Origin: Candidatus Manganitrophus noduliformans
Lineage (GTDB): Bacteria; Nitrospirota; Nitrospiria; SBBL01; Manganitrophaceae
Direction of reading: 5' to 3'
Assembly: GCF_012184425.1 (NCBI RefSeq)
Contig: NZ_VTOW01000002.1
Location: 186,001 to 250,000, forward strand
DNA length: 64,000 nt
Shown: positions 1 through 64,000 of the stretch, in pieces
Layout of the letters: each line of letters begins with the position of its first letter
How positions within the stretch are numbered: position 1 is the first letter of the stretch
The notes under the pieces: model-generated
What the model saw: the letters and a program-made list of their open reading frames with translations, nothing else
Databases searched by the model: none
What the model was told of the DNA's origin: nothing
Position numbers and translations under genes: made by a program

Positions 1-358
1 CATAAGAGATCGCCTCTTTCTGATTGCCGAACTGGCTTAAAAGCGCGGCCGCCCGCGTCAAGAGAAAGGCGGAGTTCGGGTCATGTTGAAGCGCCGCAAG
101 GTAGGCCCTTAACGCGGCCCGCTCCTCCCCCTCGTTCTCAAACTGGAGACCGACCACGGCATGATAATAGGCTTCCGGGTCGGGAATCTCCTCCCGTGCC
201 TCTTTGTTGGGCGCGGGATCTAGAGGCGATTCATTTGTTTTTAATGCAGCGCAAGAGACGAATTGGGAGAAAAAGATCAGAAGGAAGAAAAATGTTGAAG
301 CGCTTTCAAAACACCGACTGAAGTACTGCATTGGACGTATCTTAATAGGAACCTCCAT
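1..358 (-). CDS. TPR-repeat lipoprotein (5' part; continues beyond the left edge)
   Basis: Reading on the minus strand from an ATG six bases after the tatA stop gives a short basic N-terminus, a hydrophobic stretch (FFFLLIFFSQFVSC, about residues 20-33) ending in a plausible lipobox Cys, then a low-complexity linker and helical TPR-like sequence with the pattern YYHAVVGLQFE...ALRAYLAALQHDP. It is therefore probably an exported, lipid-anchored tetratricopeptide-repeat protein acting as a scaffold in the envelope; no specific partner can be named. The frame is open to base 1, so the C-terminal part lies outside the window. An alternative ATG nine codons later (base 331) would also leave the signal intact. 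The close spacing to tatA suggests co-transcription. Confidence 0.6.
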   Translation of the reverse strand, partial: MEVPIKIRPMQYFSRCFESASTFFFLLIFFSQFVSCAALKTNESPLDPAPNKEAREEIPDPEAYYHAVVGLQFENEGEERAALRAYLAALQHDPNSAFLLTRAAALLSQFGNQKEAISY

Positions 359-364
359 CACCAC

Positions 365-571
365 TCAATGCTTTTCGATACCTTCTTTCCGACCTTCTTC
401 TCCTTTTTCCTTGGGGGTGACATCGATGGCATCCGGCTCCGACATTCCCTTTTTAAAACCCCGGATCGCCTTGCCGAGGCCAGATCCGATCTCAGGAAGC
501 TTTCCGGCGCCAAAAATGATGAGGATAATCACAAGGAGAACCACCAGTTCTGGCATTCCCAGTCCAAACAT
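365..571 (-). CDS. tatA: Sec-independent translocase subunit TatA
   Basis: A 68-residue protein with one N-terminal membrane helix (about residues 7-22), the hinge '[10 protein letters not shown]', an amphipathic helix ([12 protein letters not shown]) and a charged C-terminal tail. This is the TatA/E architecture and length. TatA oligomerises in the inner membrane to form the pore through which folded twin-arginine substrates pass. A ribosome-binding site (AAAGGATGA) lies just upstream of the ATG. tatB and tatC are not in the window. The TPR lipoprotein gene begins a few bases after its stop. Confidence 0.9.
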
Positions 572-805
572 AAATCATCCTTTGGTTAAACAAGTTGGAA
601 GAACGCGATATGAGGGGCAGGCATTGCAGCCGATCCAGATTGAAGAGCCCTAAGCGCCTGATGAAGATGGGGCAATCCCTTTGGATATCCACTTGAGAAG
701 TGTTAAGAACCCCGGCCTATCGGGATTCTTCGTCACCATAGAATTAAACAGACTCTTTAGATTCATCAAATTATAGGAGGAATCAAGAACCTTGTCAAAT
801 TGATT

Positions 806-2209
806 CTAGCCCTCCATCCCGCCCTGTAGCCGCTTCGGATGATCGTCGGAGAGATCTTCAAAGCGGGTATATCGATCGATGAAGGCCATCGGGACATCTC
901 CAATCGGTCCATTTCTCTGTTTTCCGATGATGATCTCCGCCAGCCCTCTGCGGCCGCAGATACACTCTCCCTCCCGAGGACATTTACAGGGATCGTACAC
1001 CTCCTCCCGATAGATGAAGAGGACCACATCGGCGTCCTGCTCGATCGCGCCCGATTCCCGCAGATCGGCGAGCATCGGCCTTTTTTTCTTCTCAGGCCGC
1101 GACTCCACGGCGCGGGAGAGTTGGGAGAGGGCGATCACCGGGACGTGGAGTTCCTTCGCCAATGCTTTCAAAGAACGGGAGATATCGGAAATCTCCTGCT
1201 GCCGGTTGTCGGCGTCTTCCCGTCCCCGCATCAATTGAAGATAGTCTACGATGATCAGATTCAGGTTATGTTCCGCCTTGAGGCGGCGCGCCTTCGCCCG
1301 CATCTCCAGAATCGACATGGAGGCCGAGTCGTCGATGAAAATCGGCGACTCGCTTAGCTTTCCGGCCGCCCGGATCAGCTGTTGCCAATTGTCGTTTCCA
1401 GGCCGTCCCAGATATCCGGAGCGGATCTTGTGCGAGTCGACACGCGCCTCGGAGCAAAGCATTCTAAAAACAAGCTGCTCTTTCGACATCTCCAAACTGA
1501 AGACGCCGACGGTCTGCCGATTTTTGATCGCCACATTTTGGGCCATTCCCAACGCAAACGCCGTCTTCCCCATCGAAGGGCGGCCGGCCACGATGACCAA
1601 ATCGCCCGCCTGAAGGCCGGAGGTCATTTTATCGAGGTCTTTGAAACCGGTCGGAAGCCCGGTGAGCCGCTGGTCGGCCAGCTTCTCGATGATCTCGAAA
1701 CCGGCCTTCACCAGCTCCCGCATCGGAACGAACGTTCCCTGCATCTTCCTATCCGAAATAGCAAAGATGTTCCGCTCGGCATGATCCAAAAGATCTTCCA
1801 CCTTCCCTTGCGATTCATACCCGACGGTGACGATGTCGGTCGCAATGCTGATCAGGCTCCGGAGGAGCGATTTTTCATGGACGATCTTCGCATGCATTCG
1901 AATATTCGCCGCCGTCGCGACGCTGTTGAGGATCTCCGCCAGATACGAGGCCCCTCCCACCGCGTCGAGCTGCCCCTTCAGCCGGAGATGCTCGGTCAAA
2001 GTGATCAGATCGATCGCCTCGTTGTTCCCATTGAGCTCCAACATGGCGGAGAAGATCTTTCGATGACTCTCTTTGTAGAACTCATCGGCGCGCAAGATCT
2101 CAACGACTTTATTGACCGCTTGATTATCAAGGAGGACGGCCGCCAAGACCGCCTGCTCGGCCTCGAGGTTCTGAGGAGGGAGCTTCTGAATAGAAAGATC
2201 TGTCTGCAT
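806..2209 (-). CDS. dnaB: Replicative DNA helicase DnaB
   Basis: A protein of 467 residues, the usual length for DnaB. The N-terminal helical primase-interacting domain (LPPQNLEAEQAVLAAVLLD) is followed by a linker and the RecA-like domain with Walker A 'GRPSMGKTAFA' near residue 210, Walker B-like 'LIIVDYLQLMRG', and the C-terminal 'ADLRESGAIEQDADVV' block containing the arginine finger region. It unwinds DNA at the replication fork as a hexamer. There is no intein insertion. The frame opens with GTG immediately followed by ATG; the ATG is preferred here. hisZ lies just upstream on the same strand, about 50 bases away. Confidence 0.96.
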   Translation of the reverse strand: MQTDLSIQKLPPQNLEAEQAVLAAVLLDNQAVNKVVEILRADEFYKESHRKIFSAMLELNGNNEAIDLITLTEHLRLKGQLDAVGGASYLAEILNSVATAANIRMHAKIVHEKSLLRSLISIATDIVTVGYESQGKVEDLLDHAERNIFAISDRKMQGTFVPMRELVKAGFEIIEKLADQRLTGLPTGFKDLDKMTSGLQAGDLVIVAGRPSMGKTAFALGMAQNVAIKNRQTVGVFSLEMSKEQLVFRMLCSEARVDSHKIRSGYLGRPGNDNWQQLIRAAGKLSESPIFIDDSASMSILEMRAKARRLKAEHNLNLIIVDYLQLMRGREDADNRQQEISDISRSLKALAKELHVPVIALSQLSRAVESRPEKKKRPMLADLRESGAIEQDADVVLFIYREEVYDPCKCPREGECICGRRGLAEIIIGKQRNGPIGDVPMAFIDRYTRFEDLSDDHPKRLQGGMEG

Positions 2210-2258
2210 CACAGCATCACCCGAAAGATTTAAGAATCTGTTTGAAGGAAAAATCGGA

Positions 2259-3524
2259 TCAGGATGATCTCAACCATTCCAGAAAATCGGGATGGCTCCG
2301 GCGCTCTTGACGGCCTGTACGAACATCCACGGAGCGGATGCCTTTGTCTCGTCCTCCCGTGATCAGGAGGATCTTCGCCACCTTTTGCTTGCGGGCCTCG
2401 GAAAGATACGACTCGACCGCGCCGTGAAATCCGTTTCGGCGGATCACCCGATAACCGGCGTCGCGAAGTTGATGAGAAAGCGACATCGCCTCGGACGTCC
2501 CCTCGGCGGTATGGAGCACCAGAAAATCGGCCGACGAATAGTCGCCGTCCGATCCGGCCGCCTGTTCCAACGCCCACTGAATCCGCTCGATGTGAAGGGC
2601 AAACCCGGTGGAAGAAGAGGGAGCGCCGAACTTCTCCAGGAGGTGGTCATATCGGCCCCCTCCCCCCAATTCGGAGCCGGCCCCCTCCGCAAAAATTTCA
2701 AAGATCGTCCCGGTATAATAATCGAACCCGCGGACCTCGCCAAGATCGATCAAGAGAAACTCCTGGTGTCCGGCCTGTTTTAAAATCTCATACACTTCCC
2801 GAAGCCGTCGAAGACCGGCTTTGCAGGCGGGAGAGACGGCGAGCGGCTTCGCCGCGGCGAAGACTTCTTCCCCGCCGAAGAGGTCCAGGAGCGAGAGGAC
2901 CTGCTTCCGCGTTTTCGGACCGACCTTTTCCTCTTTTAAGAGGGCCTCCAGAAGAGACGCATCTTTTTTTGCGACCGCGCCCAAGATCCTTTTGAACGAA
3001 GCGGGCGACGATTCAAACGGCTGGAGAATCCCCCGCGTAAACGCCATCTGACCCAGGGCGATCTTAAACGATTTGAGCTCCAGCTTCTGCAGGATTTCGA
3101 TCGCGAGGGAGATCGTTTCCGCGTCGGCTTCGGCATTGGAGGGACCGATCAGCTCTCCCCCGATCTGGTGGATCTCCCGTTCCCTCCCGGCATGCTCCTC
3201 CTCGTGGCGGAAGACATTCGCCGAGTAACAAAGGCGGATCGGAAGCGGTTGGTCGTTCAGGAGGGTCGCGGCGATTCGCGCGATCTGGGGGGTGACGTCG
3301 GGGCGCAAAACCATCATCCGCCCCGTCGCACGATCGACGAACTTATATGCGCGGTTGAGAAGCTCTTCTCCCACCCCGAGTGAGAAGACATCGAGGTATT
3401 CGAAAATCGGGGTGATCACCTCTTGATATCCCCACCGGGAAAAGAGAGAGAGGATTTTTCGCTCGATCTCGCGGCGTCTCGACGTTCCTTCGGGAAGGAA
3501 GGTGGCCACCCCCTTTGGAATCAT
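2259..3524 (-). CDS. hisZ: ATP phosphoribosyltransferase regulatory subunit HisZ
   Basis: A class II aminoacyl-tRNA synthetase-like fold related to HisRS: motif 2-like 'IRLCYSANVFRHEE', the histidine-binding type loop 'EVRGFDYYTGTIFEIF', and a glycine-rich 'GSELGGGGRYDHLLEKFG'. The start region 'IPKGVATFLPEG' is typical of HisZ. Known role: HisZ lacks charging activity and allosterically completes the short-form HisG in the first step of histidine synthesis. The frame extends 26 codons further upstream, but that extension (rich in Pro/Arg/Ser) is encoded by the G-rich inverted repeat, so the internal ATG at 3524 is chosen. A second, degenerate HisRS function cannot be fully excluded. No other his genes are near. 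Confidence 0.85.
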   Translation of the reverse strand: MIPKGVATFLPEGTSRRREIERKILSLFSRWGYQEVITPIFEYLDVFSLGVGEELLNRAYKFVDRATGRMMVLRPDVTPQIARIAATLLNDQPLPIRLCYSANVFRHEEEHAGREREIHQIGGELIGPSNAEADAETISLAIEILQKLELKSFKIALGQMAFTRGILQPFESSPASFKRILGAVAKKDASLLEALLKEEKVGPKTRKQVLSLLDLFGGEEVFAAAKPLAVSPACKAGLRRLREVYEILKQAGHQEFLLIDLGEVRGFDYYTGTIFEIFAEGAGSELGGGGRYDHLLEKFGAPSSSTGFALHIERIQWALEQAAGSDGDYSSADFLVLHTAEGTSEAMSLSHQLRDAGYRVIRRNGFHGAVESYLSEARKQKVAKILLITGGRDKGIRSVDVRTGRQERRSHPDFLEWLRSS

Positions 3525-3559
3525 CGTTCTTGGTTTACCGGGTAATTTCATTGAAAGAA

Positions 3560-3645
3560 CCGGGGGCCGGGAGCCAGGGGTCGGGGACCGGCAAAAACTC
3601 AAAAAGTTTAAACCGAACCCCGGCCCCTGATCCCCGGCCCCGCCC
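3560..3645. repeat. G-rich intergenic inverted repeat (GGGGCCGGGG type), copy 1
   Basis: Between serA and hisZ, the left arm (3560-3591, GGGGCCGGGAGCCAGGGG-like) is matched by an imperfect inverted right arm (about 3616-3645) across an AT-rich spacer of about 25 bases. The repeat unit resembles the arms at 14069-14200. It may act as a bidirectional terminator or be a non-autonomous mobile unit; neither is shown. Confidence 0.7.
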
Positions 3646-3658
3646 TTTAGGTAATTTC

Positions 3659-5239
3659 TTAGAGTTTGACCCGCTTCACGGAGAGAACGTGCGGGAGCGA
3701 TTTGAGATCTTTGAGCACTTCCGGGGAGACGACCGAGTCGATACCGACGACCGAGATCGCTTTGCCGCCGGCCCGTTCACGTCCGAGCTGCATTCGGGAG
3801 ATGTTGATCTGATTCTTTGCGAGAAGCTGCCCCAGCCCGCCGATCACCCCCGGCTTGTCTTCATTGAAGAGGTAGAGCATATGCCCCTCGGGGACGACTT
3901 CCAACGACATGCCGTCGATCTCCACGAAGCGCGGCTCTTTCTTGTTGAAGATGCTCCCGGAGACGACCTTCGTCTGCCCTCCCGCCTTCACCTTGATCGA
4001 GATCAAACTGGAGAAATTCCCCGCGTCGCTGCTCTTCGCCTCATTCACCTCGATCCCCCGCTCTTTGGCAATGCTGGGGGCATTCACATAATTCACCGTC
4101 TCTTCCAGGATCGGCGCAAGCAATCCCTTGATGGCGGCAAGCGTGATCGGACTGGTCTGAAGATCGCCCGCCTCGCCGTGGTATTCGATCGTGACCTTTT
4201 CGATCCCCCCTTCCACCGTCTGCCCCAGAAAAGCGCCGATCTTCTCCGCCAGCTCGACGTAGGGCTGGACTTTCGGAAGAAGATCCGCAGGGACCGAGGG
4301 AAGATTCACGGCGTACCGGACAACCCCCCGGACGAGAAAATCGACGACCTGCTCCGCAATCGCCCAGGCCACATTCTCCTGCGCTTCGGTGGTGGCCGCC
4401 CCCAAGTGGGGGGTGCAGATGAAATTATCCAATGTGAGAAGCGGATTCGCCGGATCGACCGGCTCTTTTTCGAAAACATCGAACGCCGCCGCCGCGACCT
4501 TTCCACTCTTGAGGGCGTCGAAGAGATCGGTCTCGTTGACGATCCCGCCGCGGGCGCAGTTGATGATCCGAACGCCATGTTTCATCTTCTGGATCGCCGC
4601 CGCGTTGATCATGTGCTTCGTCTCGGTTGTCAACGGCACGTGGAGGGTAATGATATCGGCCCGGGAGAAAAGGGTCTCCAGATCGACCACTTCCACCCCT
4701 AACTTCTTGGCGTTCTCCGGGGAGAGGAAGGCATCGTAGGCGATGACCGTCATGTTCGCTCCCTGGGCAAGCTTGGCGACGTAGCTCCCGATCTGACCGA
4801 TCCCGACGATCCCGATCGTTTTATTGAAGATCTCCATCCCCATGAACTTGTTCTTCTCCCACTTCCCCGACTTCACCGACGCGTTCGCTTGGGGAACCTG
4901 CCGGGCCATCGACATCAGAAGGGAGAAAGAGTGCTCGGCGGTGGTCACCGTGTTCCCGCCGGGGGTGTTCATGACGACGATCCCCCGCTTCGTCGCGGCG
5001 GGAAGATCGACGTTGTCGAGCCCCGATCCGGCCCGGCCGACCACCTTGAGGTTCTTCGCCGCGGCGATCACATCCTTCGTTACCTTGGTGCCGCTCCGGA
5101 TGATGAGGGCATCGTAATTCGGGATCTCCTCGATCAACTGCGCCGGGGTCAGCTTCGTTTTGACGTCAACCGTCAAACCGGCCTTCTTCAGGATTTCAAC
5201 GCCCCGTTCTGAAAGGGAATCACTGATTAATACCTTCAT
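3659..5239 (-). CDS. serA: D-3-phosphoglycerate dehydrogenase
   Basis: A protein of 526 residues, matching the long SerA form with a substrate-binding/NAD domain, an intervening domain and a C-terminal ACT domain. The Rossmann motif 'GIVGIGQIG' lies near residue 145, the catalytic 'CTPHLGAATTEAQ' histidine block near 280, and the regulatory ACT segment (MLYLFNEDKPGVIGGLG) near 455. It oxidises 3-phosphoglycerate to 3-phosphohydroxypyruvate, the first step of serine synthesis, and the ACT domain usually senses serine. A strong Shine-Dalgarno (GGAGGT) precedes the ATG. It is directly downstream of a class V aminotransferase that probably catalyses the next step. Confidence 0.95.
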   Translation of the reverse strand: MKVLISDSLSERGVEILKKAGLTVDVKTKLTPAQLIEEIPNYDALIIRSGTKVTKDVIAAAKNLKVVGRAGSGLDNVDLPAATKRGIVVMNTPGGNTVTTAEHSFSLLMSMARQVPQANASVKSGKWEKNKFMGMEIFNKTIGIVGIGQIGSYVAKLAQGANMTVIAYDAFLSPENAKKLGVEVVDLETLFSRADIITLHVPLTTETKHMINAAAIQKMKHGVRIINCARGGIVNETDLFDALKSGKVAAAAFDVFEKEPVDPANPLLTLDNFICTPHLGAATTEAQENVAWAIAEQVVDFLVRGVVRYAVNLPSVPADLLPKVQPYVELAEKIGAFLGQTVEGGIEKVTIEYHGEAGDLQTSPITLAAIKGLLAPILEETVNYVNAPSIAKERGIEVNEAKSSDAGNFSSLISIKVKAGGQTKVVSGSIFNKKEPRFVEIDGMSLEVVPEGHMLYLFNEDKPGVIGGLGQLLAKNQINISRMQLGRERAGGKAISVVGIDSVVSPEVLKDLKSLPHVLSVKRVKL

Positions 5240-5266
5240 AAAACCTCCAAACAGCCTTCCTGAAAG

Positions 5267-6406
5267 CTATTTTTTTAAGAGAATTTCCTGCGCGATTCCG
5301 ACGCCGGTCCCGAGTTTCAAAGGATGCCCCATCCCCTTCAGGACCATCTCGACCGCCGCGACCGCCGTGATGATGTCAAAGGTGTCCATGTATCCCATCG
5401 TGGCGATCCGGAAGACCTTTCCCTTGAGCTGATCTTGTCCGCCCGCGGCCGTGACGCCGTATTTGACGCGGAGATCTTTGTAGATCGCCTGGCCGTCATA
5501 GCCCTGGGGCGCTTCGATCGCCGTCACCGCATCGCTGGGATACTCTTTCGGAAAGAGGGATAGCCCCAACCCCTTCATCGCCTCCCGCGTCGCTTTGGCA
5601 AGAAGCCCCTGGCGTGCAAACACATTTTGCAGCCCTTCTTCTTTAAGCATCCGGAGCGATTGGTCCAGACCGACGATCAGCGAGACCGCCGGGGTGTAGG
5701 CGGTCTGATTCTTCGCCAAACCTTCCCGCTCTTTTTTGAAGTTGAAATAGAACTTCGCGTTCTTCGCCTTCTCCGACTGGCGCCACGCCTTCTCGGAAAC
5801 GGAGACGAACGCCAATCCCGGAGGCAACGCCAGCGCCTTCTGCGAGCCGGTGACGACGACATCGAGGCCCCACGCATCGGTCTGGATGTCGAAAACCCCC
5901 ATCGCCGAAACGGCATCGACGACCATTAAGGTCCCTTCGAACTGTTTGACGACCTCGCCGATCTCGCGGATCGGATGGGCCACGCCGGTCGACGTCTCAT
6001 TGGCCTGGGTAAAGACCGCCTTGATCGACGGGTCTTTCTGGAGGGCGGCTTTGATCTGCTCCGGTTTCACCGCGTATCCCCACTCGACCTTGATCTCCTC
6101 CGCCTTAACGCCGTAGGCCGCGCAGATTTTCCCCCAGCGCTCGCCGAATTTTCCGCTGTTGACGAAGAGGGCTTTGTCGCCGGGAGAGAGAAAGTTGGTG
6201 ACCGATCCTTCCATGCCGCCGGTCCCGGATGAAGCGATGATGAGGACGTCGTTCTGGGTCTGGTAAAGCCATTTCAAATCTTGTTTGACCCGCTCGAGGA
6301 TCTTCGCGAATTCGGGGGCGCGGTGATGCAGAATCGGCTGGGCCATGGCCAAGAGAACCTCGGGAGAGACCTGCGTCGGACCCGGCGCCAAGAGGTACTT
6401 CTTCAT
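5267..6406 (-). CDS. Class V PLP aminotransferase (serine/alanine-glyoxylate type; candidate phosphoserine aminotransferase)
   Basis: A 379-residue fold-type I enzyme starting 'KYLLAPGPTQVSPEVLLAM', with the PLP-Asp region 'LMVVDAVSAMGVFDI' and the Schiff-base lysine in 'VVTGSQKALALPPG'. The closest family is serine-pyruvate/alanine-glyoxylate aminotransferase. In several lineages without canonical SerC, members of this family next to serA convert phosphohydroxypyruvate to phosphoserine. The position immediately upstream of serA (27-base gap, same strand) supports that inference but does not prove it. Glyoxylate transamination remains the alternative. Confidence 0.85.
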   Translation of the reverse strand: MKKYLLAPGPTQVSPEVLLAMAQPILHHRAPEFAKILERVKQDLKWLYQTQNDVLIIASSGTGGMEGSVTNFLSPGDKALFVNSGKFGERWGKICAAYGVKAEEIKVEWGYAVKPEQIKAALQKDPSIKAVFTQANETSTGVAHPIREIGEVVKQFEGTLMVVDAVSAMGVFDIQTDAWGLDVVVTGSQKALALPPGLAFVSVSEKAWRQSEKAKNAKFYFNFKKEREGLAKNQTAYTPAVSLIVGLDQSLRMLKEEGLQNVFARQGLLAKATREAMKGLGLSLFPKEYPSDAVTAIEAPQGYDGQAIYKDLRVKYGVTAAGGQDQLKGKVFRIATMGYMDTFDIITAVAAVEMVLKGMGHPLKLGTGVGIAQEILLKK

Positions 6407-6550
6407 CTTTATCTACTCCTTTAGAATTGAAACAAGTTTTTCGGACTGAAAAGCAAACTGAGAATTTTTCGACGGTAACATAGGGGGGTGAAAAATGTCA
6501 AGAAAAAGGTTCGAGTTATGGTACGATGGAAGGGAAAAAGAAGGGGGAAT

Positions 6551-6579
6551 TTGACAAGATTTCTCTTTCGGTTTACCTT
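6551..6579 (+). promoter_or_regulatory. Candidate sigma-70 promoter for the amidase-truA pair
   Basis: TTGACA (6551-6556), a 17-base spacer, and TACCTT (6574-6579), in the 297-base divergent interval between the aminotransferase and the amidase. The -35 is perfect and the -10 is moderate. The predicted leader is about 115 bases. Confidence 0.45.
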
Positions 6580-6703
6580 GTCTGGAAACAGCGCACTTAT
6601 TTCCAAAACGGCTTTCCGACGAGCGGCTCAACTCTGGACAAACCCGATTCCCCCCTGTTAAAGATTCGGCGCGCACGCGGGGCCGGGAAAAATCAAACTG
6701 CCT

Positions 6704-8239
6704 ATGAAACGATTGCTCCATCCACATCGACTGTTCTTTTACCCGATGCGTTTTATTTTCCCGATATTGATTCTCTCCGTAATCGTAGCGGCGATGCCGA
6801 CGGCTTCGCCTGCGATTGCGGCGGAAGACATCAAAGAAGCCGATGCCTGCCGGGACGGCTTGAGAGCGGCCCCCGAGCGGAAAAAATTCCGGGACAATTG
6901 GGAGAAGTGCGTTCAAAAGTATAAAGAGACCCGCGCCTTCAAGCAAAACGACGGGCAGGTCCTCTTTGAGATCGCCCGGCTCTACCAGGAGTTGTACCTC
7001 TATTCCGATCGGAAGAGCGACCTCCAAAAGGCGAGGGAACACTATCAAAAGATCTCACAGAAACCGTCCGAACCCTCCCTTTGGAACGAGGCGCAGCGGC
7101 AGATCAATCGAATCGAAGCGCTGGTCGGACAGGCACCCGCTCCGAAACCGGCGGGAGCCGTCCTTTCCAATATCCGGCATTGGGCCTATCCGGACTATAC
7201 CCGCGTCGTCATCGATCTCGATCGCCCGGCTCTTTTCAGGGTTGAGAAATCTTCTCCCACCTCGCTGACTGTCCGTCTTTCCGATGCCGTCCTAGGAGAG
7301 CTTTTCAAAAAGAACCGGTCGATCGCCGTCAAAGATGCCCCCCTAAAACAGATTGAGGCAAAACAAAAAGAGGAAAATACGGTCGATGTCGTGCTGACCT
7401 TTAAGCAGCTCGGCTCCCACAAAGTAATCCCGCTCAGCGATCCCGACCGGGTGGTGATTGATGTCACCAACGTTGAAAAGAAGACGGTGACTACCCGCGC
7501 CAAGGGAGAATCCGCCGAGCCCGACGTGATGGCGTTGCTCCCCCCGCCTCCCCTCTTCACGATTAAGACCATCATGATCGACCCCGGACACGGGGGAAAA
7601 GATCCGGGCGCCATCGGGGTCAATGGATTGGAGGAGAAAGAGGTCGTCCTCGATGTTTCCCTCCGGCTGAAGAAAATGATTGAGAAGAAACTCAAGAAAA
7701 AAGTGATCATGACCCGCGATCAGGATGTCTTCATCCCCCTCGACGAGCGGACCCTCATGGCGAATGCCCAAAAAGCCGATCTCTTCATCTCGGTGCATGC
7801 CAACGCGAGCCCGAAGCGGAATACGCAAGGGGTCGAAGTTTATTTCCTCGGCCGGGCCACCGATGATCGGGCGATCGAGGTCGCGGCGCGCGAAAACGCC
7901 ACCAGTGAAAAAGCGGCCCGCGATTTTCAAGAGGTGATCTTGAACGACCTGGAACGCGATTTTAACATGAACGCGTCGCTGGAGCTGGCCCACATCACCG
8001 AGGGGGCCTTCGTCGATCATCTGATCTCGAAATATCCGACCACCTCCCTCGGCGTGAAGCGGGCCCCTTTCTACGTGTTGGCCCATACGAACATGCCGGC
8101 CATTCTCGCCGAAATCTCCTTCCTGACCCATCCGGCCGAAGGGAAACGCCTTCGAAGCGCCGCATACCGGCAGAAAATCGCCGAGTCCCTCTTCAGGGGA
8201 ATCGAGCGATACCTTGATTCCGCCCAAGCCGACTCATAA
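6704..8239 (+). CDS. N-acetylmuramoyl-L-alanine amidase with AMIN domain (AmiC-like)
   Basis: A 511-residue exported enzyme. It has a signal peptide (to about residue 40, ending SPAIAA), a helical TPR-like region (about 45-135), an AMIN peptidoglycan-targeting domain (about 150-250, starting 'IRHWAYPDYTRVVIDLD'), and a C-terminal Amidase_3 domain. The zinc ligands sit in 'MIDPGHGGKDPGAIG' (His), 'EEKEV' (Glu) and 'FISVHANAS' (His), with the catalytic Glu in 'ILAEISFLTH'. It cleaves the bond between MurNAc and the stem peptide in the periplasm, normally during daughter-cell separation. truA follows five bases after its stop. The extra N-terminal helical part before AMIN is longer than in E. 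coli AmiC. Confidence 0.92.
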   Translation: MKRLLHPHRLFFYPMRFIFPILILSVIVAAMPTASPAIAAEDIKEADACRDGLRAAPERKKFRDNWEKCVQKYKETRAFKQNDGQVLFEIARLYQELYLYSDRKSDLQKAREHYQKISQKPSEPSLWNEAQRQINRIEALVGQAPAPKPAGAVLSNIRHWAYPDYTRVVIDLDRPALFRVEKSSPTSLTVRLSDAVLGELFKKNRSIAVKDAPLKQIEAKQKEENTVDVVLTFKQLGSHKVIPLSDPDRVVIDVTNVEKKTVTTRAKGESAEPDVMALLPPPPLFTIKTIMIDPGHGGKDPGAIGVNGLEEKEVVLDVSLRLKKMIEKKLKKKVIMTRDQDVFIPLDERTLMANAQKADLFISVHANASPKRNTQGVEVYFLGRATDDRAIEVAARENATSEKAARDFQEVILNDLERDFNMNASLELAHITEGAFVDHLISKYPTTSLGVKRAPFYVLAHTNMPAILAEISFLTHPAEGKRLRSAAYRQKIAESLFRGIERYLDSAQADS

Positions 8240-8244
8240 CGAAA

Positions 8245-8985
8245 ATGGCCGGGAACCTCATCAAGCTGACCCTCGAATATGACGGCGCCCACTACCACGG
8301 CTGGCAGATTCAGCCCCGCCTTACGACCGTTCAGGGAACCGTTGAAAACGCCCTACGGCGACTGACCGGAAAGCCGGTCCGGATCACCGGCGCCGGACGG
8401 ACCGATGCCGGGGTCCATGCCTTCGGCCAGGTGGCTCACTTCGCCCCGCCGGTCCCATTCGATACCGACACCTGGACCCGCGGGCTCAATGCCCATCTGC
8501 CGGACGACATCGCCGTTCGATCTTCCGAAGAAGTCCCCGCGTCATTCCACGCGCGGTTTTCCGCGAAGCGAAAAACCTACGCCTATTTCATCTACAATCA
8601 TCCACGCCGTTCTCCCCTTCACCGGCGGACGGCATGGCATGTTTTTCAGCCGTTGGATCTTTCCAAAATGAGGAAAGCAAGCCGCTTGCTGATCGGCCGT
8701 CGCGATTTCACATCGCTCTGCGCCGCCGCCGGCGAGGCGGAGGATCGGATCGTCGATCTGGAAAAGATCGATCTCCGGAAAGAAGGGGACCGGATTCGGA
8801 TCACCTTTCAAGCCCCGCGCTTTCTGCAGTACATGGTCCGGAATTTGGTCGGATTGCTCGTGGAGGTAGGGCGCGGCAGAAGGGCCGCTTCAGAGGTTCC
8901 TGAAATTTTGGAGGGACGCGATCGCCGCCTGGCCGGTCCCACCGCCCCGCCGCAGGGACTCTTTTTGATGCGGATCGACTATTGA
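8245..8985 (+). CDS. truA: tRNA pseudouridine(38-40) synthase TruA
   Basis: 246 residues, the standard TruA size. The N-terminal 'LTLEYDGAHYHGWQIQP' and the catalytic aspartate in 'GAGRTDAGVHAFGQVAHF' are diagnostic. Further conserved blocks are 'RRTAWHVFQPLD' and 'RFLQYMVRNLVGLL'. It isomerises uridines 38-40 in the tRNA anticodon arm. It is co-directional with the amidase gene and overlaps the 3' end of lgt by seven bases on the opposite strand. Confidence 0.95.
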   Translation: MAGNLIKLTLEYDGAHYHGWQIQPRLTTVQGTVENALRRLTGKPVRITGAGRTDAGVHAFGQVAHFAPPVPFDTDTWTRGLNAHLPDDIAVRSSEEVPASFHARFSAKRKTYAYFIYNHPRRSPLHRRTAWHVFQPLDLSKMRKASRLLIGRRDFTSLCAAAGEAEDRIVDLEKIDLRKEGDRIRITFQAPRFLQYMVRNLVGLLVEVGRGRRAASEVPEILEGRDRRLAGPTAPPQGLFLMRIDY

Positions 8986-9827
8986 CGTCTCTTCTTTCCG
9001 GCCGTCCGGTCGCGCTTTATTTCCTCTACCGGAGCGGGGCTCGGCGGAGGCTCTCCCCGTTTAAATTGGATCGCAACCATCACCGCCCCAAGAAGGAACA
9101 TCGGCAGGCTGAGGAGCTGCCCCATCGAGAGGGGGCCGAGGATCAATCCCAATTGCGGGTCGGGCTCACGGAAGAATTCAGTGATAAAGCGAAAGAGACC
9201 GTAAAAGAGAAAGAAGGACCAGAAGACAACCCCTCGCGGCAGTTTTCGGCCGGAGAGGACCCAGAGGATGAGAAAGAGGACCGGACCTTCCAATGCGGCC
9301 TGATAGAGCTGGGAGGGATGGCGGCAGGCGTCATCCGCCTGAGGGAAGACCATACACCAAGGAACATCGGTCGGCCGGCCCCAGAGCTCGCCGTTGATGA
9401 AATTCCCGATCCGTCCCAACCCGAGGCCGACCGGCACCGCAGGCGCCGAGATATCGGCCAGATCGTAGAAGGCGTATTGATACCGTTTGCAAAAAAGGGC
9501 GCCGGCGACCAAAACGCCGATCAGCCCCCCATGAAACGACATCCCCCCTTCCCAAACGGCAAAGATCTTCGAGGGATTTTCAAGGTAGAACCCCGGATTG
9601 TAGAAGAGGACATACCCGAGGCGGCCTCCCAAGATGACTCCGATCGCGACGTAGAGCATCATATCGGAGATCTCTTCCTTCGAGATCTTAAGCCCCCTCC
9701 GGACCGCCGTCGCGCGGATGATGAAGATCGCCGCGATAAAGGAGAGGGCATACATCAACCCGTACCATCGGAAAGCGAGCGGACCGATCCGGATGAAGAC
9801 CGGGTCAATATCGGGGTATTTGATCAT
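8979..9827 (-). CDS. lgt: Prolipoprotein diacylglyceryl transferase
   Basis: A polytopic inner-membrane protein of about 282 residues carrying the Lgt signature 'GRIGNFINGELWGRPTD' and the upstream 'GMSFHGGLIGVL' catalytic-His block. It transfers diacylglycerol from phosphatidylglycerol to the lipobox Cys of prolipoproteins. The longer frame begins ten codons upstream, but those codons (PHASRVYAL) are encoded by the intergenic inverted repeat, so the ATG at 9827 (IKYPDIDPVF) is chosen. The C-terminus has a charged tail (REPPPSPAPVEEIKRD region). Its stop overlaps that of truA in convergent orientation. Confidence 0.95.
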   Translation of the reverse strand: MIKYPDIDPVFIRIGPLAFRWYGLMYALSFIAAIFIIRATAVRRGLKISKEEISDMMLYVAIGVILGGRLGYVLFYNPGFYLENPSKIFAVWEGGMSFHGGLIGVLVAGALFCKRYQYAFYDLADISAPAVPVGLGLGRIGNFINGELWGRPTDVPWCMVFPQADDACRHPSQLYQAALEGPVLFLILWVLSGRKLPRGVVFWSFFLFYGLFRFITEFFREPDPQLGLILGPLSMGQLLSLPMFLLGAVMVAIQFKRGEPPPSPAPVEEIKRDRTAGKKRRQ

Positions 9828-9838
9828 AAGAGCGTAAA

Positions 9839-9934
9839 CGCGTGAGGCGTGAGGCATAAGGCATGAGGGGTTTAAAGACGAAAGAAGAAATCTTTGGATC
9901 TTATCCCCGACGCCTCACCCCTCACGCCTCACGT
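9839..9934. repeat. Intergenic inverted repeat built from GTGAGGC heptads
   Basis: The left arm (9839-9870) reads CGTGAGGCGTGAGGCATAAGG and the right arm (about 9903-9934) is its imperfect reverse complement (CCTCACCCCTCACGCCTCACG), with an AT-rich spacer of about 35 bases. It fills the gap between lgt and gerW and creates a spurious extension of the lgt frame. The architecture matches the G-rich repeats at 3560 and 14069. Confidence 0.75.
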
Positions 9935-9946
9935 ATTTTATCCTTT

Positions 9947-10369
9947 CTATGGGGTTTGCAATCCCGGAGTGAATCCCGGCGCGCCGGGGCTCGGTCTCTC
10001 GACCCGCTCTTCGGCTTCCGGCTTTCCGACCTTCTGGGAAACCTTCTCGACCACCTTGTCGATCAATTCGGGGACCTTTTCATAAAGGGCATCGAGACCC
10101 TTCCCCTTGCCGACATTCAGCAACGAGACGCTCTGATCCTTGACGACGAGGAACGCGATCGGCTCCACCTTCACCCCCCCTCCCCCGCCGACCCCTTCCC
10201 CCTGCTGGGACTGTCCGCCGCCGCCGACGCCGATTCCCATCGAAATCCGGGAAACCGGAATAATCGAGACATTGCCCGCCTGAAACGCCTCGCCGATGAT
10301 GGTATCGGTGTTTGCAATCGCCTTGAGCTGCTCTAAAAGCGTCTTCATCAAATCTTCTGCGATACTCAT
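9947..10369 (-). CDS. GerW/YtfJ-family protein
   Basis: 140 residues. It opens with 'IAEDLMKTLLEQLKAIANTDTIIGEAF' and 'VSIIPVSRISMGIGVGGGG', a glycine-rich strand, then 'VEPIAFLVVKDQSVSLLNVGKGKG', all hallmarks of the GerW (YtfJ) family. In Bacillus this is a spore protein, but the family is widespread in non-sporulating phyla, where its role is unknown. It overlaps the upstream DUF2953 gene by four bases (ATGA), indicating translational coupling. The C-terminal tail is Pro/Gly-rich and probably disordered. Confidence 0.85.
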   Translation of the reverse strand: MSIAEDLMKTLLEQLKAIANTDTIIGEAFQAGNVSIIPVSRISMGIGVGGGGQSQQGEGVGGGGGVKVEPIAFLVVKDQSVSLLNVGKGKGLDALYEKVPELIDKVVEKVSQKVGKPEAEERVERPSPGAPGFTPGLQTP

Positions 10370-11004
10370 GCTGAAACCTCCTCTCTTCTGACACGGTCCG
10401 GATGTCGAATCTCACGAAACACGCGATAGAGTTCACGATAAGGTAATTTAAAAAGAAGCCGAAGGGTCGGAATCACCATTCGGTATAACGGCAGCGCGAA
10501 CGCCCCCACGAAACGGTTCTCCCCCCAGAAATTCACCGCGAGATGAACCCGCTTCATCCGAACCCCCTGAAAGGAACCGTAGCAGATCCCATTGATCATC
10601 GGATCATCGAACGAGAGATCCAACCGAAGATGCGAGATCGAGAAGGCGCGCAGCAGCTCCAGCGTATACTGGACAGAAAGCTCGGCCAGTTGGATCATCA
10701 GGGAGCGGCGAGACAACAGAACGGAGACGAACGAGGGCCGCTCTTCTTTTTCCTCCTCCATTGTCTCCTCTTCGGGAGGGGGCTCCGGGGGGGGAGCGGC
10801 CGGTTTCTTTTTTTTCGTTCGAAACCGAATACCGAAAAATCGAATCTCCAAACGTTTGTCAGGAAAACGGAAGGCCAGACTCAAGAAAAGCCATCGGACG
10901 GAAAAACGCTTCTCTTTGGAATCGACGACAAAGTGGAGTGGAACGACGAGCAGGAGCGCCGCGAAAATGGCGATGAACAGAACGACCATCCAGCCGATCG
11001 ACAT
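10366..11004 (-). CDS. DUF2953-family membrane-anchored protein
   Basis: 212 residues with one N-terminal transmembrane helix (about 5-25, MVVLFIAIFAALLLVVPLHF), a strand-rich segment, an acidic/proline linker (PPPEPPPEEETMEEEKEE) and a C-terminal soluble part with 'DDPMINGICYGSFQGV', which is characteristic of DUF2953. Homologues in Firmicutes neighbour ytfJ/gerW, and the same pairing is seen here with a four-base overlap. Molecular function is unknown; a membrane partner of the GerW protein is a reasonable inference. Confidence 0.75.
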   Translation of the reverse strand: MSIGWMVVLFIAIFAALLLVVPLHFVVDSKEKRFSVRWLFLSLAFRFPDKRLEIRFFGIRFRTKKKKPAAPPPEPPPEEETMEEEKEERPSFVSVLLSRRSLMIQLAELSVQYTLELLRAFSISHLRLDLSFDDPMINGICYGSFQGVRMKRVHLAVNFWGENRFVGAFALPLYRMVIPTLRLLFKLPYRELYRVFREIRHPDRVRREEVSA

Positions 11005-11099
11005 GATGGAAATCTCACTTGAGAAGGGGGTTGGGAAAAGAAATTAATTCAATATAACACAAACGGAAATCAAAAAGAAAGAAACAGCGGGGAGAAAGA

Positions 11100-11630
11100 C
11101 TACCAGACGACGCTGACGCGCGCGGCCTGGTTCGATCGATTCGTATAATAAATAAATCCGTTCCGGCAGCCGTAGAGATGGAGATCGCGCGTGATGCGCA
11201 CATCCTCTTTACAGTAAAGAGCGATGCTGGCGAAATTCCCTTCGCGGTACCATCGGATCGCCTTGAGACCGTCGGCCGTCTTTCCCGCCTTGAGGGTCGC
11301 CGCGGCCAGGCTGTCGAGCTTTGGGCGAAATCCGAGGATCGGATGAAGATAGGTCATCAAATCAAGCGTGGGAAGCGCCGAAAGGTTCACATCGGTATAA
11401 GGCGAAAGGACCGAATAATCGAAACCGAGAATGTTGTATCCGACGATTCGATCGGCCGAGCGCAGTTCGGAAATCAAGGCCGGGATATCCTCTTCCTCAT
11501 ATCCTCGGAACCGATCGTCGCGCGTCGAATAGGTCACCCCGAACGAGAAACCCATCCGGTGCTTGTTTTCCCATCCTCCCACCTCTTCCGCGCTCTTTTT
11601 CGTTTCGAGGTCGAAGTAGACGATATTCAT
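11100..11630 (-). CDS. RNase H-like 3'-5' exonuclease (DEDDy type, YprB-like)
   Basis: About 176 residues from the ATG at 11630, which is preceded by a G-rich ribosome-binding site. The exonuclease motifs are visible: ExoI 'YFDLETKKS' (D, E) at the N-terminus, ExoII 'IVGYNILGFDYSVL' (N-x3-FD), and ExoIII 'YCKEDVRITRDL' (Y-x3-D). These are the DEDDy catalytic residues. The protein is a single-domain nuclease similar to the ribonuclease H-like part of YprB. The frame runs 23 codons further upstream but without sequence that looks conserved. Substrate unknown (RNA or DNA 3' ends). Confidence 0.75.
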   Translation of the reverse strand: MNIVYFDLETKKSAEEVGGWENKHRMGFSFGVTYSTRDDRFRGYEEEDIPALISELRSADRIVGYNILGFDYSVLSPYTDVNLSALPTLDLMTYLHPILGFRPKLDSLAAATLKAGKTADGLKAIRWYREGNFASIALYCKEDVRITRDLHLYGCRNGFIYYTNRSNQAARVSVVW

Positions 11631-11940
11631 CAGACCCCCGGTCCGGCGAACAGAATCTTTTGAAAGAAAAAGATTCCGTAATTTACGTAATTCTCGCAAT
11701 CCATGTCAAGGAATTCCTTCATTGTCGTGAATGTCCTGTTCGAATCTGATCACGATCCCTTGCAAGATCGAACTTCATCCGATATAGTACCCATTTAAGT
11801 AACATCATGCGCTTTCCTTTATCTCTAAAACGATGGTGGACAAAATTGCACCTATCTTATAAAATGAGCTTGATGTCCTACTTCTTCAAACGTTCATCAA
11901 ATCAGAACCGACCAATCGAATCGACTGAGGACTCCGACAA
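11631..11940. other. Divergent intergenic region upstream of the PP2C gene
   Basis: A 310-base AT-richer interval separating the exonuclease (minus) and the PP2C phosphatase (plus). A weak promoter-like pair for the phosphatase is TGGACA (11837-11842) and TATAAA (11858-11863), with a short 15-base spacer. A 26-codon open frame (11864-11944, beginning SLMSYFFKRSS) ends in an ATGA overlap with the PP2C start, but has no clear ribosome-binding site and may be chance. Confidence 0.4.
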
Positions 11941-12666
11941 ATGAAGGTGATCGCCGCAGGGTTAACCGATGTGGGTCGCGTCCGTCGATCCAATGAAGAC
12001 AGTTTCGGACTCTTTCCCGAGCATAACCTCTACATTGTCGCCGACGGAATGGGCGGCCATGCGGCGGGCGAAGTCGCCAGCAAAATGGCGGTCGAGCTGA
12101 TCAAGGAATTCTTCTCCTCCACGGAAATTACGGAACAGACGGAAGAGATGAAACTGGCCCGGGCCATCAACCACGCAAACCAAAGAATTCACGAGGCGGG
12201 CGAAAAAGACGCCGCGCTCAGCGGGATGGGAACCACGGTCGTCACCGTCATCGCCCGGAGTGAGGAGATGCTCATCGGCTTCGTCGGCGACAGCCGGGTC
12301 TATCTCCACCAGAACAACAAGACGCAACAACTGACGCAAGATCACTCGTTGGTGAACGAGTATGTCCGAAAGGGCCTCCTCACCCCCGAGGCGGCGGAGC
12401 GCCATCCGCTCAAACATGTCATCAGCCGCGCGCTCGGCACCAGCCCCGCCGTGGAGGTGGAAACCGTCCGTCGGACCCCTGCCACCGGAGATATTCTTCT
12501 CCTCTGTTCGGACGGCCTCAGCAACAAATTGACCCTTGAAGAAATCAGCGCCATCCTGACCCAAACGCGGGATAATCTCGAAAAGACATGCAGCGCCCTC
12601 ATTGAGAAAGCGAAAGAAAAAGGGGGCGAAGACAACATCACGGCGATTTTGATCGGCTATCGTTAA
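11941..12666 (+). CDS. PP2C-family Ser/Thr protein phosphatase (Stp1/PrpC-like)
   Basis: 241 residues with the bacterial PP2C metal-binding motifs in order: 'GLTDVGRVRRSNEDSF' (motif 1), 'YIVADGMGGHAAGEVAS' (motif 2, metal Asp and Gly), 'GMGTTVVTVI', 'GFVGDSRVYLH' and 'CSDGLSNKLT' then 'GGEDNITAIL'. It is a Mg/Mn-dependent phosphatase that reverses Hanks-type kinase phosphorylation in the cytosol. No serine/threonine kinase lies nearby. It is followed after 32 bases by a sigma-54 response regulator on the same strand, so the two may be co-transcribed. Confidence 0.93.
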   Translation: MKVIAAGLTDVGRVRRSNEDSFGLFPEHNLYIVADGMGGHAAGEVASKMAVELIKEFFSSTEITEQTEEMKLARAINHANQRIHEAGEKDAALSGMGTTVVTVIARSEEMLIGFVGDSRVYLHQNNKTQQLTQDHSLVNEYVRKGLLTPEAAERHPLKHVISRALGTSPAVEVETVRRTPATGDILLLCSDGLSNKLTLEEISAILTQTRDNLEKTCSALIEKAKEKGGEDNITAILIGYR

Positions 12667-12698
12667 GCAATCCCATCTCCTTCCCCGATTCGGCACAG

Positions 12699-14108
12699 AT
12701 GAAAAAGATTCTCGTCATCGATGATGAGATCAGCGTTCAGGAATCCTTCCGGAATTTCTTGAAGCGAGAGTACGCCCTTGTTTTCGCCTCCGACGGCGAG
12801 GAAGGGGTGCGGCGTTTTCAGGAAGCCTTCCCTGATCTGATTCTCCTCGATCTGATCATGCCGCGCATGGATGGGATGGCGGCGCTCAAGCGAATCCGCG
12901 AGGCCGACGAAAAGATCCCGATCATTATGCTCACCGCGACCCGGACGATCAAAACCGCGGTCGAAGCGATCAAGGCCGGCGCCGACGACTATCTGACCAA
13001 GCCGTTCGACCTGGAAGAGCTCAAGTGGCTCTTGGCCAAGACCCTCTCCAATCGCGACCTTGAAAAAGAAGTGCAAGCCCTTCGAACGGAAGTCTCCAAG
13101 CGGTACGGATATGAAAACATCGTCGGGAACAGCGAGGCGATTCAGGCGGTCTTCGAAAAGATCCGACACGTCGCCGACACCAAGACAACCGTGCTCCTTC
13201 TGGGGGAAAGCGGCACCGGAAAAGAGCTGGTCGCCAAGGCCCTTCACTACAACAGCAGCCGACGAAACCATCCGTTCATGGCGATCAATTGCGCCGCCAT
13301 CCCAGAAACGCTTCTTGAAACCGAGCTCTTCGGCCACGAGCGCGGGGCGTTTACCGACGCACAGTCGCGACGGATCGGACGATTCGAGCAAGCCGATCAC
13401 GGAACGCTTTTCCTCGACGAAGTCGCAGAGCTTTCGCTCCCCTGCCAAGCCAAAATCCTTCGCGCCTTGGAAGAGCGGAAATTCATGCGGGTCGGGGGAT
13501 CGGATCTCATCGAAACCGACGTCCGGGTCATCGCGGCAACCAATAAAGATCTGGAAGAAGAAATCCGCAAAGGGCGTTTTCGGGAAGATCTCTATTATCG
13601 GATCAATGTCATTCCGATCTTCCTCCCCCCGCTTCGCCAAAGAAAGGAGGATATCCCGCTCCTCATCAAGCACTTCCTCGACAAGAAATCGGCGGCGGAA
13701 GGGCTCCCCCCCAAATCGATCACGGCAGAAGCGATGGAAATCCTCTCTGGTTATGAATGGCCGGGAAATATCCGCGAGATCGAAAATCTGATCGAGCAAA
13801 TGGTCACCCTCTCCTCCTCTCAGCGGATCGATGTAGACGACATCCCTCCCGCGATCCGAAGGAAACCGGGCCGATCCGGTTCGAACGACTTGATCTCTTT
13901 TAGAGAGCTGCCGTTGGAACAGGCGGTCGAACAGCTCGAACGGCAGATGATCTCGCACGCCCTTGAACAGAGCCGTCACGTTCAGACGCGGGCGGCGAAG
14001 CTCCTCGGCATCTCCCGGCGGCAGTTAAAATACAAAATGGATGCGCTTGGTTTGGGCGATGAGAAGCAGGGGTCCGGGGCCGGGGAACAGGGGCCAGGGA
14101 AAAATTAA
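12699..14108 (+). CDS. Sigma-54-dependent response regulator (NtrC/AtoC family)
   Basis: 469 residues in three parts: a receiver domain (about 1-120; acidic pair 'IDDE', phospho-Asp in 'LILLDLIMP', 'LTAT', Lys in 'YLTKPFD'); an AAA+ domain (about 137-370; Walker A 'GESGTGKELVAKAL', sigma-54 loop 'GAFTDA', Walker B 'GTLFLDEVAEL'); and a Fis-type helix-turn-helix at the C-terminus (AAKLLGISRRQLKYKM). The loop reads GAFTDA instead of the consensus GAFTGA. The last dozen or so residues (Gly/Gln/Pro-rich) are encoded by a G-rich repeat arm, so the tail is probably a recent extension. No cognate kinase is adjacent; the PP2C gene is just upstream. Confidence 0.93.
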   Translation: MKKILVIDDEISVQESFRNFLKREYALVFASDGEEGVRRFQEAFPDLILLDLIMPRMDGMAALKRIREADEKIPIIMLTATRTIKTAVEAIKAGADDYLTKPFDLEELKWLLAKTLSNRDLEKEVQALRTEVSKRYGYENIVGNSEAIQAVFEKIRHVADTKTTVLLLGESGTGKELVAKALHYNSSRRNHPFMAINCAAIPETLLETELFGHERGAFTDAQSRRIGRFEQADHGTLFLDEVAELSLPCQAKILRALEERKFMRVGGSDLIETDVRVIAATNKDLEEEIRKGRFREDLYYRINVIPIFLPPLRQRKEDIPLLIKHFLDKKSAAEGLPPKSITAEAMEILSGYEWPGNIREIENLIEQMVTLSSSQRIDVDDIPPAIRRKPGRSGSNDLISFRELPLEQAVEQLERQMISHALEQSRHVQTRAAKLLGISRRQLKYKMDALGLGDEKQGSGAGEQGPGKN

Positions 14109-14200
14109 ATCACGCAAAAGAACATAGACCGACAATAAGAACAATTCCCTCTCCTGGTTTTTATTGCCTGACCCCTGGCCCCTGGCCCCCGGCCCCCAAG
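14069..14200. repeat. G-rich intergenic inverted repeat (GGGGCCGGGG type), copy 2
   Basis: The left arm (14069-14100) is GGGGTCCGGGGCCGGGG-like and lies inside the 3' end of the sigma-54 regulator gene. The right arm (about 14166-14200, CCCCTGGCCCCTGGCCCCC) lies inside the 3' end of ribE. The spacer of about 65 bases is AT-rich. The element sits exactly between two convergent genes and has extended both reading frames with Gly/Gln-rich tails. Confidence 0.7.
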
Positions 14201-14775
14201 AGTCTCTCCACATACTTCCCGATGAGATCGCTTTCCAGATTCACCGGGGCGCCGATCTCCTTCAGGCCCAATGTCGTGACCTTGGCGGTATGAGGGATAA
14301 TCGAAAGGGTCACGCTCCGGTCGGTCAAGCTGTTGATCGTCAGGCTCACCCCGTCGACGGCGATCGATCCCTTTTTGATGCAGTACTTTAAAATGTCCGA
14401 CGGCGCTTCAATGGTCAGAATGATCGCATTCTCTTCCTGTTTTCGGTCGCGGATCACCCCCACCCCTTCGACATGCCCCGAGACAAGATGCCCGCCGATC
14501 CGGTCCATGATCCGCATGGCCCGTTCGAGGTTGACCGGATCGCCCGCCTTCAGACCGCCGAGGGTCGTCACCCGCGCCGTTTCCGGGGAGAGATCGACGG
14601 TGAACCCGCTTTCAATCAAGGCGGTCGCCGTCGTACAAACCCCGTTGACCGTCACGCTGTCTCCGATCTCAAGATCATCTAAAACGGTCTTCGCCAAGAG
14701 GGTCAATCGGATCGACTGAAGATTCCGATCGATCGTTTTGACCACCCCCATCTCTTCGATGATACCGGTAAACAT
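14161..14775 (-). CDS. ribE: Riboflavin synthase subunit alpha
   Basis: 204 residues with the two tandem lumazine-binding repeats typical of the family: 'FTGIIEEMGVVKTI' at the N-terminus with 'GDSVTVNGVCTTA', and a second repeat with 'GHLVSGHVEGVG', 'KGSIAVDGVSLTIN' and 'NLESDLIGKYVERL'. It dismutates two 6,7-dimethyl-8-ribityllumazine molecules to riboflavin. It is the last gene of the ribD-hydrolase-ribE group, six bases after the hydrolase stop. The final residues (GAGGQGPG) derive from the repeat arm rather than the enzyme fold. Confidence 0.95.
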   Translation of the reverse strand: MFTGIIEEMGVVKTIDRNLQSIRLTLLAKTVLDDLEIGDSVTVNGVCTTATALIESGFTVDLSPETARVTTLGGLKAGDPVNLERAMRIMDRIGGHLVSGHVEGVGVIRDRKQEENAIILTIEAPSDILKYCIKKGSIAVDGVSLTINSLTDRSVTLSIIPHTAKVTTLGLKEIGAPVNLESDLIGKYVERLLGAGGQGPGVRQ

Positions 14776-14781
14776 GTTCCG

Positions 14782-16080
14782 TCACTTTGTTTTTAAGTTA
14801 ATCGTCACCGACGCCGAATAAAGCGCTCCTCGGTCCTCTCTTCGCTTCGCCTCCTTCAGGAGAGGAACGATCCCCTCCGAGAGCCGTCCCTCGAAGCTTT
14901 TTTGGCCGTTGGTATACACCGTCACCGGTTTTGAAAAATCAATCAACGCGCGGTTGAAAAAAAGGGTGTACTTTTCAACCCGCTCGGTTTGGACATCAAT
15001 CCGGTTTTCCTTCACCTCGGCGGTCAAAGAAGGGAAAGCCCCCTGCTTCACCCGATCCGCCTCCTCCGCGTCGAAAATCGATCCAAAAACGCTGGCGACC
15101 TCCCCCTCGGCCTGATTGATCTCGGTCCAATAAAAGGGCTGTAAGTGTTCCGAATCTCGGATGGAGACAACTCGGGCCGGATAAGGCTCCCGGTGTTGTC
15201 CGTCGAACCATGCCACTAACTCCGGCAATTCCTCCCTGGGAAAAAAGTGGCCTCCCGCCATCGGATGAAGGCGGTCGTGCTCGCGATAGGTATAAGGAAT
15301 CTCCTGCTCTTTGAGATATTCGCTGATTTTCCGGGAGAGGATCACCGGCATCACCTCATCCTGCGCCCCATGGACGATGTAAATCCCGGTGGAGGAAAAA
15401 TTCCGAAGAAAGGGAAAAATCTCGTCGGGAATGCCGGCGGCCATCGGGGAGATCGCGGCAAAACGATCGGCGTGGAACATTCCGATGAGGTAAGTCCCGA
15501 TCCCCCCGTTCGACATGCCGGTAAGGTAAACCCGATCGGGATCGATGCGGTACTTCGATCGAACGTCGTCGATCACCGCCGTCACCAGCGCCTCCCCTCC
15601 CGGGGTCCACCAGGCCCCCCCCATCATCGTCGGACAGGCCAGGACCGTTTTCTCCCCCAGGCGGGCCTGCCACCGCTCAAGATAGCTGTCTCCCGTGAAA
15701 CCGGCCCCATGCAGACAGACGATCAGCGGGTAGGCGACGGCCGGATCGTAGCTCTCCGGAACATAAAGGGCATAATCGGCCGGCTCCCCTTCGATCTCAA
15801 GCTCCAGATGCAACGGCCCGACCCTCGGCTCCAGCGGATAGATGCCGTTTTGAATCGCCTGCTCGATCTGTTCTACGGTCACCCCTTTTTTGTTTTGGAT
15901 CTCTTTGAGCAGGGCCTCCGATTGATTCGGATCTCCCGAAGCGAGGTATTGTTGGACCAAAGGATGGAGCTCTTCCTGCAGGAGCGCCGGATCGTCTGAA
16001 GCAGCGGAGGGAACGTGTCGGCTTGGAGCACATGCGGAGCAGAGGATGAAGAAGAAAATCCAAATTCGAATCGGGTTCAT
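14782..16080 (-). CDS. Secreted alpha/beta-hydrolase (esterase, lipoprotein)
   Basis: 432 residues. A lipoprotein signal (IWIFFFILCSACAPS, lipobox Cys about residue 18) is followed by a helical segment and then an alpha/beta-hydrolase domain: oxyanion region 'LIVCLHGAGFTGDSY', nucleophile elbow 'TGMSNGGIGTY' (G-x-S-x-G), acid in 'HGAQDEVMPV', and a candidate catalytic His near 'HPMAGGHFF'. The C-terminal 100 residues are strand-rich. It resembles the PHB-depolymerase/peptidase-like esterases, acting in the periplasm or outer membrane; the substrate cannot be inferred. Its start overlaps the ribD stop by four bases, an odd location inside a riboflavin operon. Confidence 0.8.
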   Translation of the reverse strand: MNPIRIWIFFFILCSACAPSRHVPSAASDDPALLQEELHPLVQQYLASGDPNQSEALLKEIQNKKGVTVEQIEQAIQNGIYPLEPRVGPLHLELEIEGEPADYALYVPESYDPAVAYPLIVCLHGAGFTGDSYLERWQARLGEKTVLACPTMMGGAWWTPGGEALVTAVIDDVRSKYRIDPDRVYLTGMSNGGIGTYLIGMFHADRFAAISPMAAGIPDEIFPFLRNFSSTGIYIVHGAQDEVMPVILSRKISEYLKEQEIPYTYREHDRLHPMAGGHFFPREELPELVAWFDGQHREPYPARVVSIRDSEHLQPFYWTEINQAEGEVASVFGSIFDAEEADRVKQGAFPSLTAEVKENRIDVQTERVEKYTLFFNRALIDFSKPVTVYTNGQKSFEGRLSEGIVPLLKEAKRREDRGALYSASVTINLKTK

Positions 16081-17198
16081 GAACGGCCTCCTCTTTCTTT
16101 TTTCTTTAGATAACCCTCAATGCGAAGGTCCCCCCCGCTCTCTTGAACCTGGACACCCTCCAGGAGGAGCGCCTCTCCGAGACTCGGGATCGCCTTTCCG
16201 GCGACGGCGCTTCGCGCATCGTCCCCGCAGAGAAGCTTCGGGGCGACATAAAAGATCACTTTGTCGACCACGCCGGATCGAAGCGCCATGCCATTCACCC
16301 TTCCCCCTCCTTCGATCAACACGCTGGTAATCCCCGCCTTTCCGAGGCGCTCGAAAATATCGTCGAAGGAGATTTCCCTCTTTGCCTGAGGAAGAAGGGC
16401 CACCTGGACCCCCGCCTTCTCCAGTTTTCTAATTTTTTCGACGGAGGCCGAGGAGGTCGTGATGAGGAAGGTCGGCGCCTCTGAAAGGGAGGAGACCAGT
16501 TTGGCTTTCAGCGGGATCTTGAGATCGGGATCGATGACAATCCGAATCGGGTTTCTCCTCCCCGGCCGGCGCGCCGTCAGCATCGGATCATCGGCCAGAA
16601 CGGTCCCGATCCCCACCAGGACCGCGTCGACCTCGGAACGGAGGTGATGGACCTCTAATCGCGCCGCCTCTCCAGTAATCCAACGGGAGGATCCCTTCGC
16701 CGTCGCAATCCGGCCGTCGAGGGTCATTGCGACTTTGAGGATCACAAACGGTTTCCCGGTCGTGATGTATTTGAGGAAGACCTCGTTTAGCCGCTCCGCC
16801 GCTTCACGGAGAACTCCCTCCGTCACCTCCACTCCCGCCTTCCGGAGTTGCTCCAGTCCTCGTCCGGAGACAAGCGGATTCGGATCGGTCATGGCGGCGA
16901 CCACCCGGCGGAGGCCGCTTTTTAAAATCGCATCGGTGCAAGGAGGGGTTCGCTTTTCGGTGTGGCAACAGGGCTCGAGATTGGTATAGAGGGTCGCCCC
17001 CTTCGCCCGCTTTCCGGCTTGGGTAAGGGCGATCACCTCGGCGTGGGGGGCGCCCGGACCGGGATGGAATCCTTCGCCGACGACGGCGCCATTTTTGACG
17101 ATCACCGCGCCCACCATCGGATTGGGGGAAGTTTTCCCGCGTCCCTTCCGGGCGAGGCGAAGCGCGCGTTTCATATAATCGACGTCCGTTTTCGGCAT
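16077..17198 (-). CDS. ribD: Bifunctional riboflavin biosynthesis protein RibD
   Basis: About 373 residues from the ATG at 17198. The N-terminal deaminase has the zinc site 'HAEVIAL' plus 'PCCHTEKRTPPCTDAI', and the C-terminal reductase has 'VAMTLDGRIATAKGSSRWITG' and 'LIEGGGRVNG'. It deaminates and then reduces the pyrimidine intermediate in steps two and three of riboflavin synthesis. The frame extends 12 codons upstream without an obvious ribosome-binding site. It is the first gene of a ribD-hydrolase-ribE unit. I see no FMN riboswitch in the short region upstream. Confidence 0.95.
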   Translation of the reverse strand: MPKTDVDYMKRALRLARKGRGKTSPNPMVGAVIVKNGAVVGEGFHPGPGAPHAEVIALTQAGKRAKGATLYTNLEPCCHTEKRTPPCTDAILKSGLRRVVAAMTDPNPLVSGRGLEQLRKAGVEVTEGVLREAAERLNEVFLKYITTGKPFVILKVAMTLDGRIATAKGSSRWITGEAARLEVHHLRSEVDAVLVGIGTVLADDPMLTARRPGRRNPIRIVIDPDLKIPLKAKLVSSLSEAPTFLITTSSASVEKIRKLEKAGVQVALLPQAKREISFDDIFERLGKAGITSVLIEGGGRVNGMALRSGVVDKVIFYVAPKLLCGDDARSAVAGKAIPSLGEALLLEGVQVQESGGDLRIEGYLKKKERGGRS

Positions 17199-17312
17199 GA
17201 CGCTACTATATAAGCGGGCCTGGTAGGATGTCAAATCAGCGGCAGATTTCTTGAAAAAAGCGCTGCGTTCTTCTATCGTCCCTCACGAGAACCCTGATGA
17301 AGGAGCAAACCT

Positions 17313-17678
17313 CTAATAATCTTCCATCGTCTCTTCCTTGATGATTTTCCCCATCTCATCTTCTCCCTCCCCGAGAAGAACGGCGTGTACTTTCTTCCGA
17401 AGCGCCTCTGCTTTGTCCCAACTCTCGGCAAAAAGAATTCCCTCGGTAAAGGAGCCGGCGGGGCCGAGTTTGGCTTCGGGGAAATCGGATTGCATCAGCT
17501 CAAGCTGTTCGAGTTTGGAGAATTTGACCCAGACCGCCGGCTTGGCCGGAATTTTCAAGACGGGGTCGGTCTCGATCGGCTCTTTTGCAAAGCGGTACCA
17601 AGAGAGACCGAACTCGTGAAGATCCTCCGCTTCATCATCCGGCACAACCTTCACCGCCCAGATGGTCTGGATTTTCAT
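17313..17678 (-). CDS. Hypothetical protein (121 residues)
   Basis: Starts 'KIQTIWAVKVVPDDEAEDLHEFG' and is small, acidic and apparently cytosolic: no signal peptide, membrane helix or metal motif is seen. A G-rich ribosome-binding site (GGGGGTAG) precedes the ATG at 17678; the longer frame starts within the GTAGGGGC hairpin and is rejected. Codon use matches the neighbours, so it is probably a real gene. Its function is not recognised. It lies between ribD and ppdK on the same strand, separated from both by short gaps. Confidence 0.6.
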   Translation of the reverse strand: MKIQTIWAVKVVPDDEAEDLHEFGLSWYRFAKEPIETDPVLKIPAKPAVWVKFSKLEQLELMQSDFPEAKLGPAGSFTEGILFAESWDKAEALRKKVHAVLLGEGEDEMGKIIKEETMEDY

Positions 17679-17697
17679 GATCGCTACCCCCAAAAAC

Positions 17698-17725
17698 GTA
17701 GGGGCGTATTGCAATACGCCCCTAC
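17698..17725. repeat. GTAGGGGC...GCCCCTAC hairpin, copy 1
   Basis: A perfect 28-base palindrome (14-base half-site GTAGGGGCGTATTG) in the gap between ppdK and the 121-residue gene. It shares the outer eight bases on each side with the hairpin at 31260-31288, indicating a dispersed REP-like family. Confidence 0.8.
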
Positions 17726-17751
17726 AAGGAACAACTGGATCTTCTAACAGA

Positions 17752-20421
17752 TCAGACCGTTGCGCGGTGGCCGCCGTCCTTTCCCTTCATCTTTCCCCGG
17801 ACCATCGCCTGCGCCGCCGCAAGCCGCGCGATCGGCACCCGGAAAGGAGAGCAGCTGACATAGTTCAGGCCGATCCGATGGCAGAATTCCACCGAGCTCG
17901 GCTCGCCCCCATGTTCGCCGCAGATTCCGATCTTCATCCCGGGTCGAGCCGATCTCCCCTTCTCCACCCCCATTTTCATGAGGAGACCGACCCCCTCTTG
18001 ATCGATGGCGACGAAAGGGTCTTGATCCAAAATCCCCTTGTGGACATAGTCCGGCAGGAATCGGCCGGCGTCGTCGCGGGAGAGACCGAAGGTGGTCTGG
18101 GTTAAATCGTTGGTTCCGAACGAGAAGAATTCCGCTTCCCGCGCGATCTGATCGGCCACCAGCGCGGCGCGCGGCAGCTCGATCATCGTCCCGATCGTAT
18201 AGCTGATCTTCTTTTTGTATCGGGCCATGACCTCCTCCGCCGTCCTGACGCAGAGGGCTTTCATCTCCGAGAGCTCTTTAATGTGAGCGACCAGCGGGAT
18301 CATCACTTCCGGGATCACCTTCAACTTCTCCTGCGCCAACTCGCAGGCCGCTTCGAAGATCGCCTGCGCCTGCATTTCATAGATCTCGGGGAAGGTGATG
18401 CCGAGCCGGCAGCCGCGATGGCCGAGCATCGGATTGAATTCATGGAGGCTCCTGTTCTTGGCCCGAAGCAGATCGACGTGAATCCCCATTTCGCGGGAGA
18501 GCTCTTCGAGATCTTCTTCCGTCTGCGGCAGAAATTCATGGAGCGGCGGATCCAAGAGGCGGATCGTCACCGGCAGCCCCTTCATCTCGCGGAAGATTCC
18601 GATGAAATCCCCCTTCTGCATCGGAAGCAGTTTTGCCAACGCGCGCTTCCGCCCCTCCAGCGTGTCGGCCAGAATCATCTCCCGGACCGCCTTGATCCGG
18701 TCCCCCTCGAAGAACATATGCTCCGTCCGGCAAAGCCCGATCCCCTCCGCCCCGAATTCGCGCGCGACGCGGGCGTCGTGCGGGGTGTCTGCGTTCGCCC
18801 GGACGTTCAGCTTCCGGGCGGCATCGGCCCATCCCATCAAGGTTTTGAAAGAACCGCTCATCTCCGGCTGGATCAGATCGACCTGGCCGAGGATCACCTC
18901 TCCTGTCGAACCGTTGAGGGTGATGTAATCTCCCTCTTTCACCGTCACGTCGCCGACGGTGAAGAACTTTCGCTCTTCATCGATATGTAAAGCCCCGCAG
19001 CCGGCGACACAGCACTTTCCCATCCCCCGGGCGACCACCGCGGCATGCGAGGTCATCCCCCCGCGCGCCGTGACGATCCCTTCCGCCGCGTGCATCCCGC
19101 CGATATCTTCCGGCGAGGTCTCCGTCCGGACCAGGATCACCCGCTCGTGCCGCTCCGCCATATGCTGCGCCTCTTCCGCGGTGAAGACGACCTTGCCGAT
19201 CGCCGCCCCCGGAGAGGCCGGAAGTCCCTTGGCGATGATCCGGACCTTCGCCTTCGGATCGATCATCGGATGGAGCAGCTGATCAAGTTGCACAGGGTCG
19301 ATCCGCAACAATGCCGTCTCTTTGGTGATCAGCTTTTCCTTCGCCATCTCGACCGCGATCCGCATCGCCGCCGCCGCGGTCCGCTTGCCGACCCGCGTCT
19401 GAAGCATGTAGAGCTTCCCTTCTTGAATCGTGAACTCGATGTCGAGCATATCCTTGTAATGCTTTTCCAGTTTTTTGTAAACCGCCATGAGATCGCGATA
19501 CGCTTTCGGCAATTTTTGCTTTAAGGCGTCGATCGGCAGGGGGGTCCGGATGCCGGCGACCACGTCTTCTCCCTGCGCGTTAAAGAGGAACTCCCCGAAG
19601 AATCGTCTCTCCCCGGTCGACGGATCGCGGGTAAAGGCGACGCCGGTTCCCGACGTCTCGCCGAGATTTCCGAAGACCATCGCGACAACGCTCACGGCGG
19701 TCCCCCAGGTGTCGGGGATGTTGTTCAACCGGCGATAGGTCATGGCCCGTTGGCCGAACCAGGAGTTGAAGACGGCATTGATGCCGAGGCGAAGCTGCTC
19801 GATCGGATCTTCCGGAAAATTTCGCCCCGTTTCATTCAGGACGATCTTCTTGTAGGTCTGGACCATCTCCTTGAGCGCCTCGGCCGGAAGATCGGTATCG
19901 AGGCGGGCCCGCAGCTGCAACTTCTTCTCTTCGAGGGCCTTCTCGAACTTGTCCCGCTTTACCCCCATGACGACGCTGCCGAACATCGAGATGAACCGGC
20001 GGTATGCATCGTAACCGAACCGTTCGTTCTTCGACTTTTCGATGAGGCCGAGGACCGTCTGATCGTTCAGGCCGAGATTCAAGACCGTGTCCATCATCCC
20101 CGGCATGGAGGCTTTTGCCCCCGACCGGACGGAGACCAAAAGCGGGCTCTTCGGATCGCCGAAACCGCATCCGATCGATTTCTCGACCCGCTTCAACGCG
20201 GCGAGCGCCTCTTCCCACATCCCCTTCGGATAGCTCTTTTTGTTGTCGAAGAATTCAATGCAGGCTTCGGTGGTAATCGTAAATCCGGCGGGGACCGGGA
20301 TGCCGAGGCGGGTCATCTCCGCCAGGCCGGCGCCCTTTCCCCCCAGGAGATCCTTCATGTCTCCCCGTCCATCCGCTCGGCCGTCGCCGAAGTAATAGAC
20401 ATATTTTTTCTTCGTTGCCAT
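17752..20421 (-). CDS. ppdK: Pyruvate, phosphate dikinase
   Basis: About 889 residues, the standard PPDK length. The N-terminal ATP-grasp domain starts 'YVYYFGDGRADGRGDMKDLLGGKGAGLAEM'-like, the swivelling phosphohistidine domain has 'GGMTSHAAVVARGMGK' (catalytic His), and the C-terminal PEP/pyruvate TIM barrel has 'GLCRTEHMFF', 'MLGHRGCRLGI' and the catalytic Cys in 'KIGICGEHGG'. It interconverts pyruvate, ATP and Pi with PEP, AMP and PPi, usually for gluconeogenesis or PPi-linked energy use. The ATG at 20421 is preceded by GGAGG at ideal spacing; a TTG just before it is ignored. Confidence 0.96.
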   Translation of the reverse strand: MATKKKYVYYFGDGRADGRGDMKDLLGGKGAGLAEMTRLGIPVPAGFTITTEACIEFFDNKKSYPKGMWEEALAALKRVEKSIGCGFGDPKSPLLVSVRSGAKASMPGMMDTVLNLGLNDQTVLGLIEKSKNERFGYDAYRRFISMFGSVVMGVKRDKFEKALEEKKLQLRARLDTDLPAEALKEMVQTYKKIVLNETGRNFPEDPIEQLRLGINAVFNSWFGQRAMTYRRLNNIPDTWGTAVSVVAMVFGNLGETSGTGVAFTRDPSTGERRFFGEFLFNAQGEDVVAGIRTPLPIDALKQKLPKAYRDLMAVYKKLEKHYKDMLDIEFTIQEGKLYMLQTRVGKRTAAAAMRIAVEMAKEKLITKETALLRIDPVQLDQLLHPMIDPKAKVRIIAKGLPASPGAAIGKVVFTAEEAQHMAERHERVILVRTETSPEDIGGMHAAEGIVTARGGMTSHAAVVARGMGKCCVAGCGALHIDEERKFFTVGDVTVKEGDYITLNGSTGEVILGQVDLIQPEMSGSFKTLMGWADAARKLNVRANADTPHDARVAREFGAEGIGLCRTEHMFFEGDRIKAVREMILADTLEGRKRALAKLLPMQKGDFIGIFREMKGLPVTIRLLDPPLHEFLPQTEEDLEELSREMGIHVDLLRAKNRSLHEFNPMLGHRGCRLGITFPEIYEMQAQAIFEAACELAQEKLKVIPEVMIPLVAHIKELSEMKALCVRTAEEVMARYKKKISYTIGTMIELPRAALVADQIAREAEFFSFGTNDLTQTTFGLSRDDAGRFLPDYVHKGILDQDPFVAIDQEGVGLLMKMGVEKGRSARPGMKIGICGEHGGEPSSVEFCHRIGLNYVSCSPFRVPIARLAAAQAMVRGKMKGKDGGHRATV

Positions 20422-20489
20422 CAAGTTCCTCCGCTCTTTTTCCGAACAGGTTCACCAGTCGAAACAACTTCTCCGATAAATCGCTTTCT

Positions 20490-20924
20490 TTATCTTAGTG
20501 ATCTTTTCTTTTGTTCTTCAATCGATTTTAGAGGGATGAGGATGTCGATCCCTCTTTTAAAAGCAAGGGGAACGATGATCAAAGCACGCTCTGTCGGATA
20601 AGTTCCGATCGGCTCACCGACATCCCAACGCCGGTTCTGATTGGCATCGACAAACGCCCTTAGAAAATAGGCGCCGGGACCGACCTCCACCTCATAAGGA
20701 CCGGATTGAGAGAGCGTGATCGAGTAACGCGGCCTCGGTGAAAACCTCGGCAGATCGGATACCTCGACCACAATCGGTCCGCCGGTTCCGATGAAGACCA
20801 CCTCTCCGCTGATTGTCGCCGCTTCGGTCTGAAGCCCGCCCCCCTCCGCTCGATTCGAGCCGATCATCGAGACGAGAACGACCGCCGCGATCAAAAATCC
20901 GAGCGGGATCTGTCCGGATCTCAT
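20490..20924 (-). CDS. Small secreted prealbumin-fold-like protein
   Basis: 144 residues with an N-terminal signal (about 1-26, IPLGFLIAAVVLVSMIGSNRA) and a beta-sandwich-like body carrying 'VGPGAYFLRAFVDANQNRRWDVGEPIG', a motif common in carboxypeptidase-regulatory/SdrB-like domains in which the D-x-N-x-N turn can bind calcium. Probably periplasmic or surface exposed; specific role unknown. Its ATG overlaps the glyS stop by four bases, so it is translated as the third gene of the glyQ-glyS operon although no functional link to glycyl-tRNA synthetase is evident. Confidence 0.65.
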   Translation of the reverse strand: MRSGQIPLGFLIAAVVLVSMIGSNRAEGGGLQTEAATISGEVVFIGTGGPIVVEVSDLPRFSPRPRYSITLSQSGPYEVEVGPGAYFLRAFVDANQNRRWDVGEPIGTYPTERALIIVPLAFKRGIDILIPLKSIEEQKKRSLR

Positions 20925-23110
20925 TTCTGCTCCGGTTTGGGAGAAGATTCCCCTTCCACGATTTTTGAGAAATCACCGAACTCATTGAAGAGGGTCCGGA
21001 CCCAGGAGAGGAGGCTCAGCCGGTTCTCCCGGATCTCCTCATTGGGGTCCATCACCATCACCCCTTCGAAAAACCGGTTCAGCGGAACGTATAAGGTGGC
21101 GAGCATCTCCAGGATCTGCTCGTACCGGCCCTTTGTCCAATAATCGCCGATTCCTTTATTGACCGTATGGATCGCTTCGTGCAGCTCCTTCTCCACATTT
21201 TCTTTTAGAAGGGGGACGTTGACCTCGCCCGAAAAGCCTTTCGGGAGGATCCGGATGGCCCGCTTGAAGCTGATCATCAGCGGTCCGAAGAGCGGCTGCG
21301 TCGAGAAGCGGACCAACGCCCTCGCGAAATCGACCATGACATGGGGGCGGTCGAGCTTTCGGGCAAGGACCGCGTCGATCAGATCGTAGCGAACCCCTTC
21401 GGATTGGAGATAAGAGGCGACCCGCTGCTTCAGGAAGGTGTTCACCTCCTCCGCCACCCGTCCGGCCGAAAACTTCCGCTGACCCTCATAGAGGCGGATC
21501 GACTCCGAAATGGCGGCCTGAAGAGAGAGGGGCCGGAGCGGCGAGCCGTCGGCGACCAAAATTTGAATGAGGCCGAGTCCCTGGCGCCGCAAAGCGTAAG
21601 GATCTTCCGAGCCGCTGGGGATCAGGCCGACGCCGAAGCAGCCGACAATGGTATCGAGCTTGTCGGCGACCGCCAGAACCTGGCCGATCGGCGTCCGGGG
21701 AAGGGCCCCGCCGGAGTAGCGGGGAAGGTAATGCTCCTCGATTGCGACGGCAATGGAGCGACTTTCTCCATCCATCTCGGCATAGATCTTCCCCATCGTT
21801 CCTTGAAGCGAGGGAAATTCACGGACGACGCCGGCAACGAGGTCCGCCTTACAAAGCATGGCGGCCTCCTGAACAGCATCTTCTCCGGGAACGTCGACCT
21901 GTTTTGCTATAAAACCAGAAAGATGAATCAGTCTCTGCGTCTTCTCATACAATGTGCCTAGTTTTTCTTGGAAGGTGACTCCCGTGAGCCCCTCGACTTT
22001 ATTTCTTAATGAGCTCTTTCTGTCTTTCTCAAAATAAAATTTCGCATCGACCAGGCGAGCGCGCAATACCCGCTCATTCCCTTTTCGGATTGTTTCAGAT
22101 TTGGGAGACGGGTTATTCACGATGGTAATGAAGTTTGGAAGGAGCTTGCCGTCGGAAGCTTCGAGGGGAAAATAGCCCTGGTGCTCTTTCATCGGCGCGA
22201 TGATCACCTCTTTGGGAACCTCTAAGAAGGAAAGATCGAAAGAACCGCAGACCGCTTTCGGATATTCTACCATAAACGCCGCCTGCCAAACGAGCGTTTC
22301 ATCCTCCTCAATCCGACCTTTTTTCTCGGCGGCGAGATCGGCCATTTCTTGGACGATCAGATCATATCGTTCTTTGGGGTCGATCAGGACGGACGCCTTG
22401 CGAATTTTCTTCCGGTAGTCGGAAAAGTCGGCCACCCGAAACGGCCCCGGGGAGAGGATCCGGTGGCCGTAGGAAATCCGATCGGTCTTCACCCCCGCGT
22501 AGGAGAACGGAACGACCTCTCCGCCATAAAGCGCCACGATCCAGCGGATCGGTCGGACGAAGGCAACCCCTTCACCGTTCCAGCGCATCGACCGGGGAAA
22601 ATCGAGCGAGGAGAAAATTTCAGGAAGGATTTTTTTAAGCAGGACCACGGTCGCCTCCCCCCGCACCTCTCGCTCGACGAAGAGGTATTCCCCCTTCTCG
22701 GTCTGCCGGACTTTGAGATCGGAGACGGCCACCCCCTGCGATTTTGCAAAGCCGAGCGCCGCGGAGGTGGGATTCCCTTGCGGATCAAACCCGACCTTTT
22801 TTGCCGGTCCGGAGACTGTCTCGATTCTCGTCTCTTGTTGGGGGGCCAGTTGCGAAAGATAGAGGATCAGACGCCGCGGGGTTCCATACACCTGGGGGGG
22901 ATCGAAAGGAATCCCAAGCGGGGCCAATCGCGCCGCGGTCTCCTCCCGAAGCTGCTGAAGGGCAGCGGCCATGATATTTGAAGGGATCTCTTCGACCCCG
23001 ATTTCGACCAGCAGCTCCTGCGAAGATTTTTCCTTCGGCTTCGCGGTGGTCGTTCTCCCTTTTTTTGTCGCCCCGGCGCCGGTTCCTTTTTTGGAAGTGC
23101 TACGAGGCAT
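20921..23110 (-). CDS. glyS: Glycyl-tRNA synthetase beta subunit
   Basis: 729 residues with the conserved N-terminal '[23 protein letters not shown]', central blocks '[25 protein letters not shown]' and '[21 protein letters not shown]', and the C-terminal anticodon-binding-like helical region ('[24 protein letters not shown]'). It is the large subunit of the alpha2beta2 bacterial GlyRS, contributing tRNA recognition. A Lys/Thr-rich extension of about 27 residues precedes the usual start and is probably disordered. Its start overlaps the glyQ end by 11 bases. Confidence 0.95.
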
Positions 23111-24038
23111 TTTTCTTGTCCTTTAGGAGAGGAAATCCGGCTTCCTGACGCTGCTTCAGGTATCCCTCGGCGCAGAGACGGGCCAGCCCGCGCACCCGGG
23201 CGATGTAGCTCGTCCGCTCCGTCACCGAGATCGCCCCGCGCGCATCGAGAAGGTTAAAGAGGTGGGAGCTCTTGATGCAATAGTCGTATGCGGGGAGGAT
23301 CAGTCCCTTCGAGATCAAGGCGCGCGACTCTTCCTCGGCGCGCTGGAAGGCCGCCTTGAGGTGTTCCGTATTTGCCTCCTCGAAATTAAACCGGGAAAAT
23401 TGGACCTCTCCCTCGTGATGGACCTGTCCGTAGGAGACCGTGTCGTTCCAGGCCAGGTCATAGACATTATCGACCTGCTGAAGATACATCGCCACCCGCT
23501 CCAAGCCATAAGTGATTTCGACTGAAACCGGATCGAGCGGAATCCCGCCGATCTCCTGGAAATAGGTGAACTGGGTAATCTCCATCCCGTCGAGGCGGAC
23601 CTCCCAGCCGAGCCCCCACGCCCCGAGCGTCGGCGACTCCCAATCGTCTTGGACGAATCGGATGTCGTGCTCCTCCATCCGGAGGCCGAAGGAGGAGAGG
23701 CTCTTCAGATAAAGATCTTGGATATTCGCCGGCGCCGGCTTCAGGATCACCTGATACTGGTAGTAATGTTGAAGCCGGTTCGGGTTTTCCCCGTAGCGGC
23801 CGTCGGTGGGCCGGCGGGAGGCCTGTACATAGGCGGCGTTCCACGGCTCCGGGCCGAGGGCGCGAAGAAAGGTCGCCGGATGGAAGGTCCCGGCGCCGAC
23901 CTCGTTATCGTACGACTGAAGAATCAAGCAGCCCTGTTCGGCCCAGTATTGATGGAGGGATAAAAAAAGCGCTTGAAAGGTCAAGGGCTTGCGGAGAGAG
24001 GGCTCGGCGGCTTTCTTTCGGGGGGCAACAGCTTTCAA
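23100..24038 (-). CDS. glyQ: Glycyl-tRNA synthetase alpha subunit
   Basis: 312 residues. The class II catalytic subunit is recognised by '[19 protein letters not shown]', '[22 protein letters not shown]', '[32 protein letters not shown]' (given here in shortened form) and '[11 protein letters not shown]'. It activates glycine and, with GlyS, charges tRNA-Gly. The start codon is TTG at 24038, supported by a GGAG ribosome-binding site about eight bases upstream. A good sigma-70 promoter lies 40-70 bases upstream, making this the first gene of the glyQ-glyS-secreted protein operon. Confidence 0.94.
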
Positions 24039-24076
24039 GAAAAATCTCCATCTTCACTTCGAAAAAGACTGAAACC

Positions 24077-24106
24077 AAAGTAGCAAAGCCTGCGGGGAGT
24101 TGTCAA
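24077..24106 (-). promoter_or_regulatory. Sigma-70 promoter of the glyQ-glyS operon
   Basis: On the minus strand TTGACA (24106-24101), an 18-base spacer and TACTTT (24082-24077), followed by a leader of about 35 bases to the TTG start of glyQ. Confidence 0.6.
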
Positions 24107-24122
24107 GAAAATCGGGCGGAAT

Positions 24123-24608
24123 TTATCCCTCGCCACGCCCCAGGGGGCTTTTATCCGATGAATCAGACAAATGAACATCGACGCGGTCGATCGCCCCCTC
24201 CTCATTGTGATGGATGGTCAGCCGTTTTGCCCTGTGCCATTGGTTGAGTTGATCGACCTCCACGGCAAATTGGCGCGCAATGTCGGCCGGATCGACCCCG
24301 GCCGCGCTCTTGCGGCGTTCCTTTCCTCGGAAACGATAGAGATTGTATCCGGCCCAGCCCAATAACACGGCCGCCATGATCAGAATCGTCACCGCATACC
24401 AGCCGACCAATTCAAAAAAGGCGAGGTATCCTTCCTGCAGGATCATCTCCTGGTAGAAAAGATTGATGCCGAGCAGCCATGCCACCAGACTGACCAACGG
24501 CAGCCAGAGGTAAAGCCAAAAGACCCAGAAAACAAAGGTGACGAGCGAGTAGGCGTAGCGCTGCCGCAGTGTCTGCAAACGGGGCTCATTAATGATGATC
24601 GCGCTCAT
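24123..24608 (-). CDS. pgaD: Poly-beta-1,6-GlcNAc biosynthesis protein PgaD
   Basis: About 161 residues with two transmembrane helices (about 22-45 and 62-87) and a cytosolic C-terminal tail, and the 'RYAYSLVTFVFWVFWLYLWLP' opening typical of PgaD. PgaD binds and stabilises the PgaC glycosyltransferase, and in E. coli the pair responds to c-di-GMP. The ATG at 24608 overlaps the pgaC TGA by four bases. It is the last gene of a pgaA-B-C-D operon. Confidence 0.88.
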   Translation of the reverse strand: MSAIIINEPRLQTLRQRYAYSLVTFVFWVFWLYLWLPLVSLVAWLLGINLFYQEMILQEGYLAFFELVGWYAVTILIMAAVLLGWAGYNLYRFRGKERRKSAAGVDPADIARQFAVEVDQLNQWHRAKRLTIHHNEEGAIDRVDVHLSDSSDKSPLGRGEG

Positions 24609-25870
24609 GGCCGCAACCCCCGGTCGGGACTTTCCCAACGGCCGCGCCGCTCGTGTTTCTTAAAAACAGCCTTGGGAACGGCGACCACGGTGGTAAAGAC
24701 ACTCAACAGCCAGTAGGCCATTGGATACCAGACCATCCAGTAGTACACTTTGCCGATCCCTTTTTCATAACGTGAATCAATGACCAGACTCACTGCAAAT
24801 TGCACAAGACAGGTGGTGCCGAGCACCACGCCGTGCCAGCCGGGAATCAGTGAAGGGATCTGGAGGATCTCCGGCAATGGGAAAATCCATCGGGCCGCCC
24901 AGATGACCGCGACGAGCGCCATGCTGTAGGCCCAGAGGATGCTGACGAAGTATTCCAGACAGACCCCCCACATCCGACGCTTGCGCCAGGAGAACATGTC
25001 ATTGCCGTATCGTATCAGCGCCTCCATCCCTCCCTGCGCCCAACGCAGGCGCTGGCGCCATAACCCGATGATCGTTTCAGGCATCAGAATCCAGCACAGG
25101 GCGTTCGGCTCAAAACGGATATCCCAGTGGTTCATTTGCAGCTTCCAGCTGATGTCGATGTCTTCGGTGACGGTGTCGAGGCTCCAGTAGCCGATCTGCT
25201 GCAGGGCGCTTTTGCGAAATCCGGAGACAACCCCCGAGACCGTGAAAACGCGGCCATAAATGCGCTGGGCGCGCTTGATCATCCCGATGATCGCCGAGAA
25301 CTCGCCGACCTGAATTTTCCCGAGCAGCGTCGATCGCGTCCGGACGCGCGGATTGCCGGTGACCGCGCCGACGCGGGGTCCTTGCAGGAAGTGGCTTATG
25401 ATCCACGTCGTCGCGTGTTGATCGAGCAGCGCGTCGCCGTCGATGCAGATCAGATATTCGTTTTTGGACATCAGCGCGCCCATCGAGAGGGCCATCGCCT
25501 TCCCCTGGTTTTTTGCCAGATGAACGACCCGCAACGGGGGATGACGCTCCGCCAGCGCGTCGAGCATCCGCCCCGTCTGATCGCTGCTGCCGTCGTTGAC
25601 GGCGATAATCTCAAAAGCAGGGTATTTCTGATTCACCAGAAACTGGATCGTCTCCTCCACGTTTGCGCCTTCGTTGTAGCAGGGAACGATGATGGAGACG
25701 GGGGGGTACTCGGGCAAGGCCGGCACATTCTCCACGCGATGTTCCGGACCGGCCTCCCAATGCCTGAAATAAAAGAGGGCCCCGATCATCCAAAGATAGG
25801 CCATGAAGAACGGGTAATAAAAAAGAAACTGATAGAGTACTGAAAGAAACTGTGCGAAGAGATCGGCCAT
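24605..25870 (-). CDS. pgaC: Poly-beta-1,6-N-acetylglucosamine synthase PgaC
   Basis: 421 residues. One N-terminal membrane helix is followed by a family 2 glycosyltransferase domain (about 50-290) with 'VSIIVPCYNEGANVEETI', the nucleotide-binding 'VNDGSSDQT', the 'CIDGDALLD' DxD site, and the processivity motif 'QRLRWAQGG', then three to four C-terminal membrane helices. It polymerises UDP-GlcNAc into PNAG at the inner membrane. It sits between pgaB (six-base gap) and pgaD (four-base overlap). The c-di-GMP proteins downstream in the window could feed into its control, but this is only inference. Confidence 0.93.
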   Translation of the reverse strand: MADLFAQFLSVLYQFLFYYPFFMAYLWMIGALFYFRHWEAGPEHRVENVPALPEYPPVSIIVPCYNEGANVEETIQFLVNQKYPAFEIIAVNDGSSDQTGRMLDALAERHPPLRVVHLAKNQGKAMALSMGALMSKNEYLICIDGDALLDQHATTWIISHFLQGPRVGAVTGNPRVRTRSTLLGKIQVGEFSAIIGMIKRAQRIYGRVFTVSGVVSGFRKSALQQIGYWSLDTVTEDIDISWKLQMNHWDIRFEPNALCWILMPETIIGLWRQRLRWAQGGMEALIRYGNDMFSWRKRRMWGVCLEYFVSILWAYSMALVAVIWAARWIFPLPEILQIPSLIPGWHGVVLGTTCLVQFAVSLVIDSRYEKGIGKVYYWMVWYPMAYWLLSVFTTVVAVPKAVFKKHERRGRWESPDRGLRP

Positions 25871-25876
25871 TCCTGC

Positions 25877-27826
25877 CTACTTGTTTGAGTTGGGGCTGAG
25901 CGACATCCCGCGTTGTATCTCGGACAACTCCGGATGCCCCTTGATAAAATCGTCCGGATAATAACCGAGATTCAGCGCGCCGTTTCTCCTGAGCAGCTGC
26001 ATCTGCCGAGCGAGCGTCTTCCCTTCGATCGGCGTTTTGGTTTTCCAGTCGACGCTTTGTAGTTCAAAAACCGTCCGGTCCAGCCCGCCGGGTACGGCGG
26101 CGATCCGCCGGACCAGCGCGAGGAGCCACTCGTCCGGATTCTCCGCCCCTTCGAGGTAAGGCATCGCCATCACCGCGGTATAGTCATAACTCGCCAGAAA
26201 GGCCGGGAGAGACTGGCCGAACCATTGTTCCCATTCGGGATTCAAAACCACGCCGGCATAGAGATTCCGGGCCGTTTTTATTTCGGGGCGAAACTTTCTG
26301 ACCCGATCGGCGAGCTCTTTTGTCCAATCGACAAGGAATTCGGTCTTGTGCCGGCTCCATTTGTCGCGAAATTCGGGAGAGCGGCGAATCTCGGCGATGG
26401 AATGCGGCAGGCTCCACCGGTCTCTGTAATAAACCAGCGCCCAGGGCCCGGCATCTTCGAAATCGGATAGATAAGCATCATCATGGAAGAGAAGGCCGGA
26501 GAAATAAGCCTGCTTGGCCAGATCTTCATAGATCTCTCCAATGGCCTCTCGAACGGCGGGATGGAACGGTGAGAGCCGCGGGTGTCCGGTCGGTCCATGT
26601 GACGCTCGGGTGGGCGCTTCCGTTTGTACCGAGAACTTCGAGAGGGGATGATCCTCTTTAAATGTAAATCCAAGCACCGGCATCCAGGCATAGACCTGCA
26701 CGCCGGCCCGTTTGTGCAATTGCCAGGCAACGCGATTAAAAAGATCGGCGCGAACCGGGAGATGGCGATTCGGAAAGTAGAGCGCCTCCGCACTGCCGTT
26801 CCCGTCGGGGTCGGCGAAGGCCTGCAAATAAACGGTATTGATGCCGAGTTGTTTGACCCGGTCGAGTAAAAGACCGAGATTCTGCTCCTGCCGCGCCGGA
26901 TCTTCATCAAAAATATAGTCGAGATCGACCTGCGCGACCCGGATTCGGCGCGGCGGAACAAAGTGACGCAGGTCTGAAACAAGGTCGGCCAGCGAGGCGT
27001 TGTGCATGATGAACACCCGGCGGAGCGCCGAGAGGTCGCTTGCGTCATTCGGTCCGCCGTCGAGCCCCATCGTGATTGTCATGCCGAGCGATCGCGCAAT
27101 CTCGACCGTTTCCCGGTTGTAGCTGCCGTAAGGCCAGATGACGGCGCGCGGCTTCCGGCCGGTGTGTCGTTCGATCGCCTGAATGCTTTGAGAGAGATCG
27201 CGGCGGATCCGTTGTAAATAGGCCTCTGCCGTTTCGTAACGGCCGCTCTCCGCGTCGTATCGGAGCGCCGTGGCCGCCGGCTGATCATTTCCCTGGGGAT
27301 TGGCAAGAAGGCCTTGGTGCAGGTCATCGCTGTGAGAGGCAACCTCCACCAGACCGGAATCGACCATTTCTTTCACTTGGCTCCAGGAAAGAAAACGTTC
27401 CCGCGGCACCTGCTCCTTATCGTAGGCGACCCGCTCGCCGGAACCGGCTTCCATCCACTTCCCGACCACCGCGACGACGGCGGGGTAGTTGAACAACTTG
27501 AGGAGAGGGTAGACCCGCGTGTACATGCTTTGATAGCCGTCGTCGAACGTCAGCAACACCGCATTGTCCGGAAGCGGGCGCCGTCCCTCATTCGCCGCCA
27601 CGACCTCTTCAAGGCTGATCACTTTATAGCCTTGCTCCCGCAGCCAGGAAAAGTGCGCGACGAGGGTCTCGGTCCGGAGGGTGACCACCCCCGGCTCGGC
27701 CCCTTCATCCCGAATATCGTGATAAGCAAGAACGGTAAAGCGATTCTCGGCCATGGCCGGTAAAGGGGAAAACCCGATCACCCCGATCATGATGATGAGA
27801 AGCGCGAGATCCGCCCATCGGATCAT
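25877..27826 (-). CDS. pgaB: PNAG N-deacetylase/glycoside hydrolase PgaB
   Basis: 649 residues. A signal peptide (about 1-26, PLPAMA) is followed by a polysaccharide deacetylase domain with 'VLAYHDIRDE', 'VLLTFDDGYQSMY' (catalytic Asp and metal Asp) and 'EVASHSDDLHQG' (metal His), and a C-terminal GH153-like domain ('VAQVDLDYIFDEDPARQEQN', 'LLFHDDAYLSDFED', 'YDYTAVMAMPYLEGA'). It partially deacetylates PNAG in the periplasm for export. Unlike E. coli PgaB there is no lipobox Cys in the signal. pgaA lies just upstream with a two-base gap. Confidence 0.92.
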   Translation of the reverse strand: MIRWADLALLIIMIGVIGFSPLPAMAENRFTVLAYHDIRDEGAEPGVVTLRTETLVAHFSWLREQGYKVISLEEVVAANEGRRPLPDNAVLLTFDDGYQSMYTRVYPLLKLFNYPAVVAVVGKWMEAGSGERVAYDKEQVPRERFLSWSQVKEMVDSGLVEVASHSDDLHQGLLANPQGNDQPAATALRYDAESGRYETAEAYLQRIRRDLSQSIQAIERHTGRKPRAVIWPYGSYNRETVEIARSLGMTITMGLDGGPNDASDLSALRRVFIMHNASLADLVSDLRHFVPPRRIRVAQVDLDYIFDEDPARQEQNLGLLLDRVKQLGINTVYLQAFADPDGNGSAEALYFPNRHLPVRADLFNRVAWQLHKRAGVQVYAWMPVLGFTFKEDHPLSKFSVQTEAPTRASHGPTGHPRLSPFHPAVREAIGEIYEDLAKQAYFSGLLFHDDAYLSDFEDAGPWALVYYRDRWSLPHSIAEIRRSPEFRDKWSRHKTEFLVDWTKELADRVRKFRPEIKTARNLYAGVVLNPEWEQWFGQSLPAFLASYDYTAVMAMPYLEGAENPDEWLLALVRRIAAVPGGLDRTVFELQSVDWKTKTPIEGKTLARQMQLLRRNGALNLGYYPDDFIKGHPELSEIQRGMSLSPNSNK

Positions 27827-27828
27827 GC

Positions 27829-30252
27829 TTAAAATCTCCAGTTCAATGTCACATACCAGCGGATCGATGTCTCTGAAACGCCGTCATAAACGGGGCGGAA
27901 CCGTCCGACCCCATAGAGCAGGTAGAGCCGATCGTTCAGATTCCACTCATGCTCATAAAAAACGCCCCAGGTGCCGTTCGATCCGAAACCGCGCTGCAGG
28001 TACGTTCCGACCGTCCCTCCGAGGCGATGTAAAAATGATCGCTGATAACGGCGGAAGACCAGCCACTCGTTGGTCAAGCCGATTTCGGCCGACAGATCGC
28101 TGCTCGGATTATAATATGAGGCGTTCTCCAGCGTGTTGTTGGAGCCGTAGAAGCCGAGCCGTCCATCGAGTTTGTAGGTCGGGCGGTTGATCAAACGTTG
28201 ATATCCGACCAAGGAATAGGAGATCCGGCGGTTGCCGTCGCTGAAATCGAGCCATTGGACTCCGGCCCCGATCGAGCGTGATTCGTGAAATCGATAACCG
28301 GCGCTCAGGCCGACCGACCAACCCTTCACCTCTTCGTTGAGGCGGCCCCGCAGCGGCACGTCGTTGCTGTAGGTGTCCAGAGTCGCCCCCCAGGTCCAGA
28401 AATCATTCGGCATCCAGGCGGCGCGCAGGCTGAGCCCCAATTCGGTATCGGGCGAAGCGCCGGTCGAAAGCTCCCCCTCGACTTTGATATCCCGCGCGCG
28501 ATATTCGAGGCCCGCGCCGTAACGCCGGTAGAGGCCGTCCCCTTCCGGAAATTCGGAGCGGCTGTAAAGCCCATGCGCAAAAACGCGATAATTGTAATCG
28601 AGGGGACGCGAGTAGAGCAGGAGATCGACCGCGAGATCTTTCGCCCCCTCCTGTGTCCCGCTGTTGTGCCGGCCCGACACCGCCACCCGCAGCTCTCGCA
28701 TGTTGTGGATGTTCCAACTCCGCCGGAGTCTTTCTACCTGACGATGATCGGGGTAGCGTGTTTCGAGCCCGATGATCCCTTCTTCCGCAGCGCGAAATTC
28801 GAAAAGATCGCGCTCCGCTCCGACCTCGCCGATCTGCGCATCAAGCACTTCCGGTTCGATCGACTGGCTCAGATGGAATTCTTCCTCCGCGCGTCTCGGC
28901 CATCCCCGCCACAAAAAAACATATCCAAGGTTCGAGTGAAGATAGGGATCGTTCGGTTGCCGCTCCAACAATAATTCAAAACGCCGTTGAGCCTTGGAGA
29001 GCTGTCCCGCCCAGGCATACCCCATCGCGGCGACCGATTCGGCGCGCAACTTTCGCGAAGGGTCCTGCTCTTCGGCGGCCACCGTATCGATCAATTTCAG
29101 GGCGGAGGAATATTCTCCCGTATCAAAATAGGCGTAAAAAAGGGCGAGCTTGGCGTCAAAATCGTCGGGATTGCGCTCCAGAATCTTCATATAAATATCG
29201 CGCGCCTTCTCCGGATCTTGTTCGTGGATGTAGGCATCGGCCGCGGCGCGCAACGCATAGTCGGGAATCTCGATCCCTTCGGCCGACAGCGTCTCATAAA
29301 GCGCGATCACCTCTTCCATCCTTTCCCGGTCCCGGAGCGCCGCCATCAGATCGAACCGGGCACGCTGATAGGCCGGCGAGCTCGATTGGCCTCGCCCTTC
29401 CAGGCGGCTTAACTGCTCTTGGAGAAGCGGGATGGCGGCGTCGGCCTTTTGAAAGCGGATCGACTGCGCCGCTTGATCGCCGATAATTCTTTCAAACTCT
29501 TCATCACTGAGAAGCGCCGGGTTTTCACGCGCCAGGGAGGCGGCCAGGTCATGGGCCCCCAATTGTGCGGCGATCAGGATGCGCTGGCGCCGGGCTTCCC
29601 GATGTTCCGGATCCAGATGCAGGATCCGGTGGTACACGGCCAATGCCTCGATGTTTTTTTGATCGAGCCGGTAGGCCTCGGCGAGCGCTTCGAGAATGTC
29701 GACTCGTTTTGGATGTTTTTCATCCAAGCGTTGCAGAATCGGGATCGCTTTTTGAGGGGCGCCATTATCCAAATGGGCCCGCGCCAGACCGAGTCCCCCC
29801 TCCACCCGCTCGGGCGCTTTTTTCGTCGCCATTTCATAAAAACGGATCGCCAGCGGATAATCCCGGATATTGCGGGCCGATCGGCCGAGGGTCTCCAGAA
29901 GATAAGGGGGGGCCGCTGCAAGATCGACGCGCGATCGAAGGGAGAGAACCTCTTGATCCCGTCCCGCCCAGCTGAGCACCGTCATGTAATCGTAGAGGTA
30001 GAAAGGCTCTTTCGGAAATTCCTCCGCCAGTTGTCGAAGCATCGGAAGGGCCGCGTCATGTTTTCCGTCGCGGGCCAGTTGCAATGCTTTCTCATAACGG
30101 ACTTTCGGGGAATCGGCCGCTTCGAGCGGACCGATCAATCCAAACAAACAGAGCAGCATCATCCAGGCAACATTCCAACGACGGGAAGGGAGACGGTGCG
30201 CAGGCGCAAAAGTATTTTCGATTCGAGAAAAGAGATCGATCAGAAGAGGCAT
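27829..30252 (-). CDS. pgaA: PNAG export porin PgaA
   Basis: About 807 residues from the ATG at 30252; a TTG 19 codons upstream is an alternative start, and neither has a strong ribosome-binding site. The sequence has a hydrophobic signal region (about 31-47, WMMLLCLFGLIGPLEA), then a long TPR domain (about 50-480) with repeats such as 'VEGGLGLARAHLDNGAPQKAI', then an aromatic-rich, strand-forming C-terminal beta-barrel ending in Phe (YVTLNWRF), as expected for an outer-membrane protein. It exports partially deacetylated PNAG. It is the first gene of the pga operon. Confidence 0.9.
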   Translation of the reverse strand: MPLLIDLFSRIENTFAPAHRLPSRRWNVAWMMLLCLFGLIGPLEAADSPKVRYEKALQLARDGKHDAALPMLRQLAEEFPKEPFYLYDYMTVLSWAGRDQEVLSLRSRVDLAAAPPYLLETLGRSARNIRDYPLAIRFYEMATKKAPERVEGGLGLARAHLDNGAPQKAIPILQRLDEKHPKRVDILEALAEAYRLDQKNIEALAVYHRILHLDPEHREARRQRILIAAQLGAHDLAASLARENPALLSDEEFERIIGDQAAQSIRFQKADAAIPLLQEQLSRLEGRGQSSSPAYQRARFDLMAALRDRERMEEVIALYETLSAEGIEIPDYALRAAADAYIHEQDPEKARDIYMKILERNPDDFDAKLALFYAYFDTGEYSSALKLIDTVAAEEQDPSRKLRAESVAAMGYAWAGQLSKAQRRFELLLERQPNDPYLHSNLGYVFLWRGWPRRAEEEFHLSQSIEPEVLDAQIGEVGAERDLFEFRAAEEGIIGLETRYPDHRQVERLRRSWNIHNMRELRVAVSGRHNSGTQEGAKDLAVDLLLYSRPLDYNYRVFAHGLYSRSEFPEGDGLYRRYGAGLEYRARDIKVEGELSTGASPDTELGLSLRAAWMPNDFWTWGATLDTYSNDVPLRGRLNEEVKGWSVGLSAGYRFHESRSIGAGVQWLDFSDGNRRISYSLVGYQRLINRPTYKLDGRLGFYGSNNTLENASYYNPSSDLSAEIGLTNEWLVFRRYQRSFLHRLGGTVGTYLQRGFGSNGTWGVFYEHEWNLNDRLYLLYGVGRFRPVYDGVSETSIRWYVTLNWRF

Positions 30253-30421
30253 TCGATTGTCTGGTCCGGGGGTTTCGATGGAGAGGGGCGTAGAGGGGAG
30301 AGGTTGCAAAATGTCACGCTTTCGGTTCTCCGGTTTACCTATGAACGTTTAGCCGGAAGTAATATATACCAAAGCACATTCAAAAGAAAGAGGAGTGATG
30401 CAGACAACTAAGACAGAAACC

Positions 30422-31174
30422 TTAGGACCGGCTCGGCGCCGAAGGGGCCTCTGCGGCCCAGGCGGGGGCCGGCATCCCGGTAATGTAGGTCATATGTTGG
30501 CCGAAGATGGTTCGGATCTCCGACCGCATGGCGGGGGAAGGCTTCAGGCGATGGGCGACGGTATAGTCCATCTTCTGAGAAGCCCGAAGAAAAGCGAGGG
30601 TCCCCTGCGAGATCGTCGCCAGCGGCCCGTGGGCGCATTGGGTGCAGACGGTCCCGCCGTCGGCGGGGGAAAAGTAAATTCGCTCCCCCATCGGCCGATG
30701 GCATTTCAGGCAGCGGTCCCAACGGGGTTGATAACCGGAAAAGGAAACAAGACGGACGACAAAGAGCAGGGTGGAGAGCTCCGGGTCGGCCCCCCGCTCG
30801 AGAAAGGTCAGCCCCTCTAAAAGAAGCCGGTAGACCAAGAGATTCTGCTCCCCCTCTGGTGTCATCCGCTGCACCAGATGGGCCATATGGGAGGCGAGAT
30901 GAATCTCCCCCCAGTTCTCCCGGAGTTTTTGAAAAGAGTGGACGATGTCGGATTGGTTGACCCGGGCCAACTTGTCCCCCGGTTTTTCGAAAACGACGAG
31001 ATTGCAGTGGGTAAACGGCTCCAGGGAGGCCCCGAACCGGCTCTTCACACGGCGGGCTCCTTTGGCGACCCCCTTGAGCTTTCCCTTCTTGGCGGTAAAG
31101 AAGGTGACCAGCTTATCGGCCTCGCCGAGCTTAATGCTCCCGAGGACGATCGCCGGCGTGGTCAGTAAAGACAT
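30422..31174 (-). CDS. recO: DNA repair protein RecO
   Basis: 250 residues. The N-terminal OB fold starts 'LLTTPAIVLGSIKLGEADKLV' with 'GVAKGARRVKSRFGASLEPFT', followed by a helical domain and a zinc finger of two CxxC pairs (CLKCHRPMG ... CTQCAHG). RecO loads RecA on SSB-coated gaps in the RecFOR pathway. The C-terminus has an Ala/Pro-rich tail. It appears monocistronic, with the GTAGGGGC hairpin upstream. Confidence 0.93.
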   Translation of the reverse strand: MSLLTTPAIVLGSIKLGEADKLVTFFTAKKGKLKGVAKGARRVKSRFGASLEPFTHCNLVVFEKPGDKLARVNQSDIVHSFQKLRENWGEIHLASHMAHLVQRMTPEGEQNLLVYRLLLEGLTFLERGADPELSTLLFVVRLVSFSGYQPRWDRCLKCHRPMGERIYFSPADGGTVCTQCAHGPLATISQGTLAFLRASQKMDYTVAHRLKPSPAMRSEIRTIFGQHMTYITGMPAPAWAAEAPSAPSRS

Positions 31175-31259
31175 ACCCCCCCTTGCACAGAAAACGTTTT
31201 ATTTTACTTGATAAAACGGCTTTTTACAAGAAGGGATCGTTCAAGGAGGACCGGTTTTC

Positions 31260-31288
31260 GTAGGGGCAGGTTTGAAACCCGCCCCTAC
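31260..31288. repeat. GTAGGGGC...GCCCCTAC hairpin, copy 2
   Basis: A 29-base near-perfect palindrome (GTAGGGGCAGGTTTGAAACC and its complement) between recO and a histidine kinase gene. The outer arms are identical to the copy at 17698-17725, and the central part differs. Confidence 0.8.
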
Positions 31289-31375
31289 ATCATACGGCAG
31301 GAAAACGGCGAAGGGGATTCCCTATACCGAGGATCGGATCGAGAAAAAGTTGAATGGACAGCGCTGCCAATTAAA

Positions 31376-31407
31376 AGAGGCTTGACATCCATCGCTCCGC
31401 CGCCTCT
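31376..31407 (-). terminator. Candidate terminator after the histidine kinase
   Basis: On the minus strand AGAGGC and GCCTCT form a six-base stem with a 20-base loop, followed immediately by TTTTAATT. It begins at the stop codon of the kinase gene. The stem is short and the loop long, so support is moderate. Confidence 0.4.
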
Positions 31408-32627
31408 CAAACATGATCGTAAAACCGATCGGGAAAGAAAACAGTAAAGGTCGAGCCCTTGCCGTATTCGCTTTCAACCCGGATCTCCCCCCGGAGCAGA
31501 TCGACCAGATCTTTCACAATCCTCAACCCGAGCCCCACGCCGCCGAACGCACGGGTCGACTCGGAATCGGATTGGTAGAACGCCTCGAAGATCTTCGGCA
31601 GCGCCTCCGGCTTTATTCCAATGCCGGTATCCTGAACCGCCACCAAAATTCCTCCCTTCGCCGGGGAAGCCGCCGCCTCAATCGTAATCTTTCCCTCTGG
31701 GGTGAATTTAATCGCATTCGACAGAAGATTCGTCACGATCTGCTTGATTTTTCCGGGATCCGATTCGATCAGAGGAAAATCGGGGGGCACTTTGCAATCG
31801 ACTCGGACCGGCTTCCCCTCCGTCAACCGGCTCATATTTTCCACCAGCTCCTTGAGCAAAGCGGCCATATCGACTTCTCCCAGCTCAACAGAGACCTTTC
31901 CCGCCTCGATCTTCGACAGATCGAGCACATCGTTGATCAGCCGTAAGAGGTCGCTCGCATTCCGTTCAATTCCCTCCAAGGCCGCCCGGTGCTCCTCCCC
32001 CGCCGCCTTGCAAACGTCGCCGATGAGATAGGTGTAACCGACGATGGCGTTCAACGGGGTCCGCAGTTCGTGGGAGACATTGGAAACGAATTGCGATTTC
32101 AGCCGGCTCGCCTCCTCGGCCTCTTGGGTCCGCTGCTTGAGAGCCTCGTAGGCCGCCTGCAGCTCCGCCGTCCGCTCCTTGACCCGGCGCTCCAGCTCCG
32201 TATTTATTTTTCTGACCTCATTCTCCGCCGCCTTTCGTTCCGTGAGATCACGGGTCACCTTGGAGAAGCCGATCACCTTTCCCTGGTCATCCTGAATGCG
32301 GGTGATGATCACGTTGGCCCAGAACCGCGAACCGTCTTTCCGGACCCGCCACCCCTCGTCCTCGAACCGCCCTTCCCTCAGCGCCTCGGCGAGGTTTCGA
32401 AACGGCTTCCCATTGTCGATCTCCTGCTTCGGATAAAAGAGCGAAAGCGGCTTGCCGATGACCTCATCGGCGCGGTAGCCCTTGATCCGCTCCGCCCCCT
32501 CATTCCAGCTATTCACATTTCCTTGAAGATCAAGGAGGAAAATCGCATAATCCTTCACCTCTTGAACGAGCAGACGGTAGCTGTCGAGCTTGTCTCGAAG
32601 GAGCTCGTGGGGATGGGACTTTTCCAT
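31407..32627 (-). CDS. PAS-domain sensor histidine kinase
   Basis: About 406 residues from the ATG at 32627, which has a GGAG at suitable spacing. A PAS domain (about 15-130; 'VKDYAIFLLDLQGNVNSWNEG', 'VTRDLTERKAAE'), a coiled-coil linker, HisKA with phospho-acceptor 'NVSHELRTPLNAIVG', and a HATPase domain with 'NLLSNAIKFTPEGK' and 'VGLGLRIVKDLV'. There are no membrane segments, so it is a cytosolic sensor kinase. The upstream kinase ends 13 bases before and has a closely related kinase core, pointing to tandem duplication. No response regulator is adjacent. The PAS is of the type often found in light or redox sensors, but ligand residues cannot be assigned. Confidence 0.9.
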   Translation of the reverse strand: MEKSHPHELLRDKLDSYRLLVQEVKDYAIFLLDLQGNVNSWNEGAERIKGYRADEVIGKPLSLFYPKQEIDNGKPFRNLAEALREGRFEDEGWRVRKDGSRFWANVIITRIQDDQGKVIGFSKVTRDLTERKAAENEVRKINTELERRVKERTAELQAAYEALKQRTQEAEEASRLKSQFVSNVSHELRTPLNAIVGYTYLIGDVCKAAGEEHRAALEGIERNASDLLRLINDVLDLSKIEAGKVSVELGEVDMAALLKELVENMSRLTEGKPVRVDCKVPPDFPLIESDPGKIKQIVTNLLSNAIKFTPEGKITIEAAASPAKGGILVAVQDTGIGIKPEALPKIFEAFYQSDSESTRAFGGVGLGLRIVKDLVDLLRGEIRVESEYGKGSTFTVFFPDRFYDHV

Positions 32628-32640
32628 ATACATTACTCCG

Positions 32641-34869
32641 TTAATTTCGAACCGGGAGGAGGACGGTGAAGGTCGATCCTTTTCCGTATTCGCTCTCGAC
32701 ACGGATCTCCCCGCCCAACAGGTGCAGCAGCTCCTTCACGATTGCCAGCCCCAGCCCCACCCCGCCGAACTCGCGCGTGTCGGCCTCGTCCAGCTGGTGG
32801 AAAGCATCGAAGATCCCCGGCAGCTGTTCGGGCCGGATGCCGATCCCGGTGTCCTGAACCGCCAGCGCGATTCCCTGCCGGTCGCTCCCCTTTCGGACAT
32901 GAACGACGATTTCCCCCTTGGAGGTAAACTTCACGGCATTCGAGAGAAGATTGACAAGGACCTGCCTGATCTTGCTCTCATCGCTTTCGATCCGTGAAAT
33001 TCCCGGCTCGATCACGCACCGGATCGGAAGCGATTTTTTCTCGGAGAGGGGACGAAGCCCGGCCGCCGTCTCCGCCACCAGCGCGGGCAGATCGACCTCT
33101 GAGAGATCGACCGACATCTTCCCCGCCTCGATCTTCGACAGATCGAGCACGTCGCCGATCAGGCGGGAGAGGTCTTTTGCGTTGCGTTGAATCCCCTCCA
33201 ACGCCGGCCGTTGCTCCGCCGCGACGGCGCCGTACGCCTCTTCACCCAGAAGGTGCGCATAGCCGATGATGGCGTTGAGCGGCGTCCGAAGCTCATGAGA
33301 GACGTTGGAGAGAAAGTGCGACTTCAACCGGCTCGCCTCCTCGGCCTCGACCGTTTTCTGCTTCAGCGCCTCCTCCGTTCGCTTCTGCTCGGTGACATCG
33401 ATCATCACGCCGCGGAGCATCACCGGTCGGCCGTTTTCGACGATCACCGTGACCAGATCCCTCAGCCAAACCGCGCGTCCGTCGGCCGCCATCATCCGGT
33501 ACTCGAAATCATGATCGCACATCTCGCGGGTTTTCTTGGCGCAGAAGGCGACCGCCCACTCGCGATCTTCCGGATGAATCTGCTCCCTCCAAAAATCCGG
33601 CTCGTTGAGCCACCGCGCCGCCGGATAACCGAGGATCCGCTCGGCCTGCCGGCTGACAAAGGTGAATCGGTAGGTCGAGATATCGACCTCCCAAACGATC
33701 CCATCGATCGAATCGACCAGCCCCTTGTACCTGTTCTGAGACACATTGAGCGCCTCTTCCATCCGCTTGCGTCCGGTTATGTCCCGTTTGATCCCGACGT
33801 GACAGACCACCTCCCCCGCTTCGTTCCGCATGGTGAAGGCGGAGAGCTCGATGACAAGCTCCTCCCCCGATTTGGTTCGGCTGACATGCTCCCCCCGGTA
33901 GATTCCGTTTTTAACCAATTCCTCCGCGATCCGCCCGAACGACTCCTCTCCGAGATGGATCGCCGGCGTTTTTCCGCGCAACGCCTCATCGGAATACCCG
34001 ATCAACCTGCGGTGGGATTCATTCTGTTCAAGATATCCCCCCTTCGAATCGATCACGGCAATGGCGTCATAAGCCGAGGAGACAATCCGGCGATAGAGAT
34101 CAAGCCGTTCATTCACCCGCCGGTGCTCGACGATCTCCCGCTCGAGCTGCAAATTCTTTAATTCCAGATTTATCTTGCCTTCACGAAGCGCAATCTCGCT
34201 CTTCTCGCGATCGACAATATTATTCAACGTACGCTCAAACGCAACAGAGGCGCCGTTTTTCGAGAAAAACTCCCCCGGCGGCACATAATAGTGATTTCGA
34301 CAGACCACCCCCCCCGAAATGACTTTCGGATGGGTGCGAATCACATCGAGAAGGACCTCCGGGCTGAATCGCTTTCGGTCGTACTGGCAGATCGCGGAGA
34401 CATTCTTTTTCGAGAAAAACCGATTCAATTTGGCTTCATATTCGATCAGCCTTTTCGTCCCCGGATCTCCCCCCAAGGCCCAGGTCATCTCGCCGGTCAC
34501 CCGCAATGCGGGAAATCCGGCTTTCTCGGACGAATGAAGGGTCTGCTCCAAAAAGGAGATCATCTTATCCGGGTCAAAATAACCCTCCATAAGATAGGCC
34601 TCTTGCTTCTCGGCGATGATCAACGCGCAAGACCGGACCGCCGCATCGACGTCGATCCCTTCTTGACGCATGGCGCCCGTCACCGTTGCAGCGTTATGAT
34701 CGACAAGATAGACACACCGCTCTCCCCGCTGCAGTCCAATTCGGATGAAGGAGATCGCCGCGGCGAGCTGCTCTTGCGGCGTTTCATATAGCAGACAGAG
34801 ATGATCGTGCGGAGCGGTCTGCTCAATGGTTTTGACCAGGAGGGAGTTGCTGAGGTCGGGATGTTTCAT
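32641..34869 (-). CDS. MEDS/PAS hybrid sensor histidine kinase
   Basis: 742 residues, soluble. The N-terminal part (about 15-190) opens 'PHDHLCLLYETPQEQLAAA' and has 'RCVYLVDHNAATV' and 'ICQYDRKRFSPEVLLDVIRTHP', matching the MEDS domain first described in DcmR-type regulators. Then a short coil, a PAS domain (about 265-375; 'VSSAYDAIAVIDSKGGYLEQN'), a second PAS with PAC (about 385-495), HisKA 'NVSHELRTPLNAIIGY' and HATPase 'NLLSNAVKFTSKGE'. It is the upstream gene of the pair with the shorter PAS kinase and probably transcribed with it. MEDS domains are thought to sense small hydrocarbon derivatives; the ligand here is unknown. Confidence 0.88.
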   Translation of the reverse strand: MKHPDLSNSLLVKTIEQTAPHDHLCLLYETPQEQLAAAISFIRIGLQRGERCVYLVDHNAATVTGAMRQEGIDVDAAVRSCALIIAEKQEAYLMEGYFDPDKMISFLEQTLHSSEKAGFPALRVTGEMTWALGGDPGTKRLIEYEAKLNRFFSKKNVSAICQYDRKRFSPEVLLDVIRTHPKVISGGVVCRNHYYVPPGEFFSKNGASVAFERTLNNIVDREKSEIALREGKINLELKNLQLEREIVEHRRVNERLDLYRRIVSSAYDAIAVIDSKGGYLEQNESHRRLIGYSDEALRGKTPAIHLGEESFGRIAEELVKNGIYRGEHVSRTKSGEELVIELSAFTMRNEAGEVVCHVGIKRDITGRKRMEEALNVSQNRYKGLVDSIDGIVWEVDISTYRFTFVSRQAERILGYPAARWLNEPDFWREQIHPEDREWAVAFCAKKTREMCDHDFEYRMMAADGRAVWLRDLVTVIVENGRPVMLRGVMIDVTEQKRTEEALKQKTVEAEEASRLKSHFLSNVSHELRTPLNAIIGYAHLLGEEAYGAVAAEQRPALEGIQRNAKDLSRLIGDVLDLSKIEAGKMSVDLSEVDLPALVAETAAGLRPLSEKKSLPIRCVIEPGISRIESDESKIRQVLVNLLSNAVKFTSKGEIVVHVRKGSDRQGIALAVQDTGIGIRPEQLPGIFDAFHQLDEADTREFGGVGLGLAIVKELLHLLGGEIRVESEYGKGSTFTVLLPVRN

Positions 34870-35058
34870 TATGTTCTCCTTAGATCGGCGGCGCGTTACC
34901 GGGGAGGGTCGCGACGGGATGACGGACCACCCTCTTTCATGAAAAAAGGGGGTCCGATTGATTATAGGTTAAGCCTCAGCGTGATTCAAGAGGTGAGATC
35001 CTCGGCGAGCCCTCCGAATTGAAGCGAAACGAAACCGGGATTTCGATCGAGGCGGGCA

Positions 35059-35345
35059 GATGAGAAGGCTTTTCTTCTCTATGACTACGAGCAGGCGGAG
35101 TTTCTCCTCGGGGAGGCCCGGCCGACTGATGCCGATGACCGGATCGAGGCCGGGATGCTGGGAGAGTATGCGATCGTCTTCGGAAACGGTTGCTTCATGA
35201 TGGGGGTGGCGCTTAGAAGATAAATCGGCGCCCCGTTCGGCAGGCGCTTGTAGACGTCTCCAGGTCTTTATCGGCCATTCCAATGCAGCCATGCGTGACG
35301 TTCCGCCCCGACATCCGGGTGTAGACCATAGCAGGATTTTGATGA
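35059..35345. pseudogene. Scrambled relic of an L,D-transpeptidase (YkuD) gene
   Basis: Plus strand 35059-35223 is an open frame without a start, ending 'MLGEYAIVFGNGCFMMGVAL' then a stop; this resembles the strand that precedes the active site in YkuD domains. Directly after it, on the minus strand (about 35345-35224), the sequence reads 'SGRNVTHGCIGMADKDLE', the YkuD catalytic His/Cys motif, then after a one- or two-base frameshift 'YKRLPNGAPIYL', the usual domain end. The two pieces therefore face opposite ways, as if the 3' end of the gene had been inverted. Neither can make a functional enzyme. The remainder of the interval 34870-35403 holds no other recognisable gene. Confidence 0.5.
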
Positions 35346-35403
35346 CGAAAGATTTGAATTCGCAATGCTTACATCTCCGGGTCACCTGAAAACGTTTCCG
35401 CAG

Positions 35404-38400
35404 TTATTTGAGCATGCTTTTTAGCTCCCGCTCCCGCCATATTTCATAAATAACCGGATAGACCAGCAACTCCAAAATAAATGAGGTGAGAATCCCGCCA
35501 ATCATCGGGGCGGCGATTCGGCGCATCAAGTCCGATCCTGTCCCGGTCGACCACATAATCGGAAGGAGACCGAGGAGCATCACGCTCACCGTCATTACCT
35601 TCGGCCGAAGCCGATGCACCGCCCCTTCGGTAATTGCCTCCTTCAAATCGTATGCATTACGCATTAACCCTTTCGCCTTCCGATCCTCATAGGCAAGGTC
35701 AAGATAGAGCAGCATGAAAACCCCGGTTTCGGCATCCAGCCCCATTAAGGCGATCAATCCGACCCAAACACCGATGCTCATGTTGTAATCGAGCAGGAAG
35801 AGAAAGAGAATGGCGCCGACCGCCGAGAAGGGGACCGCCAGCAAGACAATCAGCGTCTTCACCGCCGAGCCGGTATTGAGATAAAGCAGCAGAAAGATAA
35901 TGAAGAGGGTCAGAGGAAGGACCACCTTTAAATGCTCTCTGGCCCGCAGCAGATATTCATACTGTCCGGCCCAGACGAGCGAATAACCGGGGGGAAGTTT
36001 CACCTTTTCCGCGACGACCCGCTGCGCTTCTTTCACATAGCCGCCGAGATCGGACCGCGCCGTGTCGACAAAAACGATGCCGGCGAGCATGCCGTTTTCG
36101 TTTTTAACCATCGACGGCCCTTCGTTGTATTCAATTTGAGCGAGCTGCGCCATCGGGATCTGAGCGCCGGCCGGCGTCGGGACCAAGACTCTTTTCAACT
36201 TCTCAATGTCATCCCGGAATTCTCTTGCATAGCGGACGTTGATCGGATAGCGTTCCCGGCCTTCGACGGTCTGTGAGATGTTCTTGCCGCCGATGGCCGT
36301 TTCAATGACCTCCTGAATCTCGTCCACCCGAAGTCCATAACGCGCAGCGGCGTTCCGGTCGATGACGAAATCAAGATAGTAGCCCCCGGTCACCCGCTCA
36401 AAGAATGAAGAGCGGGTCTCTTTCATTTGCGCCAGAACCCCTTCGATCCGCCGGCCGATCTGGTTGATCTCTTCGAGATCCGGCCCCAAGACCTTAATTC
36501 CAATGTTGCTGCGGATACCTGTGGCGAGCATCTCGGTCCGGGTCTGGATCGGCATCCACCAAATGTTGGCAACGCCGGGGAATTGCAGTTTTCCGTCCAT
36601 CTCCGCGATCAACTTGTCCCAGGTCATCCCTTCGCGCCATTGCGCTTTCGGCTTCAGCGTGATGACGGTCTCCCCCATACTCAACGGGGCCGGGTCGGTG
36701 GCGGTTTTCGCTTCTCCGATTTTTCCGAAGACCCGCTCCACTTCCGGGAATTCTTTCAACATCCGATCTTGAAGGCGAAGGATCCGGGTCGCCTCGGTGA
36801 TCGAGATACCCGGCAGGGTCGTCGGCATATAGAGGATCGTTCCCTCATTGAGCGGAGGCATAAATTCAGAGCCGAGGCGAAGATAGATCGGGATGGTGAG
36901 GAGAACGATGAGGAAGGCGGAGATCACGACCGGCCAGCGGTGTCGCAGAACAAACTCCAGAATCGGGTGGTAGATCCGCTGGAGCGGCCGGCTGATCGGG
37001 TGCCGCTCTTCCGGATAATACTTCCCGACCAGAAGAGGATTGGCGATCCGGGAGAGCCACTTGGGCCTGAAGATGAAGGGATTCATCCGGGTGAAGAGCA
37101 TCCGCATCGCCGGATCGAACGTGATCGCCAGGACCGCGGCAATCGCCATCGTCAGATTTTTGGTAAACGCCAGCGGTTTGAAGAGCCTTCCTTCCTGACC
37201 TTGAAGGGTAAAGATCGGGATAAAAGCCACGGCGACAACGAGCAGCGAGAAAAAAACCGAGGGGCCGACCTCTTTGAGGGCCTTCAACCGGACTTCGTGA
37301 TAGTCGCCGACCCGACCGGTCGATTCCCATCGCTCCAACTTTTTATAAGCATTTTCCACTTCCACGATGGCGCCGTCGACCAACACCCCGATGGAGATGG
37401 CAATGCCCGCAAGCGACATGATGTTCGACGTCAACCCGGAGTAATACATCGGGATGAAAGATAAAATGACCGCAATCGGGATGGTGACGATCGGAACGAT
37501 GGCGCTCGGGAGATGCCAGAGAAAGAGGAGAATGACCAGGCTCACGATCAGCAGCTCTTCCGTCAAGGTATGCTTCAGTGTCTCAATCGCCCGCTGAATC
37601 AGGTCGGATCGATCATAGGTCGGGACGATCTTGACCCCTTCCGGCAAAGAGGGTTCAATCGCTTTGATCTTCTCCTTTACTCGGTCGATGACATTTAACG
37701 CATTCTCGCCGAAGCGCATCACGACGATCCCGCCGACCACCTCCCCTTTGCCGTCTAATTCCGCCGCCCCCCGCCGAATGTCGGGTCCGATCGCCACATT
37801 TGCAATATCCGAGACCCGGATCGGTGTTCCATTGCCGTCTGTGCCGAGTGGAATCCCTCGAATATCCTCGGTCGATCGAATGTAGCCTTGGCCTCGGATA
37901 ATATACTCGCGGCCGGCCTGCTCTAAGACCCTTCCCCCCACGTCGTTGTTGCTCGCCCGGATTGCGGAGATGACCTCGTGGAGTGGAATGCGGTAGGCCG
38001 CCAGCCGGTTCGGATCGACATTGACCTGATATTGTTTGACGAAACCTCCGACAGAAGCGACTTCAGCGACCCCCGGCACCGACTGGAGCCAGTAGCGGAG
38101 GGTCCAGTCCTGAAAAGAGCGAAGCTCGGCAAGGTCATGCCGTCCGGTTTCATCGATCAAGGCGTACTCATAAACCCAGCCGACGCCGGTGGCATCGGGT
38201 CCCAACGTCGGCGTCACCCCCTCCGGCAGCTTGCCGGCGACCCCCTGCATGTATTCCAAGACCCGGCTTCTGGCCCAATAAAGATCGGTCCCCTCCTCAA
38301 AAATAACGTAGACATACGATAAACCCAACATCGATTGCCCCCGGACCGATTTCACCTTCGGGGCGGAAATCAACGAAGTGATGACGGGATAGGTGATCTG

Positions 38401-38589
38401 ATCTTCGATCAACGTCGGGCTTCGGCCCGGCCATTCCGTAAAGAGAATGACCTGGGTGTCGGAGAGATCCGGAATGGCATCGAGCGGAACACGCCGTATC
38501 GCCCAGATGGCCCACACGACCAGAAAGGCGGTGAGGGTGAGGACAAGGAATTTATTTCGAGCGGAATAGTCGATGATTTTTTCGATCAT
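35404..38589 (-). CDS. cusA: Heavy-metal efflux RND transporter CusA
   Basis: 1061 residues, the size of HME-RND pumps. It starts 'IEKIIDYSARNKFLVLTLTAF', has the family motifs 'AIPDLSDTQVILFTEWPG' and 'DATGVGWVYEYAL', two sets of six membrane helices each with a large periplasmic loop, and proton-relay acidic residues in 'LVDGAIVEVENAYKKLE'. The region 'NIWWMPIQTRTEMLATGI' contains methionines expected in the Cu(I)/Ag(I) site. It drives metal export with CusB and CusC. It is the last gene of the operon, 48 bases after cusB. Zn/Co/Ni specificity (CzcA) is less likely given the Met-rich context. Confidence 0.93.
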   Translation of the reverse strand: MIEKIIDYSARNKFLVLTLTAFLVVWAIWAIRRVPLDAIPDLSDTQVILFTEWPGRSPTLIEDQITYPVITSLISAPKVKSVRGQSMLGLSYVYVIFEEGTDLYWARSRVLEYMQGVAGKLPEGVTPTLGPDATGVGWVYEYALIDETGRHDLAELRSFQDWTLRYWLQSVPGVAEVASVGGFVKQYQVNVDPNRLAAYRIPLHEVISAIRASNNDVGGRVLEQAGREYIIRGQGYIRSTEDIRGIPLGTDGNGTPIRVSDIANVAIGPDIRRGAAELDGKGEVVGGIVVMRFGENALNVIDRVKEKIKAIEPSLPEGVKIVPTYDRSDLIQRAIETLKHTLTEELLIVSLVILLFLWHLPSAIVPIVTIPIAVILSFIPMYYSGLTSNIMSLAGIAISIGVLVDGAIVEVENAYKKLERWESTGRVGDYHEVRLKALKEVGPSVFFSLLVVAVAFIPIFTLQGQEGRLFKPLAFTKNLTMAIAAVLAITFDPAMRMLFTRMNPFIFRPKWLSRIANPLLVGKYYPEERHPISRPLQRIYHPILEFVLRHRWPVVISAFLIVLLTIPIYLRLGSEFMPPLNEGTILYMPTTLPGISITEATRILRLQDRMLKEFPEVERVFGKIGEAKTATDPAPLSMGETVITLKPKAQWREGMTWDKLIAEMDGKLQFPGVANIWWMPIQTRTEMLATGIRSNIGIKVLGPDLEEINQIGRRIEGVLAQMKETRSSFFERVTGGYYLDFVIDRNAAARYGLRVDEIQEVIETAIGGKNISQTVEGRERYPINVRYAREFRDDIEKLKRVLVPTPAGAQIPMAQLAQIEYNEGPSMVKNENGMLAGIVFVDTARSDLGGYVKEAQRVVAEKVKLPPGYSLVWAGQYEYLLRAREHLKVVLPLTLFIIFLLLYLNTGSAVKTLIVLLAVPFSAVGAILFLFLLDYNMSIGVWVGLIALMGLDAETGVFMLLYLDLAYEDRKAKGLMRNAYDLKEAITEGAVHRLRPKVMTVSVMLLGLLPIMWSTGTGSDLMRRIAAPMIGGILTSFILELLVYPVIYEIWRERELKSMLK

Positions 38590-38637
38590 GTTTTCTGGCC
38601 CTGTGTAATGGCTGTACCCCTCGACCTTTCGGGTCGC

Positions 38638-40278
38638 CTACATCCCCGGCATTCCCTCCATCCCTTCCATTTCGCCGCCGGCCTCCAGGGTGAATGTTTC
38701 CTGGACTTCCGGCTTGCCAGGAACGGTCACCAATGCGGTCACCTCCCACGTTCCGGCCATCCCGAATTTGGCTTTGGCTTCGTATTGTCCGTTCTTAAAC
38801 AAGGCGGGAACCTTGACGGCCTTCATTCCCGGCATCGGCATGGTGTAGGAGAAGACGACCTTCGCATTTTCGATCGGTTTTCCTGCCGCATCGGTTACGA
38901 CGAGATGAAGAAGGTTCTCTCCATCGATGGGGGGAGAGGGTTTCGTAGCGAGGATCAACGTCAGATCTCCTTTCTTTTTCTTCTGGGGACCAGAAAGGGT
39001 CTGTTCCCCCGGGGTTTGCACTTCCATCCCATCCATCTTCATCTCACCCATTTCGGCCTGCTCCATCCGGATGCCGGCCATTCCGAGCGCTCCCATCATG
39101 TTGGCCGACGCCATCAGCTTACTCTCCGAGTCGATCAGAAAGTTGGCCGAGGTGACGATCCGCTCTCCGGGGTTCAGCCCTTCCTGGATGAGGTAGGCCC
39201 CGTCGATCCGACGCGCCTTGACCTCCTTCGGCGCGTACATCTCCATCCCTTGATCGACGAAGACGATCTGGCGCAGACCCACGTCGAGAACGGCCGATTC
39301 GGGGATCAGAAGTCCCCTCCCGAGACGGGATCTCAGATCGACCTGAGAAAACATCTCCGGTTTGAGCTTGAGCCCCGGATTCGGAAGCTCCAGCCGTACC
39401 CGGACGGTCCGGGTCTGAGGGTTGAGAAACGGATCGATATAGGCCACCTTTCCGTGAAAGATCTCGCCGGGGTAGGCCGCCACGGTGACGGCGGCCTCTT
39501 GCCCTTCTTTTACAAATGAGAGATCGGACTCATAGACTTCAGCAATCACCCAGACGGTCGAGAGGTCGGCGATTTCATAAAGGGTCGCCTCCGGTGTGAC
39601 CCGCATCCCTTGGACCCCCTCTCTATGGGTGACGACGCCGTTGATCGGGGAGGTGATCGTGATCGCCGTCTGCGGCTCTCCCCGCTTCTCCAGTTCCTGA
39701 ATCTGCTTTTCGGTAATCCCGAACAAAAGAAGTCTTCTTCGCACTGAGGCGAGAAGCGCGTCTCCGGTCTCCCGCACCTCGGCGATCGGACTGGCCCCCA
39801 ACTTCTCCCGGCCCCGCTTCGCCAGCAGGTATTCCTGCTGCGTGATGAGGAGATCGGGAGAGTAGAGGGTGAGAAGCGGCTCTCCCTTCCTCACCTCTTG
39901 ACCGGTGAAATTGACGAAGAGGTCCTGAATCCAGCCGTCGACCCTCAGGTTGATTCGAGCGAGCTTTCGCTCATCATAAGCGACCCGTCCAGCGGCCCGG
40001 ATCACCTTCTCGATCTCTCTCTCCTGAACTTCGGACACTTTGACCCCGATCCGTTGTTTTTTCTCCGGGGTCAGCATCGCCGTCGTCCGGCCGGTCTCAT
40101 TGATATCCATCGCCATCTCTTCCATGCCATCGGGTGTCCCATCCTGCTCGTTCATCGGCGCGTCCGCTTTTGTATCCCCCATGGCGCGATTCTGCGTCAT
40201 GTAGAAACCAATGACCGAGAGGGTCAGAAGCAAAACAGCCAATGTGGTTCCCCTTCGAGCTTTTCGACAGATTTTCAT
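38638..40278 (-). CDS. cusB: RND efflux adaptor CusB with C-terminal YtkA-like domain
   Basis: 546 residues. An N-terminal signal/anchor (about 10-28) is followed by a Met/Asp-rich stretch ('DGMEEMAMDI'), then the adaptor core: barrel-sandwich 'RKGEPLLTLYSPDLLITQQEYL', alpha-hairpin, and 'ITSPINGVVTHREGVQGMRV'. The last 110 or so residues ('LHLVVTDAAGKPIENAKVVF', 'YTMPMPGMKAV') form a second, immunoglobulin-like domain of the YtkA/FixH kind, and the protein ends with 'MEGMEGMPGM', a likely metal-binding tail. It links CusA to CusC in the periplasm and delivers Cu/Ag. The extra domain is not in E. coli CusB. Confidence 0.88.
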   Translation of the reverse strand: MKICRKARRGTTLAVLLLTLSVIGFYMTQNRAMGDTKADAPMNEQDGTPDGMEEMAMDINETGRTTAMLTPEKKQRIGVKVSEVQEREIEKVIRAAGRVAYDERKLARINLRVDGWIQDLFVNFTGQEVRKGEPLLTLYSPDLLITQQEYLLAKRGREKLGASPIAEVRETGDALLASVRRRLLLFGITEKQIQELEKRGEPQTAITITSPINGVVTHREGVQGMRVTPEATLYEIADLSTVWVIAEVYESDLSFVKEGQEAAVTVAAYPGEIFHGKVAYIDPFLNPQTRTVRVRLELPNPGLKLKPEMFSQVDLRSRLGRGLLIPESAVLDVGLRQIVFVDQGMEMYAPKEVKARRIDGAYLIQEGLNPGERIVTSANFLIDSESKLMASANMMGALGMAGIRMEQAEMGEMKMDGMEVQTPGEQTLSGPQKKKKGDLTLILATKPSPPIDGENLLHLVVTDAAGKPIENAKVVFSYTMPMPGMKAVKVPALFKNGQYEAKAKFGMAGTWEVTALVTVPGKPEVQETFTLEAGGEMEGMEGMPGM

Positions 40279-40305
40279 CTTTGTCTCCTCCCGTCTCTTA
40301 TTTGC

Positions 40306-41556
40306 TTAAAACATTTTTCCCGTCATCTCTTCCAGTTCGGCGAGACGCTTCCAAATCTCCGCGAGTGTCCGAAAATAAGTCAGTTCCAATCTCTTGATGT
40401 TCTCTTGCGCATCGATCAATGTGAGGAAATCATTCTTCTTCGCTTCATATCCGACGACGGCCGCTTCCAACGATTGCTCGGCCAGCGGCAGGATTCCCTG
40501 TTGGTAAAGCGTGGCAAGGCGCTTGGCCGTCTGGAAACGGACAAAGAGCTCTTTAATGCGAAATTGGGTCTCATTGAGGGCGGCCCGGCGGGCGGCTTCA
40601 GCGCGCGACTGCTCCGCCTCCTTTTCCCGAATGCGGGCGTCATATTTCTTCTTATTCATCCAGGGGAGGTTAATCTTGATGGAGGCCATCCAACGATTCG
40701 AGCCGTCGTGGACATCCCAATACCCGACTTCCGCCACGACATCGGGAAAGAGATCTCGCTCGGCCAGCGCGGCCGATTCTTCGCCGCGTCGGATCGCCAG
40801 CGTCTGCATCCGGATTTCGGGGCGGGCCGCTTCGGCTTCACGCTGCAGCATCTCTAATTCCGGCTCAACGGCCGGAATCGTCGGCGTTTCGGGGACGCCT
40901 AGAGGGGCATCGGGAAGCCGATCGAGGAGCGCATTGAGCCGCGCCGCCGCAACGTTCCGATCCTGCTCCGACGTCTTCAGTGCGTTGGAGAGGTCAAGCA
41001 GCTCGACCTGGGCGCGGATCACATCTTGCTGGCCGACCTCCCCGACGGCAAATTTCTCCTGGGCGATGATAGAGAATCGTCGCGCCAGCGCCACCTGTTT
41101 GTGGTGAATGTCGAGCGACTTATGCGTGAAGAAGAAATCATAATAAGCTTGCTTCGCCTCTTTGACGATTTTCAAACGAACCGCACGGGACTCTTCACTC
41201 GCCATGCTCGTTTCTAGCTTGGCGATATCGCCGCGGAGCGCTCTCTTCCCAAAGAAGGGAAAGTGTTGGGAGAGGGTATACCAGGTTTCATCGGCATCGA
41301 AGAGACTGAAGTTGGAAGGGATCGACCATTGCATCACGCCGAACTGGGGATCCTCCAAGGCGCGCGCCTGCGGGATCCGCGCTTCTGCGGCGCGCTCCCC
41401 CCGCTCGGCCGCGCGGACCTGCGGATTTCGTTGGATGACCTCCTGGAGCACTTCTTCCAAGCGCAGGGTTGGAGTTACTTCTTCGGCGGCAGATGTGACC
41501 ATCGGAATGACAGTCGCGCCAATTAATAAAATGGAGAGCAAGAGAAGTCGTTTCAT
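40306..41556 (-). CDS. cusC: TolC-family outer-membrane efflux protein CusC
   Basis: 416 residues. A cleavable signal (about 1-23, ending TSAA) precedes two outer-membrane efflux protein repeats with long helices rich in Ala/Glu/Arg ('ERGERAAEARIPQARAL', 'RAQVELLDLSNALKTSEQDR'). It forms the trimeric outer-membrane duct for the CusBA pump. No lipobox Cys is seen, unlike E. coli CusC. It is 27 bases upstream of cusB and belongs to the same operon. Confidence 0.88.
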   Translation of the reverse strand: MKRLLLLSILLIGATVIPMVTSAAEEVTPTLRLEEVLQEVIQRNPQVRAAERGERAAEARIPQARALEDPQFGVMQWSIPSNFSLFDADETWYTLSQHFPFFGKRALRGDIAKLETSMASEESRAVRLKIVKEAKQAYYDFFFTHKSLDIHHKQVALARRFSIIAQEKFAVGEVGQQDVIRAQVELLDLSNALKTSEQDRNVAAARLNALLDRLPDAPLGVPETPTIPAVEPELEMLQREAEAARPEIRMQTLAIRRGEESAALAERDLFPDVVAEVGYWDVHDGSNRWMASIKINLPWMNKKKYDARIREKEAEQSRAEAARRAALNETQFRIKELFVRFQTAKRLATLYQQGILPLAEQSLEAAVVGYEAKKNDFLTLIDAQENIKRLELTYFRTLAEIWKRLAELEEMTGKMF

Positions 41557-41668
41557 CGTAGACCACTCCGGCAGATATCAATATGGGTGAAATAAGATGA
41601 GCGATCGCGCACTCTGATTTTTCAAAAACGAGCGCAATCAGCCGTGACGAGATTTGGAGTGGATCGGT

Positions 41669-42043
41669 TTAAAGCAGAAGGGTACGGTGGAGGATAAAAA
41701 GATCCCCACGGGGTTGGGACAGGGGTTGATCTGAATCAATTCCGGACAAAATAACAGGGGGCGGGGCCTTACAGGAGCGGGCAATCAGAGCAAGACCATC
41801 CTCCACGAGAATGGCCGGCGCATAAAGCTGGGGCCCGGCATGAAGGGAGCGTTGCTGATCGGACAGGTTGCAGAAACTTTTCGCCAGCTCCGGCGATGTG
41901 ACGGTCTTGCATGGCAGGACGCAGCAATCATCGGCTTTCGGCGCCCAATCCGGAACCATGCAAGCACTGGCCAGAGAAAGATTGAGAAAGGAAAAGGCCA
42001 GGATAATCAGCGTAATATATCTGGCTTTTTTACTCAAAAACAT
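41669..42043 (-). CDS. Small Cys-rich secreted protein at the head of the cus operon
   Basis: About 124 residues from the ATG at 42043. A signal peptide (about 1-27, ILAFSFLNLSLASA) is followed by 'CMVPDWAPKADDCCVLPC', a cluster of four Cys, then another Cys in 'KSFCNLSDQQ' and one near 'ARSCKAP'. The longer frame is excluded because it would start inside the promoter. I do not recognise the family. The position as first gene of a Cu/Ag efflux operon makes a periplasmic metal-binding or metal-sensing role plausible, but this is only context. The first Cys after the signal could also be lipidated. Confidence 0.6.
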   Translation of the reverse strand: MFLSKKARYITLIILAFSFLNLSLASACMVPDWAPKADDCCVLPCKTVTSPELAKSFCNLSDQQRSLHAGPQLYAPAILVEDGLALIARSCKAPPPVILSGIDSDQPLSQPRGDLFILHRTLLL

Positions 42044-42065
42044 AGCGATCCTGAATTTTTCGGGA

Positions 42066-42094
42066 AGCATACAGGTTCGATGATCCGATGTCAA
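42066..42094 (-). promoter_or_regulatory. Sigma-70 promoter of the cus operon
   Basis: On the minus strand TTGACA (42094-42089), a 17-base spacer and TATGCT (42071-42066). The leader to the ATG at 42043 would be short (about 15-20 bases). The spacer (TCGGATCATCGAACCTG) has partial dyad symmetry and could hold a regulator, but no CueR-type operator is clear. Confidence 0.65.
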
Positions 42095-42127
42095 GGGATT
42101 GATCCGGCCGGCATACCACAGATAGAT

Positions 42128-43651
42128 TTATGTCACGCGATAGATCGGACCGAATTTTTCCTTCAAATATTGAATGAAGTAGGTTGGGTTCAAGGGCTCC
42201 CCCGTGACGCGGCGGACCAATTCGTCGGTCGGATATTGCTTGCCCCACCGATGGATCTTCTCGTTCAGCCACTTTTTCAACGGCAAAAGATTCCCCTTCG
42301 CGATCTCCCCTTCGAGACCCGGCATTTCCTTCTTCGCCTGATTCAAAAACTGAACCGAATAAAGGTTGCCGAGAGTGTAGGTGGGGAAATATCCGATCGC
42401 TCCGCCCGACCAGTGGATGTCTTGAAGGACGCCGTGGGCGTCGGAGTCGGGGACCACGCCGAGATATTGACCCATCTTCTCATTCCAGAGCGACGGAAGT
42501 TCTTCGACCGGAAGATTCTCCTCGATCAATGCCCGCTCGATTTCAAACCGGACCATGATATGGAGGTTGTAGGTCAGCTCATCGGCTTCGACCCGGATCA
42601 GCGACGGGCGGACGGTGTTCACCGCCGCATAGAAGGTTTCCGGATCGACCCCCCTCAACCCTTCCGGAAAGGTCTTCTGGAGGATCGGATAGAAATGTCC
42701 CCAGAACGGCTTCGATCGGCCGATGCCGTTCTCCCAAAGACGGGACTGGCTCTCATGAACGCCGAGCGAGCGCGCCTCGCCGAGCGGGGTTCCGTAGAGA
42801 TCGGCCTGGAGCCCTTGATCGTAGAGGGCATGGCCTCCCTCGTGGATCGAGCTGAAGAGGGAGGAGAGGAGATCATGCTCGTCCACCCGCGTCGTGATCC
42901 GGACATCGGTGGGGTGGAAAGAGGTGGTGAAGGGATGCGCCGAGAGATCCTGCCGGCCCGTATTAAAATTAAAGCCCATCGCCTCCAACACCTGATGCCC
43001 AAACGCCAACTGCTTTTCGGGAACATAGGAATGGCGAAGGAAGTCGTCTTTCGGTTGAACGGGTGAGTGAACGATCTTCTCAAGCAGCGGCACCAATTCC
43101 TGCTTCAACGCGGCAAAGAGCGGAACCAATTGCGCCACCGTCATCCCCGGCTCATACGCATCAAGCAACGCATCGTAAGGAGAATCCTTGTAACCGATAT
43201 AGCCGATCTCTTCTTTCTTCAGATCGACCATCGTCTTGAGGTGCGGCATAAACAGCGGGAAGTCGCTCTTCTTTCGCGCCTCTACCCAGACCTGCTCCGA
43301 AATCGACGAGGCCTTCGCAAACCGCCGGACATATTCCGATGGAAGCTTCGTCGCTTTGTCGTAATCTCGCCAAACCTCTCTTAAAAGCGCCTGCGGCGCC
43401 TCGTCCCACTCCCCCTTGATTTCACCGCTCTTCAAATCAACCCATTGGGAGAGAAGCCGCTGCATTTCCGGCCCGACGCTCTTGTCGTGCGCTAAACCGC
43501 CCAAGGACGACAACTGCTGCGCCCGCGCCTGTCCCGCCCCCGGCGGCATGTAGGTCTCCTGGTCCCAATGAAAGATCGAAATCGCGCTGGAAAGATGTTG
43601 TATCTCTTGAAGGTATTCGATGAGCGGCTTGAGATCTTGAAGCGTCTTCAT
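42128..43651 (-). CDS. Metallocarboxypeptidase, M32 family (Taq carboxypeptidase type)
   Basis: 507 residues, the normal M32 length. The zinc motif is 'SSIHEGGHALYDQGL' (HExxH) near residue 270 with a downstream Glu in 'LGVHESQSRLWENGIGRS', plus the family blocks 'HFYPILQKTFPEG' and 'DIHWSGGAIGYFPTYTLGN'. It trims amino acids from peptide C-termini in the cytosol with broad specificity. It is divergent from the proteasome operon and separated by about 200 bases containing the proteasome promoter. Using proteasome-derived peptides as substrates would make sense, but is inference. Confidence 0.94.
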   Translation of the reverse strand: MKTLQDLKPLIEYLQEIQHLSSAISIFHWDQETYMPPGAGQARAQQLSSLGGLAHDKSVGPEMQRLLSQWVDLKSGEIKGEWDEAPQALLREVWRDYDKATKLPSEYVRRFAKASSISEQVWVEARKKSDFPLFMPHLKTMVDLKKEEIGYIGYKDSPYDALLDAYEPGMTVAQLVPLFAALKQELVPLLEKIVHSPVQPKDDFLRHSYVPEKQLAFGHQVLEAMGFNFNTGRQDLSAHPFTTSFHPTDVRITTRVDEHDLLSSLFSSIHEGGHALYDQGLQADLYGTPLGEARSLGVHESQSRLWENGIGRSKPFWGHFYPILQKTFPEGLRGVDPETFYAAVNTVRPSLIRVEADELTYNLHIMVRFEIERALIEENLPVEELPSLWNEKMGQYLGVVPDSDAHGVLQDIHWSGGAIGYFPTYTLGNLYSVQFLNQAKKEMPGLEGEIAKGNLLPLKKWLNEKIHRWGKQYPTDELVRRVTGEPLNPTYFIQYLKEKFGPIYRVT

Positions 43652-43789
43652 GAGGGGACCTCCGAAAGGTTTCCGTCATTGTATCCGAAGCCGCCGGGGA
43701 AGACAATGGATGCGGGGAGTTTTATTAGAAATAAAGAGCGTAGAAATCGGGGCAGCGTCCTTTCAAGAAGATCACACAACATATGATGA

Positions 43790-43818
43790 TTGACAAGCCC
43801 CTCCCAGCGGTTTAGAAT
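43790..43818 (+). promoter_or_regulatory. Sigma-70 promoter of the proteasome operon
   Basis: TTGACA (43790-43795), a 17-base spacer and TAGAAT (43813-43818). Transcription would begin near 43825, about 30 bases before the proposed ATT start of the ATPase gene and 17 bases before its ribosome-binding site. Confidence 0.75.
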
Positions 43819-43840
43819 TTTTTATTACCCTCATTATTAA

Positions 43841-43857
43841 GGAAGGAGACCGCCATT
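43841..43857 (+). promoter_or_regulatory. Strong ribosome-binding site followed by an ATT start codon
   Basis: GGAAGGAGAC (43841-43850) lies six to seven bases before ATT (43855-43857). No ATG, GTG or TTG occurs in this frame until 43984, which itself has no Shine-Dalgarno. This decides the ATPase start. Confidence 0.65.
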
Positions 43858-45540
43858 AGCGACTCATCCAAATATTATTCCCCGCAACGGGAAACTCCGC
43901 AGGAAAAGCGCTCTCAAAGCCCGCTCCAACTGATCGACCGCATCCTTGCGTCCACCCCCCAAGAAGATCCCCGCTATTCTTTAATGAATGCGCTGCGGGG
44001 CAAGATCCTCGAAGGGGAGCTGAACCTCCAACAGGTTCAATCGGAGATCAAGAAGCTGAATCAGGTGGTGGAAAAGGTCACCGCGCCGGCCAACCGGATC
44101 GGCACCCTCCTGGGACTCCCCGCCCCCGATCTGGCGCACATCGTGGTCGGCGGGGCGGACTATTACACGAATGTTGACCCGCGCCTCAAACCGGAAGCGC
44201 TGCAGATCGGCACGCAGGTCTTGGTGAATGAAGCTTTCGTCGTCCTCCGCGCCATCGGCTATGACCGGAACGGATCGGTTCAAAAAATCACCGACCTTCT
44301 GCCGGACGGCCGGCTTCGCGTCGGGCAGGATGTCGGAGCGCAGTCGTCTCTGCTGATCCGCTCCTCCCAATTGACCGAAGAAAAACTGAAGGTCGGCGAC
44401 GAGGTCCGGATCGACGCCAGCCACCGGGTCGCCGTGGAAAAGGTCAACAACGCCCAGCGGCGGGAGTATTTCCTGGAAGAGACACCGAAGGTTTCCTGGG
44501 AAGAGATCGGCGGCCAGAAGGAGGCGATCGACGCGATCCGCAATACACTCGAGCATCCCCTCCTCTACCCCGACCTCTTCAAGAAATACGACTTCTCCCA
44601 GCCGAAGGGCTTCCTCTTATACGGTCCCCCCGGCTGCGGCAAGACGTTGATCGGGAAAGCGACCGCTTATAGCCTGGTCCAGAAGCTGAAAGATCAAGGC
44701 AACCCGCAGGTCGAAGAATTTTTCCTTCATGTAAAGGGGCCGGAGATTTTGAATATGTGGCTCGGCGAGTCGGAGCGGATGATCCGGGAGATCTTCGCGC
44801 GCGCCCGCGAAAAACGGGGGGCCGGCTACCTCCCCTTCATCTTCATCGACGAGGCGGAGTCGATCCTGGGGACGCGCCGCTCGATGCGCTCTCACAACAT
44901 CCTCAGCACCCTCGTTCCGATGTTCTGCGCCGAAATGGACGGAATCGAATCGCTCAAGGAGATGGTGATTATCCTCGCCTCCAACCGCCCCGACCTGATC
45001 GACCCGGCGGTCCTGCGCCCCGGGCGGATCGACCGGAAGATCAAAATCAATCGCCCCGACCGGACCGGCACCGAGGAGATCTTCGGCATTTACGTGACCC
45101 CGGAAATCCCCCTCGCGCCGAGTCTGATGAAAGCCCACGGCGATGATCCGGCGCAGGCGCGTCAGGCCTTGATCAAAGCGGGGGTCGATGCGATCTTTTC
45201 AAAGGGCGCAGCGCAGCAGATTCTGGAATTGCAGCTTCGGAGCAGCCGTCGAGAGATCCTCCACCGGTCGGACCTGATCAGCGGCGCCCTGATCGCGTCG
45301 ATCATCCAACGGGCCAAGGAGCGGGCGATCAAACGGACCATCAACGAAGGGGAAGAGGGAATCACGGTTGAAGACATCACCCTCGCCGTCGAAACCGAAT
45401 ACCGAGAGGGAGAGATCCTCCCCCCCAACGACATTGTCGAAGACTGGCTGAAGCTGATCGACGTCGATCCGGAGAATGTCGTCGGCCTCTCGCTGCTCGA
45501 CAAAAAGGAACGGCCCAAACCCGAGAAGCGAGTCATCTAA
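43855..45540 (+). CDS. Proteasome-associated AAA+ ATPase (ARC/Mpa type)
   Basis: 561 residues if read from ATT at 43855, or 518 from the first ATG at 43984. In order: a Ser/Gln-rich lead, a coiled-coil region (about 44-76, including 'LQQVQSEIKKLNQVVEKVT') that in Mpa binds the protein tag, OB-fold region (about 80-200), AAA+ domain with Walker A 'GPPGCGKTLIGKA' (about 257-264), pore-loop region 'EILNMWLGESERM', Walker B 'FIFIDEAESI' and arginine finger 'LRPGRIDRK'. The hexamer unfolds tagged proteins into the 20S chamber. The C-terminus is KRVI, not the GQYL/HbYX tail used by Mpa for docking. Its stop overlaps the dop start (TAATG). Confidence 0.92.
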   Translation: MSDSSKYYSPQRETPQEKRSQSPLQLIDRILASTPQEDPRYSLMNALRGKILEGELNLQQVQSEIKKLNQVVEKVTAPANRIGTLLGLPAPDLAHIVVGGADYYTNVDPRLKPEALQIGTQVLVNEAFVVLRAIGYDRNGSVQKITDLLPDGRLRVGQDVGAQSSLLIRSSQLTEEKLKVGDEVRIDASHRVAVEKVNNAQRREYFLEETPKVSWEEIGGQKEAIDAIRNTLEHPLLYPDLFKKYDFSQPKGFLLYGPPGCGKTLIGKATAYSLVQKLKDQGNPQVEEFFLHVKGPEILNMWLGESERMIREIFARAREKRGAGYLPFIFIDEAESILGTRRSMRSHNILSTLVPMFCAEMDGIESLKEMVIILASNRPDLIDPAVLRPGRIDRKIKINRPDRTGTEEIFGIYVTPEIPLAPSLMKAHGDDPAQARQALIKAGVDAIFSKGAAQQILELQLRSSRREILHRSDLISGALIASIIQRAKERAIKRTINEGEEGITVEDITLAVETEYREGEILPPNDIVEDWLKLIDVDPENVVGLSLLDKKERPKPEKRVI

Positions 45541-47042
45541 TGCTGAAGCTCTTTGGGATCGAAACCGAATATGGAATTACCCGGGAAGACTTAGAAGCGG
45601 TCGATCCGGTGGTGGAGTCGATGGAACTGGTCCGCGCCTATCTCACCCGCCCCTTTCGGCCCGGATGGGATTACAGCGGCGAAGACCCCCGGCAGGACGC
45701 CCGCGGATTCCGGGCCGATAAGCTGGCGCAGGATGAAGAAGAGGAAGCGTTCGAGAAACAAGACCGCCACCGGCCCTTCTCCTTTCACGAGATGAAGAGC
45801 GACCTCGCCCTGACCAACGGCGCCCGCTTCTACAACGACCACACCCACCCGGAGTATTCTACCCCGGAATGCCGGTCGCTTCGGGATCTCGTCATCCACG
45901 ACAAGGCGGGGGAGCGGATCGTCCAGGCCTGCGCCGACCGGCGGAACGCGGCCCTCGGGAATCCGGCGGTCCAGCTCTACAAAAACAACACCGACTTTTA
46001 CGGCCACAGCTACGGCTGCCACGATAACTATCTTCTCCCCCGATCGATCCCCTTCGACAAAATCATCCGCGATCTCACCCCGTTCCTCGTGACCCGGCAG
46101 ATTTTCGCGGGGGCGGGGAAGGTCGGGATCGAGAGCCGGGATGGATACCGGGCCGGCGTCTACCAGCTCTCGCAGCGGGCCGATTTCGTCGAAGTGGAGA
46201 TGTCGGTCGATACGATGGATCGCCGGCCGATCATCAACACGCGGGACGAGCCCCACGCCGACCGAAGTCAATATCGGCGCCTTCATCAAATTTTAGGAGA
46301 CGCCAATCTGTCGGAGACCGCCACCGCGCTGAAGGTGGGGACCACCTGGCTGACCCTTCGTCTCATCGAAATCGGCGCGGCGCCCGCGGCGGCGATTCCG
46401 GAGCCGGTCGCCGCCGTCCACGCCGTTTCGCTCGATACGACCTGCAAAAAACCGATCAAGCGGATGAATGGAAAAGAGATCTCGCCGATCGACCATCAGC
46501 GTCTCTACCTCGCCGCGGCGCAGAAGGCGTTCGGGCAGGAGGCCGATCCGGACACCCAATGGGTCCTGGCCAAGTGGGAAGAGGTCTTGAACGACCTCGA
46601 GATCGACCCGATGATGCTGACGAACCGGCTCGACTGGGTCGCCAAGAAATGGCTGCTCGAAACCTTCATGGAGGCGGAAGGGTGCGGATGGGACGACCCT
46701 CGGCTTCGCGGGCTCGATCTCGAATATCACAACCTCTCCCCCGACCGGGGGCTCTTCATCGGTCTGGAAATGGAAGGGAATATGGAACGGCTCTCCACCG
46801 AAGCGGAGATCAAGGAGGCGATGACAACTCCCCCCGCCGACACCCGCGCCGCGATCCGGGGGCTGTGCATCGAAAAATTTTATGACCAGATCCATCGAAT
46901 CCAGTGGGAGCGGGTCGTTTTTCAGAACGGCCTCTTTCATAAAACGCTGGAAATGAACAGCCTGTTCGACCCGGCCGAGATCGCCACGCTGCGAGCGCGG
47001 ATCGGAGAGGCCGCCAGCTTCAAAGAGATTTTTAATTCATAG
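45540..47042 (+). CDS. dop: Dop-like depupylase/deamidase homologue (UBact system)
   Basis: 500 residues of the carboxylate-amine ligase-like family shared by Dop and PafA. It opens 'LFGIETEYGI' and carries the Dop-specific loop 'WDYSGEDPRQDARGF', then 'NGARFYNDHTHPEYSTPEC', 'QLYKNNTDFYGHSYGCHDNY', 'PFLVTRQIFAGAGKVG' and 'QLSQRADFVEVEM'. In actinobacteria Dop deamidates Pup and removes it from substrates. Here the modifier already ends in Glu, so tag removal is the likely job. It is translationally coupled to the ATPase and lies ten bases before the UBact gene. Distinguished from the second homologue at 48855 by the Dop loop. Confidence 0.88.
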   Translation: MLKLFGIETEYGITREDLEAVDPVVESMELVRAYLTRPFRPGWDYSGEDPRQDARGFRADKLAQDEEEEAFEKQDRHRPFSFHEMKSDLALTNGARFYNDHTHPEYSTPECRSLRDLVIHDKAGERIVQACADRRNAALGNPAVQLYKNNTDFYGHSYGCHDNYLLPRSIPFDKIIRDLTPFLVTRQIFAGAGKVGIESRDGYRAGVYQLSQRADFVEVEMSVDTMDRRPIINTRDEPHADRSQYRRLHQILGDANLSETATALKVGTTWLTLRLIEIGAAPAAAIPEPVAAVHAVSLDTTCKKPIKRMNGKEISPIDHQRLYLAAAQKAFGQEADPDTQWVLAKWEEVLNDLEIDPMMLTNRLDWVAKKWLLETFMEAEGCGWDDPRLRGLDLEYHNLSPDRGLFIGLEMEGNMERLSTEAEIKEAMTTPPADTRAAIRGLCIEKFYDQIHRIQWERVVFQNGLFHKTLEMNSLFDPAEIATLRARIGEAASFKEIFNS

Positions 47043-47051
47043 GAGAAAATC

Positions 47052-47225
47052 ATGACCGAATTCATGGAACGACGGGAACGCCCGGTGAATCCGCTGGAGA
47101 AACCGCGCGAGGAGACCGGACCGAAGCGTCCCGACACCGACTCCAGCAAGGAAAATCTTTTAAAGCGGATGCGGAAGGTCGATCCGAAACAGGCGGAACG
47201 GTACCGACAAAGAACCGGAGAATAA
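47052..47225 (+). CDS. Ubiquitin-like modifier UBact
   Basis: 57 residues, too short for usual ORF cut-offs. A ribosome-binding site (AGGAGA) precedes the ATG. The N-terminal half is charged and Pro-rich, apparently disordered. The C-terminal half ('ENLLKRMRKVDPKQAERYRQ') leads to the terminal '...RQRTGE', matching the conserved end of UBact proteins reported from Nitrospirae and some other phyla, and analogous to the GGE/GGQ end of Pup. A C-terminal Glu means it can be ligated to lysines by the PafA homologue without prior deamidation. It sits between dop and prcB in the same place as pup. Confidence 0.88.
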   Translation: MTEFMERRERPVNPLEKPREETGPKRPDTDSSKENLLKRMRKVDPKQAERYRQRTGE

Positions 47226-47228
47226 CCG

Positions 47229-48047
47229 ATGCATAATGGTGACTTTTGGTCCCTTCTCAAAACCAACGGTTATAAATTAGGACCGGGAACCCTTCCGGAA
47301 GGGAGAGAGCCGGTTGAAAGCAAAATCGCCCTCACGCAAGGGACAACCATCTTTGGACTGAAATATAAAGAGGGTGTCTTGGTCGCGGGGGATCGCCGGG
47401 CGACCGCCGGAACGACGGTGATGTATGACCGGACCGACAAGGTTCTCGAGATCGACCGCCATTCGGTGATGGCGATCGCAGGGGTTCCCGCGACGGCCTT
47501 CGAGATTGCCCGCGTGATGGAGCATACCTTCAAGTATTATCGGCGCAGCCAGCTTCAGGAGCTGAGCCTCGAAGGAAAGGTCCGCGCCCTCTCGAAACTC
47601 CTCAAGGAAAATATCCCGATGGCGATTCAGGGAATCGGCGCGGTCGCCCCGATCTATGCCGCCTATGATGTGGCGCGGAAAGAGGGGAAGCTCTTTTTCT
47701 ACGACATTCTCGGCGCCGGATTCGAAGCGGTGGAGTTCACCACCTCCGGTTCCGGTTCCCCGGCCATTCGTGGAATCCTCCAGTATGAGAATCGCTGGGG
47801 GAAGCGCCCGCTGGCCGAACTCTCCGAGGAGGCGGCGATCACCCTGACGATGAGGCTCCTGGAGACGGCGGCCGAATTCGACGCCGCCACCGGCGGGAGC
47901 AACCGAGAAGCCCATCTCTACCCGGTGATCAAACTGGTCACGATGGAAGGGGTCCGAGAGATTCCTCAGAAAACACTCGAATCGCTCTATGCGCGAAACG
48001 TCGTCGGCCGCTCTACCGCGGGAGAACCGGGGCTGGGCATCGGATAA
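47229..48047 (+). CDS. prcB: 20S proteasome beta subunit
   Basis: 272 residues. A 38-residue propeptide ends in Gly before the catalytic Thr39 ('LTQGTTIFGLKY'). Counting from that Thr, Asp17 ('LVAGDRR', residue 55) and Lys33 ('TDKVLEI', residue 71) fall at the expected positions, and the C-terminal 'GGSNREAHLYPVIKLVT' is typical. After autoprocessing it gives the N-terminal-nucleophile threonine protease of the 20S core. It begins four bases after the UBact stop and 27 bases before prcA. Confidence 0.96.
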   Translation: MHNGDFWSLLKTNGYKLGPGTLPEGREPVESKIALTQGTTIFGLKYKEGVLVAGDRRATAGTTVMYDRTDKVLEIDRHSVMAIAGVPATAFEIARVMEHTFKYYRRSQLQELSLEGKVRALSKLLKENIPMAIQGIGAVAPIYAAYDVARKEGKLFFYDILGAGFEAVEFTTSGSGSPAIRGILQYENRWGKRPLAELSEEAAITLTMRLLETAAEFDAATGGSNREAHLYPVIKLVTMEGVREIPQKTLESLYARNVVGRSTAGEPGLGIG

Positions 48048-48074
48048 CATCTGACTTCTGAAAGGAAGAGACAA

Positions 48075-48854
48075 ATGGTTTATGACGAGCCTTACCGATG
48101 GGTCGAGGCGGTTCGAAACCGGCGCGACTATCTTGAGGAACAACTTTCCGCCGGCAGCCCGATCGTCGCCCTCCCCTATGAAAACGGCGTCCTGATGGCG
48201 ACCCTCGGCGCCGGCACGTCGAAGCTGTATGAAGTCTATGACCAGATCGCATTCGGCGGGATCGGCCATCCGGCCGATCTGGAGAAACTTCGGAATGTCG
48301 TCCTCGATGCCGCCCATGTGGAAGGGTTCAATCGCTCCCCCGTCGATGTCACTGTCCGCCGGCTGATGAAGTTTATTTTGGCGCCGATGGTCAAGCAGGC
48401 CTTCGAAGAGGTGCTTCACGCTCCCTACATCGCGAAGATCGTGATGGCGGAGATCGGCATCCTCTCCGCCAAGCCGCTCTTCTTCCACCTCAATTATGAC
48501 GGGGTCTTCGAAGAGGAGGAACGCGGGGTGGTCCTGGCGCCGACGGCGCCGATGAGCGAGCGGATGGCGGCTTTTCTCAATGCCGCCGGAGAGACCCACT
48601 CCCTATCACTCAAGGAGGCCCTGCAGATCGCCCTGAGAACCTGGGCGGTCTCTCAACTTCCGGCCGATCTGGAGGCGGAAAAAGAGGCCGGCGCCCCCCC
48701 GTCGCCAAAGGAGCTCGATCCGTTGTTGAAGCGGTCGCTCGAATCGCACACCCTCGAAGCGGCCCTTCTTGACCGGACCCAGCCGGGGAGTTCGAAATAC
48801 CGGACCCTCTCTCATGACGAAATCGAACAGGCGCTGAAGGGGTGGTTGAAATAG
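48075..48854 (+). CDS. prcA: 20S proteasome alpha subunit
   Basis: 259 residues with the alpha-type N-terminus 'DEPYRWVEAVRNRRDYLEE' and the Ntn-fold strands 'SPIVALPYENGVLMATLG' and 'SKLYEVYDQIAFGGIGHPADLEKLR'. There is no propeptide Thr, so it is the structural ring subunit that gates the chamber and docks the ATPase. A clear ribosome-binding site (AAGGAAGA) lies upstream. The C-terminal 60 residues form a long charged, probably helical tail. Its stop codon is followed directly by the pafA ATG. Confidence 0.93.
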   Translation: MVYDEPYRWVEAVRNRRDYLEEQLSAGSPIVALPYENGVLMATLGAGTSKLYEVYDQIAFGGIGHPADLEKLRNVVLDAAHVEGFNRSPVDVTVRRLMKFILAPMVKQAFEEVLHAPYIAKIVMAEIGILSAKPLFFHLNYDGVFEEEERGVVLAPTAPMSERMAAFLNAAGETHSLSLKEALQIALRTWAVSQLPADLEAEKEAGAPPSPKELDPLLKRSLESHTLEAALLDRTQPGSSKYRTLSHDEIEQALKGWLK

Positions 48855-50258
48855 ATGCTGTCACGAATTATGGGTCTCGAAACCGAATACGGCTGTCTGG
48901 TGAATCAAGAGCGCCCGAACGATTCGCCCGAGCGGATCGCGTACCGAATCAAAGAGACGATCTTCAAAAAGAAAAAACTCGGGTTGATCGACCTGCACCA
49001 TCGGGCCCACGACGAGCCGCCGGGAAACGGCGGATTTCTTCTCAACGGCGGCCGGATCTACATCGACATGGGACATCTGGAGTATGCTTCTCCGGAGTGC
49101 CTCTCCCTCACCGACCTGCTCGCCTACGATCGGGCGGGAGACCGAATCTTGCAGGAGGCGGTCGAAGCCTTGGGGCTGGGAGAACGGGTCTCGATCATCA
49201 AAAACAATGTCGATCATGAAACCGGCGCCACCTTCGGATCGCATGAAAATTACCTCGTCGCCCGCGACTTCCCCTTTTCCTACGACGGCCTGGGCCAGCT
49301 GATCCCCTTCCTGGTGACCCGCCAGATCTTCACCGGGGCGGGGCGGGTCGGCGCGCATCTGGTCCCCGACGGCTGGGTCGCTCTGGGCGAGCGGGCGCTG
49401 CCGCAGATTGACTTTCAGATCTCGCAGCGGGCCGACCACATCGTCAACGATTTCTACCAGTGGGTCCAGTTCAACCGCGCCATCATCAACACCCGCGACG
49501 AGCCGCTGGCCGATCCGAACCGGTATCGGCGCATCCACCTCCTCCTCGGCGACTCCAACATGCTCGAATATGCCACCGCGCTGAAACTCGGCACCACCTC
49601 CGTCATGCTCTCCCTGATCGAGGAAGGGGCGGTTCCGGACGATCTGGCGCTGGCGGACGCGGTTCTCGATTTAAGGCGGATCTCGCGCGATCCGGAGCGG
49701 CGATGGATTGTGACCCTTCAGAACGGAAAACGGATTTCCGCCGTCGAGCTTCAATCCCTTCTTCAACAAGAAGCGGAACGAACCCTGTCTGGAAAGGATG
49801 ATCAGACCGATTGGATCATCTCGGAATGGGGAAAGACGCTGGAGGCGCTCGCGATCGACCCGGAGCGTCTTGTCGGAAAGATCGACTGGATCTCCAAACG
49901 GTGGCTTCTTGAATCGTTTCGAGAGGCGGAGGGGGTCGATTGGCAGGACCCCTGGATGGCCAGCCTCGATCTGGAGTACCATAATCTCAACCGATCCCGC
50001 GGACTCGCCGTTGCCTTGGAAGAAGAAGGAAAGGCCCTCCGGCGGACCACCGACGACGCCGTCGATCTGGCGGTGGAATGTCCCCCCCGGAATACGCGCG
50101 CTTCCGCGCGGGGAGAATTGATCCGATCTCTCCTGGAGCGGCAAACCCCTTATGTGATCAACTGGTCGAGTTTTTATATCGAGGGGAAAAAACCTTTCTC
50201 GATGGAAGATCCGTTTAAGACTTATCGGACCGAAACCGAGGCGCATTTTTTGGGGTAA
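48855..50258 (+). CDS. pafA: PafA-like modifier ligase (UBact ligase)
   Basis: 467 residues, homologous to the Dop-like protein but without the Dop loop. It opens 'RIMGLETEYGCLVNQER', then 'NGGRIYIDMGHLEYASPEC', 'IIKNNVDHETGATFGSHENY', 'PFLVTRQIFTGAGRVG' and 'QISQRADHIVNDFYQW', with the conserved 'INTRDEPLADPNRYRR'. The ATP/Mg site acidic residues (E in 'ETEYG', D/E around 'HLEYASPE') are present. It would attach the C-terminal Glu of the modifier to substrate lysines. It is the last gene of the operon and faces a convergent receiver gene with a gap of only four bases. Confidence 0.9.
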   Translation: MLSRIMGLETEYGCLVNQERPNDSPERIAYRIKETIFKKKKLGLIDLHHRAHDEPPGNGGFLLNGGRIYIDMGHLEYASPECLSLTDLLAYDRAGDRILQEAVEALGLGERVSIIKNNVDHETGATFGSHENYLVARDFPFSYDGLGQLIPFLVTRQIFTGAGRVGAHLVPDGWVALGERALPQIDFQISQRADHIVNDFYQWVQFNRAIINTRDEPLADPNRYRRIHLLLGDSNMLEYATALKLGTTSVMLSLIEEGAVPDDLALADAVLDLRRISRDPERRWIVTLQNGKRISAVELQSLLQQEAERTLSGKDDQTDWIISEWGKTLEALAIDPERLVGKIDWISKRWLLESFREAEGVDWQDPWMASLDLEYHNLNRSRGLAVALEEEGKALRRTTDDAVDLAVECPPRNTRASARGELIRSLLERQTPYVINWSSFYIEGKKPFSMEDPFKTYRTETEAHFLG

Positions 50259-50262
50259 ATTT

Positions 50263-50631
50263 TCAGGCGGGATCGGTGCAGAGACCCAATGCCTCTATTT
50301 TCGCCAGGAGGACCTCAAACGAAAACGGTTTTGGAAGGTAATCATTCACACCGGCCCGAACGGCCTCCTGCTGAACTTCCGGCGAATCCTTCGCCGTCAT
50401 CATCAAGACGGGGGTCATCAGGCGCTGACGCCTCAATTCTTTGCACACCTCCATTCCATTCATTTCAGGGAGATAGACGTCGAGAAGGATGACGTTGTAA
50501 GGGCGCTTTTTCAGAAAACCGAGGCCGGCCTCTCCGTTGAGGGCGAGATCGACGGCATGCCCCTCCCCTTCCAGACCCCGCTTCAAGAAACCTAATATCC
50601 GTTCATCGTCTTCAATAATTAAAATACGCAT
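50263..50631 (-). CDS. Single-domain response regulator (receiver)
   Basis: About 122 residues from the ATG at 50631, which has AAGGAG seven bases upstream. A complete receiver: 'LIIEDDERILGF' acidic pair, phospho-Asp in 'VILLDVYLPEMNG', 'MMTAKDS' Thr, Lys in 'YLPKPFSFE'. There is no output domain, so it probably acts by protein-protein contact or phosphotransfer. It lies 70 bases downstream of a soluble histidine kinase on the same strand, the likely partner. The longer upstream frame overlaps the kinase gene and is rejected. Confidence 0.88.
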   Translation of the reverse strand: MRILIIEDDERILGFLKRGLEGEGHAVDLALNGEAGLGFLKKRPYNVILLDVYLPEMNGMEVCKELRRQRLMTPVLMMTAKDSPEVQQEAVRAGVNDYLPKPFSFEVLLAKIEALGLCTDPA

Positions 50632-50702
50632 ACTCGCTCCTTGTTTCATCACAATGGATATACGGCCTGACTTTGTTCCCGCGGGCGCCGGCGAGATCCC
50701 CT

Positions 50703-51569
50703 TCAGGAACAAGAACTCTCCGGGATATCGACGGTAAACGTCGTGCCGACCCCCAATCCGCTTTCAACGCGAACGGTCCCCCCAAGGGCGGAGACCATTT
50801 TTTTGACAATGGCCAACCCCAAGCCGGTCCCGGTCCCATAGGGGGCGGCAGACTCCCTCACGGCCTCCCGCTGATTTCCCTCGAAAAGATGGGAGAGCTC
50901 CTGCGGCGCAATCCCGATGCCGGTATCCGAGACGGAGAGCCGAATCCCCCTCTGCCCCGGAAGAGAGCAGAGCCCGATTCGAATCGTTCCCCTCGGCGTG
51001 AATTTAATCGCATTGCCCAGGAGGTTGATCAGGGCGCTCTTGATCTTCAGGGGATCGGTCATGAACATCGCCGGACAATCAGGATCGATCCGCTGCTCCA
51101 CCTGAAGTCCTCTCTCACGGAGAAAAGGCTCAAAGAGCATCGAGACCCGCTCGACCAGATCACGGGGGTTCGTCTCCACCACCTGAACCGGCATCTTGCC
51201 CGAATCGATTCTCGAGAAATCCAAGATATTGTCGACCAGGTGAATAAACTCCAATAAATCTACATGCATCCGCATGATCGCCTGAGATTGCTCCGGCGAG
51301 AGCACCCCATACGTTCCATTCCGCAGCAATTGGATAAAACCGAGAAGGCTGTTTAAAGGGGTCTTCAGCTCATGGGCGATATAGGAGAGTAATTGATTTT
51401 GCGCCCGGGTCGGATTGCGCTCTCTGCGGCGCGGGAGGTTCGCGTTGCCCTTCGCTCGCACCCGCTTCTTCACCGCGAGGCGCTTCGCGATCACCATTTT
51501 GTTAAGGCGGGCGCGCAACGCCGTCAGCTCTTTGAGAAGCTCTTCCCTTGTTTTGGCCTGATCACCCAT
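50703..51569 (-). CDS. Soluble sensor histidine kinase
   Basis: About 288 residues from the ATG at 51569. A short basic, Arg/Lys-rich N-terminal coiled region ('ELLKELTALRARLNKMVIAK') leads to HisKA with 'YIAHELKTPLNSLLGFIQLL' and a HATPase domain with 'NLLGNAIKFTPRG', 'DTGIGIAPQELSHLF' and 'GTGTGLGLAIVKKMV'. No sensor or membrane domain is visible, so input is unclear. It pairs with the receiver gene downstream. The frame extends a further 37 codons without an obvious ribosome-binding site. Confidence 0.87.
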   Translation of the reverse strand: MGDQAKTREELLKELTALRARLNKMVIAKRLAVKKRVRAKGNANLPRRRERNPTRAQNQLLSYIAHELKTPLNSLLGFIQLLRNGTYGVLSPEQSQAIMRMHVDLLEFIHLVDNILDFSRIDSGKMPVQVVETNPRDLVERVSMLFEPFLRERGLQVEQRIDPDCPAMFMTDPLKIKSALINLLGNAIKFTPRGTIRIGLCSLPGQRGIRLSVSDTGIGIAPQELSHLFEGNQREAVRESAAPYGTGTGLGLAIVKKMVSALGGTVRVESGLGVGTTFTVDIPESSCS

Positions 51570-51734
51570 GGAGAACCGGTCCTGTCCGGAGGATCTGTTT
51601 CGAGAGAATACCGTGACGGATAAAGAGGGTGAAAGAAAAACGCGGGAGGAAAGACCGTTTCCACTCTGAAGATCCTCCATTCCGGCGCAAACCGGGGAGA
51701 GAGAACGATCACAAAGGAGAATGAGATCGAATGC

Positions 51735-52073
51735 TTAATAAATAAACCGGGCCCCGACCCTGAAGTAGGAATCGGATACCTTCTCCACCCATCTTACTTC
51801 GACGAGGGTCGGAATATTGATCGGGACCGATTTCAGCTTGAAGGTCATTCTCAAGAACTGATTGATCTCCAGCTTTGTTTTTGTAACGAGGCAGACCCCC
51901 CCGTTGCTGATATTTTTGGCTCTTCCGATGATCGCGGATCGGGGAGGTTTCTTCGTCTGGAGCGACGTCCCCTTCCAAAGAAGGATCTCTTCATTGAAAA
52001 CGACTCTTTTATTTTCCCTGGGTGGATTGAAGATGGCCTTTTGCGCCATATCGTTCAGCGTGAGTGAAGACAT
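51735..52073 (-). CDS. PilZ-domain protein
   Basis: About 112 residues from the ATG at 52073, preceded by a G-run ribosome-binding site. The body has the PilZ pattern of an N-terminal Arg-rich segment ('PPRENKRVVF') followed by 'RAKNISNGGVCLVTKTKLE' (corresponding to D/N-x-S-x-x-G) and a strand end 'SYFRVGARFI'. PilZ domains usually bind c-di-GMP, but the canonical RxxxR is not clear here, so binding is uncertain. It is monocistronic. The c-di-GMP enzyme at 60061 and the pga operon give possible context. Confidence 0.7.
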   Translation of the reverse strand: MSSLTLNDMAQKAIFNPPRENKRVVFNEEILLWKGTSLQTKKPPRSAIIGRAKNISNGGVCLVTKTKLEINQFLRMTFKLKSVPINIPTLVEVRWVEKVSDSYFRVGARFIY

Positions 52074-52235
52074 TTTTTTCCCCCTCGGTTTTTTCACGTC
52101 GAGCATCCGTCTACTTTCATCTAGTAAATCCAGCTTAACGGGAGAAGGTGAAAAACAGATGAGGAAAAGATTAGAAAGAAATTAAAAGAGAAAAGAAAAA
52201 GAGGAACACGATGGAGGAATCGGACAAGGAAGCGA

Positions 52236-52907
52236 TCAACCGCAGATTTTATATCCGATATCCCGGACGGTCTGAATCAATTTTTTGGGATACCCTTCGT
52301 CTACCTTCTTCCTTAAATAACGGATATAAACATCGACGACATTGGTCAGGGTATCGTAATGATATCCCCAGACCTTTTCAAGGATCGATGTCCGGCTCAT
52401 GACCTTATTGGGGTGAGTCATGAGATATTCCAGGAGGGCAAACTCCTTCGCGGTGAGGGCGATGAGATCTCCGGCCCGGCGGACTTCATGGGTCTCCCGG
52501 CTGAGGATCAAATCGGCGACCCTCAAGTCTTGGCTCTCCTCCCGATAAGGGCCTCGGCGCAGGAGCGCTTTCATCCGGGCCAGGAGTTCCTCGAAGGCGA
52601 ACGGTTTCGTCAAATAATCATCCGCCCCGATCCGAAGCCCTTCGATCTTCTCTTCGAGGGTATCTTTCGCCGTCAGCATGAGGATGGGGGTTTCGATCCG
52701 CTCCTCCCTCAGCCTCAAGCAGACTTCAGAACCGCTCTTCAACGGGAGGACCAGATCGAGGATAATCAACCGGTAGCGGATCGCCCGCGCCATGTCGATC
52801 GCTTCCTGGCCGTCGTGCGCCACATCGACACTGTAATGCTCCGCCTCCAGTCCCCTTTTCACGAAGCTGACGATCCGCTCGTCGTCTTCCACGAGGAGAA
52901 TTTCCAT
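52236..52907 (-). CDS. OmpR/PhoB-family response regulator
   Basis: 223 residues. The receiver domain (about 1-115) has 'LLVEDDERIVSF', phospho-Asp in 'LIILDLVLPLKSG', 'MLTAKDT' and 'YLTKPFAFEELLAR'. The C-terminal winged helix (about 125-220) has 'LTAKEFALLEYLMTHPNKV' and 'VVDVYIRYLRKKVDEG'. It is a DNA-binding transcription factor activated by the histidine kinase encoded directly upstream (one-base gap). It is the last gene of the methyltransferase-kinase-regulator operon. Confidence 0.94.
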   Translation of the reverse strand: MEILLVEDDERIVSFVKRGLEAEHYSVDVAHDGQEAIDMARAIRYRLIILDLVLPLKSGSEVCLRLREERIETPILMLTAKDTLEEKIEGLRIGADDYLTKPFAFEELLARMKALLRRGPYREESQDLRVADLILSRETHEVRRAGDLIALTAKEFALLEYLMTHPNKVMSRTSILEKVWGYHYDTLTNVVDVYIRYLRKKVDEGYPKKLIQTVRDIGYKICG

Positions 52908-52908
52908 T

Positions 52909-54240
52909 CTAGACCTTCACCTTCTCGGAGAGGGGGAGATGCACCGTCACCCTTGTGCCGGCCCCCATTTCGCTGTCGATCGTGATCTTCCCTTCATGGG
53001 CCTCGGCGATCCACTTCGCGATCGGCAATCCGAGTCCCGTTCCGTTGGCCATCGATTTGGTTTTTTCAACCCGATAGAACCGTTCAAAAACGTGGGGGAT
53101 CGCCTCTTTTGGAATACCGACGCCGTGATCGGCGATGGTGATTTTTCCTCGGCCCTCCTCCCGCTCCAGGGAGAGTTCCACATCTCCCCCCATCTTCGAG
53201 TAGTTGATCGCGTTATCAATGACGATCAAAAAAAGCTGTTTGAGACGCTGCGGATCCCCCTGCAAGAAAAGTTCGTCCTCCGCGGACTCTTTCAGTGTGA
53301 GCATAATCCCCTTCCGCATCGCCAGGATCTCTCCTTCGCGGGATGCCTCCCGAATAATCTCCTGCAGAGAAATTTCCCGCTTCTCCATATGCAACACCCC
53401 CGATTCGGAACGGGCCAAAAACAAGAGATCGCTGACCAGCTTATTGAGCTGATCAGCCAGGAGAATAATATAGTGGAGGACCCGCTTGTACTCCGCCACC
53501 GGTTTTTCCTTCCCTCGAAGCGTCACCTCCGCCTCTCCCCGGATCACCGCCAAGGGGGTTCGAAGCTCGTGGCTGATATCCGCAAAAAACTGACCTTTCA
53601 GGTAACTGAGCTCCCTTAGTTTCTGATTGGAGACTTCCAACGCTTTCCGGGATTCTTCCATTTTATAACGGGATTCAAATTCTTGGTAGCGCAATCTGGA
53701 AATAAAATAGGCGCTGGTCAATCCGATCACCATGGTTGAAATGAGAAAGGCGTTGTTGTTGATTAATATCTCCGCCCGCTCGATCTGATCGTAAAGAAAA
53801 ATCGGGACAATATAAAGGGTATACATCGACAAACAGATCGCCGCCGTAATGCGCACATCCCAGGCAAAAAGCATCGAAATCGCAAGCATCACCAGGTTGA
53901 GACCGGCATAGTAAGGGGACTCGTAGCCTCCCAGGTAACGGGTCATCAGCGCGATGGTGCCGCCGATGAGGATGGCGGTCAGGGCCCCGACCCAGGTAAT
54001 GTGGCTTTTTCCAAAAGAGGTAAAGGTGAAAAGAAAAAGAAGAAGGGTCAGCGCGGAGGAGACGAGCCGGATCAGGAGAAACGTTTTGAAGTGGTGAGGC
54101 ACGGCGTAATAATCGAGAAGGCTGAAAAGGGGAACGAGGGTAAATCCCAAAATACAGCCGATTCGGAGCCGGAACGTGTTGATCTCGCGCGCGTAATCTT
54201 GAAAAGCGGAAAGAAGCTCGGCGTCGTTACTGTTTTCCAT
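52909..54240 (-). CDS. Membrane sensor histidine kinase (multi-TM input)
   Basis: 443 residues. About six hydrophobic helices fill residues 27-185 (for example 'CILGFTLVPLFSLLDYY', 'GLNLVMLAISMLFAW'), including the short periplasmic 'YLGGYESPYY'. They are followed by a coil, HisKA 'DISHELRTPLAVIRGEAE' and HATPase with 'VIDNAINYSKMGGD' and 'GTGLGLPIAKWI'. The input is thus membrane embedded, suited to a hydrophobic or membrane signal. It overlaps the upstream methyltransferase gene by 14 bases and abuts the OmpR regulator. PhcS-type quorum-sensing kinases have a comparable layout. Confidence 0.9.
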   Translation of the reverse strand: MENSNDAELLSAFQDYAREINTFRLRIGCILGFTLVPLFSLLDYYAVPHHFKTFLLIRLVSSALTLLLFLFTFTSFGKSHITWVGALTAILIGGTIALMTRYLGGYESPYYAGLNLVMLAISMLFAWDVRITAAICLSMYTLYIVPIFLYDQIERAEILINNNAFLISTMVIGLTSAYFISRLRYQEFESRYKMEESRKALEVSNQKLRELSYLKGQFFADISHELRTPLAVIRGEAEVTLRGKEKPVAEYKRVLHYIILLADQLNKLVSDLLFLARSESGVLHMEKREISLQEIIREASREGEILAMRKGIMLTLKESAEDELFLQGDPQRLKQLFLIVIDNAINYSKMGGDVELSLEREEGRGKITIADHGVGIPKEAIPHVFERFYRVEKTKSMANGTGLGLPIAKWIAEAHEGKITIDSEMGAGTRVTVHLPLSEKVKV

Positions 54241-55435
54241 AGAAAACCGTTGCGACCTCAGGAGGATAGCTCAGGCTTTCCTTCGGCCTCTTCCCCTTTC
54301 GAACGGTCAAATAAAGCTGCGTCCCCTCTTCGTCGGTCTCGACAAAAACCTGGGCGGAAGAAATCCCTTCCACCATCTGAATGAGCTCCTGGGGCGTCCG
54401 ATAGAGGACATACCATTCCGCGCCATATTCCATAAAATAACGGGCCTCATTCGAGGCGTCCAGATTTCCGATAATCAGATCCCCCTCCTCGGAGAGGAGC
54501 CGGTACAAACGTTGAATCAAATGTTTTGAGATATGAAAGGGAAGGTAGTCGAAGAGGCCCATCACATAGATCAAATCCTGCCCGGCGAAGAGATCAAAAG
54601 TATGGGGATGGTGGACCAACTGATGGATCGATTTGTTAACATAACCGACCTGGATGCGGCTCCGGGTCACCCCCTTTAATACATCGATCTTCGCGCGGCA
54701 ATATTGCAGCGCCTCCCACTCGGTGTCGATCATGGTCAGGTGGCATCGATCACCCTTTGGGTTGCTCCGAATCAGCTCCTGGACCTCTTTGGCCGGTCCG
54801 GAACCGATGCTCATGATCGAGACGGTTTCCCGATTCCCGGAAGCCCGGCCGAGGATCCGGTTTGTCTTCCCCAGCATATAAGGAACCCGGCCCATCACCG
54901 ACCGGGCCACGGAGAGCTGAGAGCAATACCGGTTGATGAGACGGGCGAAGAGGGTCTCTCCTTGGTCGTGGTCTTCATACAACATCCGCATCATTTCATA
55001 ATCACCCGGATATCCCAACGGCTTCGAATAAGCCCGCTTCACGAAAGGAGAGAGAAGGAGGAAGGGATGAAGATGTTTCTGAAAATAATCGCGATGGATG
55101 CGGTGCTCCTGAGGGGTAAAGTGCCTCACCATTTTATCCATTCTCAAGATAAAACGATCCAGGGCCTCGGTTAAAAGTCCCTCTCCATGATGAAGGCTCT
55201 CCGCCTCAAGCAGCATCCGGTGCTCCTCATCCCTCTCGGAGCGAATCCCGGACTCTTCCGCATCCAATTTCTGCTTCATTTGAAAGAGACAGTGCTCAAG
55301 CTCGGAGATCAGAACCTCAAAGAGAGGAGAGACTTTTCGTAGAACGTTCCTGCTCTCCTTAAGTTGTCGACTCGCCTCCCTTTTATTTTGGCCCGGCGGC
55401 GACGATCCCCTTGTGAATGCCTCTTTTTCCATCAT
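54227..55435 (-). CDS. SAM-dependent methyltransferase (PhcB / extracellular-factor biosynthesis-like)
   Basis: 402 residues. A helical N-terminal half contains 'AYSKPLGYPGDYEMMRMLYE', characteristic of methyltransferases annotated as extracellular factor 3-hydroxypalmitate methyl ester synthesis proteins. It is followed by a class I Rossmann fold with motif I 'VSIMSIGSGPAKEVQELI', 'LTMIDTEWEALQYC' (acid binding SAM ribose) and 'DLIYVMGLFDYLPF'. The predicted product is a methylated lipid-like signal, but the substrate is not determined from sequence. It is the first gene of an operon with a membrane kinase and OmpR regulator, an arrangement like phcB-phcS-phcR. No signal peptide. Confidence 0.75.
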   Translation of the reverse strand: MMEKEAFTRGSSPPGQNKREASRQLKESRNVLRKVSPLFEVLISELEHCLFQMKQKLDAEESGIRSERDEEHRMLLEAESLHHGEGLLTEALDRFILRMDKMVRHFTPQEHRIHRDYFQKHLHPFLLLSPFVKRAYSKPLGYPGDYEMMRMLYEDHDQGETLFARLINRYCSQLSVARSVMGRVPYMLGKTNRILGRASGNRETVSIMSIGSGPAKEVQELIRSNPKGDRCHLTMIDTEWEALQYCRAKIDVLKGVTRSRIQVGYVNKSIHQLVHHPHTFDLFAGQDLIYVMGLFDYLPFHISKHLIQRLYRLLSEEGDLIIGNLDASNEARYFMEYGAEWYVLYRTPQELIQMVEGISSAQVFVETDEEGTQLYLTVRKGKRPKESLSYPPEVATVFYGKQ

Positions 55436-56136
55436 ACTCCCTAACCTCTATGAAAGCTTACCAAGGGATGATGCGGCCGCGATGAAGGGTTGAATCGATC
55501 GATCCGACGTTTTCGAAGAACCCCGCGCCGGAGGATTCGGGAAGAATGCCCCACTCGATTGGAATTTACATCTCCTTCTCGTCTTCCATCCCCCTGCCGC
55601 CATCAATGCCCCTTCGTCTCTATGCTTCTAGGGAGTACTTTATCGCATTTCTCAATCTTCCGGCGATTGCTCTGACCCCACTGCCAATGTTCTTACCCTT
55701 CTCCAGCACTTTGGAAAAAATTTTCTGTGAAGCCGAAATGGCGTTCTACACCCCTTCACTGATTATTTCTCATCAAACAGAATAATCGAATCATGGATAA
55801 ACTCCGTCAGAATAACCGATTTTTTTGGGAAAGACAATCGTTTTTGATCTCTCGATTGGGACAGACGTTGGAGGGAGGTGACCAATTTTGATCCGTAGAA
55901 AAATAAGCCCGCAAAAAATGTTTGTCAAGAATTATGTATCTTATGGAGTCTTTCGTTATCGAGGAGGACGAGCCGCTCATCTGCATGTTTAAAGCCGTTT
56001 CGTTCCGCTCGATTTCCGCCGGGGAAAGGGCTCCTAAATTGACCTTTTCCTGATCTTGCGGTATGATACAGATCACTTTTACGAGGTTACTTTTTTTTAA
56101 AAAACAAATCGAAAGCCCACCCCTCACGAGTAAACG
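55436..56136. other. 700-base divergent intergenic region without recognisable genes
   Basis: Between the methyltransferase (minus) and purM (plus). Short open frames here lack coding-like composition and overlap one another. The purM-proximal 200 bases are AT-rich and contain the purM promoter at 56039-56067. A direct repeat CAGAATAA-TCGA / CAGAATAA-CCGA (about 55780 and 55811) is visible and may be an operator or chance. I see no RNA gene. Confidence 0.5.
56039..56067 (+). promoter_or_regulatory. Sigma-70 promoter of the purM-purN operon
   Basis: TTGACC (56039-56044), a 17-base spacer and TATGAT (56062-56067). Predicted leader of about 63 bases to the purM ATG. No purine riboswitch structure is recognised in the leader. 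Confidence 0.7.
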
Positions 56137-57168
56137 ATGGCGCGACTGACCTACAAAAATGCAGGCGTTGATATTGAAGCCGGCGATCTTTTCGTCCAAA
56201 AGATTACCTCCATGGTCCGATCGACACACCGGCCCGAAGTTCTCACCGACTTGGGAGGCTTTTCCGGCCTATTCGCCCTCGGAGCGAAAAAGTTTAAAGA
56301 ACCGGTCCTGGTCTCCGGCACGGATGGGGTTGGGACAAAGCTGAAGATCGCTTTTATGACCGACCGCCACGATACGGTCGGCATCGACCTCGTCGCGATG
56401 TGCGTCAATGACGTCATCGTGACCGGCGCCGAACCGCTCTTTTTCTTGGACTACTTCGCCACGGGAAAGCTTTTTCCGGAGAAGGCGGTGGAGGTGATGA
56501 AAGGGATTGTGGACGGCTGCCGGCAGGCCGGCTGCGCGTTGATCGGCGGCGAAACGGCGGAGATGCCCTCCTTTTACCCCGCGGGAGAATACGATCTGGC
56601 CGGCTTCGCCGTGGGGGTGGTGGACAAAAAGAAGATCATCGACGGAAAGAAAATCAGGCCGGGAGATCTCTTGATCGGCCTGGCCTCTTCAGGCCTGCAC
56701 AGCAACGGCTTCTCCCTGGTCCGGAAAATTGTTTTCGAGAAGAGGGGGCTTACGGTAAAAGACCATTTTCCCGGAGGGTCGAAATCGATCGGAGAAACTC
56801 TGCTGACCCCGACCGTCATTTACGCAAAAACCCTCTCGAAACTTCAGGAGAAAGTCCAAATTAAAGGAGCGGCCCACATCACCGGAGGAGGAATCACTGA
56901 AAATCTCCCGCGCGTTCTTCCGCCCGGTTGCGCGGCCCAGGTGCGGCGCGACCGATGGGAGGTCCCCTTCATATTTAAGACTCTCCAGGAAATGGGAGAG
57001 GTCGACACCGAAGAGATGTACATCGACTTTAACATGGGAATCGGAATGATCCTGGTGATCTCGCCAAAGGCGCTCTCCCAAACGCGCTCCCTTCTAAAAC
57101 GGCTCCGACAGGAAGCGTACGTGATCGGCGAGATCGTCAAGGGAGATGGAACGGTGGTTTATGTGTAG
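56137..57168 (+). CDS. purM: Phosphoribosylformylglycinamidine cyclo-ligase
   Basis: 343 residues, the usual AIR synthetase length. It starts 'LTYKNAGVDIEAGDLFV', with 'VSGTDGVGTKLKIAF', 'DLVAMCVNDVIVTGAEPLFFLDYFA' (shortened), 'LIGGETAEMPSFY' and 'LASSGLHSNGFSLVRK', plus the C-terminal 'AHITGGGITENLPRVLP'. It closes the imidazole ring in step five of purine synthesis using ATP. Its last bases overlap the purN start. Confidence 0.96.
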   Translation: MARLTYKNAGVDIEAGDLFVQKITSMVRSTHRPEVLTDLGGFSGLFALGAKKFKEPVLVSGTDGVGTKLKIAFMTDRHDTVGIDLVAMCVNDVIVTGAEPLFFLDYFATGKLFPEKAVEVMKGIVDGCRQAGCALIGGETAEMPSFYPAGEYDLAGFAVGVVDKKKIIDGKKIRPGDLLIGLASSGLHSNGFSLVRKIVFEKRGLTVKDHFPGGSKSIGETLLTPTVIYAKTLSKLQEKVQIKGAAHITGGGITENLPRVLPPGCAAQVRRDRWEVPFIFKTLQEMGEVDTEEMYIDFNMGIGMILVISPKALSQTRSLLKRLRQEAYVIGEIVKGDGTVVYV

Positions 57169-57832
57169 CGAAGAGGAACCTGTCCTGAACCCTGCTGAAG
57201 GAGCCCTTCGACTGGGCGTCCTCGTCTCCGGCCGAGGGAGCAACCTTGAGGCGATTCTTGATGCGATCAAGCAAGGGAAGCTCTCCGCACGCGTGGCGGT
57301 GGTGATCAGCAATAAGAAGGACGCCCCGGCGCTGGAGCGAGCGGCGCGGTATCAGGTCCCCGCGCTCTTTCTAGATCCGACGCACTACAGTCGTCGAGAA
57401 GAATACGACGCCGCGGTTTTACAGCAATTAAAAGAGTTTGGCGTCGAGTTAGTGGTGCTGGCCGGCTACATGCGCCTTGTCACGCCGACGCTGATTCAGC
57501 CATACCATGATCGGATCATCAACACTCACCCGAGTCTCCTCCCCGCTTTTCCCGGAATGCATGCCCAGCGACAGGCGCTGTCGTACGGGGTTCGTGTGAG
57601 CGGATGCACGATCCACTTTGTCGATGAAGAGATGGATCACGGCCCCATCATCGCGCAGGCTTCGGTTCCTGTCTTCGAGGGGGACACCATAGAGCAGCTG
57701 TCGGAGCGGATTTTGGCGGAAGAGCACCGGCTTCTGCCGCAGGTTCTCCAGCTTTACGCCGAGGGGAAATTGACGGTAGACGGGAGAAAAGTTCATATTC
57801 AAGAAAGCGCTTCCACAAGGAGCGCCCGATGA
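57146..57832 (+). CDS. purN: Phosphoribosylglycinamide formyltransferase
   Basis: About 228 residues from the first ATG; an ATG at 57161 overlapping the purM stop is an equally plausible start. The GART fold is shown by 'LGVLVSGRGSNLEAILDAI', the catalytic Asn/His block 'INTHPSLLPAFPGMHAQRQAL' (shortened), and the catalytic Asp in 'CTIHFVDEEMDHGPIIAQ'. It transfers formyl from 10-formyl-THF to GAR in step three of purine synthesis. It overlaps purM upstream and the zinc-ribbon gene downstream (ATGA), so the three are translationally coupled. Confidence 0.94.
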   Translation: MERWFMCSEEEPVLNPAEGALRLGVLVSGRGSNLEAILDAIKQGKLSARVAVVISNKKDAPALERAARYQVPALFLDPTHYSRREEYDAAVLQQLKEFGVELVVLAGYMRLVTPTLIQPYHDRIINTHPSLLPAFPGMHAQRQALSYGVRVSGCTIHFVDEEMDHGPIIAQASVPVFEGDTIEQLSERILAEEHRLLPQVLQLYAEGKLTVDGRKVHIQESASTRSAR

Positions 57833-58440
57833 TCTGCCCCAATTGCGGCTGCGAACAGCGCGAGGCCGGCCGATGTATTCAGTGTCAAATGACGCTCCCC
57901 GGCGTGAAGGAAGCGTCGGCGAGCACCCCCCCTCCCACCCCTGCGACGACGTCGAAGAGAGGGGAAAAGAAAGAGCGGGAAGAGAGCGAGGAGAGAGAAG
58001 AAGATCCGGCGCTCTCCCCTCCGGAGCAGACGGAGAAAGAGGCGCTCAAAACGAATCGCAAGGGGCCGATCCGCGTCGTCGAGCCGGAACGCCGTGCACG
58101 TCATGAAGAAGGGGCTCACAAGATTTTGATCACCACAACTCAAAAGATAGAGGGAAGAAAAGTCAAAAACTACTTTGGATTGATCAATGCCAATATCATT
58201 ATCGAGTTGGAGGACCAGATTCACTCGATCCCTGAAAAAGCGGTTTACTCGACCAACACCACTTATCGAAGCCACCTGAAGACAGGGATCTTGCTTGCGC
58301 TTCGCGATCTCCGAGGCGAAGCGGCCCTGTTCGGCGCCAATGCCGTGGTGGGAACCTCTTTCAACTTCCATCGAATCGACCCGCGCTCTCTCCTTCTCTC
58401 CGCCGTCGGAACCGCCGTTTTGATCGATGAGCTGAACTGA
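57829..58440 (+). CDS. Zinc-ribbon protein with YbjQ-like (UPF0145) domain
   Basis: 203 residues. The N-terminal zinc ribbon 'ICPNCGCEQREAGRCIQCQ' (two CxxC pairs) is followed by a charged, Glu/Lys-rich disordered linker (about 30-95) and a C-terminal domain 'ILITTTQKIEGRKVKNYFGLI' to 'EAALFGANAVVGTSFNFHRI', which resembles the YbjQ/DUF74 pentameric family. Function of YbjQ domains is unknown, possibly metal or ligand binding. It starts within the purN stop (ATGA overlap), so it belongs to the purM-purN transcript. Confidence 0.7.
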   Translation: MICPNCGCEQREAGRCIQCQMTLPGVKEASASTPPPTPATTSKRGEKKEREESEEREEDPALSPPEQTEKEALKTNRKGPIRVVEPERRARHEEGAHKILITTTQKIEGRKVKNYFGLINANIIIELEDQIHSIPEKAVYSTNTTYRSHLKTGILLALRDLRGEAALFGANAVVGTSFNFHRIDPRSLLLSAVGTAVLIDELN

Positions 58441-58551
58441 TTCTACTTCGCAAGGCCGGATTCCTCGGACTCGCCGGAATCGACAACAAGGGATGGGTTT
58501 CGCTTTTATGTTTTGTAGTCCACCGGAAAGTAAAAACCATGGAGAATGGAG

Positions 58552-59034
58552 ATGACTGGAGAGGAATATCTCGAACTAGGTCTCGCCTACATGCGTGAAA
58601 AAAATTGGGATTCGGCGCTGAATACCTTGCTTGAGAGCCAAAAACGCCTTTCAGACCTGCCGGAAGAAGATATCCCTCCTGTTTTGTTCTCCGCGCTCGG
58701 CCTCTGCTACGCGATGGCGCGCAACAACATCATGAGCGGATTGACCTATTGTCAGCGCGCCATTTCAATGGATCAGTTTCAGCCCGGCTTTTACCAGAAT
58801 CTCGGCATGATTTATTTAAAAACGGGAGACAAGAAGAAGGCGCTTGCGGTTTTCCGAAAGGGATTGAAATTGAATCCGGAGCACTCCGGCATCTGGTCTC
58901 AGATCTCCCAACTCGGATTTCGGAAGCGGCCGTTTCTCTCCTTCCTGCCCCGTCAGCACTTCATAAACAAGTATCTCGGGATGTGGTTCCTGAGCACGGA
59001 GGGGAAAAGAGCCGCCTCTCGAAGATCCAATTGA
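58552..59034 (+). CDS. TPR-repeat protein
   Basis: About 160 residues. The ATG at 58552 has GGAG seven bases upstream; the ATG six bases earlier is too close to that site. At least three tetratricopeptide motifs are visible: 'EYLELGLAYMREKNWDSALN', 'VLFSALGLCYAMARNNIMSG' and 'GFYQNLGMIYLKTGDKKKAL'. No signal or membrane segment, so it is a cytosolic scaffold. It ends 40 bases before tRNA-Ala. Partner unknown. Confidence 0.8.
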   Translation: MTGEEYLELGLAYMREKNWDSALNTLLESQKRLSDLPEEDIPPVLFSALGLCYAMARNNIMSGLTYCQRAISMDQFQPGFYQNLGMIYLKTGDKKKALAVFRKGLKLNPEHSGIWSQISQLGFRKRPFLSFLPRQHFINKYLGMWFLSTEGKRAASRRSN

Positions 59035-59074
59035 CAATCGCCATGAAATGTTTTATCTTTTGTCCTGCCTTTAC

Positions 59075-59150
59075 GGGGCTGTAGCTCAGCTGGGAGAGCG
59101 CCTGGTTCGCAATCAGGAGGTCCGGGGTTCGATCCCCCGCAGCTCCACCA
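59075..59150 (+). tRNA. tRNA-Ala (anticodon CGC)
   Basis: 76 bases with encoded CCA. Acceptor GGGGCTG pairs with CAGCTCC (one G-T pair), D arm GCTC...GAGC, anticodon stem CCTGG/TCAGG with loop TTCGCAA giving anticodon CGC (reads GCG, alanine), and T arm CGGGG-TTCGATC-CCCCG. The G3-T70 wobble pair in the acceptor, the identity element of tRNA-Ala, is present. Confidence 0.95.
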
Positions 59151-59316
59151 AATTTTAATTCTTCTCCATAGGGGGATCGAACGAGGGGGTGTGGGGGAGA
59201 TGCTCCTCCACGCTTCGGGGGTCACCGTCCCGTTATTTGGGACGCCCTAGGGGGCAGGCCCCCTGGGGGAAGCGGGCTCGTCGAGCGCGTGAGACTCCCC
59301 CGCAGCTCCACCAAAT
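59134..59316 (+). repeat. Duplicated tRNA-Ala 3' end (20-base direct repeat)
   Basis: CCCCCGCAGCTCCACCAAAT at 59134-59153 (the tRNA 3' end) recurs exactly at 59297-59316, 163 bases downstream. The interval also holds an inverted copy of the T-arm (GGGGGATCGAAC, 59171-59182) and a strong hairpin AGGGGGC-AG-GCCCCCT. The layout resembles the two attachment sites left by an element that used the tRNA 3' end, now almost entirely lost. Confidence 0.7.
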
Positions 59317-59377
59317 ATCAATACCCCTCCACACAATTCTAATAACCCGCGCCGTCCCTCGGCACAACAAGCGTACA

Positions 59378-59436
59378 TTCTTGTACAAGAAGAACCGGTC
59401 CTAACCTACATGAAATACTCACCCATATTTCATGTA
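59378..59436. promoter_or_regulatory. Two perfect palindromes upstream of a receiver gene
   Basis: TTCTTGTACAAGAA (59378-59391) is a 14-base perfect palindrome. Sixteen bases on, TACATGAAATA and TATTTCATGTA (59407-59417 and 59426-59436) form an 11-base perfect inverted repeat around an 8-base loop. They could be operators or a hairpin. The rest of the gap between the tRNA and the receiver gene (59317-59544) holds nothing else I recognise. Confidence 0.5.
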
Positions 59437-59544
59437 TCTCCCCCTTTTCGTCAACGAAATTGATCCATTCCGGGAAAGCTCCTCTTCATACCTTTCAGGC
59501 ATGTCTCTTGCTCTCAATACCGATGTGAAAATTAGGAGATCGCT

Positions 59545-59952
59545 ATGGACACCCAAAACACCATCCTCATCGTCGACGATGAGAGCGGACCGCGCGAGTC
59601 GCTGAAGCTCATCTTGAAGCCGTTCTACAACATTGAAATCGCCGAAGACGGTCCGCAGGCGTTGGAAATCATACAAAAGAAGAAGATCGATCTGGTCACG
59701 CTCGATTTAAAGATGCCGGGGATGCAGGGGGAAGAAGTCCTCAGTCGGATCAAGGAAGCGCATCCGGAGGTCGAGGTGTTGATTATCACCGGTCACGGAA
59801 CGTTGAAAAATGCGATCGAGCTCATCCGAAAGGGGGCCAGCGGATATGAGTTGAAGCCCTTCACGATTACCGAAGTCGTCATGAATATTTCAAAAACACT
59901 CGACAGAAAAAATAAAATGCAAAAACTCAAGCAGATCTTCAACCCGGGCTAG
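59545..59952 (+). CDS. Single-domain response regulator (receiver)
   Basis: 135 residues: a lone receiver with 'ILIVDDESGPRESL' acidic pair, phospho-Asp in 'LVTLDLKMPGMQG', 'IITGHGTL' Thr and Lys in 'YELKPFTI', plus a short basic C-terminal helix. This sequence style is close to the receivers of NtrC-type regulators but there is no AAA+ domain. A good ribosome-binding site (TAGGAGA) precedes the ATG. No kinase adjoins it directly. The convergent GGDEF/EAL gene follows about 110 bases later. Confidence 0.88.
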   Translation: MDTQNTILIVDDESGPRESLKLILKPFYNIEIAEDGPQALEIIQKKKIDLVTLDLKMPGMQGEEVLSRIKEAHPEVEVLIITGHGTLKNAIELIRKGASGYELKPFTITEVVMNISKTLDRKNKMQKLKQIFNPG

Positions 59953-60060
59953 CGCCTGCTGGAGAAATCTCTCGAACCGAACAGATCGGGATGGAAACGG
60001 TTTGCTTGAGGGATGACCCGGTTGTACGGAGGGGGACCTACCGGAAAGAGGAACGACAAC

Positions 60061-61848
60061 TTACAAATGTTTTCCTTCGGCCAAAAGCCGGGTGATCTCC
60101 TCCGCCGGCAAAGGCTTGCTGAAAAGATAGCCCTGCATCTGATCGCATTTCAACCCTCGTAAAAATTCCAACTGTTCGACCGTTTCCACCGCCTCGGCCA
60201 CCACTTTCAGCTTCAATGTGTGGGCCATCGTGATGATCGCAGCCACAATGGCGGCGTCGTCCAGATCGGTCGTCACCTCCTGCACGAAGGACTTATCTAT
60301 TTTCAGCGTGTCGATCGGAAGCCGCTTCAAATAGCTGAGGGAAGAGTATCCCGTTCCGAAATCGTCGATCGAGATTTCAATCCCTCCCAAATGCAACTCC
60401 CGCAGCTCGGTCATCGTGCTCTCATTGCTCTTCATGATCAGACTTTCCGTCAATTCCAGCTCCAGATAATTCGGATCGAGGCCGGTCTCGTTCAGCACAT
60501 GGGCGATGGTTCCGATGAGATTTTGTCTTTGAAGCTGGCGGGCCGAAAGGTTGACCCCCATTCGCACCGGCGGAAGCCCCTGCTTCTGCCAAGCCTTGTT
60601 CTGCGCGCAGGCGGTGCGCAAGATCCACTCCCCCATCGGAACGATGAGACCGGTCTCCTCCGCAAGCGGGATGAAGTCCGCGGGAGAGACCATTCCGGCC
60701 TCCGGGGATTTCCATCGGATCAGGGCCTCCATCCCCACGATCTGTCCCGTCGTGAGATCGACCTTGGGTTGGTAATAGAGCAGGAACTCCCCCCGCTCCA
60801 ACGCACGGCGGAGATTGTTTTCCAAAGCGAGACGTTTGGTGGCATGTTGATTCATCGCCGGCGCATAGAGCTGGTAATTGTTCCCGCCCTGCTCTTTGGC
60901 GCGATACATCGCCGTGTCGGCATGTTTCATCAGCAGATCGATCTCGTCTCCGTCATTGGGAAAAATCGCAATTCCGATGCTGGCTGAAACGAAGATCTCC
61001 TGTCCCTTTAACTGAAACGGTTTCCCCAATGAGTCGAGAATTTTTTGAGAAACGCGAAAGCTGTCGGCCGGTTGCGCGAGATCGTCCAGGATCAAACCGA
61101 ACATGTCGTCTCCCAGCCGCGCGACGGTATCTCCCTCCCTCACCGTGGCGGACAGCCGCTCCGACACGGCCTTCAGCAGGAAATCCCCCATCGCTTGCCC
61201 GAGCGTCTCGTTCACCACTTTGAACCGGTCGAGATCAAGCAGGAGAACGCCGACCGATCGTTTATGCCAGGGAGCCCGTGAAATCGCCAGCCCCAGACGG
61301 TCCCGAAAGAGAAGACGATTCGGAAGGTTGGTAAGGAGGTCAAAGTTGGTCAAGTGGTTGAGACGCTCCTCCGCCTGCTTCCGCTCCGTGATGTCATGGA
61401 AGCACCAAACTCGGCCGATCCGCTCTCCGCCGATCTGCTGCGGCTTCGCGTACCATGCCAGTATTCTCCCATCGATCAATTCCAACGTGCCTTGATTCTC
61501 CGAATCCGATTGGTTGAGCGCGTTGAGCCTTGCCGAAAAGCTTTCCACATCCTTGATCGGCTTCAGGAGAGCGGCCATTGCTTTCTCCGGGTCTCCCAAA
61601 GTGAAGACAGGATGCGGGATCTCCCACATCTCTATAAATTTCGAATTGAACAAGGCGATCTTACCCTGCTGATTCACGACGAGGATGCCGTCGGCGGTGG
61701 CTTCGAGTGTGGCATTCAGCAATGAGAGGCTGCGCTTTAATTCCGCCTCGATCCTTTTCCGCTCCGCGATCTCTTTTTCCAGCGCTTCCTTATCCGCCAG
61801 GAGGCGGATCGACGTTCCGGCGACGCTGTCTTCCGAGATATCACTCAT
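60061..61848 (-). CDS. PAS-GGDEF-EAL protein, probable c-di-GMP phosphodiesterase
   Basis: About 595 residues from the ATG at 61848. Coiled coil (about 15-45), PAS domain (about 45-165; 'LEATADGILVVNQQGKIALFN', 'HDITERKQAEERL'), GGDEF domain (about 170-335) and EAL domain (about 345-590). The GGDEF signature is degenerate: 'RLGDDMFGLIL' replaces GG(D/E)EF, so cyclase activity is doubtful. The EAL domain keeps 'GMEALIRW', 'LELTESLIM', 'SIDDFGTGYSSLSYLK', 'TLKIDKSFV' and 'QMQGYLFSKPL', consistent with active hydrolysis of c-di-GMP. It is soluble. Downstream targets might include PilZ or PgaCD encoded in the window. Confidence 0.9.
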   Translation of the reverse strand: MSDISEDSVAGTSIRLLADKEALEKEIAERKRIEAELKRSLSLLNATLEATADGILVVNQQGKIALFNSKFIEMWEIPHPVFTLGDPEKAMAALLKPIKDVESFSARLNALNQSDSENQGTLELIDGRILAWYAKPQQIGGERIGRVWCFHDITERKQAEERLNHLTNFDLLTNLPNRLLFRDRLGLAISRAPWHKRSVGVLLLDLDRFKVVNETLGQAMGDFLLKAVSERLSATVREGDTVARLGDDMFGLILDDLAQPADSFRVSQKILDSLGKPFQLKGQEIFVSASIGIAIFPNDGDEIDLLMKHADTAMYRAKEQGGNNYQLYAPAMNQHATKRLALENNLRRALERGEFLLYYQPKVDLTTGQIVGMEALIRWKSPEAGMVSPADFIPLAEETGLIVPMGEWILRTACAQNKAWQKQGLPPVRMGVNLSARQLQRQNLIGTIAHVLNETGLDPNYLELELTESLIMKSNESTMTELRELHLGGIEISIDDFGTGYSSLSYLKRLPIDTLKIDKSFVQEVTTDLDDAAIVAAIITMAHTLKLKVVAEAVETVEQLEFLRGLKCDQMQGYLFSKPLPAEEITRLLAEGKHL

Positions 61849-62556
61849 CTTCTCTTCTCCCACTTCAGTCGGCCATGGCTTGCGTTTTCAAAAATGACCC
61901 TTTCGGAATGAACTCGACTTCAGAACCGGAATTGCCTCCGCCAAGAAATTTAAAATGTCGATTGATACTCATTCAGTATGCCATAAAGCTGAAAGATGTC
62001 TATCTTTCTGAAAGACTTTCTATTTTTCAGCCTAAACTGAGACCTGTCTTAAGACACGATAGCTAAGTCTTTTTTTGGACTTCATTAAAGAGGACGGAAT
62101 CCTCTGTCAAAAGCCAGGGAGCACCCCTGAGGACTATAGCTGAAAGACCGTCTAAAAATACCGCTCCGGTTATAGACAAGAAGAATTTTATTGACATTGT
62201 TGTAAATAGGTATATTGTGAAATTCTGCTTTTGAATTATCATCTGGTCTTGTAAGTTGGCGCAACGGGGGTGAACTTCCACCCTCTCCACACCGATTCAA
62301 AACCCGCACAGGGAGGTGCTATGGGGAGGACTGTCATGCCGACAGCGGATGTTTTGAGTATCCGTGCATACTGCCTCAAAGATCTTCTCCAAAATCGTCT
62401 TGTCTTTTTTTCTCATCCCTCTTCTCTGCCTATAAAATCGCCCATCCGTTTAAACGAACGATCAGAATTGAAGTGCTGCATTGGTCCAGTCAGCTACTTC
62501 AGGATATGGATACCAATACCTGAGTTTAACTCAAAAAAGAGGAGGCCGGCTCTCGT
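61849..62556. other. 708-base intergenic region, AT-rich, no recognised gene
   Basis: Lies between the GGDEF/EAL gene (minus) and the terminal kinase (plus). It contains small hairpins (GCTGAAAGAT...ATCTTTC near 61989; GGGTG-AACTTC-CACCC at 62268-62283) and a promoter-like sequence at 62191-62218. The short open frames present lack coding character. Composition is clearly more AT-rich than the rest of the window. Confidence 0.45.
62191..62218 (+). promoter_or_regulatory. Candidate promoter upstream of the terminal kinase
   Basis: TTGACA (62191-62196), a 16-base spacer and TATTGT (62213-62218). It would give a leader of about 330 bases to the kinase ATG, long enough to hold regulatory structure. 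Confidence 0.4.
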
Positions 62557-64000
62557 ATGTTCTTATTTCATTTAACGGCCGGACTCGCTCTCACGGCAAT
62601 TACCGTATTCCTTCTCGGACTGTTCGTTCTTATAAGAAAAGGACGTGAACGTTTAGGCGTTCTCTTCTTTCTTTGGTGCCTCTCTATTTCATGGTGGAGC
62701 TTTTTTGAGATTCTCCTTATACAAAGCTCAAATGAAAAATCGGCCCTATTCTGGGGCCGAATTATGCAAGCCGGAGACATGCACCTTCCAACCCTCTTTG
62801 TACATTTCATTTTAACGCTTTTAGGGTTGCAGATCGCTCGTTGGAAACTTATTGCCCTATACGGGGTGAGCACCTTGCTTAGCGTTCTCTGTTTTACTCC
62901 TCTCGTTATCTCGGGTGTGGGGCCAAGCAATCTTTTCTCTTTCTTCATTAAGCCCGGTCCGTTATATATTTATATGATTATTTTTTTCATATCATGTGTG
63001 ATTTACGGACAACTAAAGTTATATCAAGCTTACTCCTCTGCCTCACCCTCGAAAAAAGTTCAAATCGGATATTTCTTCTGGAGTTCAATCGGCGGATGGA
63101 TTGGAGGTTGCGCGAACTTCCTCCTCGTTTATGATATTAAAATCCCCCTTTTAAATGAATACGGCACGTATGCCGTTCCTTTCTTTGCGGTATCCACAAC
63201 CTATTCCATTGTTCGCCATCAACTCATGGATATTCGAACCGTCATTCACATGACCATAATGTGGTTGACAACTTTCTCTTTGGCCCTTATACCGATCCTG
63301 GTCGTCATTTTACCGGCTAAGCGGTGGCTAGCGGATCTTACCAACCTCCAGATTTCCGCTCTGATCTCAGCGTACTTTGTGTTTCTAGTCCTCTACATCA
63401 AAACCGTTCAACCCCGGATCGACCACTTTTTCCAGCGGCGAAAGTATGACATGGAAAAAATCCTGCATGGAATGGTAAAGGAACTCGCTCTGCTCAAGGA
63501 TCTAATGGAACTAACAGAGAAAATTGCGGCCACCATTCGAGAAGCCATGTATGTTTCCCATTCTTCAATCATTCTGTGGGAAAAGAAAAAACAGGGCTAT
63601 CTAAACATCAACGGGCCAAACCAAAATGTCGATCTTTCGACTCATGCTTCTTTTCTCAATTGGATGAAAGTGAAAGATCGCGTCATTGAATGGAATGAGA
63701 TCGAAGCTGAACCCCAATATAAAGAGATTAGAATTCCGGCGCGAAATTATTTCGAAGCGTTGTCAGCCAAGATAGCTCTCCCTCTAGTGCATGAAGATCA
63801 ACTGATCGGCGTCATCAACCTAGGCGAGAAAGATAACCTCAAGCCCTTCACCCGTGAAGATATCGAATTCCTATCGACGCTTCGAGCTCAATCGACCATT
63901 TCACTTTCTAACTCCCTTTTGTACGAAGATGTCCACAAAATGTCCGAAGAGCTCCGGCGCTGGGCCTCGGAGTTGGAAGAAAAGGTTGCTACGCGAACGC
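62557..64000 (+). CDS. Multi-spanning membrane sensor with GAF domain, likely histidine kinase (5' part; runs off the right edge)
   Basis: 481 codons are visible from an ATG with a strong ribosome-binding site (AAAGAGGAGG). About eight hydrophobic helices occupy residues 1-290 ('FHLTAGLALTAITVFLLGLF', 'LAISWWSFFEILL'-type segments, 'YFFWSSIGGWIGGCANFLL'), then 'TVQPRIDHFFQRRKYDMEKI', a GAF domain (about 315-460; 'SAKIALPLVHEDQLIGVINL', 'FTREDIEFLSTLRAQSTISL') and the beginning of a coiled coil ('LRRWASELEEKVATR'). This layout is common in membrane histidine kinases with 7TM-type input, so a HisKA/HATPase core is expected beyond the edge. Codon use is markedly AT-rich compared with neighbours. 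Confidence 0.8.
   Translation, partial: MFLFHLTAGLALTAITVFLLGLFVLIRKGRERLGVLFFLWCLSISWWSFFEILLIQSSNEKSALFWGRIMQAGDMHLPTLFVHFILTLLGLQIARWKLIALYGVSTLLSVLCFTPLVISGVGPSNLFSFFIKPGPLYIYMIIFFISCVIYGQLKLYQAYSSASPSKKVQIGYFFWSSIGGWIGGCANFLLVYDIKIPLLNEYGTYAVPFFAVSTTYSIVRHQLMDIRTVIHMTIMWLTTFSLALIPILVVILPAKRWLADLTNLQISALISAYFVFLVLYIKTVQPRIDHFFQRRKYDMEKILHGMVKELALLKDLMELTEKIAATIREAMYVSHSSIILWEKKKQGYLNINGPNQNVDLSTHASFLNWMKVKDRVIEWNEIEAEPQYKEIRIPARNYFEALSAKIALPLVHEDQLIGVINLGEKDNLKPFTREDIEFLSTLRAQSTISLSNSLLYEDVHKMSEELRRWASELEEKVATRT

Follow-up and report, generated by a model that had tools for sequence, protein, structure and literature searches.

The window analysed here, a stretch of 64,000 nucleotides from Candidatus Manganitrophus noduliformans (Nitrospirota), whose genus oxidises manganese, carries an intact six-gene UBact-proteasome operon (43790-50258) which is the second of two complete parallel tagging-proteasome systems in this genome, the other being a Pup-proteasome operon on a different contig. 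As judged from sequence, the two systems are probably kept apart by an inverted charge of the tags and their enzymes and by different docking ends of the two ATPases. It is the presence of a second complete system in one cell, with features suggesting separation, that is noteworthy, and not the operon itself, which is one of many in Nitrospirota and of an already known type. The high value that a preliminary description of this DNA had placed on a complete and intact locus was overrated, since the same operon is found in many Nitrospirota and UBact is found in 71 of 197 of their genomes.

The UBact operon and its promoter

The six genes were found in the order ATPase, Dop-like, UBact, PrcB, PrcA and PafA-like, and the family models fit all of them, which bears out the preliminary description of a complete operon in this order in a non-actinobacterium. 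It had also given overlaps or gaps of at most about 30 bases, and the measured distances are, in order, -1, 9, 3, 27, and 0 bases. The features are as follows.

43790..43818, plus strand: promoter TTGACA-17-TAGAAT, matching the consensus at 11 of 12 positions, the top site of the scan
43840..43848, plus strand: Shine-Dalgarno sequence AGGAAGGAG, read from the sequence, preceding the AUU start
43855..45540, plus strand: proteasomal AAA ATPase (ARC/Mpa-like), 561 aa, AUU start, ending in RVI; Pfam AAA and two proteasomal OB domains; TIGR03689 457 bits, cut-off 505
45540..47042, plus strand: putative Dop-like deconjugase/deamidase, 500 aa, long Dop-loop; PF03136 550 bits; TIGR03688 482.8 against 492.3; PDB 4b0r E=1.6e-117
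47052..47225, plus strand: UBact, ubiquitin-like tag of 57 aa ending in RTGE; PF20513 E=2.5e-18; NF033388 E=7.3e-20; alignment of relatives
47229..48047, plus strand: PrcB, 20S beta subunit, 272 aa, propeptide of 38 aa, Thr39 nucleophile; PF00227 E=3.5e-28; TIGR03690 168 bits, cut-off 192
48075..48854, plus strand: PrcA, 20S alpha subunit, 259 aa, divergent; TIGR03691 E=9.5e-22
48855..50258, plus strand: putative PafA-like UBact ligase, 467 aa, without Dop-loop, with its own type of alpha-loop; PF03136 453 bits; TIGR03686 340 bits against 551

The single promoter proposed ahead of the operon was upheld by relatives. Its hexamers and spacing are identical 5' of the orthologous ATPase gene in five loci (L032, L064, L066, L068, and L069), a near-identical promoter is present at the same place in L071 and L077, and the hexamers are fixed among relatives although the flanking DNA has diverged. 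Among named records, Candidatus Manganitrophus sp. GAC4 is the closest, with 98% protein identity. Proteasomes go unmentioned in the published comparative genomics of the Manganitrophus family, and a literature search for experiments on UBact, within whose reach the primary UBact paper did not fall, found none.

Start of the ATPase gene

The open reading frame list places the start of the ATPase gene at ATG 43984, which on the evidence had to be corrected to ATT 43855. Between 43984 and the next in-frame stop upstream the open frame has no ATG, GTG, or TTG, the ATT comes after AGGAAGGAG, and the SDSS... encoded behind it lines up with the MSD... that begins at an ATG in Nitrospirota relatives. 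When the first 43 codons were compared with those of a species with 85% identity, the changes were mostly at third positions (dN 0.20, dS 1.48) and therefore these codons are translated; in that species, translation from the first canonical start codon would cut into a conserved motif or leave it out. A standard gene caller would thus omit the first 43 residues of the ATPase. ATT or ATC at the start place is shared by several genera; it was seen in four genomes of Manganitrophus as well as in L077, L067, L070, and L071 (the AUU/AUC loci being the window, L064, L065, L066, L067, L070, L071, and L077), but L067, L070, and L077 have further start codons upstream and these three cases are less certain, whereas L068, L069, and the Nitrospira loci have ATG.

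It has been shown, with sigR of Streptomyces as the worked case, that initiation factor 3 represses non-canonical starts (PMC5472188). A regulatory role is what we infer for the AUU start of the UBact ATPase gene: it would keep the synthesis of the ATPase low and probably dependent on initiation factor 3. In the same genome infC (L134, G000:C1:1496959-1497453) has an apparent ATC start after AAGGAGG. Close to the 3' end of the GAC4 ATPase gene (L065 / L032) a run of C is one C shorter than in the window and shifts the frame, perhaps through a homopolymer error in the assembly.

Tag, proteasome subunits and enzymes

The identification of the 57-residue reading frame as UBact held when a profile search was run, as it clears both curated UBact models, PF20513 with 66.0 bits (cut-off 27.8) and NF033388 with 71.0 bits (cut-off 35). 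The Pup model had no match to it up to E=10, while the true Pup of the same genome scored 77.7 bits, and the UBact family was found in none of 14 control genomes. The UBact tags of relatives end in RTGE or RTGQ, and the tail Y-x-Q-[KR]-x-G-[EQ] is common to UBact and Pup tags. A GE remnant on lysines had been suggested for proteomics; because UBact ends in R-TGE, however, trypsin would leave TGE (+287.11 Da) on the lysine. Pup would leave a different remnant, GGE (+243.09 Da), and both sets of targets could thus be read in one proteome. A weak second UBact match of 26 bits, below the cut-off and with no proteasome genes nearby, lies at G147:C1:1039919-1040017 (L128).

Direct reading of the PrcB translation confirmed Thr39, Asp55, and Lys71 at the places of Thr1, Asp17, and Lys33, and Thr39 follows QG, the end of the propeptide. 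PrcA is weakly but clearly matched by the sequence model as a bacterial alpha subunit. Its structure predicted from an alignment of 18 sequences had moderate confidence (pTM 0.65) and its best matches were mycobacterial and Rhodococcus proteasome subunits, at E=4e-7 and with low TM-scores; a fold of PrcA predicted from the single sequence was discarded (pLDDT 39). In addition to both PrcB, the PrcA of the Pup system, and HslV, the genome of the window has a fifth and weak proteasome-fold match at G000:C6:37711-37959 (L092), E=6.9e-5.

The Dop-like enzyme narrowly missed the curated Dop model, but it retains both the Dop-loop and the catalytic Asp, as well as the alpha-loop Thr that in Dop holds the last residue of the tag (PMC8599861; Dop residues were compared also according to PMC7947786). 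Reversible tagging, which had been deduced from the presence of both ligase and Dop homologues, is thus a fair inference. The assignment of the PafA-like gene fared less evenly. That it is present, intact, and retains the catalytic Asp stood, whereas its assignment as a ligase is weaker: the PafA and Dop models score it almost equally (340 and 338 bits), its alpha-loop is unlike that of PafA, and the trees place it beside the UBact Dop and not beside PafA. This alpha-loop, HIVNDFYQWVQFNR, has His at the PafA position and is otherwise of a conserved type of its own; it lacks two Thr which the enzymes of the Pup system have in common and which matter in PafA (PMC7947786). We therefore call the product of the 48855 gene a putative UBact ligase.

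From what is known of the family, this PafA-like enzyme would use ATP to join the gamma-carboxylate of the last Glu of UBact to lysines of target proteins, and deamidation is not needed because UBact already ends in Glu here. The ATPase would then recruit the tagged protein and, docked through its -VI end, feed it into the PrcA/PrcB core of the same operon, and the Dop-like enzyme would take UBact off its targets.

A second system in the same genome

Searches of the genome with PF03136, PF00227, and PF05639 found the second operon on contig C1, which is not the contig of the UBact operon.

L090 10152-16517 (G000:C1:1350151-1356516): Pup-proteasome operon with Mpa, Dop, Pup, PrcB, PrcA, and PafA

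The gene order is the same in both operons, and the Pup operon would do with Pup what the other does with UBact. All six of its proteins score above the curated Pup-system cut-offs, whereas the five partners of UBact are all below those of TIGR03686, 03688, 03689, 03690, and 03691. Identity between the two systems is 37% for the ATPase, 44% for Dop, 35% for PrcB, 25% for PrcA, and 38% for PafA.

The genome of the window is in 22 contigs with a contamination estimate of 4.6%, as would suit an artefact of assembly or binning that had brought the two systems together. Both systems are present, however, in four Manganitrophus genomes, and they lie on a single chromosome in GAC4 (G003) and in another relative (G005); contamination as the origin of the second operon was ruled out on this ground, and an artefact of any such kind has next to no likelihood.

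Among 197 Nitrospirota genomes, UBact was found by the tag model in 71, Pup in 93, and both in 69, although these genomes are related and the co-occurrence is given as a description only. Of the two UBact genomes in which Pup was not matched, one is a draft and the other is closed. The latter (L121, G074), of 2.6 Mb, has a UBact operon and is the only complete UBact-only case seen. A UBact genome usually has four genes of the Pup_ligase family, and most Pup-only genomes have two. The Pup-proteasome operon of Nitrospira is intact except for pup itself, which is found tens to hundreds of kilobases from it (L097-L101, L108, L109, and L113 vs L114-L120).

Probable separation of the two systems

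The last 45 residues of the tag have a charge of +3 to +6 in UBact and of -8 to -2 in Pup. When Dop and PafA were compared within each genome, the UBact-side enzymes were the more acidic ones in 14 of 14 genomes, the difference being roughly 2 charges per 100 residues; charges were counted over whole proteins, and the genomes are related, so that these are not 14 independent events. No such shift was seen in the ATPase or in PrcB. PrcA too is more acidic on the UBact side in most genomes, though contact with the tag is not required of it. Dop and PafA have several of their most charge-shifted columns in common, which is what residues of a shared tag groove would show. Charge-shifted positions are 376, 377, 408, and 409 in AcDop numbering. 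A charge inversion mirroring that of the tag was sought in the coiled coil of the ATPase and was not seen. Charge could thus separate the two systems, the UBact tag being basic and its enzymes more acidic, the Pup tag acidic and its enzymes less so.

The docking end of the ATPase may separate them as well. In Mycobacterium this end is GQYL (PMC8755798). A motif of this type was sought at the C-terminus of the window ATPase and is absent, the protein ending in RVI. In the aligned relatives the UBact ATPases end in -VI, -II, -IV, -VV, or -IE, those of Pup have GHYL or a sequence close to it at this place, and the ends are conserved inside each system. Taken together, these signs make the UBact and Pup systems look insulated from each other.

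The missing GQYL-type end could also be taken to mean that UBact marks proteins for some fate other than degradation, as in corynebacteria, which have pupylation without a proteasome, and the ATPases of proteasome-less actinobacteria likewise have no interaction motif (PMC3511204). In the window, however, prcB and prcA are intact in the same operon with Thr39, Asp55, and Lys71 present, and the new C-terminal end of the ATPase is itself conserved, so that tagging without degradation is very improbable. Ordinary redundancy, by which the two operons are cross-reacting versions of one pathway and their differences are neutral, has more in its favour, since gene order, catalytic residues, and the tail of the tag are common to both systems. 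Against it are the facts that most UBact genomes keep both systems together, that the charge shift has the same direction in every genome compared and spares the ATPase and PrcB, and that the docking ends are conserved per system, and we consider redundancy unlikely. We therefore prefer two systems that are kept apart. With two tags, ligases, deconjugases, ATPases, and 20S cores per cell they offer a natural experiment on what determines the specificity of a tag.

Origin of the ligase and deconjugase pair

In the trees of PrcA, PrcB, the ATPase, and Dop/PafA, the UBact and Pup groups are separate. The UBact Dop and PafA-like enzymes group together with support of 99/99 and 100/99.7, and of 99/98 when charged residues were masked; a shared adaptation to the basic tag could add to this grouping. 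Forcing the orthology with PafA cost 20, 31, and 13 log units with p-AU of 0.087, 0.012, and 0.116. With such mixed tests (p 0.012-0.116), a duplication separate from that of the Pup enzymes is favoured as the origin of the pair but is not established. A Colwellbacteria homologue (L063) was tried as the root of the Dop/PafA tree and dropped, its branch being too long for a trustworthy root. If it is true that ligase and deconjugase split twice, this would be a second case of one enzyme turned into two opposite ones.

The widest form of this reading is that many Nitrospirota would have two mutually insulated tagging-proteasome systems, with an inverted charge code and differing docking ends, whose UBact ligase and deconjugase arose by a duplication of their own and not from the PafA and Dop of Pup. 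Taken as a whole it is tentative, and we lean somewhat against it.

Comparison with known systems

Lehmann et al. (2017, doi 10.1016/j.bbrc.2017.01.037, as cited in PMC12751074) reportedly described clusters of UBact-proteasome genes in Gram-negative phyla. The tag family and the gene content are the same in these clusters and in the window, and the order is the same in Nitrospira loci, but the window genes are more tightly packed than those of Nitrospira, and the AUU start of the ATPase gene is common only to nearby families in the set checked. With the actinobacterial Pup-proteasome (Pup, PafA, Dop, Mpa/ARC, and PrcBA) the window operon shares gene order, catalytic residues, and the tail Y-x-Q-[KR]-x-G-[EQ] of the tag. 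It differs in that the tag is unmatched by the Pup model and inverted in charge, the five partners fall below the curated cut-offs, and the GQYL docking end is absent. The closest precedent for a double system is Leptospirillum ferrooxidans, for which a figure legend in a 2012 review (PMC3511204, Fig. 2) reports the whole system in two copies with the same gene context and very different sequences, the second tag being without GGE. That legend concerns one genome and does not name UBact, whereas here the double system is found in most of the sampled UBact-bearing Nitrospirota, and the two copies in L. ferrooxidans are most likely the same UBact/Pup pair.
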